From positions 1 through 64,000 of the forward strand of contig JAJQBC010000124.1 in assembly GCA_021203465.1 (NCBI GenBank): a stretch of DNA of 64,000 nt, given 5' to 3'. Positions 1 to 64,000 of this stretch are shown in pieces. The notes under the pieces are model-generated. The model saw only the letters and a program-made list of their open reading frames with translations. It had not been told where the DNA came from and made no database searches. Position 1 is the stretch's first letter, and each line of letters starts with the position of its first letter. The position numbers were made by a program, and so were the translations under genes. The DNA is from Lachnospiraceae bacterium (GTDB lineage Bacteria > Bacillota > Clostridia > Lachnospirales > Lachnospiraceae).

Positions 1-122
1 GACAGTATTTGTCAGTCGGTAAAAATAAATTGAAGAAAATGAAAAAAATTTTTTGACTATGACACATTGTGTCCATGTGAAAAAGTATACTGGGACTATC
101 AAAGAAAGGCGAGGAATGTGTA

Positions 123-1106
123 ATGGAGCATGGACTGGATGACAAGTCAAAACGGATTTTATCGATTTATACGCGGCTGCGGGAGGGACGCACCATCTAC
201 AAATCGCAGGAGTGCGCGGATTTTGGCGTGAATCCCAGGACGATACAGAGAGATCTTGCAGATATTCAGGGCTTTTTGTAGGATCAGGTCAGCGAGACCG
301 GGGAGCAGCAGGCTGTCAAGTATGACAGAACCTCCGGCGGTTATCGGTTAGAGACCGTCGTTGAGCGGCAGCTTAAGCCGCAGGAACTTCTCGCCGTGTG
401 CAAGATCCTGCTGGAAAGCCGCGCGCTCATGAAGGATGAGCTTTTTCCCATTCTGCACAAGCTTTCCAATGCGTGCAGCGGAGAGGAAGATCAAAAGCTG
501 GTGCGCGAATATATCGGCGATGAGATGTATCATTATATCGAGCTGCGCCACGGGAAAAAGCTGCTGGAGAGGATCTGGGAGCTGGAGCGTGCGCTGAAGG
601 AGCAGCGCTATATTCAGATTCGCTACAGAAAGCTGAAGAATCAGGAAGAAGTCGTCCGCAGGCTGAAGCCGGTGGGCGTGATGTTCTCAGAATTCTATTT
701 TTACCTGACTGCTTTCATTGAAAATATTGACCGTGAGAAGGAGTTTCAGAACCCGGACGATCCCTTCCCGACGATATATCGAATCGACCGTCTGGAGGAG
801 GTAGAAGTGCTCGACGAGCATTTCTCCGTGCCCTATGCGGAGCGCTTCGAGGAGGGGGAATTCCGCAAGCGCGTGCAGTTTATGTACGGCGGCAGGCTGC
901 ATCGGGTGAAGTTCCGCTATTCCGGGCCGGATATCAACGCGGTGCTGGACCGGCTGCCGACGGCGGAGATTCTCTCGGAGCAGGACGGCGTGTACACCGT
1001 GACGGCAGAGGTATTCGGCACGGGGATTGAGATGTGGATGCGGGGGCAAGGGTATATCGAGGAGATCAGCCCGCAGAGGGGAACAAAAGGAGAGGGGACT
1101 GCATAA
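123..1106 (+). pseudogene. HTH/WYL-domain transcriptional regulator interrupted by in-frame TAG at 279-281
   Basis: ATG at 123 behind a GGCGAGG-like RBS; N-terminal HTH-like segment (SKRILSIYTRLREGRTIYKSQECADFGVNPRTIQRDLADIQGFL) then TAG, then the same frame continues into ORF 396-1106 with WYL-type sequence (YIQIRYRKLKN..VRRLKPVGVMFSEFYFYLTAF). 279-123 = 156 nt, divisible by 3. Confidence 0.8.
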
Positions 1107-2762
1107 ATGCTTACTTTTATCCCACCTTATATGGGAGAGGAAATCAAAAGCGGCGCGGAGAAAAAGATGTTCGGCGTTTTGGAGCATCTGGACACGAAGC
1201 GCGCTTTTGTGCTGCATTCTCTTGGCCTGCCAAAGCACCATACCAAGATTTACGGGGAAATTGACTTCGTGGTGGTGTGTGACCGCGGCGTCGCGTGCCT
1301 GGAGATCAAGGGCGGCCGCGTGGATTGCCGCGAGGGAGTCTGGTATTTTACCGACCGCTATGGCGTGGAGCGGGGAAAGACGGAGGGACCCTTTGCGCAG
1401 GTGAGCGGGAATATGTTCAGCCTGCGGACAGTGCTGAAAGAACGCTTTCCGGACAACCCGCACCTGAAAAATGTGCTGATGGCCTGCGGCGTCGTGTTTC
1501 TGGATATTGCATTCACCGCGTCCTCCGAGGAGATCATTCCGGAGATTGTCTATGATAAGCGGACGGAGAATATCACCGCTTATATCAACCAGATCTTTGA
1601 CTACTGGGAGACGCGGCAGCACAGAGCGCCGAGCCGTCTGTCACCGTCGGACATGGAGGAGATCGTCCGTTATCTTCGCGGGGAATTCACGTTTATCCCG
1701 AAGCTTGGCGATCGGCTGGAGAGCGTCGAGCAGCATCTACTGCGGTTGACCGCGGAGCAGGCGCAGCTCATGGAAGCACTGTCGCTGAACGAACGCCTCC
1801 TGATCGAGGGCAATGCGGGAACAGGGAAGACTCTGCTCGCTGCAGATTTCGCCGTGAAACGGGCTAAAACCGGCGACCGGGTTCTCCTGCTCACCTATAA
1901 CAAAAATCTTTCCAACGATATTCATCGGCAGACGCAGGAAATCGCGAATCTGAAGGTGATCAATATCCACGCGCTCTTCGGCGAATCGGTCGAGGTGGAT
2001 ACACAATGTCTGAAGGAAAATCCACAGAATTATTTTTCGGAGATTCTGCCGGAAGCATTTTACGATTATATCAAAAATATGCCGGAGGCGAAGCGCGCGG
2101 CTCTGCAATATGATCTGATCATTATGGACGAGGGACAGGATATTATACGTCCTGTTTATCTGTATTCTCTTGATTATTTGTTGAGAGGCGGATTCGAGAA
2201 AGGCAGGTGGGCGGTCTTCTATGATGGAAAGCAGAATATCTACAATCCGGAGTATGCCGACGGTATGGAGCTTTTGCAGTCCTTCTCCTGCACGAAATTC
2301 CGCCTGTTCGTAAACTGTAGAAATACCGTACAGATTGGCACTTATACATCCGAGGTGAGCGGCATCGCCGCCGGGGATTTCATCCGCGAGGTCGGCGAGG
2401 ACGTCCGAAAGATTGTCTGCGCCGGAGAAGCAGATTTCCGAAAGCAGGTCAAAAAAATCCTCAACATGCTCCGCGCGGAGAATGTGGCGATGACAGATGT
2501 CACATTCCTCTCACCGAAAAGATACGTCAACAGCCGCTTGAGTAAGGCGGCAATCCCGGTGGCGGAGATCGGCGGCGGGGAGGAAGAGAATCAGGAGCTG
2601 CCGCGTTTTGCCACGATACAGGGCTTCAAGGGGCTGGACTCGAAGGTCGTGATTCTGGTGGATGTGGAGGACATCCGTGAGGAACAGTACGCGCAGTTTA
2701 TGTACATTGCGGCGACGCGAGCGAGGACGCTGCTGTATGTGGTGACGATAGACGCGGAATAA
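1107..2762 (+). CDS. NERD nuclease-related domain + UvrD/DUF2075-like superfamily 1 helicase
   Basis: N-terminal NERD-like EIDFVVVCDRGVACLEIKGG; Walker A EGNAGTGKTLLA; Walker B-like LIIMDEGQD; C-terminal MYIAATRARTLLYVV. Confidence 0.85.
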   Translation: MLTFIPPYMGEEIKSGAEKKMFGVLEHLDTKRAFVLHSLGLPKHHTKIYGEIDFVVVCDRGVACLEIKGGRVDCREGVWYFTDRYGVERGKTEGPFAQVSGNMFSLRTVLKERFPDNPHLKNVLMACGVVFLDIAFTASSEEIIPEIVYDKRTENITAYINQIFDYWETRQHRAPSRLSPSDMEEIVRYLRGEFTFIPKLGDRLESVEQHLLRLTAEQAQLMEALSLNERLLIEGNAGTGKTLLAADFAVKRAKTGDRVLLLTYNKNLSNDIHRQTQEIANLKVINIHALFGESVEVDTQCLKENPQNYFSEILPEAFYDYIKNMPEAKRAALQYDLIIMDEGQDIIRPVYLYSLDYLLRGGFEKGRWAVFYDGKQNIYNPEYADGMELLQSFSCTKFRLFVNCRNTVQIGTYTSEVSGIAAGDFIREVGEDVRKIVCAGEADFRKQVKKILNMLRAENVAMTDVTFLSPKRYVNSRLSKAAIPVAEIGGGEEENQELPRFATIQGFKGLDSKVVILVDVEDIREEQYAQFMYIAATRARTLLYVVTIDAE

Positions 2763-2886
2763 GGAAGGATTTATATTCGGCAGTTACTGGAAGATGGTGT
2801 TGGGAGAGGACGGTGCGGGATGAGATGATAAGCAGATTTTAATGGCAACTCGTAAATTAAATTAAAATAACAAAGGAGAAATCATT

Positions 2887-3306
2887 ATGAAGACAGAGTT
2901 TACAGAGGAAGAATTAGGTCTGGAGTTAAAGGGAAGAGAAGCAGAGGCTAAGGAGCTTCTGGAAGACGAGGATAAGATGGAGCGCTTTTTGGAGCGCCTG
3001 GAGAAGAAGCTGAAGAAAGTGCCCGCGGTGGGAGATAAGTTATCGGATATTCCGGTGCTGATATCTCTCGTGCGCTCTTATGTTAAAAAGGAATACACGG
3101 ACATTCCAATTGGAAGTATCATCGCAATTCTGGGTTCGCTTATTTATTTTGTCTCGCCGATCGACTTAATCCCGGATACCGTACCGGTAGTTGGCTATAT
3201 CGATGACATTGCAGTTATATCGTTTGCTATGAAAATGGTGCAGGATGATGTGGACGAATACAAAGAGTGGCAGAAGAAACACGGGAAGCGCGTTTTTGGG
3301 GATTGA
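2887..3306 (+). CDS. YkvA/DUF1232 family protein
   Basis: Signature IIAILGSLIYFVSPIDLIPDTVPVVGYIDDIAVI; RBS AAAGGAG upstream. Confidence 0.85.
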   Translation: MKTEFTEEELGLELKGREAEAKELLEDEDKMERFLERLEKKLKKVPAVGDKLSDIPVLISLVRSYVKKEYTDIPIGSIIAILGSLIYFVSPIDLIPDTVPVVGYIDDIAVISFAMKMVQDDVDEYKEWQKKHGKRVFGD

Positions 3307-3369
3307 AAAAATATAAGCTTTAAAATTACAGAATGATAAAGGCTTCGTTGAAGCAGGAAGGATAAGTAC

Positions 3370-5529
3370 ATGAACATTACATTAGGACAATTACAGGAAT
3401 TAGAGAACAGCTGCATAGATTTGATGAACTCTACATTTGGCTTGACGGATGATTTAAGCGATATGAAAGACAGCAGTGAAAACATTGCAAAGGCCATAAG
3501 AAAGATCGTGCTTGCGAGTGAACTGGCTGAAAAGCAGGTTATCTGTGTTTCCGGGCTGCAGGGCGCCGGAAAAACGACAATGATGAAGAATTTCTATTGT
3601 ATCGATGATGGAATTTTAGATGTATCTACAGGGCGTGGTGAGAGAATTCCTGTTTTTTTCTGTGAGAAAAAAGACTGCACGGAAGTAAAACTTTACGCAG
3701 TTTGTTTAAGAAAAAAAGAAAGCTCCAAAGAAAACGCCGAAGAAGCTGCCTATGAGAAAATCTGGCTTGAAATCAAAAAAGAAGATTTTGTAAGCGCAGG
3801 AAAAGGTGATAAGATGGGGGACGATACGCATGTAATGTATCTGGAGGTACAAAATCCTTATAAACATTTTGGAAATGAAGCCTCTATGTTTATGTTGCTT
3901 CCCGGATTTGAAAAGGATGATGATTATTGGCAGGAACTGATTGATTTATCTGTGCAGGGCTCAGCCGCTTCTATTTTTGTGTGTAATGATTCGGAGATTT
4001 CATCAAATGATAATGAAGAGCTGCACAAAAAGATTGCGAATAAATTTGGAAATGGTGTGATTTATGCGATAAGCCATTCTGATATGAGTCAGGATGAAAA
4101 TGCGCAGGTGAAAGAAAGCCTGTTGAAATGCATGAATGCAACAAGTAAAGAAAGAGATCGTGTTGTTTGTGTGGGAGAGTATAATGATTCAAAAAAGAAT
4201 GAGAAATGGATTGACGAGCTAAAGAATTCTATTGAAAAATATTGTAATTCGGTGGAAACAGCGATCCGGAACACTGCGAAATATATTGGGGATGTTATCG
4301 ACAGAGATATCTTCCCGGAAATCTCCAACATGCGCAGCTGCATTAATGATGACGAGGGGGATATCCTTGCAATTCATTTGGAACAATCTAAGTTTTTGCA
4401 GGCCTTTGACGGCATCGTTAAGGATAGAAGAGATATGCTTGCGGATCAGTTGGAGGACAGCCTTGCCTGTTCCACCGACAGAAGCATTAAGCGACTGCAA
4501 AATCTATTTACAGATAAAGAAGATGCAAAGAAAAAAGGTGTTTCCGATCCGGGCTGGAAGAAAATTAGAAGAACTATCTTTGGACAAAGTGTGAATGATA
4601 TCCAACTGGCTCAGAAAAGGGTGGTTAAGGCTCTGAAAGACGAAGACGATGTCTACGATTTTCAGAAAGCCTTTGTCAAAGCGGCGGTTATGATAGAAGA
4701 GAGTGTTGAAGCTGACAATGAATGCAAAAGAATCATATCAGGTTCGTGCGACAGTGAAGCTCCGTTGGCCACGTTTGAATCCGAAGATAATCCGGTTCCC
4801 ATCAATCAGGAACAGAAGCAGGAAAGAATGAATCACATTATGCATGATGCCACATGCCTGCTGGCAAAAGAAAATACTGACAGGCAACAACTTCAGTACA
4901 AAAACGTAGCAGGGACGTTAAGAGTGATTGCAGAACTCGGGACGCAGTATTTTGCCAAGGTTACACTCAATAAGGTTGAGGAGGATAATCCATATTTGCT
5001 GAAGACATCCCTTAATGGGGAGCTGGATACGATAAAAGTTTCATATGAAGATATTCAGAGTAAGATAGGAAGTACGGAAAAAGTCCTGTGGGGAGTCCTT
5101 GGAGTAACCGGTGTTGATCTGGTTGATGATGGGGTTCTGAATGCTGTTCCGAAATTGGCTGCGGCGTTGGAAGTCCCTGTTGCAGTCGCTGGCGGTATAA
5201 CTGCGGTAATTATAGGCGTGACGACTACTGGCGCGGTTATACGAGATATCAATCGCTTGCAGAGAACTGAGTATGAATCTGCCGTTAATACAATCAGATC
5301 AATACAGAGCCAGGTAAAAGGTAAGTATTTAGACGCATATGACAAGGCCATGATCAGGATCAGAGATCGTATTGAAGATAACCTTATCGAAATATATGGG
5401 GTCAATAAAAAAATATTCAGAAAGACAAATGCATTGATCGCGTTAGGAAGAATAGAAAATGTTTTGGATGATATTTACAGAGAGGTAAACAACAGTGAGT
5501 ATGGCCTTGGAAACGCTTTTGGAAGATAG
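3370..5529 (+). CDS. Dynamin-like P-loop NTPase with C-terminal hydrophobic segment (protein A)
   Basis: Walker A GLQGAGKTTMMKNF; G3-like MLLPGFE; G4-like ISHSD; long helical middle; hydrophobic stretch VPKLAAALEVPVAVAGGITAVIIGVTTTGAVI near the C-terminus. Confidence 0.6.
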   Translation: MNITLGQLQELENSCIDLMNSTFGLTDDLSDMKDSSENIAKAIRKIVLASELAEKQVICVSGLQGAGKTTMMKNFYCIDDGILDVSTGRGERIPVFFCEKKDCTEVKLYAVCLRKKESSKENAEEAAYEKIWLEIKKEDFVSAGKGDKMGDDTHVMYLEVQNPYKHFGNEASMFMLLPGFEKDDDYWQELIDLSVQGSAASIFVCNDSEISSNDNEELHKKIANKFGNGVIYAISHSDMSQDENAQVKESLLKCMNATSKERDRVVCVGEYNDSKKNEKWIDELKNSIEKYCNSVETAIRNTAKYIGDVIDRDIFPEISNMRSCINDDEGDILAIHLEQSKFLQAFDGIVKDRRDMLADQLEDSLACSTDRSIKRLQNLFTDKEDAKKKGVSDPGWKKIRRTIFGQSVNDIQLAQKRVVKALKDEDDVYDFQKAFVKAAVMIEESVEADNECKRIISGSCDSEAPLATFESEDNPVPINQEQKQERMNHIMHDATCLLAKENTDRQQLQYKNVAGTLRVIAELGTQYFAKVTLNKVEEDNPYLLKTSLNGELDTIKVSYEDIQSKIGSTEKVLWGVLGVTGVDLVDDGVLNAVPKLAAALEVPVAVAGGITAVIIGVTTTGAVIRDINRLQRTEYESAVNTIRSIQSQVKGKYLDAYDKAMIRIRDRIEDNLIEIYGVNKKIFRKTNALIALGRIENVLDDIYREVNNSEYGLGNAFGR

Positions 5530-7513
5530 GAGCCAATGGCAGCAAAACACGATAAAGAGAATTCAGGACAGTTTATTGAACAGGCCTGAAACTTCCCTGA
5601 ATATTAAGGAGGAAAAGCTGGTCGTAGTTTATGGGCCGACGCAGATAGGGAAGACGACGTTGATTCTGTATTTGATGGGAATATCAGACAAACGGCGTAG
5701 TGAAATTTATAATGTTCTCCGGGCTGGAATACCACGTGGCAATTCCTCGACTTCAACTGCAATCATATACCAGCACTCATCAGAAGATTTTTATGAATTG
5801 GGATATAAGAATAAAGACGGAAATGTAGACAGGGAGGTGTACGAAAGCAGGGAGGCTTTCGAAGACCGTTTAAAAGATATCAGGAAAGATGTGGAGGAAG
5901 GAAAAGCATCGACCGATGTTTTACATATCTACATTCCCCATTCTTATTTTGACGAGGGCAGCGAAGAGCATTCCAACATAAGCATTTTGGATTTGCCGGG
6001 TGATAGGAGCAGGAACCGGAAGGAAAGTCAGCATGCCGATGTGCTGATTCGCAAGTATATGTCTTTGGCCTCTGTAAATATCATTGCATGCAGGGCAGAC
6101 TCCATTCAATCTTTGGAAAATCTCCAGATACAAGGGAACAAAGATTGGAAACATATGGGGCATCGGTATATACTCGTTACGACCAGTTCCTACGGTCAAA
6201 GTAATATAAAGAAATTTTTTCAGAAGGACAGGAAGGAAAGAAAAAATTTTCTGGATTTCGTTAAAAACTATTATGCAAATGAGTTGGAAAAAGTTCTGGG
6301 GTCTGACTGTCAGATTGAGAGTTTTCTGCTGGATGTAGGGGATTCTTTAGACAGATTATGTAATGAAGAATTGAAGGACTTTCCAGAAGAGGACAGAAAG
6401 GAAGTCCGGGAGACTACTGCTCAAATAGCTGAGGAACTTCGCAAATCCATACAACAAAGGAGCGGGAACAGCTTAAAGGCAGCCATCGATGATCTGCGTA
6501 ATGGAGCATTAAAGAAATCCGAAGACAGGCTGAATAAAAAGAAACAGGATTTAAAAGATGTCAGGAGAACGATAGAAGAGTACGAGGAAAAGATTAAAAG
6601 TTTGGAGAAGGAGTTAGAGAATTATAATAAAATTAGGGAAGAAAAAGAAGAAAACACTTCTTTGTATGAAGACTACCGGAATTTGAAAAAGAAATCTGAG
6701 AGTCTGGAAAAGAACAAAAAGGTATATCTGTCACAAAAAGAGGAGTTCGTGATGGACACGTTGGATGTTGTGGTTAAAGAAAATTTAAAAAGAAATAATG
6801 TGCTGAAAGATAGAGATAAGAAAGTATCTGCCAAATTTCAAGAGTGTATAAAGGATGTTACCAGATTATTCCTGAATGAATTTAAATCAAATTCTCCAGA
6901 ATTGTCAATGGAAAAATCTTTTAATATAGAAGATGATGAAAAATTGACCGACCAAATTTATGAAGCTGCTCGTGGTATTGGTAAGTCCGATTATACCGAA
7001 GATCCTGTTGAAAAACTGGAAGAGTCCTTATATTCATGCAACCTATCATTTGTTGAACGATTTCGTAACCGAAAAAAATACGATGAATGCATGGAAAAGC
7101 TTTGTAAATATACGAATGAGTATCTCGATAAAATGTGGAAGGAAGTATATTGTGAACTTAAGAAAATGCTGGAAAGGAAGGAATTAACAGAAAAAATTAA
7201 TTCATGTAAATTACTTGAAGATAATATTAAACATAAAGAAAATAAAAGAAATTCGTGCCAAAAGGAAATAGAAGAAAAACAAAAGGAAAAAGAAAGGATT
7301 ATTTCTGAAATAGAAGATATAGAAAAGCAGAAAAAAGTTGATGAAAAAACTCTGAATGACTTTCGAACGATTGCGGAGAAGGAATATTCGAAGCAGGTAA
7401 AAGACATTGAAAATGATATACGAAACCATCAGATATCCGGCGTGGATCTGATGCCTTATATTATCTATCTGGCGTTATTGGAAAAGAATTTTAATCAAAC
7501 CATGTTGAGCTGA
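5495..7513 (+). CDS. Dynamin-like P-loop GTPase with long coiled coil (protein B)
   Basis: Walker A YGPTQIGKTTLILYL; NSSTST switch-like segment; G3 ISILDLPGDRS; charged coiled coil from about aa 340. GTG at 5495 or ATG at 5501; overlaps protein A by about 30 nt. Confidence 0.6.
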   Translation: MSMALETLLEDRSQWQQNTIKRIQDSLLNRPETSLNIKEEKLVVVYGPTQIGKTTLILYLMGISDKRRSEIYNVLRAGIPRGNSSTSTAIIYQHSSEDFYELGYKNKDGNVDREVYESREAFEDRLKDIRKDVEEGKASTDVLHIYIPHSYFDEGSEEHSNISILDLPGDRSRNRKESQHADVLIRKYMSLASVNIIACRADSIQSLENLQIQGNKDWKHMGHRYILVTTSSYGQSNIKKFFQKDRKERKNFLDFVKNYYANELEKVLGSDCQIESFLLDVGDSLDRLCNEELKDFPEEDRKEVRETTAQIAEELRKSIQQRSGNSLKAAIDDLRNGALKKSEDRLNKKKQDLKDVRRTIEEYEEKIKSLEKELENYNKIREEKEENTSLYEDYRNLKKKSESLEKNKKVYLSQKEEFVMDTLDVVVKENLKRNNVLKDRDKKVSAKFQECIKDVTRLFLNEFKSNSPELSMEKSFNIEDDEKLTDQIYEAARGIGKSDYTEDPVEKLEESLYSCNLSFVERFRNRKKYDECMEKLCKYTNEYLDKMWKEVYCELKKMLERKELTEKINSCKLLEDNIKHKENKRNSCQKEIEEKQKEKERIISEIEDIEKQKKVDEKTLNDFRTIAEKEYSKQVKDIENDIRNHQISGVDLMPYIIYLALLEKNFNQTMLS

Positions 7514-7526
7514 GGAGAAATGTGAG

Positions 7527-8261
7527 ATGGAAAGTACACTGAAAGAGGAAGTCCATTTATTATTTACGGACAATATTGTGACTCCGATTGGGGAAAAGAT
7601 AGAAGGCCTGAAAATAGCGGAAAATTTTGGAGAATTGAAAAAGTCCGGAGAAAATATAGAAAAAATTGCAAAACAAGCCCTGACGGCAACTGATTTTAGA
7701 CGAGGAAAAGAAAAGTTTGAAAAAGATTTTAGAGAGCATGACAAAAAAATTGATAGTAACACCCAATCGGTGATTGATGAAATTGGAAAGATAAGTAAGC
7801 GATTAGAACAACTGGATAATCGATTGGAAAAGGAAGTGATTGTGAAAGAGAACGGCCTTCAGGGGCGGATAAACATGATGGTAAAGAATCAGAGTTCCTC
7901 AGAAAATCATATGAAAAAGGAATTTAAAGCTGATCTTGAAGAGCGACAGAACCACATCTTAAATGTTTTGGATAAGAGAGATAATGAGGCAGATAAAAGG
8001 TTTGGCAACATTGAGAGTACCTGCAATGCCATGCTGAAACGGTCAGAATTTGAAGGATGGAAGCTGGAAATTGAATGTCAGAATCAGGAAATCACTAAAA
8101 TGGTGAAATCTTTCTGTGATGACAATTCAGTTGTAGAACATATAGATTCTGCGTCAGTGGAGTTTGGTAAGATGAGAAAGCTGGTAATCGGCCTTATGGC
8201 AGGAAATTGTGTAATGTTCGCGGGTATCATTATCATGTTTGCTATGATGTTTTTGGGATAG
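7527..8261 (+). CDS. Coiled-coil protein with single C-terminal transmembrane helix (protein C)
   Basis: Heptad-like charged sequence then LVIGLMAGNCVMFAGIIIMFAMMFLG at the C-terminus; 13 nt after the protein B stop with a GAGGAGA RBS. Confidence 0.65.
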   Translation: MESTLKEEVHLLFTDNIVTPIGEKIEGLKIAENFGELKKSGENIEKIAKQALTATDFRRGKEKFEKDFREHDKKIDSNTQSVIDEIGKISKRLEQLDNRLEKEVIVKENGLQGRINMMVKNQSSSENHMKKEFKADLEERQNHILNVLDKRDNEADKRFGNIESTCNAMLKRSEFEGWKLEIECQNQEITKMVKSFCDDNSVVEHIDSASVEFGKMRKLVIGLMAGNCVMFAGIIIMFAMMFLG

Positions 8262-8551
8262 CGGCGACCATGAAGTATGTGCAGACCCCTTTTTCATCCG
8301 GAAAACTGATTAATTCATTTGTTCCGCAGACAACAGAACAGATTCTCTCTTATCTTGGCAAAGTATATTGGCAAATTGAAGATAGAAAGGGAATCTCTGC
8401 TGACCTTGCGATGGAGGAGATTGAGAAGCAGCATGGATTCATTTAGCATACGTATTGTATGTCAAGAACTCTGGAAAAATTAAGGAGGACATTGAATTCG
8501 CAGCGGGCATTTTGTATTATATAGACACATTAGACAGTAAAGAATAAATAT

Positions 8552-8570
8552 GGCGGGGAAATTCCCCGCC
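8552..8570. repeat. Perfect palindrome GGCGGGGAA-A-TTCCCCGCC
   Basis: 9-bp arms and 1-nt centre read directly. Confidence 0.85.
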
Positions 8571-8602
8571 GCCCGGTGGACCAGGGTCTTACGACCAGCC
8601 CA

Positions 8603-8621
8603 ATTAGTGGTCACCACTAAT
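8603..8621. repeat. Perfect palindrome ATTAGTGGT-C-ACCACTAAT
   Basis: 9-bp arms and 1-nt centre, 32 nt after the previous palindrome. Confidence 0.85.
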
Positions 8622-8707
8622 CATTTCATAGTTATTTTATTCGTATTTTATTCGAAATATGCAAAGCCGTCAATCACATTGTTCATTTTTTGAAGGGGTT
8701 CAGCCAG

Positions 8708-8804
8708 GGCTTGCACCACCTCCCAAAGTATTGTAAAATAATACGCAGCAGAAAGCATTTTCACAGGAGAGCTCGATCATGGAAGCGAATTGCTGATAGA
8801 GGCT
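8708..8804 (+). pseudogene. Remnant of an AAA-ATPase/PD-(D/E)XK paralogue: 5' leader and start codon fused to last codons
   Basis: 8708-8781 is nearly identical to 10470-10542, the leader and ATG of the 10540 gene; 8781-8804 (GGAAGCGAATTGCTGATAGAGGCT, GSELLIEA) matches 12181-12204 (GGAGGCAAATTGTTGGTAGAGGCC, GGKLLVEA) at 19/24 positions. Confidence 0.75.
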
Positions 8805-8855
8805 GTAAGGAGGAAAAAGTGATTAACAATCCTCCCATAAAAAAGGAAGGCACTT

Positions 8856-10370
8856 ATGGAACTTGAAATTGGAATCGAGGATTTGTTGCGAAAATCCAGA
8901 GTAGAGTCCTCGCGCATTGAATTTAAAGCCGGTTGGAATCCGGATGATATTTATCACAGCGTCTGCGCCGCATTTGCCAATGATTACAATAACGAGGGCG
9001 GCGGATACATTCTTGTGGGTGTTGAGGAGAAAAATGGAGTAGCAGTGCGACCGGTAAAGGGGCTTCCGGAATATATGCTGGATGATATCCAGAAAGAAAT
9101 GATTGGATATAATAATGTCATATCACCGGCATATTTTCCGCGGCTCGCTCCAATGGAAGTGGACGGCAAATGGGTATTGGTAATTATTGCTCGAACGGGG
9201 CAGCAGAGGCCATATAAAGCGCCGGATCATGTTACTGGGAAAAAGGACAAAAAGTATTATTATTACATTCGTTATGGCACAAGCTCTGCTAGGGCAAATC
9301 CGGAGCAGGAGCGAGAGTTGATTGCCATGACAGACCAGACGCCGTTTGACTGTAAAGCAAATCATAAGGCGACATTTGATGATATTTCACCGGTACTTTT
9401 AGAGGATCATTTACGGAAGACCGGAAGCAAACTGGCAAAGCAGGTAAGAGAGCGCGGCGTAGAGGCGATTTTAGAGGAAATGCAGCTGCTTGAGGGACCG
9501 CCGGAGCTTCGCTATATTCAGAATGTAGCTCTGATGATGTTTTGTGAGCATCCTGAGAAGTTTTTCCGTTATACTTATGTGCAGATGACTGTCTTCCCAG
9601 AGGGAAGCATTAAAACCCCAGGTTTGAGTGAAGATTATCCGAATATCATAGGTTCGGTGCCGCAGATGATACAGGCGACGATGGAACGTTTTCGCAATCT
9701 TTTTATCCGCGAAAAGGTTATCAAGGTACCAAACCAGATGGAGTCGCTTCGGATTATGAATTATCCATATCAAGCAATCGAGGAGGCTGTTGTCAACGCA
9801 TTTTATCATCGAGATTATATGTCCAATGAGCCGGTGACGATTGAAATAGAGCCGGATTGCATTAATATTATGAATTTTCCGGGGATAGATCGGTCGATTT
9901 CTAATGATACGATTGCGAAGGGGCAGAGGTTTGTATCGCGTTATTATCGCAACCGTCGCCTGGGAGAATTTTTAAAAGAACTGGATTTGTCAGAAGGTCA
10001 TTCGTCAGGGATTCCTACTATACAGGATGAACTGAAGCGAAACGGTTCCCCAAGAGCAGAATTTTTTACGGATGAGGACAGACGGGCGATGCGGATTCGG
10101 ATACCGATACACCCGGCGTTTTTGGAGGATAAGTCTAAAGAAACGAAAGATGCGGAGAATAAAATTAAAGGTATTGGTCCCAAAACAGAAGAACAGTATG
10201 CGGCAATCCTAAATTTTATGGAAGACAGACAGTGGCATAAGACATCTGAGATTATGGCTTTATTGAGCCTTAAAGAAACAAGAGCAAAACAGCTTATGAA
10301 AGAACTTGTAGCGGCAGATAAGCTTGTAGACAATGGAAAGAATAAGGGAAGACTGTATAAATTAAAATGA
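8856..10370 (+). CDS. AlbA_2 (Schlafen-like) putative DNA-binding, ATP-binding protein
   Basis: N-terminal ESSRIEFKAGWNPDDIYHSVCAAFANDYNNEGGGYILVGVEE; C-terminal EAVVNAFYHRDY and winged-helix-like tail. Confidence 0.85.
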   Translation: MELEIGIEDLLRKSRVESSRIEFKAGWNPDDIYHSVCAAFANDYNNEGGGYILVGVEEKNGVAVRPVKGLPEYMLDDIQKEMIGYNNVISPAYFPRLAPMEVDGKWVLVIIARTGQQRPYKAPDHVTGKKDKKYYYYIRYGTSSARANPEQERELIAMTDQTPFDCKANHKATFDDISPVLLEDHLRKTGSKLAKQVRERGVEAILEEMQLLEGPPELRYIQNVALMMFCEHPEKFFRYTYVQMTVFPEGSIKTPGLSEDYPNIIGSVPQMIQATMERFRNLFIREKVIKVPNQMESLRIMNYPYQAIEEAVVNAFYHRDYMSNEPVTIEIEPDCINIMNFPGIDRSISNDTIAKGQRFVSRYYRNRRLGEFLKELDLSEGHSSGIPTIQDELKRNGSPRAEFFTDEDRRAMRIRIPIHPAFLEDKSKETKDAENKIKGIGPKTEEQYAAILNFMEDRQWHKTSEIMALLSLKETRAKQLMKELVAADKLVDNGKNKGRLYKLK

Positions 10371-10380
10371 ATTATCGTTA

Positions 10381-10416
10381 AAAAGCGACGATAAAAGCGA
10401 CGATAAAAGCGACGAT
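10381..10416 (+). repeat. 12-bp tandem repeat (AAAAGCGACGAT)x3
   Basis: Three exact copies immediately downstream of the AlbA_2 gene. Confidence 0.95.
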
Positions 10417-10469
10417 AAAGAAGGGATAAGCATGCTGATGCTTTTTGTCATTCTACAACCCTCACCCAA

Positions 10470-10542
10470 GGCTTGCACCACCTCCCCAAGTATTGTAAAA
10501 TAATACGCAGCAGGAAACATTTCACAGGAGGGCTCGATCATG
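10470..10542 (+). promoter_or_regulatory. Conserved leader of the AAA-ATPase gene (second copy at 8708-8781)
   Basis: GGCTTGCACCACCTCCCCAAGTATTGTAAAATAATACGCAGCAGGAAACATTTCACAGGAGGGCTCGATCATG; only a few substitutions and one indel versus the other copy. Confidence 0.7.
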
Positions 10543-12213
10543 CGCAGCTTTAACACGACCGGCAGATGCATACCGTCCAGGCATTACATGGTGAATATTG
10601 ATGAAAAGCTGGCACAGATCAAGGCCATGGTCGATCATGGCAGTTATTTTGTGATCAATCGTGCCAGGCAATATGGCAAGACCACCACACTTGGCTGCCT
10701 TGCGGATGTGTTGAAAGAAGAATATGTCGTTGTCTCTCTGGATTTTCAGAAACTGAGCAATGCGGAGTTTACAGATGAAAAAAGATTCTGCCTTTCCTTT
10801 TCGAAGTTGTTCCTGCGGGCTGTAAAGAATAAAAAGGCAGAAATACAGGGGCTGGATGCCGGAATAATAGAGATCTTGCAAAAAAACGCTGATGCAAGAA
10901 AAATCGAGACTCTGGGGCAGCTGTTTGAGCTTTTAAGCGAGTTGTGCGAGACGGCAGACAGACCGATTGTGCTGATGATTGACGAGGTGGACAGCGCCTC
11001 CAATAATCAGATTTTTCTTGATTTTCTTGCGCAGCTTCGGGGATATTATCTTGACCGTGATCAGGCCGCCGCTTTTCATTCCGTTATTCTGGCAGGAGTG
11101 TATGACATTAAAAATCTAAAATTGAAAATACGCCCGGAGGAGGAGCATAGATTTAATAGTCCATGGAACACTCGCGAAAGCAACGAGGAAAATGAGAGCT
11201 TGCTCTCATTTGACGACTGCTCGCGGGATCAAATGGAGCTTGCTCCATTTGATATAGCCGAAAGCTTTGATGTAGATATGAGCTTCTCTGTTCAGGGAAT
11301 TGCGGGAATGCTTTTTGAATACGAGACAGATCACCATACAGGTATGTCTGTTCTTGAAATTGCGCAGTCTATTTACGATTACACTTCCGGTTATCCGTTT
11401 CTTGTTTCCTGCATATGCAAAACGATGGACACGATGTTCGCATCTGGAATTAGTGATGGATTTGATGTCTGGTCAGAGAGAGGAATTTCCGAGGCCGTAG
11501 GAAAGATTCTAAGGGATCGTTCAACTCTGTTTGACAGCTTCAGTCGCCAGATTGACGAGTATCCAGAAATGCGGGATATGCTGAAAAATATTCTGTTTCA
11601 GGGAAGCCGTTATTCCTACAATCTTTATAATGAGGCAATTAACCTCAGCAGTATGTTTGGTTATATAAAAAACAGTAATGGCAGCGTGGCTGTGTCCAAC
11701 AGGATCTTTGAAATGTGGCTCTACAATCTGTTCCTTTCAGAGGATGAGATGAAGGATGTCACCTATGAAGAGGCGCAGCGTTCTCAAAACCAGTTTATTA
11801 ATAATGGAAAGCTGGACATGGATCTGGTACTTCAAAAATTTGTTGCACATTTTACGGATGTTTACGGACAAAATGATGAGGAGTTTCTGGAAAAGCATGG
11901 CCGGAAGCTGTTTTTGCTCTATCTAAGGCCGATTATCAATGGAACCGGTCACTACTATATAGAGGCCGAAACTCGCGATCGTGATCGAACGGATGTAATT
12001 GTAGATTACCTTGGCCAGCAATTTATTGTTGAGTTGAAGATCTGGCGAGGAGCGAAATATCATGCGGATGGCGAACAGCAGCTGGCGGATTATCTCGATC
12101 AGTACCATCTGACCAAAGGATACCTTCTGGTATTTAGTTTCAGCAAAAGCAAGAAAGTCGGAGTAAAAGAGGTTTCCTGCGGAGGCAAATTGTTGGTAGA
12201 GGCCTTGGTATAG
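10540..12213 (+). CDS. AAA-like ATPase with C-terminal PD-(D/E)XK nuclease-like domain
   Basis: YFVINRARQYGKTTTLGCLADVL; IVLMIDEVDSASNN; C-terminal RTDVIVDYLGQQFIVELKIWRG. Confidence 0.8.
   Translation: MRSFNTTGRCIPSRHYMVNIDEKLAQIKAMVDHGSYFVINRARQYGKTTTLGCLADVLKEEYVVVSLDFQKLSNAEFTDEKRFCLSFSKLFLRAVKNKKAEIQGLDAGIIEILQKNADARKIETLGQLFELLSELCETADRPIVLMIDEVDSASNNQIFLDFLAQLRGYYLDRDQAAAFHSVILAGVYDIKNLKLKIRPEEEHRFNSPWNTRESNEENESLLSFDDCSRDQMELAPFDIAESFDVDMSFSVQGIAGMLFEYETDHHTGMSVLEIAQSIYDYTSGYPFLVSCICKTMDTMFASGISDGFDVWSERGISEAVGKILRDRSTLFDSFSRQIDEYPEMRDMLKNILFQGSRYSYNLYNEAINLSSMFGYIKNSNGSVAVSNRIFEMWLYNLFLSEDEMKDVTYEEAQRSQNQFINNGKLDMDLVLQKFVAHFTDVYGQNDEEFLEKHGRKLFLLYLRPIINGTGHYYIEAETRDRDRTDVIVDYLGQQFIVELKIWRGAKYHADGEQQLADYLDQYHLTKGYLLVFSFSKSKKVGVKEVSCGGKLLVEALV
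11190..11253. repeat. Two related palindromes inside the AAA-ATPase CDS
   Basis: AAATGAGAGC-TT-GCTCTCATTT (11190-11211) and ATCAAATGGAGC-TT-GCTCCATTTGAT (11228-11253), 10- and 12-bp perfect arms. Confidence 0.85.
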
Positions 12214-12342
12214 AGTCAGGAAGCAAAAATATCATTACTAAAAAATGTGCAGATGCACAAAAACAAGGAATGACATGACAGAGGTTACTACTGTCCTTTA
12301 AAATAAAAACAGCAGGCTATAGCGGAAAAGGAGGCGTGAACC

Positions 12343-14130
12343 ATGGCGGGCACCGAAGAAAAGCGCAGGCTTCCGATAGGCATAGAAAGCTTTCAGGAGC
12401 TTCGTACAGAAGGATTTTATTATATTGACAAAACTTCGCTGATTCGTGACCTACTGAATGCCTGGGGGAAGGTGAATCTCTTTACCCGTCCCCGCCGTTT
12501 TGGAAAGACGCTGAACATGAGCATGCTGAAGGCTTTTTTTGAAATCGGCTGTGATAAAAGCCTCTTTGACGGACTTGCGATTTCAAAGGAAACCGAGCTG
12601 TGTGATGCCTATATGGGAAAATTCCCAGTGATTTCGATTAGCCTGAAAAGCGTCAGCGGTAGAGACTTTGGATCCGCCTGTTCGATCCTGCGCTCGGTTA
12701 TCGGCAGCGAAGCGCTGCGTTTTCAGTTCCTGCTGGATGACGAAAACCTGACCGATAAAGAGAAGGAGCTATACGGCCAGCTGACAAACGTAGATACCGA
12801 GAACACGGAGAGTTTTCTTATGACGGATTCCGTCATGAAGGGAAGCCTGCGAACGCTCTCCTTTCTGCTCCAGAAGCATTATGGCAGCAAGGTAATTATT
12901 CTGATCGACGAGTATGACGTACCGCTGGCAAAGGCTGAGGAAAACGGGTATTATGACGAGATGGTCGACCTGATCCGCGGCATATTCGACCAGGCGCTGA
13001 AGACCAATGAGAGTCTTTATTTTGCGGTGATGACGGGTTGTCTGCGTGTGGCGAAGGAGAGTATCTTTACGGGGCTGAATAATCTCAATGTCCTGTCTAT
13101 TACATCCGTTCGATTTGATGAATATTTCGGCTTCACCGATCAGGAAGTGCAGTCGATGCTGGGTTACTATGGCCTCATGGATAAATACACGGAGATAAAA
13201 GAGTGGTACGATGGCTACCGGTTCGGCAATGTTGATGTGTACTGTCCCTGGGATGTGATCAGTTACTGCTACGAATTGACGTGGGATCGCTCCGCCATGC
13301 CGAAGGATTACTGGTCAAACACCAGTGGAAATGACACGGTACGACATTTCATCGAGAAATCCGACAGGGACTCCACACGAAGCGAGATAGAGGCTCTGAT
13401 CGCGGGCGAGACGGTGACGAAGGAAATCCATGAGGATTTGACCTATAATCGGCTGTATGATTCGATTGACAATATCTGGAGTGTCCTGTTTGCGACCGGT
13501 TATCTGACGCAGCGCGGCAGGCCGGAAGGGAAATGGTATCAGCTTGCGATTCCCAATCGCGAGGTGCGGGACATCTTTACCGAACAGATCATGGCGATGT
13601 TCCGGGAAAACGTCGCAAAAGACGGGGAACGTTTGAATAAGTTCTGCGACGCACTGCAGACGGGCGACGCCGCGGAGGTGGAAAAACAGCTTGGCGCTTA
13701 TCTTTTAAAGACGATCAGTATTCGGGATACTTTTGTGCAAAAGCCTACCAAAGAAAACTTTCCGCCAGGGAAAGCGACCACTAAGGGTTCTAAAAGACAG
13801 AACCCAAGTGTCTGCTTTTACCATGGTATTTTACTCGGCATTCTCGGCTATAAGGACGGCTGGGATGTAAAGTCAAACAGGGAATCCGGCGATGGCTTCA
13901 GCGACATTTGTATTAAGATAGAAGAGGATGACATCGGCATTATTATTGAGATAAAATATGCAGAAAACAGGCAGCTCGACGCGGAGTGCAGGGAAGCGCT
14001 GAGACAGATCGATGAAAAGGCATATGTGAGTGAATTGCAGTCGGATGGATATCACACCATTTACAAATACGGCATTGCCTTTTTTAAAAAGAAATGCCGG
14101 GTGTTGTGCGAGCGGGAGCTATGCATATAA
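12343..14130 (+). CDS. AAA-ATPase-like / PD-(D/E)XK nuclease superfamily protein (DUF1703-type)
   Basis: LPIGIESFQELRTEGFYYIDKTSLIRDLL; FTRPRRFGKTLNMSML; C-terminal GFSDICIKIEEDDIGIIIEIKYAE. Confidence 0.9.
   Translation: MAGTEEKRRLPIGIESFQELRTEGFYYIDKTSLIRDLLNAWGKVNLFTRPRRFGKTLNMSMLKAFFEIGCDKSLFDGLAISKETELCDAYMGKFPVISISLKSVSGRDFGSACSILRSVIGSEALRFQFLLDDENLTDKEKELYGQLTNVDTENTESFLMTDSVMKGSLRTLSFLLQKHYGSKVIILIDEYDVPLAKAEENGYYDEMVDLIRGIFDQALKTNESLYFAVMTGCLRVAKESIFTGLNNLNVLSITSVRFDEYFGFTDQEVQSMLGYYGLMDKYTEIKEWYDGYRFGNVDVYCPWDVISYCYELTWDRSAMPKDYWSNTSGNDTVRHFIEKSDRDSTRSEIEALIAGETVTKEIHEDLTYNRLYDSIDNIWSVLFATGYLTQRGRPEGKWYQLAIPNREVRDIFTEQIMAMFRENVAKDGERLNKFCDALQTGDAAEVEKQLGAYLLKTISIRDTFVQKPTKENFPPGKATTKGSKRQNPSVCFYHGILLGILGYKDGWDVKSNRESGDGFSDICIKIEEDDIGIIIEIKYAENRQLDAECREALRQIDEKAYVSELQSDGYHTIYKYGIAFFKKKCRVLCERELCI
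13758..13805. repeat. Palindrome-containing segment inside the DUF1703-type CDS
   Basis: CTTTCC-GCCAG-GGAAAG (13758-13774) and GGGTTCT-AAAAGAC-AGAACCC (13785-13805). Confidence 0.75.
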
Positions 14131-14198
14131 GTCTTCCGTCTCTCATACAATGAAGCATGGCCTGCAAGATTTTTGCCATACTTTTTCAGGCGACATGG

Positions 14199-14227
14199 TT
14201 GTCAAAGCGCGGGAAATGGGGTATACT
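14199..14227 (+). promoter_or_regulatory. Sigma70-type promoter of the 6S RNA candidate
   Basis: TTGTCA (14199-14204), 17-nt spacer, TATACT (14222-14227). Confidence 0.75.
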
Positions 14228-14233
14228 GGGTTC

Positions 14234-14470
14234 ATGGATTTCCTGGGGTGTGCGACAGCTCCGTCATTTTGAACCTACATTTACGTTCATGGGATTCCAA
14301 CATTTCAGGCCGGATGTCAAGCCTCCGTCCTTTTGGGACGCCAGTGGAAGGCTGAACGTCTGTTGAGGTTACCCACCTGGCTTTTGGGCTAGGCGTCAAA
14401 ATACGGGGAACGGCACTTTGGGAAACGTAAGATACCGGGTATCACGGCGCATGCCGCGATACCCGTTTCT
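14234..14470 (+). ncRNA. ssrS: 6S RNA (SsrS) candidate
   Basis: Good promoter, non-coding tract, conserved-looking TTTTGAACCTAC...GAGGTTACCCACCTGG...GGGGAACGGCAC; ends TTTCCTGGGGTGTGC / GCACTTTGGGAAA can pair; hairpin terminator follows. Confidence 0.7.
14435..14470 (+). terminator. Rho-independent terminator of the 6S candidate
   Basis: CGGGTATCACGGCGCATGCCGCGATACCCG followed by TTTCTT. Confidence 0.8.
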
Positions 14471-14549
14471 TATTCGGGCAGAAAAATGGCTCGAAAAAAG
14501 GCCCACATGGCTGCGGACTCCTGCTCAGCCTGAATTCCGGGAGGGAAAT

Positions 14550-15878
14550 TTGTATCGAGAGACTTTGAAGCGGAAAGCGGCGCTGCTCGTGCTTGCGGGC
14601 GCCTTCCTGCTCTTTTTGATTGCCGGGGAACAGGACAGGTTCGGAGCGGACGGGGAGATGCAGGAGCCTCAGGAGGCCGAACGGCTCGAGATATCCGCCG
14701 ACGATACGGAAGGGGAGGAGCAGGTGCTTCCGCAGGAAAGCTGGTCTCTGCCGGGGGCGGACGCGCAGATCCGGGTGTTGCTGCTCTCGGATAGTGGGAG
14801 CATTTATCATGAGAGCAAGGAGCTGGATCGCGAGTATCCGGGGACGCTTGACTTTTATGAGGAGAACGCGGGCTGGGTGATCGTGAATGAGGTGCCGCTG
14901 GAAGAGTATCTGCGGCTGGTCGTGCCGAGCGAGATGCCATCCGGCTGGGCGGCGGAGGCGTTGAAGGCGCAGGCAGTCTGTGCGCGCACCTACGCGGTCT
15001 GGCAGATGCAGGACTATGCCTATCCGGAGTATGAGGCTCATGTGGACGACAGTACTTCCTATCAGGTCTATGGCAGCATCGACTCCCAGGAGACGACGGA
15101 CGCAGCGGTGGAGGCGACGGCGGGGCAGATCCTGCTCTACGGCGACAGTCCGGTGAAGGCCTATTATTTCGCAACCTCCTGCGGTGTCACGACCGACGAG
15201 AATATCTGGGAGGATGGCGACAGCAGCCTTACGCCCTACATAGCCGGGATCAATGTCGGCGAGTCGGAGCGCGTCCTCGACCTGACGGATGAGGAGACTT
15301 TTGCAAAATTTATCCGCAGCAAGCGGGCGGGCGATCTCGAGATCTCGGAGCCCTGGTATCGCTGGAGCGCGTATGTTTCTTTGGAACAGATCCAGAAAAA
15401 TGTGGAGAAATGGATACAGATACGCTCCGCGAAGTCGGAGCAGGGGATTCTCCTGGAGGACGGAGACGATTATGTGCCGACGACGCGGGAGAGTATCGGT
15501 GCGATCAAAAGAGCGGAGATTATCGGAAGGAATACAGGCGGCGTGGCGCTGGGGCTGCTGCTTGAGGGGACAGAAGGAACGCTGAAGATTCAATATGAGT
15601 ACAATATCCGCCTGATGCTCGGCGTGCCGGGCGGCGCGGTTCACAAGAATGACGGGACGGACGTATCGGGCGGAGACCTGCTGCCGAGCGGTTATTTTGT
15701 GCTGGAGGAAGTCTTCGAGGACGGAGTCTTAAGCGGCTATCAGATATACGGCGGCGGCTACGGCCATGGCGCGGGGATGAGCCAGAACGGCGCGCGCCTG
15801 CTCGCGGAGCAGGGAGCGGACTATGAGGAGATCCTGAACTATTTTTATACGGATGTAAGGCTTGCTATTTTGGAATAG
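14550..15878 (+). CDS. SpoIID/LytB domain protein
   Basis: Signal-like N-terminus; VIVNEVPLEEYLRLVVPSEMPSGWAAEALKAQAVCARTYA; YGGGYGHGAGMSQNGA. TTG start at 14550 with a GGGAGGG RBS preferred over 14418, which lies upstream of the terminator. Confidence 0.9.
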   Translation: MYRETLKRKAALLVLAGAFLLFLIAGEQDRFGADGEMQEPQEAERLEISADDTEGEEQVLPQESWSLPGADAQIRVLLLSDSGSIYHESKELDREYPGTLDFYEENAGWVIVNEVPLEEYLRLVVPSEMPSGWAAEALKAQAVCARTYAVWQMQDYAYPEYEAHVDDSTSYQVYGSIDSQETTDAAVEATAGQILLYGDSPVKAYYFATSCGVTTDENIWEDGDSSLTPYIAGINVGESERVLDLTDEETFAKFIRSKRAGDLEISEPWYRWSAYVSLEQIQKNVEKWIQIRSAKSEQGILLEDGDDYVPTTRESIGAIKRAEIIGRNTGGVALGLLLEGTEGTLKIQYEYNIRLMLGVPGGAVHKNDGTDVSGGDLLPSGYFVLEEVFEDGVLSGYQIYGGGYGHGAGMSQNGARLLAEQGADYEEILNYFYTDVRLAILE

Positions 15879-15996
15879 ACAGGGTATAAATGTAGATAGA
15901 CACTGAATCACAGCCTGACGGTATTCGCTCTGTATCAGAACGGCACCCTGCTGTTGGAGCAATGTGTGAAGTACCGCAGACTGGAGAGTTTATTAT

Positions 15997-16830
15997 ATGA
16001 AGAGACCGAACGGGTTGGTCGGAACAGTGCTGAAGATCAAGCGTGATATGGATGAGAAGCATGTGGGAGCCTATGCGGCGCAGTCCGCGTATTTTATCAT
16101 GCTCTCTTTTCTGCCGCTGATCATCCTGCTCTTGTCGGCGGTTCAGCTTACCGGCATTGAGAAGGCGGAGCTGTATGAGATGATCGAGAGCTTTATCCCC
16201 CTCGGCTTTCAGAGCTGGGTGATGAGCCTGATCGACGAGATGTACAGCCGTGCGATTGCGGCCATCTCCCTGTCGGCATTGATGACGGCCTGGTCGGCAG
16301 GCAAGAGCTTCATGGCACTGAACCGTGGAATGAACTGCATCTGCGGGCGAAAGAACCGATCCTATCTGTTTATGCGGGCGCGCGGTACGCTTTTTTCCCT
16401 GCTGTTTGTTGTGTTGGTGCTGGCCTCGCTGCTGATGGTTGTCTTTGGAAACAGTATCCACGAGCTTGTACTTCTGTATCTACCCTTTATTGCCGTGTTT
16501 ACAAGCCTGGTGCTCTCGTTTCGGCTGGTGCTGATGCTCGGCGCGTTCATCCTTTTCTTTGCGATTATCTACTGGGTGCTTCCGGGACGCGAGCCGGGGG
16601 AAGAGCGGCGATTTATGGAACAGCTACCAGGCGCGATGTTCGCGTCAGTGGCCTGCTACCTCTTTTCCTTTTTCTTTTCCATTTATATCGAGTACAGCAA
16701 TGCTGCCAGCATGTACGGAAGCCTGACCACGATGATCCTCTTTATGATGTGGCTGTATTTCATCATGTACATCGTGCTGATTGGCATAGAAGTCAACCAG
16801 TGGCTGGCGCAGCAAATAAAGGTAGTTTAG
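15997..16830 (+). CDS. YihY/virulence factor BrkB family membrane protein
   Basis: HVGAYAAQSAYFIMLSFLPLIILLL; multiple TM segments; MILFMMWLYFIMYIVLIGIEVNQ. Confidence 0.9.
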   Translation: MKRPNGLVGTVLKIKRDMDEKHVGAYAAQSAYFIMLSFLPLIILLLSAVQLTGIEKAELYEMIESFIPLGFQSWVMSLIDEMYSRAIAAISLSALMTAWSAGKSFMALNRGMNCICGRKNRSYLFMRARGTLFSLLFVVLVLASLLMVVFGNSIHELVLLYLPFIAVFTSLVLSFRLVLMLGAFILFFAIIYWVLPGREPGEERRFMEQLPGAMFASVACYLFSFFFSIYIEYSNAASMYGSLTTMILFMMWLYFIMYIVLIGIEVNQWLAQQIKVV

Positions 16831-18750
16831 ATGAGCAATACTTTCAGTGAAGCCCAGAGGCGGGCAATCGGGCACGTGCAGGGTCCCGCCCTGATTCTGG
16901 CCGGCCCCGGTTCGGGCAAAACCACCGTAGTGACAAACAGAGTGCAGTACCTGGTGAGGGACTGCCACATATCGCCCTCCTCCATTCTGGTGATCACCTT
17001 TACGAAGGCCGCGGCCACCGAGATGAAGGAGCGCTTCCTGCGCCTGATGGAGAAGAGCGCGGACGCACCGCGCGGTTATGGGAATGTGTCCTTCGGCACC
17101 TTCCACGCGGTCTTTTTCACGATTCTGAAGCTGTCCTACGGTTTCACCGCGGGGAATATTCTGCGCGAGGAGGTCCGCTATCAGTATCTGAAGGAGAGCG
17201 TCGAGCGGCAGAGGCTTGAAATTGACGACGAGAATGAATTTCTGGCAGGAATTTCGGCGGAGATCAGCCTCATCAAAAATGAGCGGATTCCGATCGAAAC
17301 TTATTTTTCCAAAAACTGTTCCGAGGAGATTTTTCGAAAGATTTATACGGAGTATGAGGAGCGCAAGAAGCGCGCGCGGCTGGTCGATTTCGACGATATG
17401 CTGACTTATACCTGGGAGCTGCTGTCAAAGCGGGCGGACATTCTCACGGTCTGGCAGCAGAAATACCAGTATATTCTGGTGGACGAATTTCAGGATATCA
17501 ACCGCATCCAGTATGATATTTTGAAACTGCTGGCTCTACCGCAGAACAATCTTTTTATTGTCGGGGACGACGACCAGTCGATCTACCGTTTCCGCGGCGC
17601 GGATCCCTCGATCATGCTAAATTTTCCGAAAGATTATCCGAATGCGGCGCAGATTCTCCTGAACGACAATTTTCGCTCGACGCGGCAGATCGTCGAGGCG
17701 GCGGGACGCGTCGTGCGCTGGAATCAGGCGCGTTTTCCGAAGGAGATCACGGCGCGAGGGGGAGACGGCCCAGCGGTGCGCGTGCTGCCTTTCCCGGATC
17801 AACAGCAGGAGTGCCTGTATATTTTGAAGGAAATTCAGGACTGGAAGAATGCTGGGAAAAACCTCAGGGATGCAGCGGTCATTTTCCGCACAAACATGCA
17901 ACCCCGCCTGCTCGTGCAGAAGCTGATGGAGTACAACGTGCCCTTCCGCATGCGCGATACGATGCCGAACCTCTTCGAACACTGGATCGCGAAGAACCTG
18001 TTCTGCTATATCCGGCTTGCGATGGGATCCCAGCTGCGGCGGGATCTGCTGCCGGTGCTGAACCGCCCGAAGCGCTATCTGAACCGGGAGTGCCTGCCGG
18101 GTGAGCGGATTGACTGGGAGCTCATGCTGGAATATTATGAGGATAAGGATTATGTGTGCGATCGGATTGAGCGGTTGCGCTATGACCTCAGGATGCTTGG
18201 ACGCATGGGACCCTACGCGGCGATCAATTACATACGCCATGTGGTTGGCTACGAGGAATATCTCCGCGAATATGCACAGTTTCGCCGTATGAATGCGGAC
18301 GATCTGATCGAGATTCTGAACGAGTTGCAACAGAGCGCGAGAGATTACCGGACGTATGACGAGTGGTTCGAGTACATGGAGAAATATAAGCGGCAGATGG
18401 AGGAGCTGCGCCGTCGCCAGCAGGAGGTGAAGGACGGCGTACATCTGACGACGATGCACAGCAGCAAGGGACTTGAGTACGAGAAGGTCTGGATCCTCGA
18501 CGCGGCGGAGGGCGTCACGCCCTACAAGAAGGCGGTGCTCGATGCCGACATGGAGGAGGAGCGGCGCATGTTCTACGTCGCGATGACCCGCGCGAAGCGT
18601 GAGCTCGTGATCTGCTGGTCGAAGAAGCAGAACAGCCACGAGGCGCGCCTGTCGCGCTTTGTCGAGGAGATGGAAGACGGCGCCGGGACGAGGCAGAAGG
18701 AATCCGTTCTGCGGAAGTTGACGGAAAAGAAGGGAGCGGCGAGGCGATGA
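16831..18750 (+). CDS. UvrD/PcrA-type ATP-dependent DNA helicase
   Basis: LILAGPGSGKTTVVTNRVQYL; ILVDEFQDINRIQYDILKLL; GDDDQSIYRFRGA; TTMHSSKGLEYEKVWI. Confidence 0.95.
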   Translation: MSNTFSEAQRRAIGHVQGPALILAGPGSGKTTVVTNRVQYLVRDCHISPSSILVITFTKAAATEMKERFLRLMEKSADAPRGYGNVSFGTFHAVFFTILKLSYGFTAGNILREEVRYQYLKESVERQRLEIDDENEFLAGISAEISLIKNERIPIETYFSKNCSEEIFRKIYTEYEERKKRARLVDFDDMLTYTWELLSKRADILTVWQQKYQYILVDEFQDINRIQYDILKLLALPQNNLFIVGDDDQSIYRFRGADPSIMLNFPKDYPNAAQILLNDNFRSTRQIVEAAGRVVRWNQARFPKEITARGGDGPAVRVLPFPDQQQECLYILKEIQDWKNAGKNLRDAAVIFRTNMQPRLLVQKLMEYNVPFRMRDTMPNLFEHWIAKNLFCYIRLAMGSQLRRDLLPVLNRPKRYLNRECLPGERIDWELMLEYYEDKDYVCDRIERLRYDLRMLGRMGPYAAINYIRHVVGYEEYLREYAQFRRMNADDLIEILNELQQSARDYRTYDEWFEYMEKYKRQMEELRRRQQEVKDGVHLTTMHSSKGLEYEKVWILDAAEGVTPYKKAVLDADMEEERRMFYVAMTRAKRELVICWSKKQNSHEARLSRFVEEMEDGAGTRQKESVLRKLTEKKGAARR

Positions 18751-19397
18751 CAGAACAGTATCAGACAATCTATGAGGGCGGCGTTGGCGAGATCACCGAA
18801 AAGAAATCGCGCTTCATCGCGACGCTCCGCCCGGTGGAGACGGAGGAAGCGGCGCTGGCCTTCATCGAGGAGATGCGTAAAAAATACTGGGACGCGCGGC
18901 ATAATTGCTGGGCTTATGTGCTCGGTGAGCGGCAGGAGCTGCTGCGCTGCAGCGACGACGGGGAGCCGTCTCAGACCGCGGGCAAGCCGATGCTGGACGT
19001 GCTGGTCGGGGAGGGGCTCACGAACGTTGCGCTCGTCGTCACACGTTATTTCGGCGGCGTGCTGCTCGGTACCGGCGGGCTCGTCCGCGCCTATCAGGCG
19101 GCGGCACGCGCGGGACTGAAAAACAGCGTGCAGATTACAAAATACTGGGGTACAAAGCTCGAGATCGGGACGGACTACGGCGGCATCGGAAAGCTGCAGT
19201 ATCTCTTCGGCCAGAGGGGGATCCCGATGCTGGACGCCGTCTATACGGACAGCGTGAGTTTTACGGTGCTCGTCCCGGCGGCGAAGGTTCCGGAGATCAC
19301 GAAGGCCGTCACCGAGGCCACGAGCGGTCAGGCTGCTATTCGCGAGGGAGACAGCCTCTACTATGTGGTGCTGGACGGGGAGTATCTCCTGTTCTGA
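18747..19397 (+). CDS. YigZ family protein (IMPACT-like)
   Basis: EITEKKSRFIATLRPVETEEAALAFIEEMRKKYWDARHNCWAYVLGE...SDDGEPSQTAGKPML; TRYFGGVLLGTGGLVRAY. Confidence 0.9.
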   Translation: MTEQYQTIYEGGVGEITEKKSRFIATLRPVETEEAALAFIEEMRKKYWDARHNCWAYVLGERQELLRCSDDGEPSQTAGKPMLDVLVGEGLTNVALVVTRYFGGVLLGTGGLVRAYQAAARAGLKNSVQITKYWGTKLEIGTDYGGIGKLQYLFGQRGIPMLDAVYTDSVSFTVLVPAAKVPEITKAVTEATSGQAAIREGDSLYYVVLDGEYLLF

Positions 19398-19471
19398 GAG
19401 GGCGGGAGTTTAGAAAATTTTTCTAAACAGGACACAGTATTTTCACAGACGGAACTTGCATTCCGTGTTGA

Positions 19472-21343
<1,872 letters not shown>

Positions 21344-21362
21344 GACCCGCAGGAAAAGAAAC

Positions 21363-21390
21363 TTGACTTTCTGCCATTCTGTGTTATAGT
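21363..21390 (+). promoter_or_regulatory. Promoter of the T-box-pheST operon
   Basis: TTGACT - 16 nt - TATAGT. Confidence 0.65.
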
Positions 21391-21409
21391 AAAAAATGAT
21401 TTGCAAAGG

Positions 21410-21652
21410 CGATGAAGGTGTATAGTAGCATCCTGCTTTCCGGCAGAGAGGATGGGTCGGCGGCTGAAAGCCCGTCCGGGTACAGGCAGAGATGTGAATT
21501 TCCCACCGGAGCCGCGTTCCTGAAAAGGACAGTAGGGAGCGACGTCCGCCGCGCGTTATGCGGTACGAGTGTCCGGCGAAGGCTGGAAAAAAGGGTGGTA
21601 CCACGGATAATAAACTTCGTCCCTGTTTATACAGGGGCGAAGTTTTTCTTTA
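21410..21652 (+). promoter_or_regulatory. T-box leader of pheST
   Basis: T-box motif GGGTGGTACCACGG (21593-21606) followed by terminator AACTTCGTCCCTG-TTTATA-CAGGGGCGAAGTT-TTTCTTT; structured leader upstream of phenylalanyl-tRNA synthetase. Confidence 0.92.
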
Positions 21653-21711
21653 ACAAAAATTCCGTGCTACTTGCTCATACAGTAAATGAAGAAGAAAGGG
21701 AGATTTGCAAA

Positions 21712-22731
21712 ATGAAAGACAGATTGCAGAAAATCAGGGAAGAGGCGATTGCCCGGATCCGGGAGTCCCAGAATCCGGACGCCCTGAATGAAGTGCGCGT
21801 ATCCGTCCTCGGGAAAAAGGGCGAGCTGACCGCGCTCTTAAAGAGTATGAAGGAGATCGCCCCCGAGGACAGGCCGGCCTTCGGACAGCTGGTCAACGAC
21901 ACGCGCGCTGAGATCGAGCGCGTGCTCGACGACGCAAAGAAAAATATGGATCAGATGCTGCTTGAGATGCGTTTGAAATCCGAGACGATCGACGTGACGC
22001 TTCCGGCGAAGAAGAATGCGGTCGGGCACCGTCATCCGAATACGATCGCGCTCGAAGAGGTGGAGCGTATTTTCATCGGCATGGGCTACGAGGTCATCGA
22101 GGGACCGGAGGTTGAGTATGATCTCTATAATTTTGAGAAGCTGAATATTCCGGCGAATCACCCGGCGAAGGACGAGCAGGACACCTTTTATATCAATAAG
22201 GACATCGTCCTGCGGACGCAGACCTCCCCGGTGCAGGCGCGCACGATGGAGACCGGCAAGTTGCCGATCCGCATGATTTCTCCGGGACGCGTGTTCCGCT
22301 CCGACGAGGTGGACGCGACGCATTCGCCCTCCTTCCATCAGATCGAGGGACTGGTTGTTGACAAAAATATTACGCTCGCGGATCTGAAGGGAACGCTCGA
22401 AGAATTCGCGAAGGAGCTTTTCGGCGCGGACACGAAGACAAAGTTTCGCCCGCATCACTTCCCTTTCACGGAGCCGAGCGCGGAGATGGATGTCTCCTGC
22501 TTCAAGTGCGGCGGCAAGGGCTGCCGTTTCTGCAAGGGCGAGGGCTGGATCGAAATCCTCGGCTGCGGCATGGTGCATCCGCATGTCTTTGAAATGTGCG
22601 GCATCGACCCGAATGAGTATACAGGCTTTGCCTTTGGCGTAGGTCTGGAGCGCATCGCTCTGCTGAAATATGAGATTGACGACATGAGACTGCTGTACGA
22701 GAACGATATCCGGTTCCTACGCCAGTTCTAA
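21712..22731 (+). CDS. pheS: Phenylalanine--tRNA ligase alpha subunit
   Basis: GHRHPNTIALEEVERIFIGMGYEVIEGPEVE; HSPSFHQIEGLVVDKNI; ATG at 21712 is in frame after the T-box. Confidence 0.97.
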   Translation: MKDRLQKIREEAIARIRESQNPDALNEVRVSVLGKKGELTALLKSMKEIAPEDRPAFGQLVNDTRAEIERVLDDAKKNMDQMLLEMRLKSETIDVTLPAKKNAVGHRHPNTIALEEVERIFIGMGYEVIEGPEVEYDLYNFEKLNIPANHPAKDEQDTFYINKDIVLRTQTSPVQARTMETGKLPIRMISPGRVFRSDEVDATHSPSFHQIEGLVVDKNITLADLKGTLEEFAKELFGADTKTKFRPHHFPFTEPSAEMDVSCFKCGGKGCRFCKGEGWIEILGCGMVHPHVFEMCGIDPNEYTGFAFGVGLERIALLKYEIDDMRLLYENDIRFLRQF

Positions 22732-22749
22732 AAGGGAGGAAAGAGAATT

Positions 22750-25170
22750 ATGAATACATCATTATCATGGCTGAAGGCCTATGTGCCGGACCTTGACGTG
22801 ACGGCGCAGGAGTTCATGGACGCGATGACGCTCTCCGGCACGAAAGTAGAGGGTTATACAAATCTGGATGCCGATCTGGAGAAAATCGTGATCGGGCAGA
22901 TTTTAAAGATTGAGCAGCATCCGGATGCGGACAAGCTGATCGTCTGTCAGGTGGATATCGGGGAGGCGGAGCCGATCCAGATCGTGACGGGCGCGCCGAA
23001 TGTGAAAGAGGGCGACAAGGTTCCGGTCGTGCTGGACGGCGGCAGAGTTGCCGGAAATCACGACGGAAAGATGACCGCGGGTGGCATCAAGATCAAGAAG
23101 GGCAAGCTGCGCGGCGTCGAGTCGAACGGCATGATGTGCTCGATCGAGGAGCTCGGCTCGAACACAGACATGTATCCGGAGGCGCCGGAGTACGGCATCT
23201 ATATTTTCCCGCAGGACGCGGTGGTTGGGGCGGACGCCATCGAGGCTCTTGGCCTGCATAATACGGTCTTTGAGTTCGAGATCACCTCGAACCGCGTGGA
23301 CTGCTACAGTACGATCGGTATCGCGCGCGAGGCGGCGGCCACCTTCCGCAAGGAATTCAAGCCGCCGGTTGTAGAGGTGAAAGGCGCAGGCGGTGATGTC
23401 AATGATTACATCAGCGTCGAGATTCAGGATACGGACCTCTGCCCGCGTTACTGCGCGAGGGTTGTGAAAAATATCCGTCTGGCCCCGTCGCCGGAGTGGA
23501 TGCAGAGAAGGCTTGCCTCCGTCGGCATCCGTCCGATCAACAACGTGGTCGACATCACGAACTATGTCATGGAGGAGTACGGCCAGCCGATGCACGCCTA
23601 CGATCTCGACACGATCGCGGGGCATAAGATCATCGTGCGCCGTGCGGAAAATGGCGAGAAGTTTGTGACGCTGGACGGGCAGGAGCGTCAACTTGACGAC
23701 GAGGTGCTGATGATCTGCGACGCCGAGAAGGCGGTCGGCCTCGCCGGTATCATGGGCGGCGAGAACTCCATGATCACGGACGATGTACACACGATGCTCT
23801 TCGAGGCGGCGAACTTCGATGGGACGAACAACCGTCTCTCCGCGAAGCGCATTGGCTTGCGCACGGAGGCCTCCGCAAAATTCGAGAAGGGTCTTGACCC
23901 GAACAACGCACAGGAGGCGATCGACCGTGCTTGCCAGCTCATCGAGGAGCTGGACGCCGGAGATGTCGTGGACGGCATGGTTGACGTGTATGTAAAGAAG
24001 AAGGAGCCGGTGCGCGTGCCCTTCGAGCCGGAGCGTATCAACGCGCTGCTCGGCACCGATATCAGCCGTGAGCAGATGCTCGACTATTTCAAACCGCTGG
24101 AACTGGCCTATGACGAAGCCGCGAACGAGGTGGTTGCGCCGACCTTCCGTCAAGATATTTTCCGCACGGTCGATCTGGCCGAGGAAGTCGCCCGTTTCTA
24201 CGGCTATGACAATATTCCGACGACGCTGCCGAAGGGCGAGGCGACGACCGGCAAGAAGCCCTTCTATCTGCGTATCGAGGATGTGGCGAAGGACGTGGCG
24301 GAGTTCTGTGGTTTCTCGCAGGGTATGAGCTACAGCTTCGAGAGCCCGAAGGTCTTTGATAAGCTGCTGCTCCCCGCGGACGCGCCGGAGCGGAATGCGA
24401 TCGTGATTTCCAACCCGCTCGGCGAGGATTTCTCGATCATGCGGACGATCTCGCTGAACGGCATGCTGAGCTCCCTTGCGACGAATTACAACCGCAGAAA
24501 TAAGAATGTGCGCCTCTACGAGATGGCGAATATTTATCTTCCGAAGGCGCTGCCGCTCACGGAGCTGCCGGACGAGCGCATGCAGTTCACGCTCGGCATG
24601 TACGGGGAGGGCGACTTCTACACGATGAAGGGCGTCGTCGAGGAATTTCTCGCGAAAGTGGGCTTAAGCAAAAAAGAGAGCTATGACCCGGATGCGGAAA
24701 AGCCCTTCCTGCATCCAGGCCGTCAGGCGAAGATCATCTATGACGGGAAGACGCTGGGATATCTCGGTGAGGTGCATCCTACCGTGGCGGCCTCCTACGG
24801 GATCGGCGAGCGCGCCTATGTGGCGGTGCTCGACATGCCGTCGGTCGTGGAGCTCGCCTCCTTCGACCGGAAGTACGAGGGACTCGCGAAGTTCCCGGCG
24901 GTGCTGCGCGATATCTCCATGATCGTGCCGAAGGCCGTGCTCGCGGGACAGATTGAGGCGATCATCCGCCAGCGCGGCGGGAAGATTCTCGAGAGCTGTG
25001 AACTCTTTGACGTCTATGAGGGTTCCCAGATTAAAGAAGGACACAAGTCGATGGCCTATGCGCTCTCCTTCCGTGCAAAGGATCGAACGCTGACCGAGCA
25101 GGAAATCTCGGCGGCCATGAAGAAGATTCTGAACGGGCTCCAGTCGCTTGGCGCGGAGCTGAGGCAGTAA
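22750..25170 (+). CDS. pheT: Phenylalanine--tRNA ligase beta subunit
   Basis: Full-length 806 aa; tRNA-binding domain IGQILKIEQHPDADKLIVCQVDIG; B5 and FDX-ACB domain sequences. Confidence 0.97.
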   Translation: MNTSLSWLKAYVPDLDVTAQEFMDAMTLSGTKVEGYTNLDADLEKIVIGQILKIEQHPDADKLIVCQVDIGEAEPIQIVTGAPNVKEGDKVPVVLDGGRVAGNHDGKMTAGGIKIKKGKLRGVESNGMMCSIEELGSNTDMYPEAPEYGIYIFPQDAVVGADAIEALGLHNTVFEFEITSNRVDCYSTIGIAREAAATFRKEFKPPVVEVKGAGGDVNDYISVEIQDTDLCPRYCARVVKNIRLAPSPEWMQRRLASVGIRPINNVVDITNYVMEEYGQPMHAYDLDTIAGHKIIVRRAENGEKFVTLDGQERQLDDEVLMICDAEKAVGLAGIMGGENSMITDDVHTMLFEAANFDGTNNRLSAKRIGLRTEASAKFEKGLDPNNAQEAIDRACQLIEELDAGDVVDGMVDVYVKKKEPVRVPFEPERINALLGTDISREQMLDYFKPLELAYDEAANEVVAPTFRQDIFRTVDLAEEVARFYGYDNIPTTLPKGEATTGKKPFYLRIEDVAKDVAEFCGFSQGMSYSFESPKVFDKLLLPADAPERNAIVISNPLGEDFSIMRTISLNGMLSSLATNYNRRNKNVRLYEMANIYLPKALPLTELPDERMQFTLGMYGEGDFYTMKGVVEEFLAKVGLSKKESYDPDAEKPFLHPGRQAKIIYDGKTLGYLGEVHPTVAASYGIGERAYVAVLDMPSVVELASFDRKYEGLAKFPAVLRDISMIVPKAVLAGQIEAIIRQRGGKILESCELFDVYEGSQIKEGHKSMAYALSFRAKDRTLTEQEISAAMKKILNGLQSLGAELRQ

Positions 25171-26903
25171 TGGTATTTAGAAAAATACGAGGGGTGCTGC
25201 TTATCACAGCGGCATCCCTGCTTCTGCTGTTTGCAGCCGTGAATGTTCCGGATCTGGCAGCGGAAGCGGAGAGCGAGGACGATATCCTCGTGTCGCAGGA
25301 AGATTCCTTCTGTGAGGGTGATCTGGTGCTTGAATTGAGCACGGAGGGCGGTTTCCCGATTTATTATACTTTAGATGGTAGCGTTCCGACATTTGACAGT
25401 TCGCTTTATGAAGGAGCGATCACCTTTGCGTGCACGGACGATGTACAGAGCTGCGTGATCCGTGCCTGTGCTTATGATGAGAATACCGGGGAGTGGGGAG
25501 ACTTATTTACCCGTACTTATTTCTACGCGCGGGATCTGGAAACCATCCGGAACCGCTTCAGTACCTACATTGTCTGCCTGACCAGTGATCCTTACAACTT
25601 ATATGATTACGAGTATGGGATCATGGTGGAGGGAAAGATTCGCGACGAATATATCAACAGTGATGAATATATCCCTGACAAGCTGACACAGCCCGCCAAT
25701 TATACGCAGGAGGGGCGGGAGTGGGAACGCGATGTTTATGTGGAGATTCTGTCGCCGGACGGGGAGCGACTGGTCGCTCAGGATGCTGGAATCCGTATTT
25801 TCGGACACGCGAGCAGGCAGTATTATTATAAATCCTTTAAGCTTTACGCGCGGGAGGAGTACGGCGACGATTCCTTCAGCTATCCGTTCTTTTCTGACAA
25901 TTATCCGGGGGAATCGGAGGAGGTGCAGGACTCCTATGAGCAGCTTGTCCTGCGCGCGCACGGGTTTGACAAGAGCATTACCCAGTTCCGCGAGGAGCTG
26001 TTTCAACGGCTCTGCGGCGAGATCGAGGGGATTGACACCAAGTCGGTGGCCGCCGCTTCTGTCTGGCTGAATGGAGGCTACTATAATTTTGAATGGCTTC
26101 AGGAAGTCTTTGACGATCAGTATATGGAGGAAAATTATGGACTTCTGCAGGTCGGGGACACCTGGCGCAAGGTGACGCTTCGCGACGATAATCTGAGTTC
26201 CAGTCTGGAGATCGCGGAGGGGACAGCGGAGGAGATCAGTCAGGCGATCGCTGACGGCAGCGCAGATGAGGAGGATATTGAGGCCGCACAGGATTATCTC
26301 GAGGTGGCCGCGTATGCAGACAAAGATCTGACGGATGACGCCGTGTTTGACGAGCTCTGCGAGCTCGTGGACATGGAGAATTTGATTCAGTATTTTGCCA
26401 TCGAGACCTATATTGCAAACTGGGACTGGCCGCTGAACAATGTGAAGCTGTACCGTTACTACAGTCAGAACGGCGTGTACGGCGAGGATCGTCTGGACGG
26501 GAAATGGCGCTATCTGTACTATGATATGGAAGCCGGATTTAATATCTATAATGAGCCGGAAGAAGACTGGCTGACGATCGCGACGGTGATGGAGGAGAGC
26601 TCGCTGTTTGGCGCCGTTATAAAGCGGACAGATATGCAGGAAAAGTTTGCATATTATATTGAAAAATGTATTTATGAGTATTTCACGGAGGACAAGGTGC
26701 GTGCGGCGGTGGAGCAGCTGAAGTCGGAGCGCGACGGAGAGTTGGCGGAGAGCCTCGCCTACAAGCAGAGCATTGATGAGACCTATACGCTGAATATGGA
26801 GGAAATAGAGGCGAACATTGAGGTTATATACGATTTCGTGGAGAAACGCCCGGATATCATGCGTGAAGAGCTTCGTGAGCTTTTTGGGATAGAGATAGAG
26901 TAG
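25170..26903 (+). CDS. Secreted CotH kinase family protein with chitobiase-C-like domain
   Basis: Signal peptide; GGFPIYYTLDGSVPTFDSSLYEGAI; CotH-like GGYYNFEWLQEVFDDQYMEENYG and DMEAGFN. Confidence 0.8.
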   Translation: MVFRKIRGVLLITAASLLLLFAAVNVPDLAAEAESEDDILVSQEDSFCEGDLVLELSTEGGFPIYYTLDGSVPTFDSSLYEGAITFACTDDVQSCVIRACAYDENTGEWGDLFTRTYFYARDLETIRNRFSTYIVCLTSDPYNLYDYEYGIMVEGKIRDEYINSDEYIPDKLTQPANYTQEGREWERDVYVEILSPDGERLVAQDAGIRIFGHASRQYYYKSFKLYAREEYGDDSFSYPFFSDNYPGESEEVQDSYEQLVLRAHGFDKSITQFREELFQRLCGEIEGIDTKSVAAASVWLNGGYYNFEWLQEVFDDQYMEENYGLLQVGDTWRKVTLRDDNLSSSLEIAEGTAEEISQAIADGSADEEDIEAAQDYLEVAAYADKDLTDDAVFDELCELVDMENLIQYFAIETYIANWDWPLNNVKLYRYYSQNGVYGEDRLDGKWRYLYYDMEAGFNIYNEPEEDWLTIATVMEESSLFGAVIKRTDMQEKFAYYIEKCIYEYFTEDKVRAAVEQLKSERDGELAESLAYKQSIDETYTLNMEEIEANIEVIYDFVEKRPDIMREELRELFGIEIE

Positions 26904-26916
26904 AGGATGAAACACT

Positions 26917-27942
26917 ATGGACTTGCACGATTTTAACTATGAGCTTCCGCAGGAGCTGATCGCCCAGGATCCGCTGGAGGACCGGGCGAGCTCCCGGCTT
27001 CTGCTGCTGAACAGGGAGACCGGGGCGCTGGAGCATCATATTTTTCGGGAAATTATCGACTACCTGCATCCGGGCGACTGTCTGGTCATCAACGACACGA
27101 AGGTGATCCCGGCGCGGTTGATCGGGAGCCGCGAAGGAACCGGCGCGAAGATCGAGGTGTTGCTTTTGAAAAGGAAGGCGGATGACGTCTGGGAGACCCT
27201 CGTGAAGCCCGGAAAGAAGGCCAGACCCGGCACGAGGATCAGCTTTGGCGATGGCCTGCTGACCGGGGAGGTGCTCGAGGTGGTCGACGACGGCAACCGC
27301 CTGATTCATTTCGAGTATGAGGGAATTTTCGAGGAGATCCTCGACCGGCTCGGCCAGATGCCGCTGCCGCCGTACATCACGCATCAGTTGAAGGACAAGA
27401 ACCGCTACCAGACGGTCTACGCAAAACACGACGGTTCCGCCGCTGCGCCGACCGCGGGCTTACATTTCACGCCGGAGCTGCTGGATGCGATCCGCGCGAA
27501 GGGCGTAAAGATCGCGCATGTGACGCTGCACGTCGGGCTCGGGACCTTCCGCCCGGTCAAGGTGGAAAAAATCGAGGAGCACCACATGCACTCGGAATTC
27601 TATGTGGTGGAAGAAGAGCAGGCGAAGCTGATCAATGAGACGAAAGCCGCCGACGGACGCATCATCGCGGTCGGCACGACGAGCTGCCGGACGCTGGAGT
27701 CGGCCACGGGCGCGGACGGCGTCCTGAGGGCCGGGAGTGGCTGGACCGACATTTTCATTTATCCGGGTTATCAGTTTAAGATGATCGACGCGCTGATCAC
27801 GAATTTCCACCTGCCGGAGTCGACGCTTTTGATGCTGGTCTCGGCCTTTGCGGGCCGGGAGAAGATTATGGCGGCGTATGAGGTGGCGGTGAAAGAACGG
27901 TATCGGTTCTTTTCGTTCGGTGATGCCATGTACATTTATTAA
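26917..27942 (+). CDS. queA: tRNA preQ1(34) S-adenosylmethionine ribosyltransferase-isomerase
   Basis: [65 protein letters not shown]. Confidence 0.97.
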
Positions 27943-27981
27943 CTGATACGATTATTATGTTTTGTGAGCATGACAGAAAAG

Positions 27982-28011
27982 AAATCCCCCAGACCGCTGT
28001 CCGGGGGATTT
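27982..28011. terminator. Hairpin between convergent queA and Uma2 genes
   Basis: AAATCCCCC-AGACCGCTGTCC-GGGGGATTT. Confidence 0.7.
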
Positions 28012-28036
28012 CGATATTCTGTGAAAATGCGGAGTA

Positions 28037-28579
28037 CTATAATAGGATTTGTCCAAAGTCAATGGAAAGATCCGGATAAATGACGGAACTCACCGTGTCG
28101 GAAAAACTGTATTCCGCTGAATCTTCTCCGGTAAAATCATAGACTGTGATCCGGTTCTTGTCAGGATCCACCACCCAATATTCCCGCACACCAGCAGAGC
28201 GATATTTGAACAGCTTGATCATGCAGTCCATGCGGCGGCTGCCGGGGGAAACGATCTCAATGATCCAGTCCGGCGCACCGCTGCAACCCTTGTCGGTGAG
28301 TTTTGCAGGGTCGCAGATGACGGAGATGTCAGGCTCGACGTAAGTATAGTCGTCGGCGTTCAGAAATACTGCGAAGGGCGCTACGTACGGTTTGCAGGCT
28401 CCACCCTTTGAATTAATATGATTACTAATCCTGTTAAATAATTCACCAACCATGCCCTGGTGTCTCCGACTTGGCGGTGCCATGTCATAAATCTCGCCGT
28501 CGATCAGTTCCGCGCGTTTTCCTTCAGGCAAGGCGTAAATATCATCAATGGTGTAATATTGTTCTTGTAGTAACGGCAT
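28037..28579 (-). CDS. Uma2 family endonuclease (DUF820)
   Basis: YTIDDIYALPEGKRAELIDGEIYDMAPPSRRHQ; YVEPDISVICDPAKL; PDWIIEIVSPGS. Confidence 0.9.
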   Translation of the reverse strand: MPLLQEQYYTIDDIYALPEGKRAELIDGEIYDMAPPSRRHQGMVGELFNRISNHINSKGGACKPYVAPFAVFLNADDYTYVEPDISVICDPAKLTDKGCSGAPDWIIEIVSPGSRRMDCMIKLFKYRSAGVREYWVVDPDKNRITVYDFTGEDSAEYSFSDTVSSVIYPDLSIDFGQILL

Positions 28580-28700
28580 TGTTCCCTTCCCTTCCCTTCT
28601 TTTTCTGAAATATAGTTACCTGTTTATCAAAATTTTGCAGACCATAATCTTCTGATAACAGTATACACAAAATCGGGAAAAAAGTATAGAAATTACCCGC

Positions 28701-29981
28701 TTAATTTTGCAGTCCGTTCAGATCGTTATAGAAATCCGGATAGCTGATCCGCACGCAGTCTGCGTCCCGGATATCTGTTTCGCCATCCGCTGCCAGCGCG
28801 GCCACGGCGAAAGTCATCGCGATGCGGTGGTCGAGGTGGCTGTCAATGCTTGCTCCGTGCAGCGGGCATCCTCCCTCGATAATCATGCCATCGTCCGTGG
28901 CTGTCACCTTTGCGCCCATCGCGTTGAGATTTTCCACCATTACGTCGATGCGGTTGGACTCCTTGACTTTCAGCTCCTGCGCGTCCCGGATGGCGGTTGT
29001 CCCGTCGGCGAAGCAGGCCAGCAAGGCCGCGACCGGAAGCTCGTCGATCAGCGTCGGGATCAGGGCTCCGCCGATTGTGACGCCGTGCAGGCTGCTGTGA
29101 CGCACGAGCAGGTCAGCGGTCGGTTCCCCGTTCTCATCACTTTTATTCAGAAGCGTGATGTCCGCGCCCATTTCACGGCAAACCTTCAGGATACCGTCCC
29201 GCGTGGGATTGATACCTACATTTCGGATCAGAATCTCGGATCCCGGCACGGTCAGCCCCGCGGCGATAAAGTAGGCGGCGGAAGAGATATCCCCCGGCAC
29301 CTTGATATCCTGCGCGATAAGCTGCGGTTCCGGCTGGACGGTAGCGGTCGTTTCCGCACTCGTGAGCTTTGCGCCGAAGTGACGCAGCATAATCTCTGTG
29401 TGATTGCGGGAGAGATAGGGCTCCATCACACTCGTCGCGCCGTCCGCGTAGAGCCCGGCTAACAGGATACAGGATTTCACCTGTGCCGACGCTACCTTTG
29501 AAATGTAATGAATGCCGTGCAGGGAAGTACCCTGAATACGCAGCGGCGCACAGCCGTTGCCGTGGATGCTCTCAATATTCGCACCCATCAGGGAGAGCGG
29601 CTCGATAATCCGTTTCATCGGGCGCGTCTGGATGGACGCGTCGCCATTCAGCTCTGTCGTGAACGGCTGTCCGGCCAGAATGCCTGAGATCAGCCGCGTC
29701 GTCGTGCCGCTGTTGCCAACGTCCAGCATGGAGTCCGGCGCGGTAAGGCCGTGCAACCCTTTCCCGTGAATCAGGATTTCCTCCGGATTTTCTTCGATCT
29801 CGATGCCCATTTTGCGAAAACAGGAGATGGTTGAGAGACAGTCTGCTCCGCGCAGGAAATTCGTGACGCGGGTCGTACCCTCCGCGAGTGCTCCGAACAT
29901 GATGGAGCGGTGGGAGATGCTTTTATCGCCGGGGATGGTTACGCTGCCCCGTAGTGGTTTGTTGGCTTTGCCAAGTGTCAT
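28701..29981 (-). CDS. aroA: 3-phosphoshikimate 1-carboxyvinyltransferase
   Basis: LRGSVTIPGDKSISHRSIMFGALAEG; GNSGTTTRLISGILAGQPF; LKVKESNRIDVM. Confidence 0.97.
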   Translation of the reverse strand: MTLGKANKPLRGSVTIPGDKSISHRSIMFGALAEGTTRVTNFLRGADCLSTISCFRKMGIEIEENPEEILIHGKGLHGLTAPDSMLDVGNSGTTTRLISGILAGQPFTTELNGDASIQTRPMKRIIEPLSLMGANIESIHGNGCAPLRIQGTSLHGIHYISKVASAQVKSCILLAGLYADGATSVMEPYLSRNHTEIMLRHFGAKLTSAETTATVQPEPQLIAQDIKVPGDISSAAYFIAAGLTVPGSEILIRNVGINPTRDGILKVCREMGADITLLNKSDENGEPTADLLVRHSSLHGVTIGGALIPTLIDELPVAALLACFADGTTAIRDAQELKVKESNRIDVMVENLNAMGAKVTATDDGMIIEGGCPLHGASIDSHLDHRIAMTFAVAALAADGETDIRDADCVRISYPDFYNDLNGLQN

Positions 29982-29993
29982 ATAGACCTCCAT

Positions 29994-31082
29994 TCAGCGC
30001 TCATACACCGTATAACGATACTTCCTCAGAATATCGACCGCATTCTTCCGCGCTTCCTCATCGTAAAATTCAATGCGCAGCACTGCCTCGACAAATTCCC
30101 GGCTGTGGACGATGCCGATATTTTTCAGGCTGATCTGATTGCTCGCCAGAATTGTCGCGAGCGTGGCGATGCTGCCGGGCTCGTCCGCCATATCGCAGTA
30201 AATCTCATAAATACGCTGGATCGGGCCGCTGCCTTTCGCGGGCAGGCTGTTCCGGTACTCGCGCGAGGTCTCGAAAAGCCGGTAGATGGCTCCGGATTCT
30301 GCCCGGTCGAGCTGTCCCTTGATATCGCTCAGCGACGCGATGTAGTCTGCGAGAATTGCGGAAATATTCTCCCGGTTCGTCATGCAGATCTGCTCCCACA
30401 TCTCCGGGGAGGAGGAAGCGATGCGCGTGATGTCCTTGAAACCTCCGGCCGCGATCATCCGCATGATGCCGTCCTGAGTGTCGGAGTCTTTCACGAGATT
30501 CACGAGTGATGAAGCGATGATATGCGGCAGATGGCTGACGCCCGCTGTCACGTAATCGTGCGTCCGGTAGTCGAGGACGAGCGGCAGCGCCCGCAGGCTG
30601 CGCACAAAGCTGCGGTAGCGTTCCACTGCTTCCGAGTCCACCTGCGAAGTAGGCGTGATGACATAATAGACATTTTCAATCAGGATACGGCGCGAATGGA
30701 CGTAGCCTGTTTTCTCTGAGCCGGCCATCGGGTGTCCGCCGATAAAATTCTTTTCCATGCCGAGCTCCGTCACCTTCGCGTGGATGTCGGATTTGGTGCT
30801 CCCCACGTCCGTGATGATGACAGAAGGCCGGATGATAGGCTTAAGCTGTGCAAGATAGTTCGCGTTGCTCGCGACCGGCGCGCACAGGAATATATAATCG
30901 CAGTCGGAATAATCATCGCCGACTCCGTTGAGCACCCTGCTGACGACGCCGTCCGCCATCGCCTGTTCGACAGTTGCCCGTGTGCGGGAGTATGCGACGA
31001 TCTCTGATTCCGGATAATAACAGCGGATCGCCCGTGCAATGGAACCGCCGATCAGGCCGAGCCCGATAAAACCGATTTTCAT
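29994..31082 (-). CDS. tyrA: Prephenate dehydrogenase with C-terminal ACT domain
   Basis: MKIGFIGLGLIGGSIARAI; GGHPMAGSEKTGY; ACT-like DEPGSIATLATILASNQISLKNIGI. Confidence 0.93.
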   Translation of the reverse strand: MKIGFIGLGLIGGSIARAIRCYYPESEIVAYSRTRATVEQAMADGVVSRVLNGVGDDYSDCDYIFLCAPVASNANYLAQLKPIIRPSVIITDVGSTKSDIHAKVTELGMEKNFIGGHPMAGSEKTGYVHSRRILIENVYYVITPTSQVDSEAVERYRSFVRSLRALPLVLDYRTHDYVTAGVSHLPHIIASSLVNLVKDSDTQDGIMRMIAAGGFKDITRIASSSPEMWEQICMTNRENISAILADYIASLSDIKGQLDRAESGAIYRLFETSREYRNSLPAKGSGPIQRIYEIYCDMADEPGSIATLATILASNQISLKNIGIVHSREFVEAVLRIEFYDEEARKNAVDILRKYRYTVYER

Positions 31083-31094
31083 AGAGCTTCTCCT

Positions 31095-31337
31095 TTAACG
31101 GTTCCCCGCAATTTTGTTGACCAGCCAGATCACGATGCAGGAACCGACGACAGCTACGATGATGCTGCCGATGAAGCCGCTCCCGTGAATGCCAATGAAG
31201 CCGAGCACAATGTTTCCGACGACACCGCCGATGACTCCGAGAATGATATTTCTGAGGAGCCCTCCCTCATTGTTCATAATTTTTCCGGCAATCCAGCCGG
31301 CGATTCCGCCGATAATCAGTCCAACGATGATACCCAT
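31095..31337 (-). CDS. GlsB/YeaQ/YmgE family stress-response membrane protein
   Basis: MGIIVGLIIGGIAGWIAGKIMNNEGGLLRNIILGVIGGVVGNIVLGFIG; internal ATG chosen. Confidence 0.9.
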   Translation of the reverse strand: MGIIVGLIIGGIAGWIAGKIMNNEGGLLRNIILGVIGGVVGNIVLGFIGIHGSGFIGSIIVAVVGSCIVIWLVNKIAGNR

Positions 31338-31562
31338 ATCAGATTTCTCCTTTCGTATAGAACATTCGCCGTAAGTATCCCCAGCGAACACTATCCCATA
31401 ATAACACGTTTGACCGGAAATTGCCATACAGGATAAGCAGAATCCGGAAAACACCCGAGGTTCAGCCGATTATTGACAAACTGCAAACGGTATATTAAAC
31501 TAGATTGGAAAATCAATCGACTTTTATATCATAAGCGATACCGATACAGGAGGATGGATGAA

Positions 31563-33965
31563 ATGAAACACAATTTCCGCAAGATCGAAGGGAAATGGCA
31601 GCAGAAATGGGAGGAGGCCGGTATCTTCAAGGCGGTCGACGGCAGTCCGAAGCCGAAGTTCTACGGACTGGTGGAGTTCCCGTATCCCAGCGGCGCTGGC
31701 ATGCACGTCGGGCATATCAAGGCGTATTCCAGCATTGAGGTGATCGCCAGAAAGAGGAGGATGCAGGGATACAATGTGCTGAATCCGATCGGCTTCGATG
31801 CTTTCGGCCTGCCGACCGAGAACTACGCGATCAAGACCGGCATTCATCCTCGCAAGATCACAGACCAGAATATCGCGAAGTTCACGAATCAGCTCAAGCG
31901 CGTGGGCTTTTCCTTCGACTGGGACCGCGTGATCGATACGACGGATGAGGATTATTATAAATGGAGCCAGTGGATTTTCCTCAAAATGTTTGAGAAGGGG
32001 CTTGCCTTCCGCGATACGGCGCTCGTCAACTACTGCCCGAACTGCAAGGTTGTCCTTTCCAATGAGGACTGCCAGGGCGGCCACTGCGACATGTGCCACG
32101 GCGAGGTTGTGCAGCGCTCAAAGGATGTCTGGTATCTGCGCATTACGGCCTACGCGGATCGCCTGTTGGAAGGCCTCCAGCATGTGGACTATCCCGAGAA
32201 TGTGAAGCAGCAGCAGATCAACTGGATCGGCAAATCAAAGGGCGCTTTCGTCGATTTCACGATTGACGGTCTCGATGAAAAGCTCGAGATTTATACGACC
32301 AGACCGGATACGCTCTTTGGTGTGACTTTCATGGTCATCGCGCCGGAGCATCCGCTGATCGACAAGTACGCGGACCGCGTACAGAATATGGACGCGGTGA
32401 AGGCCTACCGCGCGGAGTGCGCGAAGAAGAGTGAGTTCGAGCGCACGCAGCTCGTGAAGGACAAGACCGGCGTGAAGATCGAGGGGCTGGTCGCGGTCAA
32501 CCCGGTCAATGGCAAGAAGATCCCGATCTTCATCGCGGACTATGTCATGATGGGCTACGGAACCGGCGCGATCATGGCGGTGCCGGCGCATGACCAGAGA
32601 GACTACGATTTTGCAAAAGCCTTCGGTATCGATATCATCGAGGTCATCAAGGGCGGCGATATGTCGAAGGAAGCCTACACCGGCGACGGAGAGATGGTGA
32701 ATTCCGAATATCTGAATGGTTATACTAATAAGAAGGAATCCATCGAGCGCATGCTCGAGGAGCTGGAGAAGCAGGGCATCGGCCGTGCGGGCGTCCAGTA
32801 CAAGATGAAGGACTGGGCTTTCAACCGCCAGAGATACTGGGGCGAGCCGATTCCGATCGTGCACTGCGATTACTGCGGCCCGGTGGCAGTGCCCTACGAG
32901 GAATTGCCGCTGCGCTTGCCGCCCGTGGAACATTTCCAGCCGGGTGAGGACGGAGAGTCTCCGCTCGCGAAGGTGGAGTCCTTCGTGAAGTGTAAGTGCC
33001 CGAAGTGCGGCCGTGATGCGCGGCGCGAGACCGACACGATGCCGCAGTGGGCGGGTTCCTCGTGGTATTTCCTGCGCTATACCGATCCGCACAATAAGGA
33101 GGCGCTGGCCGACCCGGAGAAACTGAAATACTGGATGCCAGTTGACTGGTACAACGGCGGTATGGAGCATGTGACGCGCCACGTCCTCTACTCCCGCTTC
33201 TGGCATCAGTTCCTCTATGATATCGGTGTAGTCCCCTGCCCGGAGCCCTATGCGAAGCGCTCGATTCAGGGCCTGATCCTCGGGCCGGACGGCGACAAGA
33301 TGAGTAAATCCAAGGGAAATGTCGTCGACCCGCTCGACATCGTGGAGGCCTATGGCGCGGATACTCTGCGCACTTATGTACTGTTCATGGGCGACTATAG
33401 CGCGGCGACCCCCTGGAATGACAATTCCGTGAAGGGCTGCAAGCGCTTCCTCGAGAGAGTGACGGCGTTCACCGATATGATTTCCGAGGATAAAGAGACG
33501 GAGAAGCTCGAGACCTCCCTCCACCGGACGATCAAAAAGGTGAGCTCCGACATTGAGGAGATGAAGTTCAATACGGCGATCGCGGCGCTGATGACGCTGA
33601 CGAACGATATCTATGCGCTGGGTAAGGTGAGCAAAGAACAGGTACAGACCTTCGTAAAACTGCTCAATCCATTTGCACCGCATCTCTCGGAGGAGATCTG
33701 GGAGGCGACAGGAGGAGAGGGTTTCCTCGCGCTCGCCGAATGGCCGTCCTACGATGAGGCGAAGACGGTGGAGGCGCAGACCGAGATCGGCGTGCAGGTC
33801 AACGGCAAGCTCCGCGCGACCGTCGTGATTCCGACCGGCGCGGAAAAGGAGGAGGTCTTCGCGATCGCGAAGGCGAACACGAGGATTGCTTCGCTGACGG
33901 AGGGGAAAACCTTTGTCAAGGAAATCTATGTACCGAACCGTGTGGTAAATTTTGTGGTGAAGTGA
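31563..33965 (+). CDS. leuS: Leucine--tRNA ligase
   Basis: MKHNFRKIEGKWQQKWEEAG; FPYPSGAGMHVGHIKAYS; KMSKSKGNVVDPLDIVEAYGADTLR. Confidence 0.97.
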   Translation: MKHNFRKIEGKWQQKWEEAGIFKAVDGSPKPKFYGLVEFPYPSGAGMHVGHIKAYSSIEVIARKRRMQGYNVLNPIGFDAFGLPTENYAIKTGIHPRKITDQNIAKFTNQLKRVGFSFDWDRVIDTTDEDYYKWSQWIFLKMFEKGLAFRDTALVNYCPNCKVVLSNEDCQGGHCDMCHGEVVQRSKDVWYLRITAYADRLLEGLQHVDYPENVKQQQINWIGKSKGAFVDFTIDGLDEKLEIYTTRPDTLFGVTFMVIAPEHPLIDKYADRVQNMDAVKAYRAECAKKSEFERTQLVKDKTGVKIEGLVAVNPVNGKKIPIFIADYVMMGYGTGAIMAVPAHDQRDYDFAKAFGIDIIEVIKGGDMSKEAYTGDGEMVNSEYLNGYTNKKESIERMLEELEKQGIGRAGVQYKMKDWAFNRQRYWGEPIPIVHCDYCGPVAVPYEELPLRLPPVEHFQPGEDGESPLAKVESFVKCKCPKCGRDARRETDTMPQWAGSSWYFLRYTDPHNKEALADPEKLKYWMPVDWYNGGMEHVTRHVLYSRFWHQFLYDIGVVPCPEPYAKRSIQGLILGPDGDKMSKSKGNVVDPLDIVEAYGADTLRTYVLFMGDYSAATPWNDNSVKGCKRFLERVTAFTDMISEDKETEKLETSLHRTIKKVSSDIEEMKFNTAIAALMTLTNDIYALGKVSKEQVQTFVKLLNPFAPHLSEEIWEATGGEGFLALAEWPSYDEAKTVEAQTEIGVQVNGKLRATVVIPTGAEKEEVFAIAKANTRIASLTEGKTFVKEIYVPNRVVNFVVK

Positions 33966-34027
33966 GAACTGTCCGCTGCTTTTGACAGAAATTTGACATT
34001 TTGATGGCATTTCCTCCACAAAGTAGT

Positions 34028-34056
34028 TTGACAGGATATTTTTATGGATTTATAAT
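34028..34056 (+). promoter_or_regulatory. Promoter upstream of rex
   Basis: TTGACA - 17 nt - TATAAT. Confidence 0.85.
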
Positions 34057-34090
34057 AGCAAATGTATGATTTTTATGGAGGATAATTAGG

Positions 34091-34729
34091 ATGGAAGAAC
34101 GGCGGATTTCCAAAGCTGTCATAAAGAGACTTCCGCGGTATTATCGTTATCTGGGAGAGATGCTGAACAATGGCGTAGAGCACATTTCCTCAGGAGAGCT
34201 CAGCAGCAAAATGCAGGTGACAGCGTCTCAGATCAGGCAGGACCTGAACAATTTCGGTGGCTTCGGGCAGCAGGGTTATGGCTACAATGTAAAGTATTTG
34301 CACGAGGAGATCGGAAAGATTCTCGGCGTGGACAGGATACATCCGATGATCATCATCGGCGGCGGTAATTTCGGCCATGCGCTGGCAAATTATGACTTCG
34401 CAAAAAGCGGTTTTGAGACGAAGGCAGTGTTCGATGTGAAGCCGGAGCTTGTAGGTACGAAGATCAGCGGCATTCCGGTGATGCTGATGGACGATCTGGA
34501 AGAATATATTGAGCGGGAAAATGTCGAGATTGCGGTTCTGACTCTGCCGAAGAGCAGGGTGCAGGAGGTAGCCACACGTCTAGTGAATTGCGGTGTGAAG
34601 GCTTTGTGGAATTTTGCACATTTAGATCTCGATGTGCCTGATGATGTGGTGGTGGAAAATGTCCATCTGGTCGACAGCCTGATGCAGCTTTCCTATCGGA
34701 TTGTCAATGACGGTTTGGATGAGAGATAA
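34091..34729 (+). CDS. rex: Redox-sensing transcriptional repressor Rex
   Basis: KAVIKRLPRYYRYLGEMLNNGVEHISSGELS; IRQDLNNFGGFGQQGYGYNV; GGGNFGHALANY. Confidence 0.96.
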   Translation: MEERRISKAVIKRLPRYYRYLGEMLNNGVEHISSGELSSKMQVTASQIRQDLNNFGGFGQQGYGYNVKYLHEEIGKILGVDRIHPMIIIGGGNFGHALANYDFAKSGFETKAVFDVKPELVGTKISGIPVMLMDDLEEYIERENVEIAVLTLPKSRVQEVATRLVNCGVKALWNFAHLDLDVPDDVVVENVHLVDSLMQLSYRIVNDGLDER

Positions 34730-34816
34730 TAGCCGGAAGAATAGTTGTTTATAAAAGGGGATGACGCAGAGCATTGCGGCGTCCCTTTCCCGTGTAGAAG
34801 AAAGGCGGGCTGTTAT

Positions 34817-35695
34817 ATGGGACAAAAATATGGGAGAATCGACCGATCAATTTTGGGACGGCTTCCTGCCAGAACCGCACACTCTCATAAGGGTACTTAC
34901 GGGAAACTGCTGTGCGTGGCGGGCAGCGTCGGCATGGTGGGGGCGGCATATCTGTGCGCCCATGCCGCTTATCGAGCCGGGGCGGGGCTTGTGCGGGTTG
35001 TGACGCCGGAGGAAAACCGGGTCATCTTGCAGGAACTTCTCCCTGAGGCGATTCTGACGACTTTTGACCGTGAACATCCGAACTGGGGAAAGATTCAAAA
35101 GGCCTTTTCCTGGGCGGATGCGGCCGCGGTCGGTCCGGGGCTGGGCGAAGAGACGTGGGCGCGAGCCGTGACGGAGCGGGCGCTGCTCGGTTTTGAAGGC
35201 CCGCTGGTGCTCGACGCGGACGGGCTTAACGCGCTCTCCGCCATGGGGGCGGAGACATTGCTTTCACAGCGGCGTGCGTCGCTCATTGTGACGCCGCATG
35301 TCGGGGAGTTCTCACGTTTGAGCGGCGTTTCTGTAAAAGAAATCGCTGCGTCTGTGCCGGATCATGCGGTGCGTTTTGCCGTAGAGAATCGCTGCGTCTG
35401 TGTGCTCAAGGACGCACCGACGGCTGTTGGAACACCGGAGGGAACGGCCTATGTCAACACGAGCGGCAACAACGGCATGGCGACTGCGGGCAGCGGAGAC
35501 GTGCTGACCGGCATCATAGCGGGTCTGCTTGCACAGTGGACGAAGCCGGAGGACGCGGCGCTGCTCGGCGTGTGGCTGCACGGCAGGGCGGGCGATCTTG
35601 CCGCCGAAAAAGAAGGATATTATGGGCTGATGGCCCGGCATTTGATCGAATATCTGCCGGAGGCCATGGCCGGAAAGGCGGATCAGGATGCATAA
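34817..35695 (+). CDS. nnrD: ADP-dependent NAD(P)H-hydrate dehydratase
   Basis: RTAHSHKGTYGKLLCVAGSVGMVGAAYLCAHAAYRAGAGLV; NNGMATAGSGDVLTGIIAGLLAQ. Confidence 0.9.
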   Translation: MGQKYGRIDRSILGRLPARTAHSHKGTYGKLLCVAGSVGMVGAAYLCAHAAYRAGAGLVRVVTPEENRVILQELLPEAILTTFDREHPNWGKIQKAFSWADAAAVGPGLGEETWARAVTERALLGFEGPLVLDADGLNALSAMGAETLLSQRRASLIVTPHVGEFSRLSGVSVKEIAASVPDHAVRFAVENRCVCVLKDAPTAVGTPEGTAYVNTSGNNGMATAGSGDVLTGIIAGLLAQWTKPEDAALLGVWLHGRAGDLAAEKEGYYGLMARHLIEYLPEAMAGKADQDA

Positions 35696-36875
35696 TTATC
35701 TGAGAGTCTGCGCGGAGATCAATCTCGACGCGGCTGCATATAATTTTAAGAGTATGAAAAAGAACCTGAAGCCGGACACGCAGATTATCGCGGTGATCAA
35801 AACCGACGGTTATGGGCACGGAGCTACGCCGATTGCGCGTATGATGGAAAGCTGTGATTACATCTGGGGGTTCGCGGTGGCGACGATTGAGGAGGCGCTG
35901 ACACTGCGCCGGGCAGGGATCACGAAGCCATTGCTAATCCTTGGTTTCGTGTTTCCGGATGCCTATGAGGATGTGGTGAAATATAACATCCGTCCGGCGG
36001 TTTTCAAGCTGTCGATGGCGCGGCAGCTCTCTGAGGAGGCAGTGCGTCAGGGGAAGACGGTGTACGTCCATATCAAAGTCGATACCGGCATGTCGCGAAT
36101 CGGATTTGTGGATACAGAAGGCAGCGCCGATATTGTGAAGAAGATCAGTGAACTGCCGAATCTGGAGATTGAAGGCCTGTTCACACATTTTGCGCGGGCG
36201 GATGAACGGGATAAAACTTCGGCGAGAGGGCAGCTCGCGTGCTATCTGGCTTTCTCGGAACTTCTGGAGAAGCGCGGCGTCAGTATCCGGTATCATCACT
36301 GTTCGAACAGCGCCGGTATCTTTGATCTGCCGGAGGCCAATCTCGACCTGGTGCGCGCGGGCATCTCGATCTACGGCCTGTATCCTTCCGATGAGGTCGA
36401 TAAATTCGCAGTGCCGATCGTGCCGGTTATGTCGCTGAAGAGCCATATTGTCTACATTAAAGAGCTTTCGCCGGGCGCGGCGGTCAGTTACGGCGGAACC
36501 TTTGTCGCGGAACATCCCATGCGCGTCGCCACGATCCCGGTCGGCTACGGGGACGGTTACCCACGACTTTTGTCCGGAAAAGGGCATGTATTGATCCGCG
36601 GAAAGAGGGCTCCCATTCTGGGGCGGGTTTGTATGGATCAGTTTATGGTGGACGTGACGAAAATCCCGGAAGCATCGGAGGGCGACATGGTCACGCTGAT
36701 CGGCTCGGAGGGCGGGCAGGAGATCACGATGGAGCAGCTCGGCGAGCTGTGCGGCCATTTTAATTACGAGCTGGCCTGCGATATCGGAAAGCGTGTTCCG
36801 CGGCGCTTTTGGAAGGACGGGCAGATCGTCGCGACGCAGGATTATTTTTCCGGCACAGGCATAAATGAGGAATAA
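35688..36875 (+). CDS. alr: Alanine racemase
   Basis: RVCAEINLDAAAYNFKSMKKNL; IAVIKTDGYGHGATPIARMM; GYGDGYPRLLS. Confidence 0.96.
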   Translation: MHNYLRVCAEINLDAAAYNFKSMKKNLKPDTQIIAVIKTDGYGHGATPIARMMESCDYIWGFAVATIEEALTLRRAGITKPLLILGFVFPDAYEDVVKYNIRPAVFKLSMARQLSEEAVRQGKTVYVHIKVDTGMSRIGFVDTEGSADIVKKISELPNLEIEGLFTHFARADERDKTSARGQLACYLAFSELLEKRGVSIRYHHCSNSAGIFDLPEANLDLVRAGISIYGLYPSDEVDKFAVPIVPVMSLKSHIVYIKELSPGAAVSYGGTFVAEHPMRVATIPVGYGDGYPRLLSGKGHVLIRGKRAPILGRVCMDQFMVDVTKIPEASEGDMVTLIGSEGGQEITMEQLGELCGHFNYELACDIGKRVPRRFWKDGQIVATQDYFSGTGINEE

Positions 36876-36920
36876 GATGGAAATACTTCGATTAAAACAA
36901 CAAGATCGGAGTGGTCAGAT

Positions 36921-37268
36921 TTGTATATCAGACGCGGAGATATTTATTATGCGGATTTGAGGCCGGTCATCGGCTCGGAGCAGGGAGGCGTGCGGCCTGT
37001 CCTGATCGTACAGAACGACGTGGGAAACCGCCACAGCCCAACGGTGATCTGCGCCGCCATCACCTCAAGGATGAACAAGGCGAAGCTGCCGACCCATGTG
37101 GAGTTGCGGGCCTCGTCCTCACAGATGGTGAAAGATTCCGTTATTCTGCTGGAACAGCTCCGCACCATTGACAAGAAAAGACTCAGAGACAAGGTCTGTC
37201 ATCTGGACAGCGCGGCTCTGTGGGAGATCGACAGGGCGCTGAAAATCAGCCTGGAACTGGATACATAG
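36921..37268 (+). CDS. mazF: MazF/PemK-type mRNA interferase (TTG start)
   Basis: [60 protein letters not shown]. Confidence 0.95.
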
Positions 37269-37336
37269 ACTTGCAAAGGCTGGTTTTCCATGGTACACTA
37301 ATAAATCAGAGACAAGAGAAGAGGAGGAATGTATTT

Positions 37337-38065
37337 ATGTCAGGACATTCCAAGTTCGCCAACATCAAGCATAAGAAGGAAAAGAATGATGCGGCGAAGG
37401 GAAAAGTATTTACGATTATCGGGCGTGAGCTCGCGGTGGCGGTCAAAGAGGGCGGCCCGGATCCTAATAACAACAGTCGTCTGCGCGATGTGATCGCGAA
37501 GGCAAAGGCCAACAATATGCCGAATGACACGATCGAGCGCGGTATCAAGCGGGCGGCGGGCGACGCGGGCAATGTGAATTACGAGCACATTACATATGAG
37601 GGTTACGGCCCGAGCGGCATCGCGATCATCGTCGAGGCGCTGACAGACAATAAGAACCGTACGGCATCCAATGTGCGGAACGCTTTCTCGAAGGGAAAGG
37701 GCAGCCTTGGGACGAATGGCTGTGTTTCCTATATGTTCGACCAAAAGGGACAGATCATTGTCGACCGCGAGGAGTGTTCGCTCGAGGCGGATGACCTGAT
37801 GATGATGGCTCTGGACGCGGGCGCGGAGGATTTCTCCGAGGAGGAGGACAGCTTTGAAATTTTGACCGCTCCTGACGATTTTTCCGCAGTGCGCGAGGCG
37901 CTCGAGAAGGAGGGCGTTCCGATGGCGAGCGCGGAGGTCACGATGATTCCGCAGAATTATGTGGAGCTGAGCGATGAGAACGACGTCAAATCCCTGAACC
38001 GCATCCTCGATCTTTTGGACGACGATGACGATGTTCAGGCTGTCTATCACAACTGGGATGAGTAA
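37337..38065 (+). CDS. YebC/PmpR family protein
   Basis: MSGHSKFANIKHKKEKNDAAKGKVFTIIGREL; NNMPNDTIERGIKRA. Confidence 0.96.
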   Translation: MSGHSKFANIKHKKEKNDAAKGKVFTIIGRELAVAVKEGGPDPNNNSRLRDVIAKAKANNMPNDTIERGIKRAAGDAGNVNYEHITYEGYGPSGIAIIVEALTDNKNRTASNVRNAFSKGKGSLGTNGCVSYMFDQKGQIIVDREECSLEADDLMMMALDAGAEDFSEEEDSFEILTAPDDFSAVREALEKEGVPMASAEVTMIPQNYVELSDENDVKSLNRILDLLDDDDDVQAVYHNWDE

Positions 38066-38070
38066 GAGCG

Positions 38071-39003
38071 ATGTTCAGAGAAGGTACATGTCCGAAATGT
38101 AAAGAGAAAATTCAGGTACCCGACGACCACGAGAAGGTTCGCTGCATGTTCTGCGGCGAGGAGATCGAGGTTGCCGAGGCGCTTGGAGAGAAAAAGGAGA
38201 TTCAGCAACAGGATGTCCAGAATCTGCCGATGTATGAATCGATCATTCAGACGCGGATGGCGGAGCTATTCGCGGCCTGTGATAATCCGATGAAGCAGTT
38301 TAAAAAGAACAGCTTTGACGATGATTTTACGAGCTTCTGCAACGCGAACCGCGATATTTTTGAGGCGATGGAGATGGTCTATGTCGGCGGCGGGCAGTCA
38401 GAGGAAGCGGCCCTGAAGCTGACAGACCATGTGTTGGAAGCTGCTCGCGGTGAAATCGCGAAGGAGACGAAGAAGTCGGCCAGAAGCCAGAAGCAGATGG
38501 ATTTCAACTTTCTGGTCAGTATCCAGTTCATTCCCGCCGTCCGCAAGTATCCGGCGAGCTTTACGGAACCGTTTTCGGAGAAGATGGTTGAGCGCTGGAA
38601 TGAGACCTTTGGCGCGAATATCGGGCTCGCCTCCTACGATATAATTGCCGGTGGTTTTCGCAAAAAGCTGTGTTATATCACGACCGCCGTTTGCGTGGGA
38701 CTCGGAAAAGGACCGGATTGCCCGGAGCTGCAGATCCTGAAAGATTACCGGGATCAGTATCTCGAGACGACACCGGAAGGGCATGCGCTCGTCGAAGAAT
38801 ATTACGATATCGCACCGACGATTGTGAAGCGTATGGAGAAGAGCCCGGACAGCGTTATGCTCTATAAGGAACTCTATCAGGATTATCTGACGCCCTGCAT
38901 TCAGGAGATTGCGGCGGGGCAGTATGAGGAATGTCGCGCGCATTATCAGGAGATGGTGCTGGATTTGAAGGAGAAATACATGCAAGGAGGAAGTTATGAG
39001 TAA
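38071..39003 (+). CDS. Zinc-ribbon protein with CFI-box-like C-terminal half
   Basis: CPKCKEKIQVPDDHEKVRCMFCGEEIEV; CYITTAVCVGLGKGPDCPELQILKDYRDQYL. Confidence 0.65.
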   Translation: MFREGTCPKCKEKIQVPDDHEKVRCMFCGEEIEVAEALGEKKEIQQQDVQNLPMYESIIQTRMAELFAACDNPMKQFKKNSFDDDFTSFCNANRDIFEAMEMVYVGGGQSEEAALKLTDHVLEAARGEIAKETKKSARSQKQMDFNFLVSIQFIPAVRKYPASFTEPFSEKMVERWNETFGANIGLASYDIIAGGFRKKLCYITTAVCVGLGKGPDCPELQILKDYRDQYLETTPEGHALVEEYYDIAPTIVKRMEKSPDSVMLYKELYQDYLTPCIQEIAAGQYEECRAHYQEMVLDLKEKYMQGGSYE

Positions 39004-40279
39004 ACCGTTCAGACCGGATACGATCTGCGTACAGGCTGGTTGGAAGCCAAAGAAGGGTGAGCCGCGAGTGCTGCCGATCTATCAGAGCACCACATTCAAA
39101 TATGACACGACCGACGAGATGGGCGCGCTCTTTGCGCTCGAGGAGGAAGGCTATTTCTACACGCGCCTGCAGAATCCGACGAACGACGCGGTGGCGGAAA
39201 AGATTGCCGAGCTGGAGGGCGGCGTCGCGGCGATGCTGACGTCCTCGGGACAGGCGGCGAACTTCTACACGATTGCGAACCTCTGTCAGGCGGGCGACCA
39301 CATCGTCTGCTCCGCAAAGGTCTACGGCGGCACCTTCAATCTCTACGCAGCCACGATCAAAAAGCTGGGCATCGAGTGCACGTTTGTCGATCCGGACGCG
39401 ACGGCTGAGGAGATTGATCGCGCTTTCTGCGACAATACGAAGGCGGTCGTCGGGGAGACGATTGCGAACCCGGCGCTGACCGTGCTGGACATCACGAAGT
39501 TTGCAGATCTGGCGCATGCGCACGGCGTACCGCTGATCGTGGACAATACTTTTGCGACGCCGATCAACTGCCGTCCCTTTGAGTTCGGCGCCGATATTGT
39601 GACGCATTCGACGACGAAATATATGGACGGCCACGCGATGGTTGTGGGCGGCTGCATCGTCGACAGCGGCAACTTTGACTGGGAAGCCCATGCGGAGAAG
39701 TTCCCGGGGCTGACGACGCCGGATGAGACCTACCACGGTGTTGTCTATACGAAGCAGTTCGGAAAGAAGGCTTTCATCACGAAGGCGACCGCGCAGCTGA
39801 TGCGCGACCTTGGGAGCATCCCTTCGCCGATGAATTCCTTCCTGCTGAACGTGGGACTGGAGACGCTGCCGTTGCGCATGGAGAAGCACTGCAGCAACGC
39901 GCGGAAGGTCGGAGCCTTCCTGAAGAATCATCCGAAGGTAGATTTCGTGAACTGCGCGATGCTGGAGGGCGATCCCTACTACGAAGTGGCGCAGAAGTAT
40001 ATGCCGAAGGGCACCTGCGGCGTGCTCTCCTTCAGTCTGAAGGGGACGAAGGAGGATGCGGTGCGCTTTATGGACAGCCTGAAGCTTTGCGCGATCGTCA
40101 CGCATGTGGCCGACGCGCGCACCTGCGTGCTGCATCCGGTGAGCCACACGCACAGGCAGATGAACGACGAGCAGCTTCGCGAGGCGGGTGTGACGCCGGG
40201 TCTTATTCGGTTGTCGGTCGGCATCGAGAGCCCGGACGATATCATCGAGGATCTTGAGCAGGCACTTGCCCAGGTGTGA
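38996..40279 (+). CDS. O-acetylhomoserine aminocarboxypropyltransferase / PLP-dependent sulfhydrylase
   Basis: PDTICVQAGWKPKKGEPRVLPIYQSTTFKYDTTDEM; THSTTKYMDGHAMVVGG; LSVGIESPDDIIEDLEQAL. Confidence 0.95.
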   Translation: MSKPFRPDTICVQAGWKPKKGEPRVLPIYQSTTFKYDTTDEMGALFALEEEGYFYTRLQNPTNDAVAEKIAELEGGVAAMLTSSGQAANFYTIANLCQAGDHIVCSAKVYGGTFNLYAATIKKLGIECTFVDPDATAEEIDRAFCDNTKAVVGETIANPALTVLDITKFADLAHAHGVPLIVDNTFATPINCRPFEFGADIVTHSTTKYMDGHAMVVGGCIVDSGNFDWEAHAEKFPGLTTPDETYHGVVYTKQFGKKAFITKATAQLMRDLGSIPSPMNSFLLNVGLETLPLRMEKHCSNARKVGAFLKNHPKVDFVNCAMLEGDPYYEVAQKYMPKGTCGVLSFSLKGTKEDAVRFMDSLKLCAIVTHVADARTCVLHPVSHTHRQMNDEQLREAGVTPGLIRLSVGIESPDDIIEDLEQALAQV

Positions 40280-40295
40280 TGCATAAAGGACCTGT

Positions 40296-40350
40296 CTTTC
40301 CGGCATACTTCTTCTTATGGAAGTAAGTATGTCGGAAAGGCGGTTTTTTT
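40296..40350 (+). terminator. 15-bp hairpin plus U7 directly abutting the start codon of the ClpP-like gene
   Basis: CTTTCCGGCATACTT (40296-40310) / AAGTATGTCGGAAAG (40325-40339), then GCGGTTTTTTT to 40350; ATG at 40351. Confidence 0.8.
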
Positions 40351-41004
40351 ATGTCTGAAAATGAAGATAAAATGGAGAAATACGGGCAGCCGGAGGGCCT
40401 TATGGGAAATCTGAAAACCCATATTCGGATCCTGACAATTATCGGCGAGGTCGAGGGACACGAGTGTCTGGCCGCGAACAGCAAGACAACCAAGTATGAG
40501 CACGTGATTCCAATGCTCGCCGCCGTGGAGGAGGACCCGGAAGTACACGGTCTGCTTGTGCTGATCAATACGGTCGGCGGGGACGTCGAGAGCGGACTCG
40601 CGATCGCGGAGATGATCGCCTCGATCAGCAAGCCGACGGTCTCGCTTGTGCTCGGCGGCAGTCACTCGATCGGCGTGCCGCTCGCGGTTTCCACAGATTA
40701 TTCCTTTATCGTGCCAACCGGTACGATGATGATTCATCCGGTGCGGATGACCGGACTGATCATTGGCGTCGCGCAGACCTTCGACTATTTCCAGAAGATT
40801 CAGGACCGGATCAGTGGCTTTGTAGTGGAGCACAGCCACATCGCGCCCGCGCGCCTGACGGAACTCATGCTGGAGACCGGAGAGCTGACGAAGGATGTCG
40901 GCAGCGTTCTGGTTGGGACGCAGGCGGTGGAGGAGGGTATCATCGACGCTGTCGGCGGCACGGGCGACGCTTTTCGCAAACTGCACGAGCTGATGGGAGA
41001 GTGA
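40351..41004 (+). CDS. ClpP-like serine protease (TepA type)
   Basis: [53 protein letters not shown]. Confidence 0.8.
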
Positions 41005-41069
41005 GGACACGTGGGCCACACGTCCGCAATTCTCAGCGAGTGATTCTCTGCGGGTTTGAAACTGAATCA

Positions 41070-41112
41070 TTGACATCGTCCATTCACTGGTATATACTTT
41101 GATAGTCAAAGT
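41070..41112 (+). promoter_or_regulatory. Promoter with overlapping operator-like palindrome upstream of the carboxyltransferase
   Basis: TTGACA - 17 nt - TATACT (41093-41098); ACTTTGA-TAG-TCAAAGT (41096-41112) perfect 7-bp arms. Confidence 0.75.
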
Positions 41113-41177
41113 TTTTACAATAAAAGTCCCGGACTTTTATACAAGTCAACGAGAAATAATCAGAGGAGTATATTGAT

Positions 41178-42800
41178 ATGTGGAAGGACAGTATAGATGA
41201 GCTTGACCGGCGGCGCAACCGTACGCTGCAGGCGGGCGGGAGCGAGCGGATCGAGAAGCAGCACAAGAGTGGAAAACTGACGGCGAGAGAGCGCATCGAC
41301 CTACTCTTTGACCCGGGTACTTTCGTGGAGGTAGATAATTTTATTGAATCCAGAATTGACGACTTCGGTCTGGACAAGAAGCGCGTACCGGGTGACGGCG
41401 TTGTGACCGGCTACGGAGAGATTGAGGGACGCACGGTCTTTGTCTCCTCTGAGGATTTCACTGTCATCGGCGGTTCGCTAGGCGAGTATCATTCGATGAA
41501 GATCACGCGCATTCAGGATATGGCCTATGAGATGAAGGCGCCGCTCATCATGATCAACGACAGTGGCGGAGCCAGGATCGAGGAGGGCATTGACTCCTTG
41601 AGTGGCTATGCGGGCATTTTCCTGCGCAATACGAAGGCTTCGGGCGTGATCCCGCAGATCGCGGTGATCGTGGGACCCTGCTCCGGCGGCGCGTGTTATT
41701 CGCCGGCTATCTGCGATTATATTTTTATGGTCGAGAATATCGGCAAGATGTTCATTACCGGTCCGCAGGTCGTGAAGACTGTGGTCAACGAGGAGTGCAC
41801 GGTCGAGGAGCTCGGCGGTGCGAAGGTGCATGCTTCCCAGAGCGGCGTAACGCATTTCACCTATGCGGATGAAAAGAGTTGCTTTGACGGTGTGCGGCAG
41901 CTCCTGTCTTATCTGCCGTCCAGCTATCTCACGAAGCCTCCGGTAGCACAGATGCAGGAGAAGGAGAGTTCCACTGGTAAAAAATCCTTGCTATTCTCGC
42001 TGAACAGCTTGATCCGCGGCACTTCAAAACAGGTCGAGGCTACAGATCGTTGCGCGGACATGACGGAAGTCGTCCCGGACAATTCGAGAAAGGCTTATGA
42101 TGTGCTGGATGTCATCAGCCGCGTCTGCGATAAGGATTCTTTTATGGAAGTCCAGAAGGATTTCGCAAAAAATATCGTGGTCGGTTTTGGACGGATGGGC
42201 GGCGAGAGCGTTGGTATCGTGGCGAACCAGCCGAACGTGCTAGCTGGTAGTTTGGACTACGATTCCTCCGACAAGGCGGCGCGTTTTGTGCGCACCTGCG
42301 ATTGCTTCAATATTCCGCTTGTCGTCCTCGTGGATGTCCCGGCTTTCATGCCCGGCACTGCGCAGGAGCACAAGGGCATCATCCGTCACGGCGCAAAGAT
42401 GCTCTACGCTTTCTCCGAGGCGACTGTGCCGAAGATATCCGTGATCATGCGGAAGGCCTACGGCGGCGCTTACATCGCGATGAACAGCAAGAACATGGGA
42501 GCGGACATTGTCTACGCCTGGCCGGAGGCGGAGATTGCGGTGATGGGCGCGGACGGCGCGGTGAATATCGCCTTCAAGCAGGCGATCAACGCGGCGGCGG
42601 ACAAAGAAGAAGCGCGCGAGCACTATGTCGAGGAATATAAAGAGAAGTTCATGAATCCCTACGTGGCGGCATCCCGCGGCTTTGTGACCGAGGTCATCAA
42701 GCCCTCCGAGACGAGGCAGCGGATTTTGAGCGCGCTGAAGGTGCTGAAAAATAAAAGTGTGGAGCAGCCGCCGAAAAAGCACGGAAATATTCCGTTATAA
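41178..42800 (+). CDS. Acyl-CoA carboxyltransferase beta-type subunit (methylmalonyl/propionyl/glutaconyl-CoA family)
   Basis: KQHKSGKLTARERIDLLFDPGTFVEVD; GGARIEEGIDSLSGY; MRKAYGGAYIAMNSKNMGADIVYAWPEAEIAVMGADGAVNI. Confidence 0.92.
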   Translation: MWKDSIDELDRRRNRTLQAGGSERIEKQHKSGKLTARERIDLLFDPGTFVEVDNFIESRIDDFGLDKKRVPGDGVVTGYGEIEGRTVFVSSEDFTVIGGSLGEYHSMKITRIQDMAYEMKAPLIMINDSGGARIEEGIDSLSGYAGIFLRNTKASGVIPQIAVIVGPCSGGACYSPAICDYIFMVENIGKMFITGPQVVKTVVNEECTVEELGGAKVHASQSGVTHFTYADEKSCFDGVRQLLSYLPSSYLTKPPVAQMQEKESSTGKKSLLFSLNSLIRGTSKQVEATDRCADMTEVVPDNSRKAYDVLDVISRVCDKDSFMEVQKDFAKNIVVGFGRMGGESVGIVANQPNVLAGSLDYDSSDKAARFVRTCDCFNIPLVVLVDVPAFMPGTAQEHKGIIRHGAKMLYAFSEATVPKISVIMRKAYGGAYIAMNSKNMGADIVYAWPEAEIAVMGADGAVNIAFKQAINAAADKEEAREHYVEEYKEKFMNPYVAASRGFVTEVIKPSETRQRILSALKVLKNKSVEQPPKKHGNIPL

Positions 42801-42927
42801 TTAAAAAATCTTCTTCCCATATCCGGGAAACTGGCGTATAATAAGGTAAAGTTGCTTGATAGCTGATGATCCCAATGGCGGGCACCGTTAGCTATCCTTG
42901 TTTTAGAGCCCAGGAGGATGAGAAAAC

Positions 42928-43767
42928 ATGGATTTCTGGAAAATGAATGGCGCGGGCAATGACTTTATCGTGCTGAACAATATGGACGGACAGATTCCGG
43001 AGGAGGCGTTCCCTGAGATGGCGCGCGTACTCTGTGAGCGGCATCTCTCGATCGGAGCCGACGGCCTGATGGCGGTGGGAAAGCCCCGCGAGGGAGGAGA
43101 CTATCGGATGATCTTTCTGAACGCGGACAGCAGTTACGGCGAGATGTGCGGAAACGGAGCCCGCTGCATCTGCCGCTTCGGCTATGAGAACGGTCTGGCG
43201 GGCGAGACGCAGCGCGTAGAGACGGTGGCCGGGCTCGTGACGGGTCAGCGGATGAATGAGAGATTATATAAAGTGCGGCTCAATGACCCTTCTGTGATCA
43301 AACTGGATTACCCGGTGGAGGAGAGTGGGAAGACTTACGTCTGCTCCTATATTGAGCTCGGAAATCCAGGTCTGCCCCACGCAATTGTGCCCTTTACAGG
43401 TTTGGCGGATACGGATATGGATGAGCTCAGGAAGCTGGGGCGTGCGCTCCGCTGGAACAGCGCATTCCCGAAGGGGGCGAACGTGAATTTCTGCGAGATC
43501 ACGGGTGAGAATGAGGTCTGTGTGCGGACTTTTGAGCGCGGTGTGGAAGATTTCACCTATGCCTGCGGCACCGGCAGCGGCTCGACGGCAGTGAGCCTCT
43601 TCCTGCAGGGAAAGGTGAGCAGCCACGGCGTGAAAATCAACATGCCGGGCGGGCAGCTCATTATCGATATCGAGCATGAGGGCGACAGAATTCAGGATCT
43701 CTACCTGACCGGCCCCACGAACATTGTCTGTAAGGGCGAGATCACAGATGAGGATCTCAACCTTTAG
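42928..43767 (+). CDS. dapF: Diaminopimelate epimerase
   Basis: FWKMNGAGNDFIVLNN; EMCGNGARCICRF; YACGTGSGSTAVS. Confidence 0.96.
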   Translation: MDFWKMNGAGNDFIVLNNMDGQIPEEAFPEMARVLCERHLSIGADGLMAVGKPREGGDYRMIFLNADSSYGEMCGNGARCICRFGYENGLAGETQRVETVAGLVTGQRMNERLYKVRLNDPSVIKLDYPVEESGKTYVCSYIELGNPGLPHAIVPFTGLADTDMDELRKLGRALRWNSAFPKGANVNFCEITGENEVCVRTFERGVEDFTYACGTGSGSTAVSLFLQGKVSSHGVKINMPGGQLIIDIEHEGDRIQDLYLTGPTNIVCKGEITDEDLNL

Positions 43768-43806
43768 AGATAACTATCATTTTTAATATTTTTGGAGGGA
43801 GCAGTT

Positions 43807-45069
43807 ATGCAAAAAAAAAATGTTGCAAAGAATTATGTGTTCCTGGGCATCATGCTCGGCAGTATGATTCTCGGCTGTATCGTGGGCTGGATCTTCCCGG
43901 CTACCGATACGAGCGCGGGCGCTACGGTGCTGGAGCCGCTGGGCACGGTTTTCATCAACATGATGTTCTGTATCGTGGTGCCGCTGGTCTTCGCGTCGAT
44001 CGCGGGCTCTGTAGCGAATATGAAGAGCCTGAAGCGAGCCGGCAAGATCATGGGCGTCACGATCGGCACCTTCGTAGTCACCGGGGCGATCGCGGCTGTG
44101 ATCATGTACATATTGATGCAGATCTTCCCGCCGGTGCTGACGCCGTGGACAGAGATCGCGGCGGAGGAGATGGGAGAGTACGCGACGATTCCGGAGCTGA
44201 TCGTGAACTTCTTTACAGCGGAGGATTTCAGCGGACTTCTGACGCGTAAGGCCATGCTGCCGCTGATCGTGTTCTCTTTGCTCTTCGGCGTGGCCGTGAA
44301 CCTGAACGGCGGCGCGGAAACCCCGGTCGGAAAGCTGCTGGCAGACCTCACGAACGTGATGCTGAAGTTTGTCAAGATTATCACCTACTACGCGCCGGTC
44401 GCGTTCTTCGGCTTCTTCGCGAACCTGGTCGCGACCTACGGCTCGCAGATCACAGAGTCCTACGGGCGCGCGATGCTGGTGTATTATCCGCTCTGCTTTA
44501 TTTATATCTTCACGGCGTGGCCGCTGTTTGCCCGCTTTGGCGGCGGCAAGGGCGCAGTGAAGACGATGTTCAAACACATCACGAGGCCGGCGATTGTCTC
44601 GCTCGGCACCTGCTCCTCGGTCGCGACGATCCCGACGAACATGCAGGTGGCGGAGGAGACCGGTATCTCGAAGGATGTCAGCGAGATGGTGCTGCCGCTC
44701 GGCGCGACGATGCACATGGACGGCTCCTGTTTCTCCTGCGTGTTGAAGATTGCCTTCCTCTACGGCGTGTTCGGCATGGATTTTGGCGGCGTTGGCATGC
44801 TGGTGATGGTCGTGCTCGTGGCGGTGCTCTCCTCGGTGGGCATGTCCGGTGTGCCGGGCGGCGGCTACATCGGCGAGTATATCATCTGCTCCATTTTCTT
44901 CCCGAACCAGATGGAGTTGGCTTTCCCGATTCTGGTCACGATCGGCAATCTGGTCGATCCGCCTGCTACGATGATCAATTCAGCCGGAGACTATGTCATT
45001 TCCTACATTGTATCGCGTTTTGTGGATGGCAAAGACTGGCTGACGAAACAGTTGAAAGGAGAAGCATAA
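43807..45069 (+). CDS. Dicarboxylate/amino acid:cation symporter (DAACS family)
   Basis: MFCIVVPLVFASIAGSVANM; LPLGATMHMDGSCF; multiple TM segments. Confidence 0.93.
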   Translation: MQKKNVAKNYVFLGIMLGSMILGCIVGWIFPATDTSAGATVLEPLGTVFINMMFCIVVPLVFASIAGSVANMKSLKRAGKIMGVTIGTFVVTGAIAAVIMYILMQIFPPVLTPWTEIAAEEMGEYATIPELIVNFFTAEDFSGLLTRKAMLPLIVFSLLFGVAVNLNGGAETPVGKLLADLTNVMLKFVKIITYYAPVAFFGFFANLVATYGSQITESYGRAMLVYYPLCFIYIFTAWPLFARFGGGKGAVKTMFKHITRPAIVSLGTCSSVATIPTNMQVAEETGISKDVSEMVLPLGATMHMDGSCFSCVLKIAFLYGVFGMDFGGVGMLVMVVLVAVLSSVGMSGVPGGGYIGEYIICSIFFPNQMELAFPILVTIGNLVDPPATMINSAGDYVISYIVSRFVDGKDWLTKQLKGEA

Positions 45070-45072
45070 TCT

Positions 45073-46044
45073 GTGAAAAGTATTGACGATCTGCCAAGGC
45101 TGCATCTTGGCGTCTACCCGACTCCGCTCTATAAGCTGGAGGCGATCAGTGAGAAGTACGGCAAGAACATCTGGATCAAGCGTGACGATCTCTGCGGCGT
45201 GGCGCTCGGCGGCAACAAGGTTCGCAAGCTGGAATTCCTGCTCGCGGACGCAAAGCAACAGGGCTGCGACACGGTCTTCACGACCGGCGGCGCGCAGTCG
45301 AACCACGCCATGCTGACCGGCGCCTGCGCTGCGCGGCTGGGGATGAAGTGCTATCTGCTGCTGAAAAAGCGCGGGGTCACGGAGCATCTGGGCAATCAGG
45401 TGCTGAACAGTATCTACGGCGCGGAAGTCCGCTTTATCGATACGGACAGCTACGATGACATCTATGCGGAGATGCATCGCATGGGCGTGGAGCTCGCGAA
45501 GGAAGGACACAAGTCCTACTACATCCCCTGCGGCGGCTCGAACGCGCTGGGAGCGATCGGCTATGCGGCGGGCGTGCGTGAGCTGGCGCAGCAGGCGGAA
45601 GAAATTGGTCTTAAGATTGACCATATCACTTCTGCAACAGGTTCAGGCGGTACGACGGCAGGTCTTCTGCTCGGCGCGAAGATGTTCCTGCCGGGCGTGA
45701 AGGCTTTGGGGCTCGGAGTGGACGACGATCCCTTTGACGAGATTGTGTCAGAACTTGCGCAGGAGGCCGCGGGGATGCTGGATTTCCCGCTTGCGCGGAC
45801 GCCGGATGATTTCCGCATGGTCTACAATCTGGGTGCGGGCTACGCGATCCCGAATGCGGAGGATACGCCGTACATCGAGGAGATGGCCAGAATGGAAGGC
45901 ATCCTGCTCGACCCGGTTTACACCGGCAAGGCCTGGAGCGGTCTTCTGAAGCTCGTAAAGGACGGCTATTTCGATGGTGAGAAGAACATCGTGTTCTTCC
46001 ACACGGGCGGCGCAGCGGCGCTGTTTGCGATGGATCTGGGCTGA
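45073..46044 (+). CDS. D-cysteine desulfhydrase / ACC deaminase family PLP enzyme
   Basis: PTPLYKLEAISEKYGKNIWIKRDDLCGVALGGNKVRKLEFLLADA; GGAQSNHAM; TSATGSGGTTAGLLLG. Confidence 0.92.
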   Translation: MKSIDDLPRLHLGVYPTPLYKLEAISEKYGKNIWIKRDDLCGVALGGNKVRKLEFLLADAKQQGCDTVFTTGGAQSNHAMLTGACAARLGMKCYLLLKKRGVTEHLGNQVLNSIYGAEVRFIDTDSYDDIYAEMHRMGVELAKEGHKSYYIPCGGSNALGAIGYAAGVRELAQQAEEIGLKIDHITSATGSGGTTAGLLLGAKMFLPGVKALGLGVDDDPFDEIVSELAQEAAGMLDFPLARTPDDFRMVYNLGAGYAIPNAEDTPYIEEMARMEGILLDPVYTGKAWSGLLKLVKDGYFDGEKNIVFFHTGGAAALFAMDLG

Positions 46045-46064
46045 CAGGTAAATGCAATTGAAGG

Positions 46065-46100
46065 GCAGCGATGTACAGTGATATCATCGCTGCTCTTTTT
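46065..46100 (+). terminator. Rho-independent terminator
   Basis: GCAGCGATG-TACAGTGATAT-CATCGCTGC followed by TCTTTTT. Confidence 0.85.
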
Positions 46101-46238
46101 ATGGAGCGAATATGACGATTCAAAACAGCAGGCCATAGACCGCTTTCTTCGAAGGCTATATGCCTGTGGCCTGAATGAGGGGGACTGTACAAAGCCCCTG
46201 TCTTTGTGTTATAAAAAATAGGAGAACTGTTACAGGGA

Positions 46239-47126
46239 GTGGAAAACGACATGCAGGAAATCGGGACAGCAGAACTACTGCAGTCAGATCAGGACGAAGC
46301 GCGCAGACAGATTGAACGCAGCATCATCAAGAAATTCCGCAAGACGATCTGGCGGCCCTTCACCAGAGGCATCAACGACTATGAATTGATTCACGATGGC
46401 GACCGAATTGCGGTCTGCATTTCCGGAGGGAAGGATTCCATGCTGATGGCGAAGCTTCTGCAGGAGCTGCACCGGCATGGAAAGGCAAATTTTGAACTTC
46501 AATTCCTCACGATGAATCCGGGCTACAATGAGGAAAACTGGGAGCTTATCAAGGCCAACGCGCGGCTGCTCGGCATCCCGCTGACCGTGTTTGAGACAGA
46601 TATCTTCGACGCGGTCGCGACGATTGACAGAAATCCCTGTTATCTCTGTGCGCGCATGCGCCGGGGCTATCTCTATTCCCATGCGAAGGAACTCGGCTGC
46701 AACAAGATTGCACTCGGCCACCATTTTGACGATGTGATCGAGACGATTCTGATGGGCATGTTCTATGGCGGCAAGGTCGAGACAATGATGCCGAAGCTAC
46801 ACAGCCAGAATTTCGAGGGTATGGAGCTGATCCGCCCGATGTATCTGGTGCATGAGGATGCCGTCAAGGCCTGGCGGGATTATAATGGGCTCCGCTTCAT
46901 CCAGTGCGCCTGCCGCTTTACAGAGGCCTGCGCAAACGGCGACGGCACGCAGAACTCCAAGCGCGAGGAGATGAAGGAGCTGATCGCTGATCTGCGGCAG
47001 AAGAGCGATGTGATCGAGCAGAACATCTTCCGCAGCGTGCACAATGTGAACTTGAAGACAATTATCGGTTATCACAGGGGGGACGAAGCGTATAATTTTC
47101 TGGATGATTACTACGATGAAACATAA
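46239..47126 (+). CDS. TtcA/TilS-type tRNA 2-thiocytidine biosynthesis protein
   Basis: PP-loop DRIAVCISGGKDSMLMAKLLQEL; CYLCARMRRGYLYSHAKELGCNKIALGHHFDDVIETILM. Confidence 0.92.
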   Translation: MENDMQEIGTAELLQSDQDEARRQIERSIIKKFRKTIWRPFTRGINDYELIHDGDRIAVCISGGKDSMLMAKLLQELHRHGKANFELQFLTMNPGYNEENWELIKANARLLGIPLTVFETDIFDAVATIDRNPCYLCARMRRGYLYSHAKELGCNKIALGHHFDDVIETILMGMFYGGKVETMMPKLHSQNFEGMELIRPMYLVHEDAVKAWRDYNGLRFIQCACRFTEACANGDGTQNSKREEMKELIADLRQKSDVIEQNIFRSVHNVNLKTIIGYHRGDEAYNFLDDYYDET

Positions 47127-47287
47127 GGGCAACTGGTTATGAGCGGTCAGTGGAAGTTGAGAGTTAAAATGGTTCTGGTAAAATCATTATGTTTCGTATA
47201 TAATCAGGGAAGACAGCGATTGCGGATGTAATCGACTTTTGATAGATGGCCGTGCCGTGGATGCGGCAGGCCGGAGGAGAGAGAAAT

Positions 47288-48739
47288 ATGGAAAAAGTAC
47301 GTACTAGGTTTGCGCCGAGTCCGACCGGGCGCATGCATGTAGGAAACTTGCGGACGGCGCTCTACGCCTATCTGATCGCGAAGCACGAGGGAGGAGATTT
47401 CCTCCTGCGCATCGAGGACACCGATCAGGAGCGGCTCGTGGAGGGCGCGGTCGATATCATTTATCGGACGCTCGCGGTGACCGGACTTGTCCACGATGAG
47501 GGGCCGGATAAGGACGGCGGTGTCGGCCCCTATGTACAGAGTGAGCGGCGGAACGCCGGTATTTATATGGAATATGCCAGACAGCTTGTGGAGAAAGGCG
47601 AGGCCTATTACTGCTTCTGTGACAAGGAGCGTCTGGAGAGTTTAAAGCAGGTAGTCGCCGGCAAGGAGATCTCGGCCTATGACAAGCACTGTCTGCATCT
47701 GTCAAAGGAGGAAATCGAGGCGAATCTTAAGGCGGGAAAGCCCTATGTCATCCGCCAGAATAATCCGCAGACCGGGACGACTACCTTCCACGACGAGATC
47801 TACGGCGACATCACGGTCGACAACGCGGAGCTCGACGACATGATCCTGATCAAGTCGGACGGCTATCCGACCTACAATTTTGCAAATGTCGTGGACGATC
47901 ATCTGATGGGGATTACCCACGTGGTGCGCGGAAATGAATATCTCTCGTCCTCGCCGAAGTACAACCGGCTCTATGAGGCTTTCGGCTGGGAGGTGCCGGT
48001 CTATGTGCACTGTCCGCTGATCACCGATGAGGAGCACAGGAAGCTGAGCAAGCGCTGCGGCCACTGCTCCTATGAGGATCTGATTGAGCAGGGATTTCTG
48101 AGCGAGGCGGTCGTGAACTTTGTGGCATTGCTTGGCTGGGCGCCGGAGGACAATCAGGAGATCATGTCCCTTGCGGAGCTCGTGGAAAAGTTCGACTATC
48201 GGCATATGAGCAAATCCCCCGCGGTCTTCGACTATGGAAAGCTGAAGTGGATGAACGGCGAGTACATCAAGGCGACGGACTTCGAACCCTTCTATGAGCG
48301 GGCGCTGCCGTATATCCGGGAGACGATCACGAAGGACTATGATTTCCGCAAGATCGCGCAGATGGTGAAGACGCGCATCGAGATATTCCCGGATATCCCG
48401 GCGCTGATCGACTTCTTCGAGGCGGTACCGGACTATGATGTGTCGATGTATCGCCACAAGAAGATGAAGACGACGGAAGAGAGCTCGCTCACCGTACTGA
48501 AGGAGACGCTGCCGCTGCTCGAAGCGCAGGAGGATTACAGCAATGATGCGCTCTACGCGACGCTGAGCGCTTATGTGGCAGAGAAGGGCTATAAGAACGG
48601 ACAGGTTATGTGGCCGGTTCGCATCGCGCTGTCCGGAAAGCAGATGACGCCGTGCGGAGCGACAGAGATTCTGGAGGTACTTGGAAAAGAGGAGAGCGTC
48701 GCCCGTATCCGGCATGCGATCGAAAAACTCGAGGCATAA
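47288..48739 (+). CDS. gltX: Glutamate--tRNA ligase
   Basis: [59 protein letters not shown]. Confidence 0.96.
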
Positions 48740-48784
48740 AAGCTTGGGCCTGTGCTGCCTGTACAGGCTCTCAGGAGGTATAAA

Positions 48785-50281
48785 ATGGCAAAAGCGATCA
48801 TGATACAGGGCACGATGTCAAATTCGGGCAAAAGTTTTCTCACGGCAGGTCTCTGCCGCGTGTTCAAGCAAGACGGCTACCGGGTTGCGCCATTTAAATC
48901 TCAGAATATGGCGCTCAATTCCTACATTACAAAGGATGGTCTGGAGATTGGGCGGGCACAGGCGATGCAGGCGGAGGCCTGTGATATTGACCCGACCGTG
49001 GATATGAACCCGATTCTGCTCAAGCCTACCAGCAATGTCGGCAGCCAGATCATTGTGAACGGCGAAGTCCGCGGCAATATGAAGGCTATGGACTATTATC
49101 AGCGCAAAAAGGAGCTTATTCCGGATGTGATGGCTGCTTTTGAGCGGCTGAGCGCGGAATATGATATTATTGTGATCGAGGGCGCGGGCAGTCCGGCGGA
49201 GATCAACCTTCATGAAAATGATATTGTCAATATGGGCATGGCGCGTATGGCAAAGGCTCCGGTGCTTCTGGTGGGGGATATCGATCGCGGCGGCGTTTTC
49301 GCGGCGCTCTACGGCACGGTGAAGTTGCTGCCGGAGGAGGAGCAGGCCATGATCAAGGGTCTGGTCGTCAATAAGTTTCGCGGCGATGTCAAGATTCTTG
49401 AGCCGGGGCTGGATATGATCGAGGAGCGCACTTCGATTCCGGTGGTTGGCGTTGTGCCGATGGAGCCGCTCGACATTGACGATGAGGACAGCCTGTCCGA
49501 TCGCCTGAATCAGACGGTCCGGGGCGCCGGACTTGACGTGGCGGTCATTCACCTGCCGCATATCTCAAATTTCACGGACTTCTCCGCGTTTGAACGCATG
49601 GACGGCGTATCGCTGCGTTATGTGAGGCAGCCGGGCATGCTCGCTGATCCGGATCTTATTCTGATTCCCGGTACGAAAAATACGATGGACGACATGCAGT
49701 GGCTGCGCGAATCCGGCATGGAGGCACTGATCCTGCGGCAGGCGGAGAAACACACGCCGATCATCGGCATCTGCGGCGGATTCCAGCTTCTTGGAAAAAA
49801 GATGGAAGATCCGCACGGCGTCGAGCATGGCGGAAGCATGCGCGGCATGGGACTTCTGGATACGCGGACGGTCTTCGAGGAAGCAAAGACGAGAACGCAG
49901 ATCAGCGGCGTCATGGAGCAGGGCGCAGGGCTCTGGACAGACTGGCAGGGCAGGAGCGTGACCGGCTATGAGATCCACATGGGTGTGTCAGAGAATCTGG
50001 GCGGATGCAGAGAGCTGATCCGGCTCGCGGATGGGCGGATTGATGCGCTGTCAAATGAGGATGGCAGTGTGATGGGCAGTTATCTGCACGGCATCTTTGA
50101 TACGGACGGTTTTGCGGAGAGTATGATTCGTAGTCTGATGAAGGAAAAAGGAATGGATTACGGCAGCTGGCACTTTGACCTGGCGGCGCATAAGAAGCAG
50201 GAATACGACAAGCTGGCCGACCTTGTGAGAAAATCCTTTGATATGGATAAAATCTACGAGATACTGAAGGAGGGCATCTGA
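48785..50281 (+). CDS. cobQ/cbiP: Cobyric acid synthase
   Basis: AKAIMIQGTMSNSGKSFLTAGLCRVFKQDGYRVAPFKSQNMALNSYIT; GICGGFQLLGKKM. Confidence 0.97.
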   Translation: MAKAIMIQGTMSNSGKSFLTAGLCRVFKQDGYRVAPFKSQNMALNSYITKDGLEIGRAQAMQAEACDIDPTVDMNPILLKPTSNVGSQIIVNGEVRGNMKAMDYYQRKKELIPDVMAAFERLSAEYDIIVIEGAGSPAEINLHENDIVNMGMARMAKAPVLLVGDIDRGGVFAALYGTVKLLPEEEQAMIKGLVVNKFRGDVKILEPGLDMIEERTSIPVVGVVPMEPLDIDDEDSLSDRLNQTVRGAGLDVAVIHLPHISNFTDFSAFERMDGVSLRYVRQPGMLADPDLILIPGTKNTMDDMQWLRESGMEALILRQAEKHTPIIGICGGFQLLGKKMEDPHGVEHGGSMRGMGLLDTRTVFEEAKTRTQISGVMEQGAGLWTDWQGRSVTGYEIHMGVSENLGGCRELIRLADGRIDALSNEDGSVMGSYLHGIFDTDGFAESMIRSLMKEKGMDYGSWHFDLAAHKKQEYDKLADLVRKSFDMDKIYEILKEGI

Positions 50282-50910
50282 TGCTGAACAATATAGAGAT
50301 TGTGAAACCGATGGAGATCGAAAAACGGAGCATGGAGATCATCACCTCTGAACTTGGCGGGCGCAGCTGGCCGGAACCGGAGTTTTCCATTGTGAAGCGC
50401 TGCATCCACACCTCGGCAGATTTTGATTATGCAGACAACCTGTGCTTTTCTGAAAACGCGGCGATGCTCGGCGTCGAAGCCCTGCGGCGGGGCGCCTGCA
50501 TCGTGACCGATACGAAGATGGCCTGGTCCGGTATCAATAAGAAAATCCTCGCGGACTACGGCGGAGAAGCTTTCTGTTTCATGAGCGATGAGGATGTCGC
50601 AAGGGAGGCGAAGGAGCGCGAGTGCACGCGTGCGGCGATCTGTATGGAGCGAGGGGCGGCACTTGGGCGCGAGGTGATCTTTGCAGTCGGAAACGCACCG
50701 ACTGCGCTCATCCGGCTCTATGAACTGATTCAGGAGCAGAAAGTAAATCCTGCGCTGATCATCGGCGCACCGGTCGGCTTCGTCAACGTTGTCGAGGCAA
50801 AGGAGCTGATCATGACCGCCGGAGTCCCCTATATCGTGCCGAGAGGGCGCAAGGGCGGCAGCAATATCGCAGCGACGATCTGCAACGCGATGCTGTACTG
50901 GAAGGGCTGA
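50281..50910 (+). CDS. cbiC: Precorrin-8X / cobalt-precorrin-8 methylmutase
   Basis: IVKRCIHTSADFDYADNLCFSENA; GAPVGFVNVVEAKELIMTAGVPYIVPRGRKGGSNIAATICNA. Confidence 0.96.
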   Translation: MLNNIEIVKPMEIEKRSMEIITSELGGRSWPEPEFSIVKRCIHTSADFDYADNLCFSENAAMLGVEALRRGACIVTDTKMAWSGINKKILADYGGEAFCFMSDEDVAREAKERECTRAAICMERGAALGREVIFAVGNAPTALIRLYELIQEQKVNPALIIGAPVGFVNVVEAKELIMTAGVPYIVPRGRKGGSNIAATICNAMLYWKG

Positions 50911-50913
50911 TAT

Positions 50914-51405
50914 ATGAGTATCACAGTTAGAAAATATATGGAGGCTGATGTTCCCGCCATGAACACGATCTGGAATGAGGTTGTCGAGGACGGGGTCGCG
51001 TTTCCGCAGGAAGAATTCTTGAACGACGAGACAGGTCGCGCGTTTTTCGCCGGGCAGACTTACTGCGGCGTTGCGGAGGATACAGATACCGGCATAATCT
51101 ACGGGCTCTATATCCTGCACCCGAACAATATCGGCCGCTGTTGCCATATCTGCAACGCAAGTTATGCGGTGAAAAGAGACAGCCGTGGTCTGCATATCGG
51201 CGAAGGGCTGGTGTCGGACTGTCTTGCGCAGGCGAAGCGCTGCGGTTATCGTGTGCTGCAGTTCAATGCGGTCGTCGCCACGAACATGCACGCGAGGCAT
51301 CTCTACGAGCGTCTCGGCTTTACGCAGCTCGGCGTGATTCCGGGCGGTTTCCGCATGAAGGACGGGCATTATGAGGATATTTGTCCGTATTATCATGTAC
51401 TTTAG
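50914..51405 (+). CDS. GNAT family N-acetyltransferase
   Basis: ITVRKYMEADVPAMNTIWNEVVEDG; YAVKRDSRGLHIGEGLVSDCLAQAKRCGYRVLQFNAVVATNMHARHLYERLGF. Confidence 0.9.
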   Translation: MSITVRKYMEADVPAMNTIWNEVVEDGVAFPQEEFLNDETGRAFFAGQTYCGVAEDTDTGIIYGLYILHPNNIGRCCHICNASYAVKRDSRGLHIGEGLVSDCLAQAKRCGYRVLQFNAVVATNMHARHLYERLGFTQLGVIPGGFRMKDGHYEDICPYYHVL

Positions 51406-51488
51406 CAATAATCAGAGATATTCTGATGTTTTGTCGAGGACTGCTGACAATGGAAAGAGAAGAATGATAGTAGAAACAGGTGAGCAAT

Positions 51489-52217
51489 ATGACACTGCTG
51501 GAAACACTGCGGCATGAAAAGAAAGGAAAGATAAAAGGCGGTATTTATCATCGGCTTCAGGTCGAGATGACCTACAACTCCAACCATATGGAGGGCAGCC
51601 GCCTGACGCAGGAACAGACACAGTATATCTATGAGACAAACACGGTGGGCGTGGAGGGTGATGCACTGAATGTGGACGATATCGTGGAGACGGTCAATCA
51701 TTTCCGATGTATTGATCTGGTGATCGAAGATGTGGAACACTCACTGAGTGAGGAATTTATCAAGACGCTTCACCAAACGTTGAAAACAGGCACCAGCGAT
51801 TCCCGCAAGGACTGGTTTGCTGTCGGAGAATATAAAAAACTGGCGAATGAGGTTGGTATGATGGAGACGACAGCGCCGGAGGATGTGCCGCGGCGCATGA
51901 GGGAACTGCTGCATTTCTACACGGACGATGAAAAGAAAACACTGGAACAGTTGCTGGAATTTCACTATTCTTTTGAGAGGATTCATCCTTTTCAGGATGG
52001 TAACGGGCGTGTGGGACGGCTGATTCTTCTGAAAGAGTGCCTGCGCAATGATATCGTTCCTTTTATCATCAGTGATGACCTGAAGTATTACTATTACAGG
52101 GGACTACGCGAGTGGAAGTCGGAGAGAGGATATCTGCGGGATACCTGCCTGACTGCACAGGATCGGTTCAAGAAATATCTGGATTATTTTGGAGTAAAAT
52201 ATAGAAACGTAAAATGA
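51489..52217 (+). CDS. Fic/DOC family protein, class II-like autoinhibitory motif
   Basis: Catalytic HPFQDGNGRVGR; N-terminal SNHMEG matches the (S/T)xxxE(G/N) inhibitory motif. Confidence 0.93.
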   Translation: MTLLETLRHEKKGKIKGGIYHRLQVEMTYNSNHMEGSRLTQEQTQYIYETNTVGVEGDALNVDDIVETVNHFRCIDLVIEDVEHSLSEEFIKTLHQTLKTGTSDSRKDWFAVGEYKKLANEVGMMETTAPEDVPRRMRELLHFYTDDEKKTLEQLLEFHYSFERIHPFQDGNGRVGRLILLKECLRNDIVPFIISDDLKYYYYRGLREWKSERGYLRDTCLTAQDRFKKYLDYFGVKYRNVK

Positions 52218-52227
52218 ATGCGATTTA

Positions 52228-52704
52228 ATGAGGAAACAGAATATGATTTTATATCATGCCAGCAAGATAGAAGTCCCCTGGCCTGAGGTTCGTAAATCAA
52301 GATATACCAAAGATTTCTCATGGGGATTTTACTGCACAAACAGGAAAGAGCAGGCCGTCCGCTGGGCAAATCGGGGAACAGGGACTCCCGTGGTCGACCG
52401 CTACGAGTATGAGGAGAATCTCAGCCTGCGTATTCTGAGATTTGAAAAAATGACAGACGAATGGCTGGATTTCATTGCCCGGTGTCGATCGGGAAATGTC
52501 CATGATTACGATATTGTGGAAGGGCCGATGGCAAATGATACGGTGTGGAACTATGTCAATGACTTTATCAACGGTACAATTAGCAGAAAGCAGTTTTGGG
52601 CGCTTGCGGAATTTCGATATCCGACGCACCAGATCAGTTTTCATACGTTAAATGCACTGAACTGTCTGACGTTTCTGGGAAGCGAGGTCATCTATGACAG
52701 ATAA
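52228..52704 (+). CDS. DUF3990-like protein (possible ADP-ribosyltransferase fold)
   Basis: MILYHASKIEVPWPEVRKSRYTKDFSWGFYCTNRKEQAVRWA; YDIVEGPMANDTVW; HQISFHTLNALNCLTFLGSEV. Confidence 0.8.
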   Translation: MRKQNMILYHASKIEVPWPEVRKSRYTKDFSWGFYCTNRKEQAVRWANRGTGTPVVDRYEYEENLSLRILRFEKMTDEWLDFIARCRSGNVHDYDIVEGPMANDTVWNYVNDFINGTISRKQFWALAEFRYPTHQISFHTLNALNCLTFLGSEVIYDR

Positions 52705-53137
52705 AGAAAAAAATGATTACTTTTATGTCTGTTCATTGATTGAATTTACGGCGCGAAAAACAAATAACAAGAGGGGCATTGTGGTGAATGCTCTGGGACT
52801 TGACGGCGTCAGAAAACAGCTCAAAGATGCGGAAGTCAATCACTGTCTTTCCTTTGAACAAATCTCAGACGAATTGATCGGGCAGTACGCTGTGACAGAT
52901 GGAAATTTCGATACAATCACGAATTGCAAATATCGTATCCCCGGGTTTATGGATATCGGAAGGCTCTACATGTATCTGATTCAGGATCTGGCAAAGCCTG
53001 GGACGGAAGCAGAGACTCTGATGGTGGTATTTAAATCTTTTCTCAGCGATGAGATATCAAATTTTTCTACGGGAGTATATTATGAGAATCTGAGCTATCT
53101 GGAAGAATCATTTAAGGCAGGATATTTATTGGAATAA
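52694..53137 (+). CDS. DUF3791-like partner protein
   Basis: Overlaps the DUF3990 gene; N-terminal YFYVCSLIEFTARKTNNKRGIVVNALGLDGVRKQL; usual partner of DUF3990. Confidence 0.55.
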   Translation: MTDKEKNDYFYVCSLIEFTARKTNNKRGIVVNALGLDGVRKQLKDAEVNHCLSFEQISDELIGQYAVTDGNFDTITNCKYRIPGFMDIGRLYMYLIQDLAKPGTEAETLMVVFKSFLSDEISNFSTGVYYENLSYLEESFKAGYLLE

Positions 53138-53152
53138 GGAGAGGAATAAAGG

Positions 53153-54214
53153 ATGGAGGATTTACAGAAGATCATTTCGGAAATCGTCCCGATCGACCGG
53201 GACATCATGGAGGAGACCTGGAAGTGCTGGGATTCGCTTGCGAAGCCGCTGCGAGGCCTGGGCTGGCTCGAGGAGGCGCTCGTGCAGATCGCCGGCATCA
53301 TGGGGACGACCACGCCGCATCCGGATAAGCGGGCTACCGTCATCATGGGCGCGGACAACGGCGTCGTCGCGGAGGGCGTGACACAGACCGACAGCTCGGT
53401 GACGATTCAGGTGCTGGAGAATATGGGTGACGGTATGTCTACGGCCTGTATTATGGGAAAGCTGGCCGGTTGCGACTCCGTGCCGGTCAATATCGGGTCT
53501 CTGACTGATGCGAAGCATCCGAAGATTCAGAACCGTGTCGTGCGCTATGGCACCGGAAATATCGCGACAGGACCGGCCATGACGCGCGAGGAGTGTGTGC
53601 GGGCGATCATGACCGGCGTTGATGTTGTCCGTGAGTTGAAGAAAGATGGATATCAGCTCATCGTCACCGGCGAGATGGGCATCGGAAATACGACGACGAG
53701 CGCGGCCTGCGCGGCGGTGCTCTTTGACCGCGATCCGGAGGATGTCACAGGGCGCGGAGCAGGGCTTTCGAGTGAAGGCCTGAAGCGTAAGGTCGACGCG
53801 ATTCGCCGTGCGATCGCGGTCAATCAGCCGGACAAGACGGATGCGATTGACGTGATCTCAAAAGTCGGCGGACTCGACATCGCCGGGCTTGTCGGCTGTT
53901 ATCTCGGCGCGGCGCACGAGCATATGCCTGTTCTGATCGACGGGTTCATTTCGGCTGTTTCCGCGTATCTGGCAGGGATGCTCTGCGAAACGGCGAAAGA
54001 GTATATGATTGCGACGCACGATTCGACCGAGCCGGCAGCGCATATGGTTCTCGAGCAGCTCGGTATGAAAGCTCCGCTGCAGGCAGGCATGCATCTCGGC
54101 GAGGGGACGGGGGCGATCATGGGACTGGCGCTGATCGATCAGGCCATGAACGTCTATTATCACATGGTGACCTGGGACGGCGCGCATGTGGAGGCCTATG
54201 AGCACTTGAAGTAA
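53153..54214 (+). CDS. cobT: Nicotinate-nucleotide--dimethylbenzimidazole phosphoribosyltransferase
   Basis: KPLRGLGWLEEALVQIAGI; GEMGIGNTTTSAACAAVL; LQAGMHLGEGTGAIMGLALIDQAMNVYY. Confidence 0.97.
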   Translation: MEDLQKIISEIVPIDRDIMEETWKCWDSLAKPLRGLGWLEEALVQIAGIMGTTTPHPDKRATVIMGADNGVVAEGVTQTDSSVTIQVLENMGDGMSTACIMGKLAGCDSVPVNIGSLTDAKHPKIQNRVVRYGTGNIATGPAMTREECVRAIMTGVDVVRELKKDGYQLIVTGEMGIGNTTTSAACAAVLFDRDPEDVTGRGAGLSSEGLKRKVDAIRRAIAVNQPDKTDAIDVISKVGGLDIAGLVGCYLGAAHEHMPVLIDGFISAVSAYLAGMLCETAKEYMIATHDSTEPAAHMVLEQLGMKAPLQAGMHLGEGTGAIMGLALIDQAMNVYYHMVTWDGAHVEAYEHLK

Positions 54215-54351
54215 CAGTTCCGGGAAAAGCAGAGAATCGTTAAGCCTCAGATATATGATGCGCAAGCGGCATGTAGCTTTCGAAAAAGGAGGTCTGTGGC
54301 CTGCTGTTCCGAACAATTATAACTTGAAGTAGTAACTGGCAGGAGCGTTCG

Positions 54352-55593
54352 ATGGAAGAATTTGTCTACAAAAATCACAAAAAACTGCGCTACGGCTACA
54401 CGACCGGCTCCTGCGCGGCAGCGGCGGCGAAGGCTGCCGCCACCATGCTCCTGAGTGGACGCGAAATCTCCTATGTCGAACTTATGACGCCGAAGGGCGT
54501 GGCGCTTCATCTGGAGGTGCTGGATATTCGCCGGGAGATCGACAGTGTGAGCTGCGCGATCCAGAAGGATGGCGGCGACGACCCGGATGTGACGAACGGA
54601 ATTCTGGTCTACGCGAAGGTACAGAGGAGGGGGCCACAGACCAGAGTGTCGGAATCTATCGGCGACAATCGCACGGCGACGACGCAGTCTGACAGTGATC
54701 AGGGGGAGAATGGATGCGAATCGGGCGCGGCGCATGATTCTGGCCGCATCCATATCGACGGCGGAGTTGGCGTGGGGCGTGTCACGAAGCCGGGATTGGA
54801 ACAGCCGGTCGGCGAGGCGGCGATCAACCGAGTGCCGCGACAGATGATTCACGAAAATCTGGAATCGGTGTGTACAAAGTATCATTACGACGGCGAACTC
54901 GATGTGACGATTTCGATCCCGGCAGGGGAAGAACTTGCGGCAAAGACCTTCAACCCCAGACTCGGCATTGTGGGCGGCATTTCCGTGCTCGGCACGAGTG
55001 GGATTGTGGAGCCGATGAGCGAGCAGGCATTGATCGAGACGATCCGTGTGGAGATGCGTCAGAAGCTGGCGAACGGCATGGAGTATCTTCTGGTAGTTCC
55101 TGGCAACTACGGCATCGATTTTCTCTCACAGTACGGACACGGCCTTGATCTTGAGGATGCGGTGAAATGCAGCAATTTTGTTGGCGAGGCGCTCGACGCC
55201 GCAGTGGAATTCGGGGCGAAGGGCGTACTGCTGGTCGGACATATTGGGAAGTTTGTCAAGCTGGCAGGCGGGATCATGAACACGCATTCTCATAACGCGG
55301 ATGCGCGCATGGAACTTCTGACTGTACACGCTGCGCTTCTGGGCGCGCCGGTAGAATTATTGCAGAAGATGATGGACTGCGTGACGACCGACGACGCGCT
55401 GAAATATCTCGACGACGCGCAGCTGATCGAGCCGGTTATGGGGCGTCTGATGGAGCGCATGGAGTTCTATGTGAATCAGCGGGCGATGCATGAACTGGAG
55501 CTCGGCGTCATCACCTTTTCAAACGTGTATGGTGTTCTCGGGCAGACGGCAAAGGTTCCGGAGCTTGTGGAGAAAATCGTGGCGCAGAGATGA
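54352..55593 (+). CDS. cbiD: Cobalt-precorrin-5B C(1)-methyltransferase
   Basis: LRYGYTTGSCAAAAAKAAATML; GDDPDVTNGILVYAKV; IDGGVGVGRVTKPGLEQPVGEAAINRVPRQMI; HIGKFVKLAGGIMNTHSHNADARME. Confidence 0.96.
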   Translation: MEEFVYKNHKKLRYGYTTGSCAAAAAKAAATMLLSGREISYVELMTPKGVALHLEVLDIRREIDSVSCAIQKDGGDDPDVTNGILVYAKVQRRGPQTRVSESIGDNRTATTQSDSDQGENGCESGAAHDSGRIHIDGGVGVGRVTKPGLEQPVGEAAINRVPRQMIHENLESVCTKYHYDGELDVTISIPAGEELAAKTFNPRLGIVGGISVLGTSGIVEPMSEQALIETIRVEMRQKLANGMEYLLVVPGNYGIDFLSQYGHGLDLEDAVKCSNFVGEALDAAVEFGAKGVLLVGHIGKFVKLAGGIMNTHSHNADARMELLTVHAALLGAPVELLQKMMDCVTTDDALKYLDDAQLIEPVMGRLMERMEFYVNQRAMHELELGVITFSNVYGVLGQTAKVPELVEKIVAQR

Positions 55594-55752
55594 GCGCGCA
55601 GCGAGTCTTGTGTGTTCATCTCGTCTGCTCTGTTTTCAAGGCTCAAAGAGACCGCGGAACAATCGACTTTTATACTTCGTGATGTCCACGCTGGCGGACA
55701 TATCCGTTTATAAAGAATGATGCAACGAAAACGATACTGACAGGTGGCTGTT

Positions 55753-56808
55753 ATGAAAGTGGCGATTATCAGTTTCACAGAACATGGAGCTTTATTGGCG
55801 CATAAGGTTTCCCGTGGATTAAGGGAACAGCAGGCAAACTGCGCGTGCTGGCTGAAAAAAAAGAATGCTTCCGCATCGGATTTCCCTGATATCCAGATTC
55901 TCGACGGCTCCCTCTCCGCGTGGACAGAAGCGCAGTTTCGGGAAACGGACGCTCTGATTTTTATCGGCGCGACGGGGATCGCGGTGCGCAGCATCGCGCC
56001 GTATGTCAGAAGTAAGAAAACAGATCCGGCGGTGCTTGTCATGGACGAGCGGGGACGGCATGTGATCTCGCTGCTGTCCGGGCATATCGGAGGGGCGAAC
56101 GCGCTGACCCTGCTCGCAGCAGAGATTACAGGCGCGGAGCCAGTCATCACAACGGCGACGGATCTGAACGGAAAATTCGCGGTCGACGCCTTCGCGGCCC
56201 GGCGTGATCTCTACATGGATTCCATGCCGATCGCGAAAGAGATCGCTGCCTGGCTGGTGGAGGGCAGGCGTGTCGGCATGCGCAGTGCATTTCCGGTATT
56301 CGGATCTGTGCCGGACGAGCTTGACCAGAATGGAACACAGGAGATCGGTTTCTCCGTCACGATCCGGAAAGACGCGCCGTTTGAGAGGACACTTCATCTC
56401 GTGCCGCGCGCTGTCGTGCTCGGCATTGGCTGTAAGAAGGGGACAGAAGAGGAGCCTATTCGCTCGTTGGTCTGTGAAACGCTTTCCCGGTATGAGATTT
56501 TTCCGGAAAGTATTGCGAAAATCGCCTCCATTGACCTAAAAAAGGAAGAACAGGGGCTCTGCAGTTTTGCGGAGAGCATCGGAGTCCCTGTTGTAACTTA
56601 CACGGCGGAGGAGCTTAAAACCGTTCAGGCAGATGAAGAATTTTCTGAATCTGATTTTGTGAAATCCGTGACGGGCGTCGGGAATGTGTGCGAGCGTGCA
56701 GCCTTGAAATGCAGCGGCGCGCGGCGTCTGCTGCTTCCGAAGACGGCGGCGCAGGGTGTCACGGTAGCGGCGGCGGTGACAGACTATACGGTATGCATGG
56801 AGGATTAG
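55753..56808 (+). CDS. cbiG: Cobalt-precorrin-5A hydrolase
   Basis: DALIFIGATGIAVRSIAPYVRSKKTDPAVLVMDERGRHVISLLSGHIGGANALT; VLGIGCKKGT. Confidence 0.95.
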   Translation: MKVAIISFTEHGALLAHKVSRGLREQQANCACWLKKKNASASDFPDIQILDGSLSAWTEAQFRETDALIFIGATGIAVRSIAPYVRSKKTDPAVLVMDERGRHVISLLSGHIGGANALTLLAAEITGAEPVITTATDLNGKFAVDAFAARRDLYMDSMPIAKEIAAWLVEGRRVGMRSAFPVFGSVPDELDQNGTQEIGFSVTIRKDAPFERTLHLVPRAVVLGIGCKKGTEEEPIRSLVCETLSRYEIFPESIAKIASIDLKKEEQGLCSFAESIGVPVVTYTAEELKTVQADEEFSESDFVKSVTGVGNVCERAALKCSGARRLLLPKTAAQGVTVAAAVTDYTVCMED

Positions 56809-56812
56809 GAAC

Positions 56813-58840
56813 ATGAGACCTGTGATCATTTTTGCGGGAACCATTGAGGGGCGGATGCTTTCGGAATTTCTTTCCGGAAAGGGAATCTCTGTGACTGCCT
56901 GCGTTGCTACAGACTATGGAGAGACGCTGCTCACAGAAAACGAATATCTCCGTGTTCATGCGGGCCGCATGGATCAGCAGGAGATGGCGGCATTTCTTCG
57001 CGGGGAAGAGGCGAAACTTGTCGTGGACGCCACGCATCCCTACGCGGTGGAGGTTTCCCGGAATGTGGCGGCGGCCTGTCAGGAAGCACGGGTAGAATAT
57101 ATCCGACTGATCCGGGAACAGGACGTCTGGGACGCGGACGGAGCGGTGCTCGTCGACTCGGTTGATGAGGCCGTGGAATATTTGAAGGATAAGGAAGGAA
57201 ACATTCTTGCGACGACCGGAAGCAAGGAGCTTCATAAATACACGGCGATCCCGGACTATGAAAAACGGGTCTTCGCGCGGGTGCTCTCCACCGGACAGGT
57301 GGCGACCGCCTGTGAGAAGCTTGGCTTTGTCGGGAAAAACCTGATCTGTATGCAGGGACCCTTCAGCGAGGAGCTGAACACGGCGCTGCTGCGGCAGTTT
57401 GACTGCAAATATCTCGTCACGAAGGAGACCGGGAAGGCCGGCGGCTTCGGGGAAAAGGTGCGCGCCGCGAGGAAGGCCGGGGCGCACCTGGTACTGGTTG
57501 GAAGGCCGCAGGAACAGGAAGGGTATTCCTTTAAGGAAGTTCTCCGGCTGCTGGAAGAGCGTCTGGAAGCCGCAGGGCTCTGTGACAGCTCTTCGACACC
57601 GATACCTTTCGCGTCAGAGCTTCCGGCCCGTACAGTCACCCTCATCGGCATCGGCATGGGCACGCCGGAGGGCATGACCGTGGAGGCGGCCCGCGCGATC
57701 CGTGAGGCAGACCTGCTGATCGGCGCGAGGCGGATGCTGGAGGCGGCGGAGGCGCCTGAGAAGGCTTCCTATATGGCCTACAATGCGGATGAGATTGCCG
57801 ATTACATCGCACAGCATCCGGAGTATTCCCGTGTCGCGATCCTGCTGTCCGGCGATATCGGTTTTTACAGCGGCGCGAAGAAGCTCTATGACGCGCTGGA
57901 TGGAAAGGGCTACGAGATCCGCAGTCTGTGCGGGATCTCCTCTGTTGTGTATTTCTGTGGAAAGCTGCATATCGCCTGGGAGGACGTCTGTCTTTTGAGC
58001 ACGCACGGACGCGAGGCAAACCTCGTGGCGGCGGTGAAGAGCCACGCGCGTTGCTTCACGCTTCTGAGCGCGAAGGACAGTGTGAAAAAGCTCTGTGAAG
58101 AGCTGATCGAGTACGGACTGGGCGATGTGACCGTACATATTGGCGAACGCCTCGGCTATGAAGAGGAACGGATCAGCAGCGGTACGCCTGCAGAACTGCT
58201 GGATGGAAGCAGGGATGGCCTCTGCGTGGCGCTGATCGAGAACCCGTCTCCTTTTGCCGGACTTCGCTGCTGCATCAATGATGAAGAATTCCTGCGCGGG
58301 AAAGCGCCGATGACAAAGAGTGAGATCCGGAGCCTGTCTGTCGCAAAATTGCAGCTTACAAAAGATGCGCTCGTCTATGATGTGGGAGCGGGGACCGGTT
58401 CCGTGACGATCGAGCTTGCGCTCGCGGCCTGTGATGGAACTGTATATGCCGTCGAGCGGAACGAGGAAGCCTGCTCCCTGATCGAGGAGAATAAGCGCCG
58501 TTTTGGCACGCCGAATATTCAGGTGATCCATGGCCTTGCCCCGGAGGCACTGGAGGATCTGCCCGCGCCGACGCACGTGTTTGTCGGAGGCTCCGCCGGT
58601 AATCTGAAAGAGATTCTCCAGTGTATTTTACAGAAAAATCCGTCTGTCCGTCTGGTGATCAACACAGTAACGCTTGAGACGATCGGTGAGGTAACGGATT
58701 GCCTGAAGGAACTGCCGCTGGTCGAGGAGGAAATCATTTCCGTCAGTGTTGCTCGCGCGAAGGCACTGGGAAGTTATCATCTGATGATGGGGCAGAATCC
58801 GATCTACATTGTCACGCTGAGGGGAGGCATCCGGGAATGA
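56813..58840 (+). CDS. cbiJET: Fused CbiJ (precorrin-6A reductase) - CbiE - CbiT
   Basis: CbiJ VIIFAGTIEGRMLSEFL..DATHPYAVEVSRNV; CbiE VTLIGIGMGTPEGMTVEAARAIREADLLIGARRML; CbiT MTKSEIRSLSVAKLQLTKDALVYDVGAGTGSVTIELA. Confidence 0.94.
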   Translation: MRPVIIFAGTIEGRMLSEFLSGKGISVTACVATDYGETLLTENEYLRVHAGRMDQQEMAAFLRGEEAKLVVDATHPYAVEVSRNVAAACQEARVEYIRLIREQDVWDADGAVLVDSVDEAVEYLKDKEGNILATTGSKELHKYTAIPDYEKRVFARVLSTGQVATACEKLGFVGKNLICMQGPFSEELNTALLRQFDCKYLVTKETGKAGGFGEKVRAARKAGAHLVLVGRPQEQEGYSFKEVLRLLEERLEAAGLCDSSSTPIPFASELPARTVTLIGIGMGTPEGMTVEAARAIREADLLIGARRMLEAAEAPEKASYMAYNADEIADYIAQHPEYSRVAILLSGDIGFYSGAKKLYDALDGKGYEIRSLCGISSVVYFCGKLHIAWEDVCLLSTHGREANLVAAVKSHARCFTLLSAKDSVKKLCEELIEYGLGDVTVHIGERLGYEEERISSGTPAELLDGSRDGLCVALIENPSPFAGLRCCINDEEFLRGKAPMTKSEIRSLSVAKLQLTKDALVYDVGAGTGSVTIELALAACDGTVYAVERNEEACSLIEENKRRFGTPNIQVIHGLAPEALEDLPAPTHVFVGGSAGNLKEILQCILQKNPSVRLVINTVTLETIGEVTDCLKELPLVEEEIISVSVARAKALGSYHLMMGQNPIYIVTLRGGIRE

Positions 58841-60297
58841 CAAAAAGAATGCCGAGGATACTCCTCGCCGCCCCGGCGAGCGGAAGTGGCAAGACGCTGA
58901 TCACCTGCGGGATCCTGCAGGCGCTCGTGAACCGTGGCCTGCAGGTGGCGTCATTTAAATGTGGGCCGGATTATATCGATCCGATGTTTCATGGGCGCGT
59001 GATCGGCACAAAGTCGCGCAATCTGGACACTTTTTTTACGGATGAAAACACGACCCGCTATCTGTTTCTGAAGAATACCGAGGACTGTGAAATTGCGGTC
59101 GCAGAGGGCGTCATGGGCTATTATGACGGGCTTGGCGGCGTGCGCACGGAGGGAAGCACCTATGAGGTGGCCTGCGTGCTCGACCTTCCCACCGTGCTGA
59201 TCGTGCCCTGTCGGGGCGCCAGCCTCTCGATTCTGGCGACGGTCAAAGGATTTCTGGAATACCGGAACGACAGTCACATCCGGGCTGTGATCCTGAATCA
59301 GATTTCACCGATGATCTATGCACAGCTAAAGCCTCTGCTCGAACAGGAGCTGGGCGTGCGGGTGTTGGGTTATGTGCCAAAGCTTACCGATCTGAATCTT
59401 GAGAGCCGGCATCTTGGACTCGTGCTGCCGGGGGAGATTGCGGCGCTAAAGGAAAAGCTGAACCGGCTGGCAGAAAAACTTGAGGAGACACTGGATCTGG
59501 ACGCGCTGCTTGCGCTGGCAGAAGAGAGCGGCGAGTTGTCGGCGGACAGGCCTCAGATTCCGATGATACATGCATCTTTGCAATATAAAAAAACGAACAT
59601 TCTGGAAAAGAAGCCTGAAGCAGAGGCAGATATGCGGGAGCTTTCTGCGAGTGCCAACTCAGATTTCGATCTTCGTATTGCGGTTGCCGAGGATGACGCT
59701 TTCTGCTTTACTTACCTTGACAATCTGGAGCTTCTGCGGGAAATGGGCGCGGAGCTCGTCCCCTTTTCTCCGCTGAAAGACAGGAGCCTGCCGGAACATA
59801 TTTCGGGGCTTATCTTAAGCGGCGGTTACCCGGAGCTCCATGCGGAGGAGCTGAGCGGGAACGAAAGCATGCGCGCTGCCATCCGCAGTGCACTGGAGAA
59901 CGAAATGCCCTGCATCGCCGAGTGCGGCGGCTTTCTCTATCTGCACCGGGAACTCGAGGGGGATGACGGAAAGTTCTATCCGATGGCGGGCGCTTTCGAT
60001 GCGCGCGCTTATCGGACTGACCGGCTCGGGCGCTTTGGCTACATTAATCTGTGCGCCAGGGAAGACGGGCTGCTGGGACCTGCCGGGACGACGCTGCGCG
60101 GCCATGAGTTCCACTACTGGGAGAGCGAGCGCTGCGGCGAGGCTTTCCACGCGAAAAAACCGGTCGGAAAAAGAGAGTGGGACTGCGTGATCGGCGGCGA
60201 GCGTCTGTATGCGGGATTTCCGCACCTCTTCCTCTGGTCCAATCCAGAAGCCGCATACAGTTTTCTGAAAAAATGCGGAGAGTATGCCTTATGCTGA
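58837..60297 (+). CDS. cbiA/cobB: Cobyrinate a,c-diamide synthase
   Basis: RILLAAPASGSGKTLITCGILQALVNRGLQVASFKCGPDYIDPMFH; AECGGFLYLHREL. Confidence 0.96.
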   Translation: MTKRMPRILLAAPASGSGKTLITCGILQALVNRGLQVASFKCGPDYIDPMFHGRVIGTKSRNLDTFFTDENTTRYLFLKNTEDCEIAVAEGVMGYYDGLGGVRTEGSTYEVACVLDLPTVLIVPCRGASLSILATVKGFLEYRNDSHIRAVILNQISPMIYAQLKPLLEQELGVRVLGYVPKLTDLNLESRHLGLVLPGEIAALKEKLNRLAEKLEETLDLDALLALAEESGELSADRPQIPMIHASLQYKKTNILEKKPEAEADMRELSASANSDFDLRIAVAEDDAFCFTYLDNLELLREMGAELVPFSPLKDRSLPEHISGLILSGGYPELHAEELSGNESMRAAIRSALENEMPCIAECGGFLYLHRELEGDDGKFYPMAGAFDARAYRTDRLGRFGYINLCAREDGLLGPAGTTLRGHEFHYWESERCGEAFHAKKPVGKREWDCVIGGERLYAGFPHLFLWSNPEAAYSFLKKCGEYALC

Positions 60298-60857
60298 TTG
60301 TCGTGACAGGCGGGAGCGGCAGCGGAAAATCCGAATATGCGGAATCTCTTGTCATGCGCTTTGCCGCCGGATCAAAACTTTACATTGCCACGATGTACCC
60401 CTTTGATGAGGAGAGCCATCGCAGAATTGCCAGACACCGTCTGATGCGAAAGGACAAGGGTTTCGACACTCTGGAGTGTTATACGGGGCTGAAACAGGCC
60501 GACGTTTCCGCCTATGACACCGTGCTGCTCGAGTGCATATCAAATCTGTGCGCCAATGAGATGTATCAGGAGGGTGGCGCGGGAGAGCGGACCGCCGAGG
60601 AGATTCTGGACGGCGTCCGGCGGGTGTACGGGCAGTGCCGCCACCTGATCATCGTGACCAACGAGATCTTTTCGGACGGGGTTGTCTATGACCCGGAGAC
60701 GGTGCGCTACCAGCGCTTTCTGGGGGAAATTAACCGAAATCTTGCATCGATGGCGGATCTAGTCGTTGAGGTTGTCTACTCGATCCCGTTATTTCATAAA
60801 GTAAGCCTGACGGAGAAGCATGGCGCCGGTCAGGCGCTGGATGAGGTGTTTATATGA
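60291..60857 (+). CDS. cobU: Adenosylcobinamide kinase / guanylyltransferase
   Basis: MLIVVTGGSGSGKSEYAESLVM; IVTNEIFSDGVVYDPETVRYQRFLGEINRNLASMAD. Confidence 0.93.
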   Translation: MLIVVTGGSGSGKSEYAESLVMRFAAGSKLYIATMYPFDEESHRRIARHRLMRKDKGFDTLECYTGLKQADVSAYDTVLLECISNLCANEMYQEGGAGERTAEEILDGVRRVYGQCRHLIIVTNEIFSDGVVYDPETVRYQRFLGEINRNLASMADLVVEVVYSIPLFHKVSLTEKHGAGQALDEVFI

Positions 60858-61630
60858 GACGAATCTGGAACAGTTTTCTGATCTCCTTTGCGATGTACTC
60901 GCGCATCCCGGTGCCGCGTGCGGACTGGGAAAAGGAAAATATGAAGTATACGATGTGCTTTTTCCCGGCGATCGGCGCGGTCGTCGGACTGCTCCTGTAT
61001 ATCTGGGGACGCGTCGCGGCCTGGCTGGGTTTCGGCAGTCTGATGCGTGCGGCAGGCTGTGTACTGCTGCCGGTAGTCGTGACAGGCGGCATCCATCTGG
61101 ACGGCTTTCTCGACACGATGGATGCGCTGAGCTCTCACCAGCCGCAGGAGAGGAAAATTGAGATTCTGAAGGATTCCCACGCGGGTGCTTTTGCCGTTAT
61201 CATGGGCTGCGCGTATTTTACGCTCGCCCTCGGCGCGTGGAGTGAGATTGACCCGGCGCTCTACCCGGCGCTTGGCATTGTCTTTGTATTGTCGCGCGCT
61301 TTAAGCGCCCTGGCGCTCGCCGTCTTTCCGAAGGCGAACAAGAAAGGCTCGCTCGCGCTGTTCTCAGACGCAGCGCAGAAAAAGGTACTGCTTGTGTCGC
61401 TCGCGGTCTGGATCGCAGGCTGCGCAGGAATTCTGATCGTTATGGACTGGCGTTATGCTCTGGTTATTCTCGCGACGGCGGTGGTGACTTTCTGGTATTA
61501 TCACCACATGGCGATGAAGGAATTTGGGGGGACAACCGGAGATATCGCGGGATTCTTTGTGCAGGTCATGGAGCTTGCCTGCGCCTGCACAGTCATGATA
61601 ACGCAGTGTGTTCTGCTGGCAGTCAGGTGA
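60854..61630 (+). CDS. cobS: Adenosylcobinamide-GDP ribazoletransferase
   Basis: SFLISFAMYSRIPVPR; GGIHLDGFLDTMDALSSHQPQERKIEILKDSHAGAFAVI. Confidence 0.96.
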   Translation: MRRIWNSFLISFAMYSRIPVPRADWEKENMKYTMCFFPAIGAVVGLLLYIWGRVAAWLGFGSLMRAAGCVLLPVVVTGGIHLDGFLDTMDALSSHQPQERKIEILKDSHAGAFAVIMGCAYFTLALGAWSEIDPALYPALGIVFVLSRALSALALAVFPKANKKGSLALFSDAAQKKVLLVSLAVWIAGCAGILIVMDWRYALVILATAVVTFWYYHHMAMKEFGGTTGDIAGFFVQVMELACACTVMITQCVLLAVR

Positions 61631-61761
61631 TGAGCGCCCAGCAGGCAGAGCCGACTGTTAAGCCGCTGATCTGTCGACGCGGACAGGAAAGTTGATTGCC
61701 GTGCTTTGCGAGTACGGCGCATAAACTCGAACATGAAACACAAATCGGAGGGGCAAAGGAA

Positions 61762-62142
61762 ATGATACTGGTAACCGGCGGCTGCTTTCAGGGGAAAAAA
61801 GACTATGCGTGCGAGACCTTTCATATTGCACGCGAGGAAACTGTGGACGGCGCTGGCTGTCCGCTGGAGGCCATTTTTGGGGCGAGGCTTCTGTATCATT
61901 TCCATGAATATATCCGGCGTATGCTACAGGCTGATCAAGAGCTTGATCTGGAAAAGCTGCAGCGGGAGAATCCGGATATCGTGCTGGTGACAAACGAGCT
62001 CGGTTACGGCGTTGTGCCGATCGATCGGTTTGACCGGGAATATCGGGAGAAGACGGGCCGCGTCTGCTGCGAGGTCGCGAAGCGGGCGAGCGAGGTACAC
62101 CGCGTCGTGTGCGGGATTGGAACGGTGATCAAACATGCCTGA
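61762..62142 (+). CDS. Short CobU-like protein with altered P-loop
   Basis: MILVTGGCFQGKKDYACETF; IVLVTNELGYGVVPIDRFDREYREKTGRVCCEVAKRASEVHRVVCGI. Confidence 0.8.
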   Translation: MILVTGGCFQGKKDYACETFHIAREETVDGAGCPLEAIFGARLLYHFHEYIRRMLQADQELDLEKLQRENPDIVLVTNELGYGVVPIDRFDREYREKTGRVCCEVAKRASEVHRVVCGIGTVIKHA

Positions 62143-62710
62143 GATTTTACTGATCCGTCATGGAAAGACGGCGGGAAACCTCGAACACCGCTATGTTGGC
62201 TGCTGTACGGATGAACCGCTCTGCGAGGAAGGGCGAAAGGAACTTATCGGTAAACGGATGCCGACAGTGGAGCTCCTTTACGTCAGCCCGATGAAGCGCT
62301 GTATCGAGACAGCGGAGCTTCTCTGGCCGGATCATCCGCCGCTGCATATCGTTCCGAACCTTCGGGAGACCGATTTCGGTGATTTTGAGAACAAAAACTA
62401 TGAAGAGCTCTCCGGGAATCCGGATTATCAGGCTTGGGTTGACAGCGGAGGGACGCTTCCTTTTCCGAACGGGGAGGCGATAGAATTTTTCCGGAGCCGC
62501 TGCTGCCATGCGTTTGAACAGATCGTGGAAGAGCTTCCGGAGGCTGCCCGCGTGGGCATTATCGCGCACGGCGGTACGATCATGGCGATTCTCGAGTGCT
62601 TTGGTTATCCGGAAATGACCTATTTTGATTATCAGGTAAAAAACGGCTGCGGCTACCTGCTGACGCCGATGGAGGGGACGAAGCGATGGAATTATCGATA
62701 CTTGCCGTAG
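62135..62710 (+). CDS. Histidine phosphatase family protein (CobC-like)
   Basis: ILLIRHGKTAGNLEHRYVGCCTDEPL; VSPMKRCIETAELLW; GIIAHGGTIMAIL. Confidence 0.92.
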   Translation: MPEILLIRHGKTAGNLEHRYVGCCTDEPLCEEGRKELIGKRMPTVELLYVSPMKRCIETAELLWPDHPPLHIVPNLRETDFGDFENKNYEELSGNPDYQAWVDSGGTLPFPNGEAIEFFRSRCCHAFEQIVEELPEAARVGIIAHGGTIMAILECFGYPEMTYFDYQVKNGCGYLLTPMEGTKRWNYRYLP

Positions 62711-63654
62711 TGATCGGCTTTCTGCTCGACCTGCTGTTGGGTGATCCGCGCTGGATTTATCACCCGATCCGTCTGGTCGGCCACCTGATCAGCGTACTGG
62801 AAAAGCTGCTGCGCGGGATTTTTCCGAAATCGGAGCGAGGAGAACTCATCGCAGGCGTTTTTCTGCTGATTCTGACCGCAGGAATCACGACGGCGGTGGC
62901 CTGGGTTTTGTTATACGCCGCCGGACTGCTGCATCCTTATGTAGGTTTTGCCCTGGAGGTCTTCCTGTGCTGGCAGCTGCTGGCGACGAAATCCCTGAAA
63001 TCGGAGACGATGAGGGTTTATGACGCGCTTGAGGAAGGCGACCTTGAGAAGGCGCGCTACGCCGTGTCCATGGTTGTTGGGCGTGACACAGAAGTGCTGG
63101 ACGAGACCGGCGTCGCGAAGGCCGCCGTGGAGACTGTGGCTGAGAATGCCTCGGACGGCGTCGTCGCTCCGCTTTTGTTCACGATCATCGGCGGCGCGCC
63201 GCTCGGATTTTTCTATAAGGCCGTGAATACGATGGATTCGATGGTCGGTTACAAAAATGAGAAATATCTGTATTTCGGACGCGCAGCGGCAAAGTTCGAC
63301 GACGTGCTGAATTTTATTCCGGCCCGGCTCTCGGCGCTGCTGATGGTTGCCGCCGCAGGACTCTGCGGAATGGACGGGGCAAACGCATGGCGCGTCTGTA
63401 AGAGGGATCGCCGCAATCACGCGAGTCCCAATTCCGCCCATACGGAGGCGGCGACCGCCGGGGCGCTGCACATTCAGCTGGCCGGCAACGCGTATTATTT
63501 TGGTAAACTGTATGAGAAACCGACGATCGGAGATCCCGACCGTCCGGTCGAGTATGAGGATATCCGCCGTGCGAACCGTCTTATGTATGGGACGGCGGTT
63601 TTATCCATCGTGGTATTTGGAATCGTAAAAGGAGTGATATTATGGCTGCTTTGA
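62686..63654 (+). CDS. cbiB: Adenosylcobinamide-phosphate synthase
   Basis: FLLDLLLGDPRWIYHPIRLVGHLISVLEKLLR; VAKAAVETVAENASDGVVAPLLFTIIGGAPLGFFYKAVNTMDSMVGYKNEKY. Confidence 0.96.
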   Translation: MELSILAVVIGFLLDLLLGDPRWIYHPIRLVGHLISVLEKLLRGIFPKSERGELIAGVFLLILTAGITTAVAWVLLYAAGLLHPYVGFALEVFLCWQLLATKSLKSETMRVYDALEEGDLEKARYAVSMVVGRDTEVLDETGVAKAAVETVAENASDGVVAPLLFTIIGGAPLGFFYKAVNTMDSMVGYKNEKYLYFGRAAAKFDDVLNFIPARLSALLMVAAAGLCGMDGANAWRVCKRDRRNHASPNSAHTEAATAGALHIQLAGNAYYFGKLYEKPTIGDPDRPVEYEDIRRANRLMYGTAVLSIVVFGIVKGVILWLL

Positions 63655-64000
63655 AAAAGGGATGTCTGCAGATCTACTGTGGAGACGGAAAGGGAAAGAC
63701 GACGGCTTCAGTCGGGCTTGCGGTGCGAGCTGTCGGCACTGGCTTAAAGGTTCTGTTCTGCCAGGTCATGAAGGACGGAAGTTCGGGAGAGGTAGAAATG
63801 TTGGAACAGCTCGGCGTCACATACCGCTGTTGCACGGAACATTTCGGATTTTTCTGGAACATGACGGAGGAGCAGAAAGCGGAGGCGGCGAAAGTCTATA
63901 CCGATATCTTTCTCGAGGCGGCGCGCACGGCGCGGGAGGAGCAATATGATCTCCTGATCGTAGACGAGTTCATGAGCGCCTACAACCACGGCCTGATTGA
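63642..64000 (+). CDS. cobA: Cob(I)yrinic acid a,c-diamide adenosyltransferase, truncated by window end
   Basis: GCLQIYCGDGKGKTTASVGLAVRAVGTGLKVLFCQVMKDGSSGEVEMLEQL; LLIVDEFMSA; frame still open at 64000. Confidence 0.92.
   Translation, partial: MAALKKGCLQIYCGDGKGKTTASVGLAVRAVGTGLKVLFCQVMKDGSSGEVEMLEQLGVTYRCCTEHFGFFWNMTEEQKAEAAKVYTDIFLEAARTAREEQYDLLIVDEFMSAYNHGLI

Follow-up and report, generated by a model that had tools for sequence, protein, structure and literature searches.

A patchily distributed gene trio encoding two dynamin-like proteins and a tail-anchored coiled-coil protein, with a probable role in anti-phage defence

The locus and its three-gene unit

The window analyzed here, a stretch of 64,000 nucleotides from the Lachnospiraceae contig JAJQBC010000124.1, contains four closely packed genes on one strand, which encode a DUF1232 protein and three proteins referred to below as A, B and C (Table 1). 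The original prediction regarded them as a single system built around a pair of dynamin-like GTPases. ORF analysis confirmed all four reading frames; the predicted P-loops of A and B and the DLPG motif of B are present, and B overlaps A as predicted, by 35 nt. Plausible ribosome-binding sites were found upstream of the DUF1232 gene, A and C. The neighbors anticipated from a defence island were recovered by Pfam as well: WYL, NERD-helicase, SLFN/AlbA_2 and AAA plus PDDEXK, with the PDDEXK_3 match below the family cut-off. The NERD-helicase (1107-2762) also matches the reverse-transcriptase-associated PADLOC model RTasNERD-Hel (3e-44), and no reverse transcriptase was noticed among the neighboring genes examined.

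Table 1. Genes of the analyzed locus (coordinates refer to the window)
Feature	Coordinates	Strand	Characteristics
WYL-domain protein and NERD-helicase	396-2762	+	island neighbors, identified by Pfam
DUF1232 protein	2887-3306	+	139 aa; Pfam PF06803, E 4e-14; 63 bp upstream of A
Protein A	3370-5529	+	719 aa; dynamin superfamily; P-loop GLQGAGKTT
Protein B	5495-7513	+	672 aa; dynamin superfamily; P-loop GPTQIGKTT, DLPG
Protein C	7527-8261	+	244 aa; coiled coil, one C-terminal TM helix

Against 85,462 species genomes, a profile of B revealed 44 loci, which belong to Clostridia, Gamma-, Beta- and Alphaproteobacteria, a single Acidobacteriota MAG and a MAG labelled as Prevotella; in each of them A lies upstream of B. 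The adjacency of A, B and C is kept in essentially every locus fetched, so that the homologs are co-located across genomes, and the association is more than chance because two main phyla share the same gene order. Measured to the earliest possible start codon of B, the distance between A and B is -131 to +6 nt for 47 of the 49 loci counted, a set that includes near-identical loci and does not represent 49 independent events; in the two outliers A is split into two frames. Of 196 genomes of the order, four contain A and B, always both and side by side, and within a sample of 399 genomes of the phylum they were found in the window's own genome and in 0 of the 398 others (E limit 1e-15). A and B co-evolve, as expected of genes inherited together (correlation of distance matrices r = 0.97, 34 loci, permutation p 0.0002). 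The trio forms a single unit of patchy distribution.

The part of the original prediction that included DUF1232 in this unit did not hold. Among the loci fetched by the time of a regular-expression search, the DUF1232 motif was present near A-B-C in the window copies only, and a weak relative occurs in one genome of the same genus that has no A. We therefore reject the four-gene unit and regard the DUF1232 gene as a local neighbor outside the conserved trio.

None of Pfam, PHROG, NCBIfam and PADLOC contains a model specific for A, B or C; the possibility, raised with the original prediction, that the models of a named system already cover them yielded no specific match. Pfam gave nothing meaningful for A and C of the window, and we found no named three-gene dynamin system in the open-access literature searched. 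In RefSeq, A is listed at four loci (L019, L020, L021, L069) under the names "sugar kinase" or "tektin family protein", apparently a misannotation; with public names such as these, or simply "hypothetical", the family is being overlooked. A phage origin of the trio was considered and rejected, as only one 6.6-kb phage-labelled record and one viral contig were found and PHROGs gave no meaningful match.

Folds and sequence motifs of A, B and C

The AlphaFold model of A (pLDDT 70.6) and the predicted structure of B (pLDDT 79.3) both comprise a G domain followed by long helices; the structure alignments contained 34-38 homologs, with rows from annotated records left out. In Foldseek searches of the PDB, all 50 matches listed for A and the best 30 for B belong to the dynamin superfamily (BDLP: E 3e-11 for A, 5e-11 for B), the top matches being BDLP, SynDLP, the Campylobacter jejuni pair, IniA, OPA1/Mgm1, Mx and LeoA. 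The dynamin-like fold postulated for both proteins is thus supported by prediction. Over their full length, A and B reach only low TM-scores against dynamins (about 0.2-0.27), probably due to the geometry of the stalk, hence the folds support membership in the superfamily rather than a close relationship to any particular member. The stalk of B consists of two long helices (residues 327-398 and 526-643). A is also predicted to carry a helical stalk, together with a strongly hydrophobic, paddle-like segment (residues 580-640, approximately) that has no counterpart in B. Pfam Dynamin_N matches the window B below threshold (3.6e-4) and 35 of 40 B homologs weakly. The viral structure models matched by B are dynamins from giant viruses rather than phage proteins.

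With G4 assigned from sequence and predicted secondary structure, A and B have lost different GTPase motifs: G3 in A, G4 in B. The alignment of A homologs shows a preserved G1 (GxQ[GS]AGKT), whose Gln we take to correspond to the catalytic Gln of dynamin. The Asp of G3 is replaced by Leu (LLPG) in 35/35 homologs, which leaves A with an incomplete G1-G4 set. A G4-like [S/T]-x-x-[E/D] motif is kept after the strand at residues 230-235 of the model, its acid being Glu in 26 and Asp in 9 sequences (ISHSD in the window, SKTE in the proteobacterial consensus). The "degenerate G3/G4" originally ascribed to A therefore applies to G3 and not to G4. In B, G1 (GxTQxGKTT) and DxPG are invariant in 40/40 homologs, as is T86 in switch I (SST(S/A)T), but the set is again incomplete: the G4 acid is absent, also in 40/40, from the position after the strand at residues 225-230.

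Protein C combines a short, conserved N-terminal motif (LLxx[IV]xxP[LIV]) with a coiled coil and a C-terminal TM helix (a tail anchor); the latter two features were noted in the original prediction, and the TM helix is real and conserved among homologs. The sequence as a whole is poorly conserved, the homologs ranging from 210 to 462 aa with a highly variable length of the coiled coil. Nonetheless, a profile of the 90 N-terminal residues of proteobacterial C ranks clostridial C proteins (L033, L029) above all non-C ORFs, although the window C itself does not reach significance with it (E 1.2). A C protein with a C-terminal TM helix was detected downstream automatically in 41/49 loci, and inspection added another five (L023, L043, L055, L062 and L065, two of which are fragments). 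As to the remaining loci, L030 ends within B, the C of L026 is short and lies close to the contig end, and L028 encodes a 175-aa C without a TM helix, so that there may be one real exception. One C protein (L017:11079-12422) is enlarged by tandem repeats of about 14 residues (ALKADTAEVKTNTE).

Relationship to Eleos/LeoABC

The trio could represent a divergent branch of Eleos/LeoABC, in which A and B would correspond to LeoBC and LeoA and C would be an added anchor; we consider this unlikely. Paired dynamins of the same superfamily are encoded in one operon in both cases, and the PADLOC LeoBC model matches 23/40 homologs of B (best 2e-17) and 13/35 of A (6.6e-7), while the LeoA model matches 20/40 of B. 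However, in the ten proteins for which extents were shown, the matches span the G domain or short stretches, and a full-length match to the LeoA or LeoBC model was seen for neither A nor B. In a control search, matches at 1e-10 or better occurred in 121 (LeoBC) and 147 (LeoA) of the order's 196 genomes. Most of them spanned a single domain of ORFs about 300-460 aa long (1e-11 to 1e-15), which are probably ordinary GTPases of the Der/Era type. A true full-length LeoBC scores 8.6e-52 with the LeoBC model, but the A and B profiles fail to find it (E 0.2-1.7). The published Leo layout, with a split LeoC/LeoB plus LeoA, places the TM segment on a P-loop fragment (PMC4159319), whereas C has no P-loop. 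Partial Leo matches at the level of ordinary GTPases thus leave Eleos membership unsupported, and we reject it as a deduction from the PADLOC matches, while a common origin within the superfamily is supported. The resemblance to LeoA/LeoB seen in the original prediction extends to the superfamily and to the pairing of dynamins in an operon; it does not extend to a specific model match. As a practical matter, the PADLOC models PDLC03841 (LeoBC) and PDLC03839 (LeoA) would over-call Eleos if used without a coverage cut-off.

Genomic setting, proposed function and known systems

The defence-island setting noted in the original prediction is supported, and the trio is mobile, as seen from the patchy distribution, the low GC content (37-41% in the trio vs 55% in the rest of the window) and the occurrence on plasmids and in E. 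coli islands. Plasmid copies were found in Klebsiella, Enterobacter, Pseudomonas and Gluconobacter, several of them on large plasmids, and 6/12 plasmid matches were typed as conjugative. The trio is present in 5/5426 complete E. coli genomes, on chromosomes as well as plasmids, close to AbiTii, HamA-type and DEAD helicase genes and restriction enzymes. Azaca-like genes, DNA methylases, GmrSD and WYL regulators lie near other loci; many neighbors there are ordinary genes, and some loci have no visible defence neighbor. The WYL genes recur by L031, L061, L063, L066 and L067 and are likely regulators of the islands; one WYL regulator family co-localizes with phage defence islands (PMC9122601).

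In E. coli (L070, L071, L105-L108) the trio occupies a slot with exchangeable contents behind two small genes (142 and 129 aa): depending on the strain, the slot holds A-B-C, a HEPN/Toprim gene, or a 1210-aa protein with an ABC-three-component cassette. In strain TUM9803 it contains a truncated A and an ABC-three-component cassette, with no B or C annotated. The two small genes were considered as extra subunits in Enterobacteriaceae and rejected, since they are present without A-B-C in other E. coli. Two plasmid loci are rearranged. On Gluconobacter pGOX1 (L021:8959-12378) B has a disrupted frame and is separated from C by an IS5-type transposase. On a Sphingomonas plasmid (L022:6991-10743) A is absent and a short TM-bearing C follows a fusion of a helicase-like region to a remnant of B without the P-loop, hence we rejected this protein as an A-B fusion.

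By guilt by association with these neighbors and islands, we propose that A-B-C is probably a distinct, mobile, heteromeric membrane defence module of the dynamin type. A membrane-located heteromeric dynamin is suggested by Bacillus subtilis DynA (PMC8844932) and by the C. jejuni pair (PMC6104087). The tail anchor would hold C in the inner membrane with its coiled coil reaching into the cytosol, where it might recruit, space or gate an A-B complex. A and B would pair via their G domains, with B supplying the main hydrolytic G3 site and the paddle of A inserting into the membrane, and both proteins may be required for functional nucleotide switching. Assembly could be triggered by phage-induced membrane damage or by a phage component located there. 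Membrane remodelling by the complex would follow, with one of two outcomes: the membrane is sealed and lysis delayed, as reported for DynA, or it is disrupted, which would abort the infection. More tentatively, the trio might even constitute a separate class of immune dynamins, in which A and B share a nucleotide site with complementary motif loss, switching needs the heterodimer, and the tail-anchored coiled coil sets membrane location or spacing in a tether-like manner.

A module for membrane maintenance or vesicle release, carried as general mobile cargo and not for defence, would agree with the loci that have no visible defence neighbor, with the link of LeoABC to vesicle release (PMC4159319) and with the response of DynA to antibiotic membrane stress as well (PMC8844932); we find it improbable in view of the very patchy distribution, the slot shared with defence-type cassettes and the recurrent WYL regulators. 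A device for competition or entry exclusion, acting at the membrane against plasmids or prophages, is still less probable, as the copies on large plasmids and the conjugative matches are offset by copies in chromosomal islands and by the fact that conjugation genes are not consistently associated with the loci read.

The proposed defence module is relevant to the general question why bacterial dynamins are usually paired. Here complementary loss of catalytic motifs, seen across distant phyla, seems to fix the pairing, which makes the need for a heterodimer directly testable by point mutation. Since copies occur in E. coli and on Klebsiella plasmids, phage experiments and structural studies are feasible. 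The trio is in none of the family and defence-model libraries searched, and it probably has an anti-phage role.

Several known systems resemble A-B-C in part. The DO-GTPase/GAP1 conflict systems (Kaur et al. 2020, PMC7159879) likewise have two GTPases, a membrane link and mobile neighborhoods, and Pfam DO-GTPase2 weakly matches 7/35 A homologs (best 1e-4); however, the GAP1 and the variable effectors of those systems are both missing from A-B-C, and A has a dynamin fold, so neither fold nor gene set supports membership. B. subtilis DynA is a bacterial dynamin at the membrane with a reported anti-phage effect, the delay of phage-induced lysis (PMC8844932), but it is a single protein of two fused dynamins without a C-type partner. 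C. jejuni DLP1/DLP2 (5owv/5oxf), both of which are matched by A and B, are two non-identical dynamins from one operon, a heterotypic pair that tethers membranes (PMC6104087); the text consulted reports no third membrane-anchored subunit, and the gene family differs by sequence. Eleos/LeoABC, whose LeoA structure (4aur) is found by Foldseek with both A (E 2e-7) and B (E 1e-5), is also an operon-encoded bacterial dynamin pair of this superfamily, from which A-B-C is distinguished by the complementary loss of G3 and G4 and by its third, tail-anchored coiled-coil protein without a P-loop.
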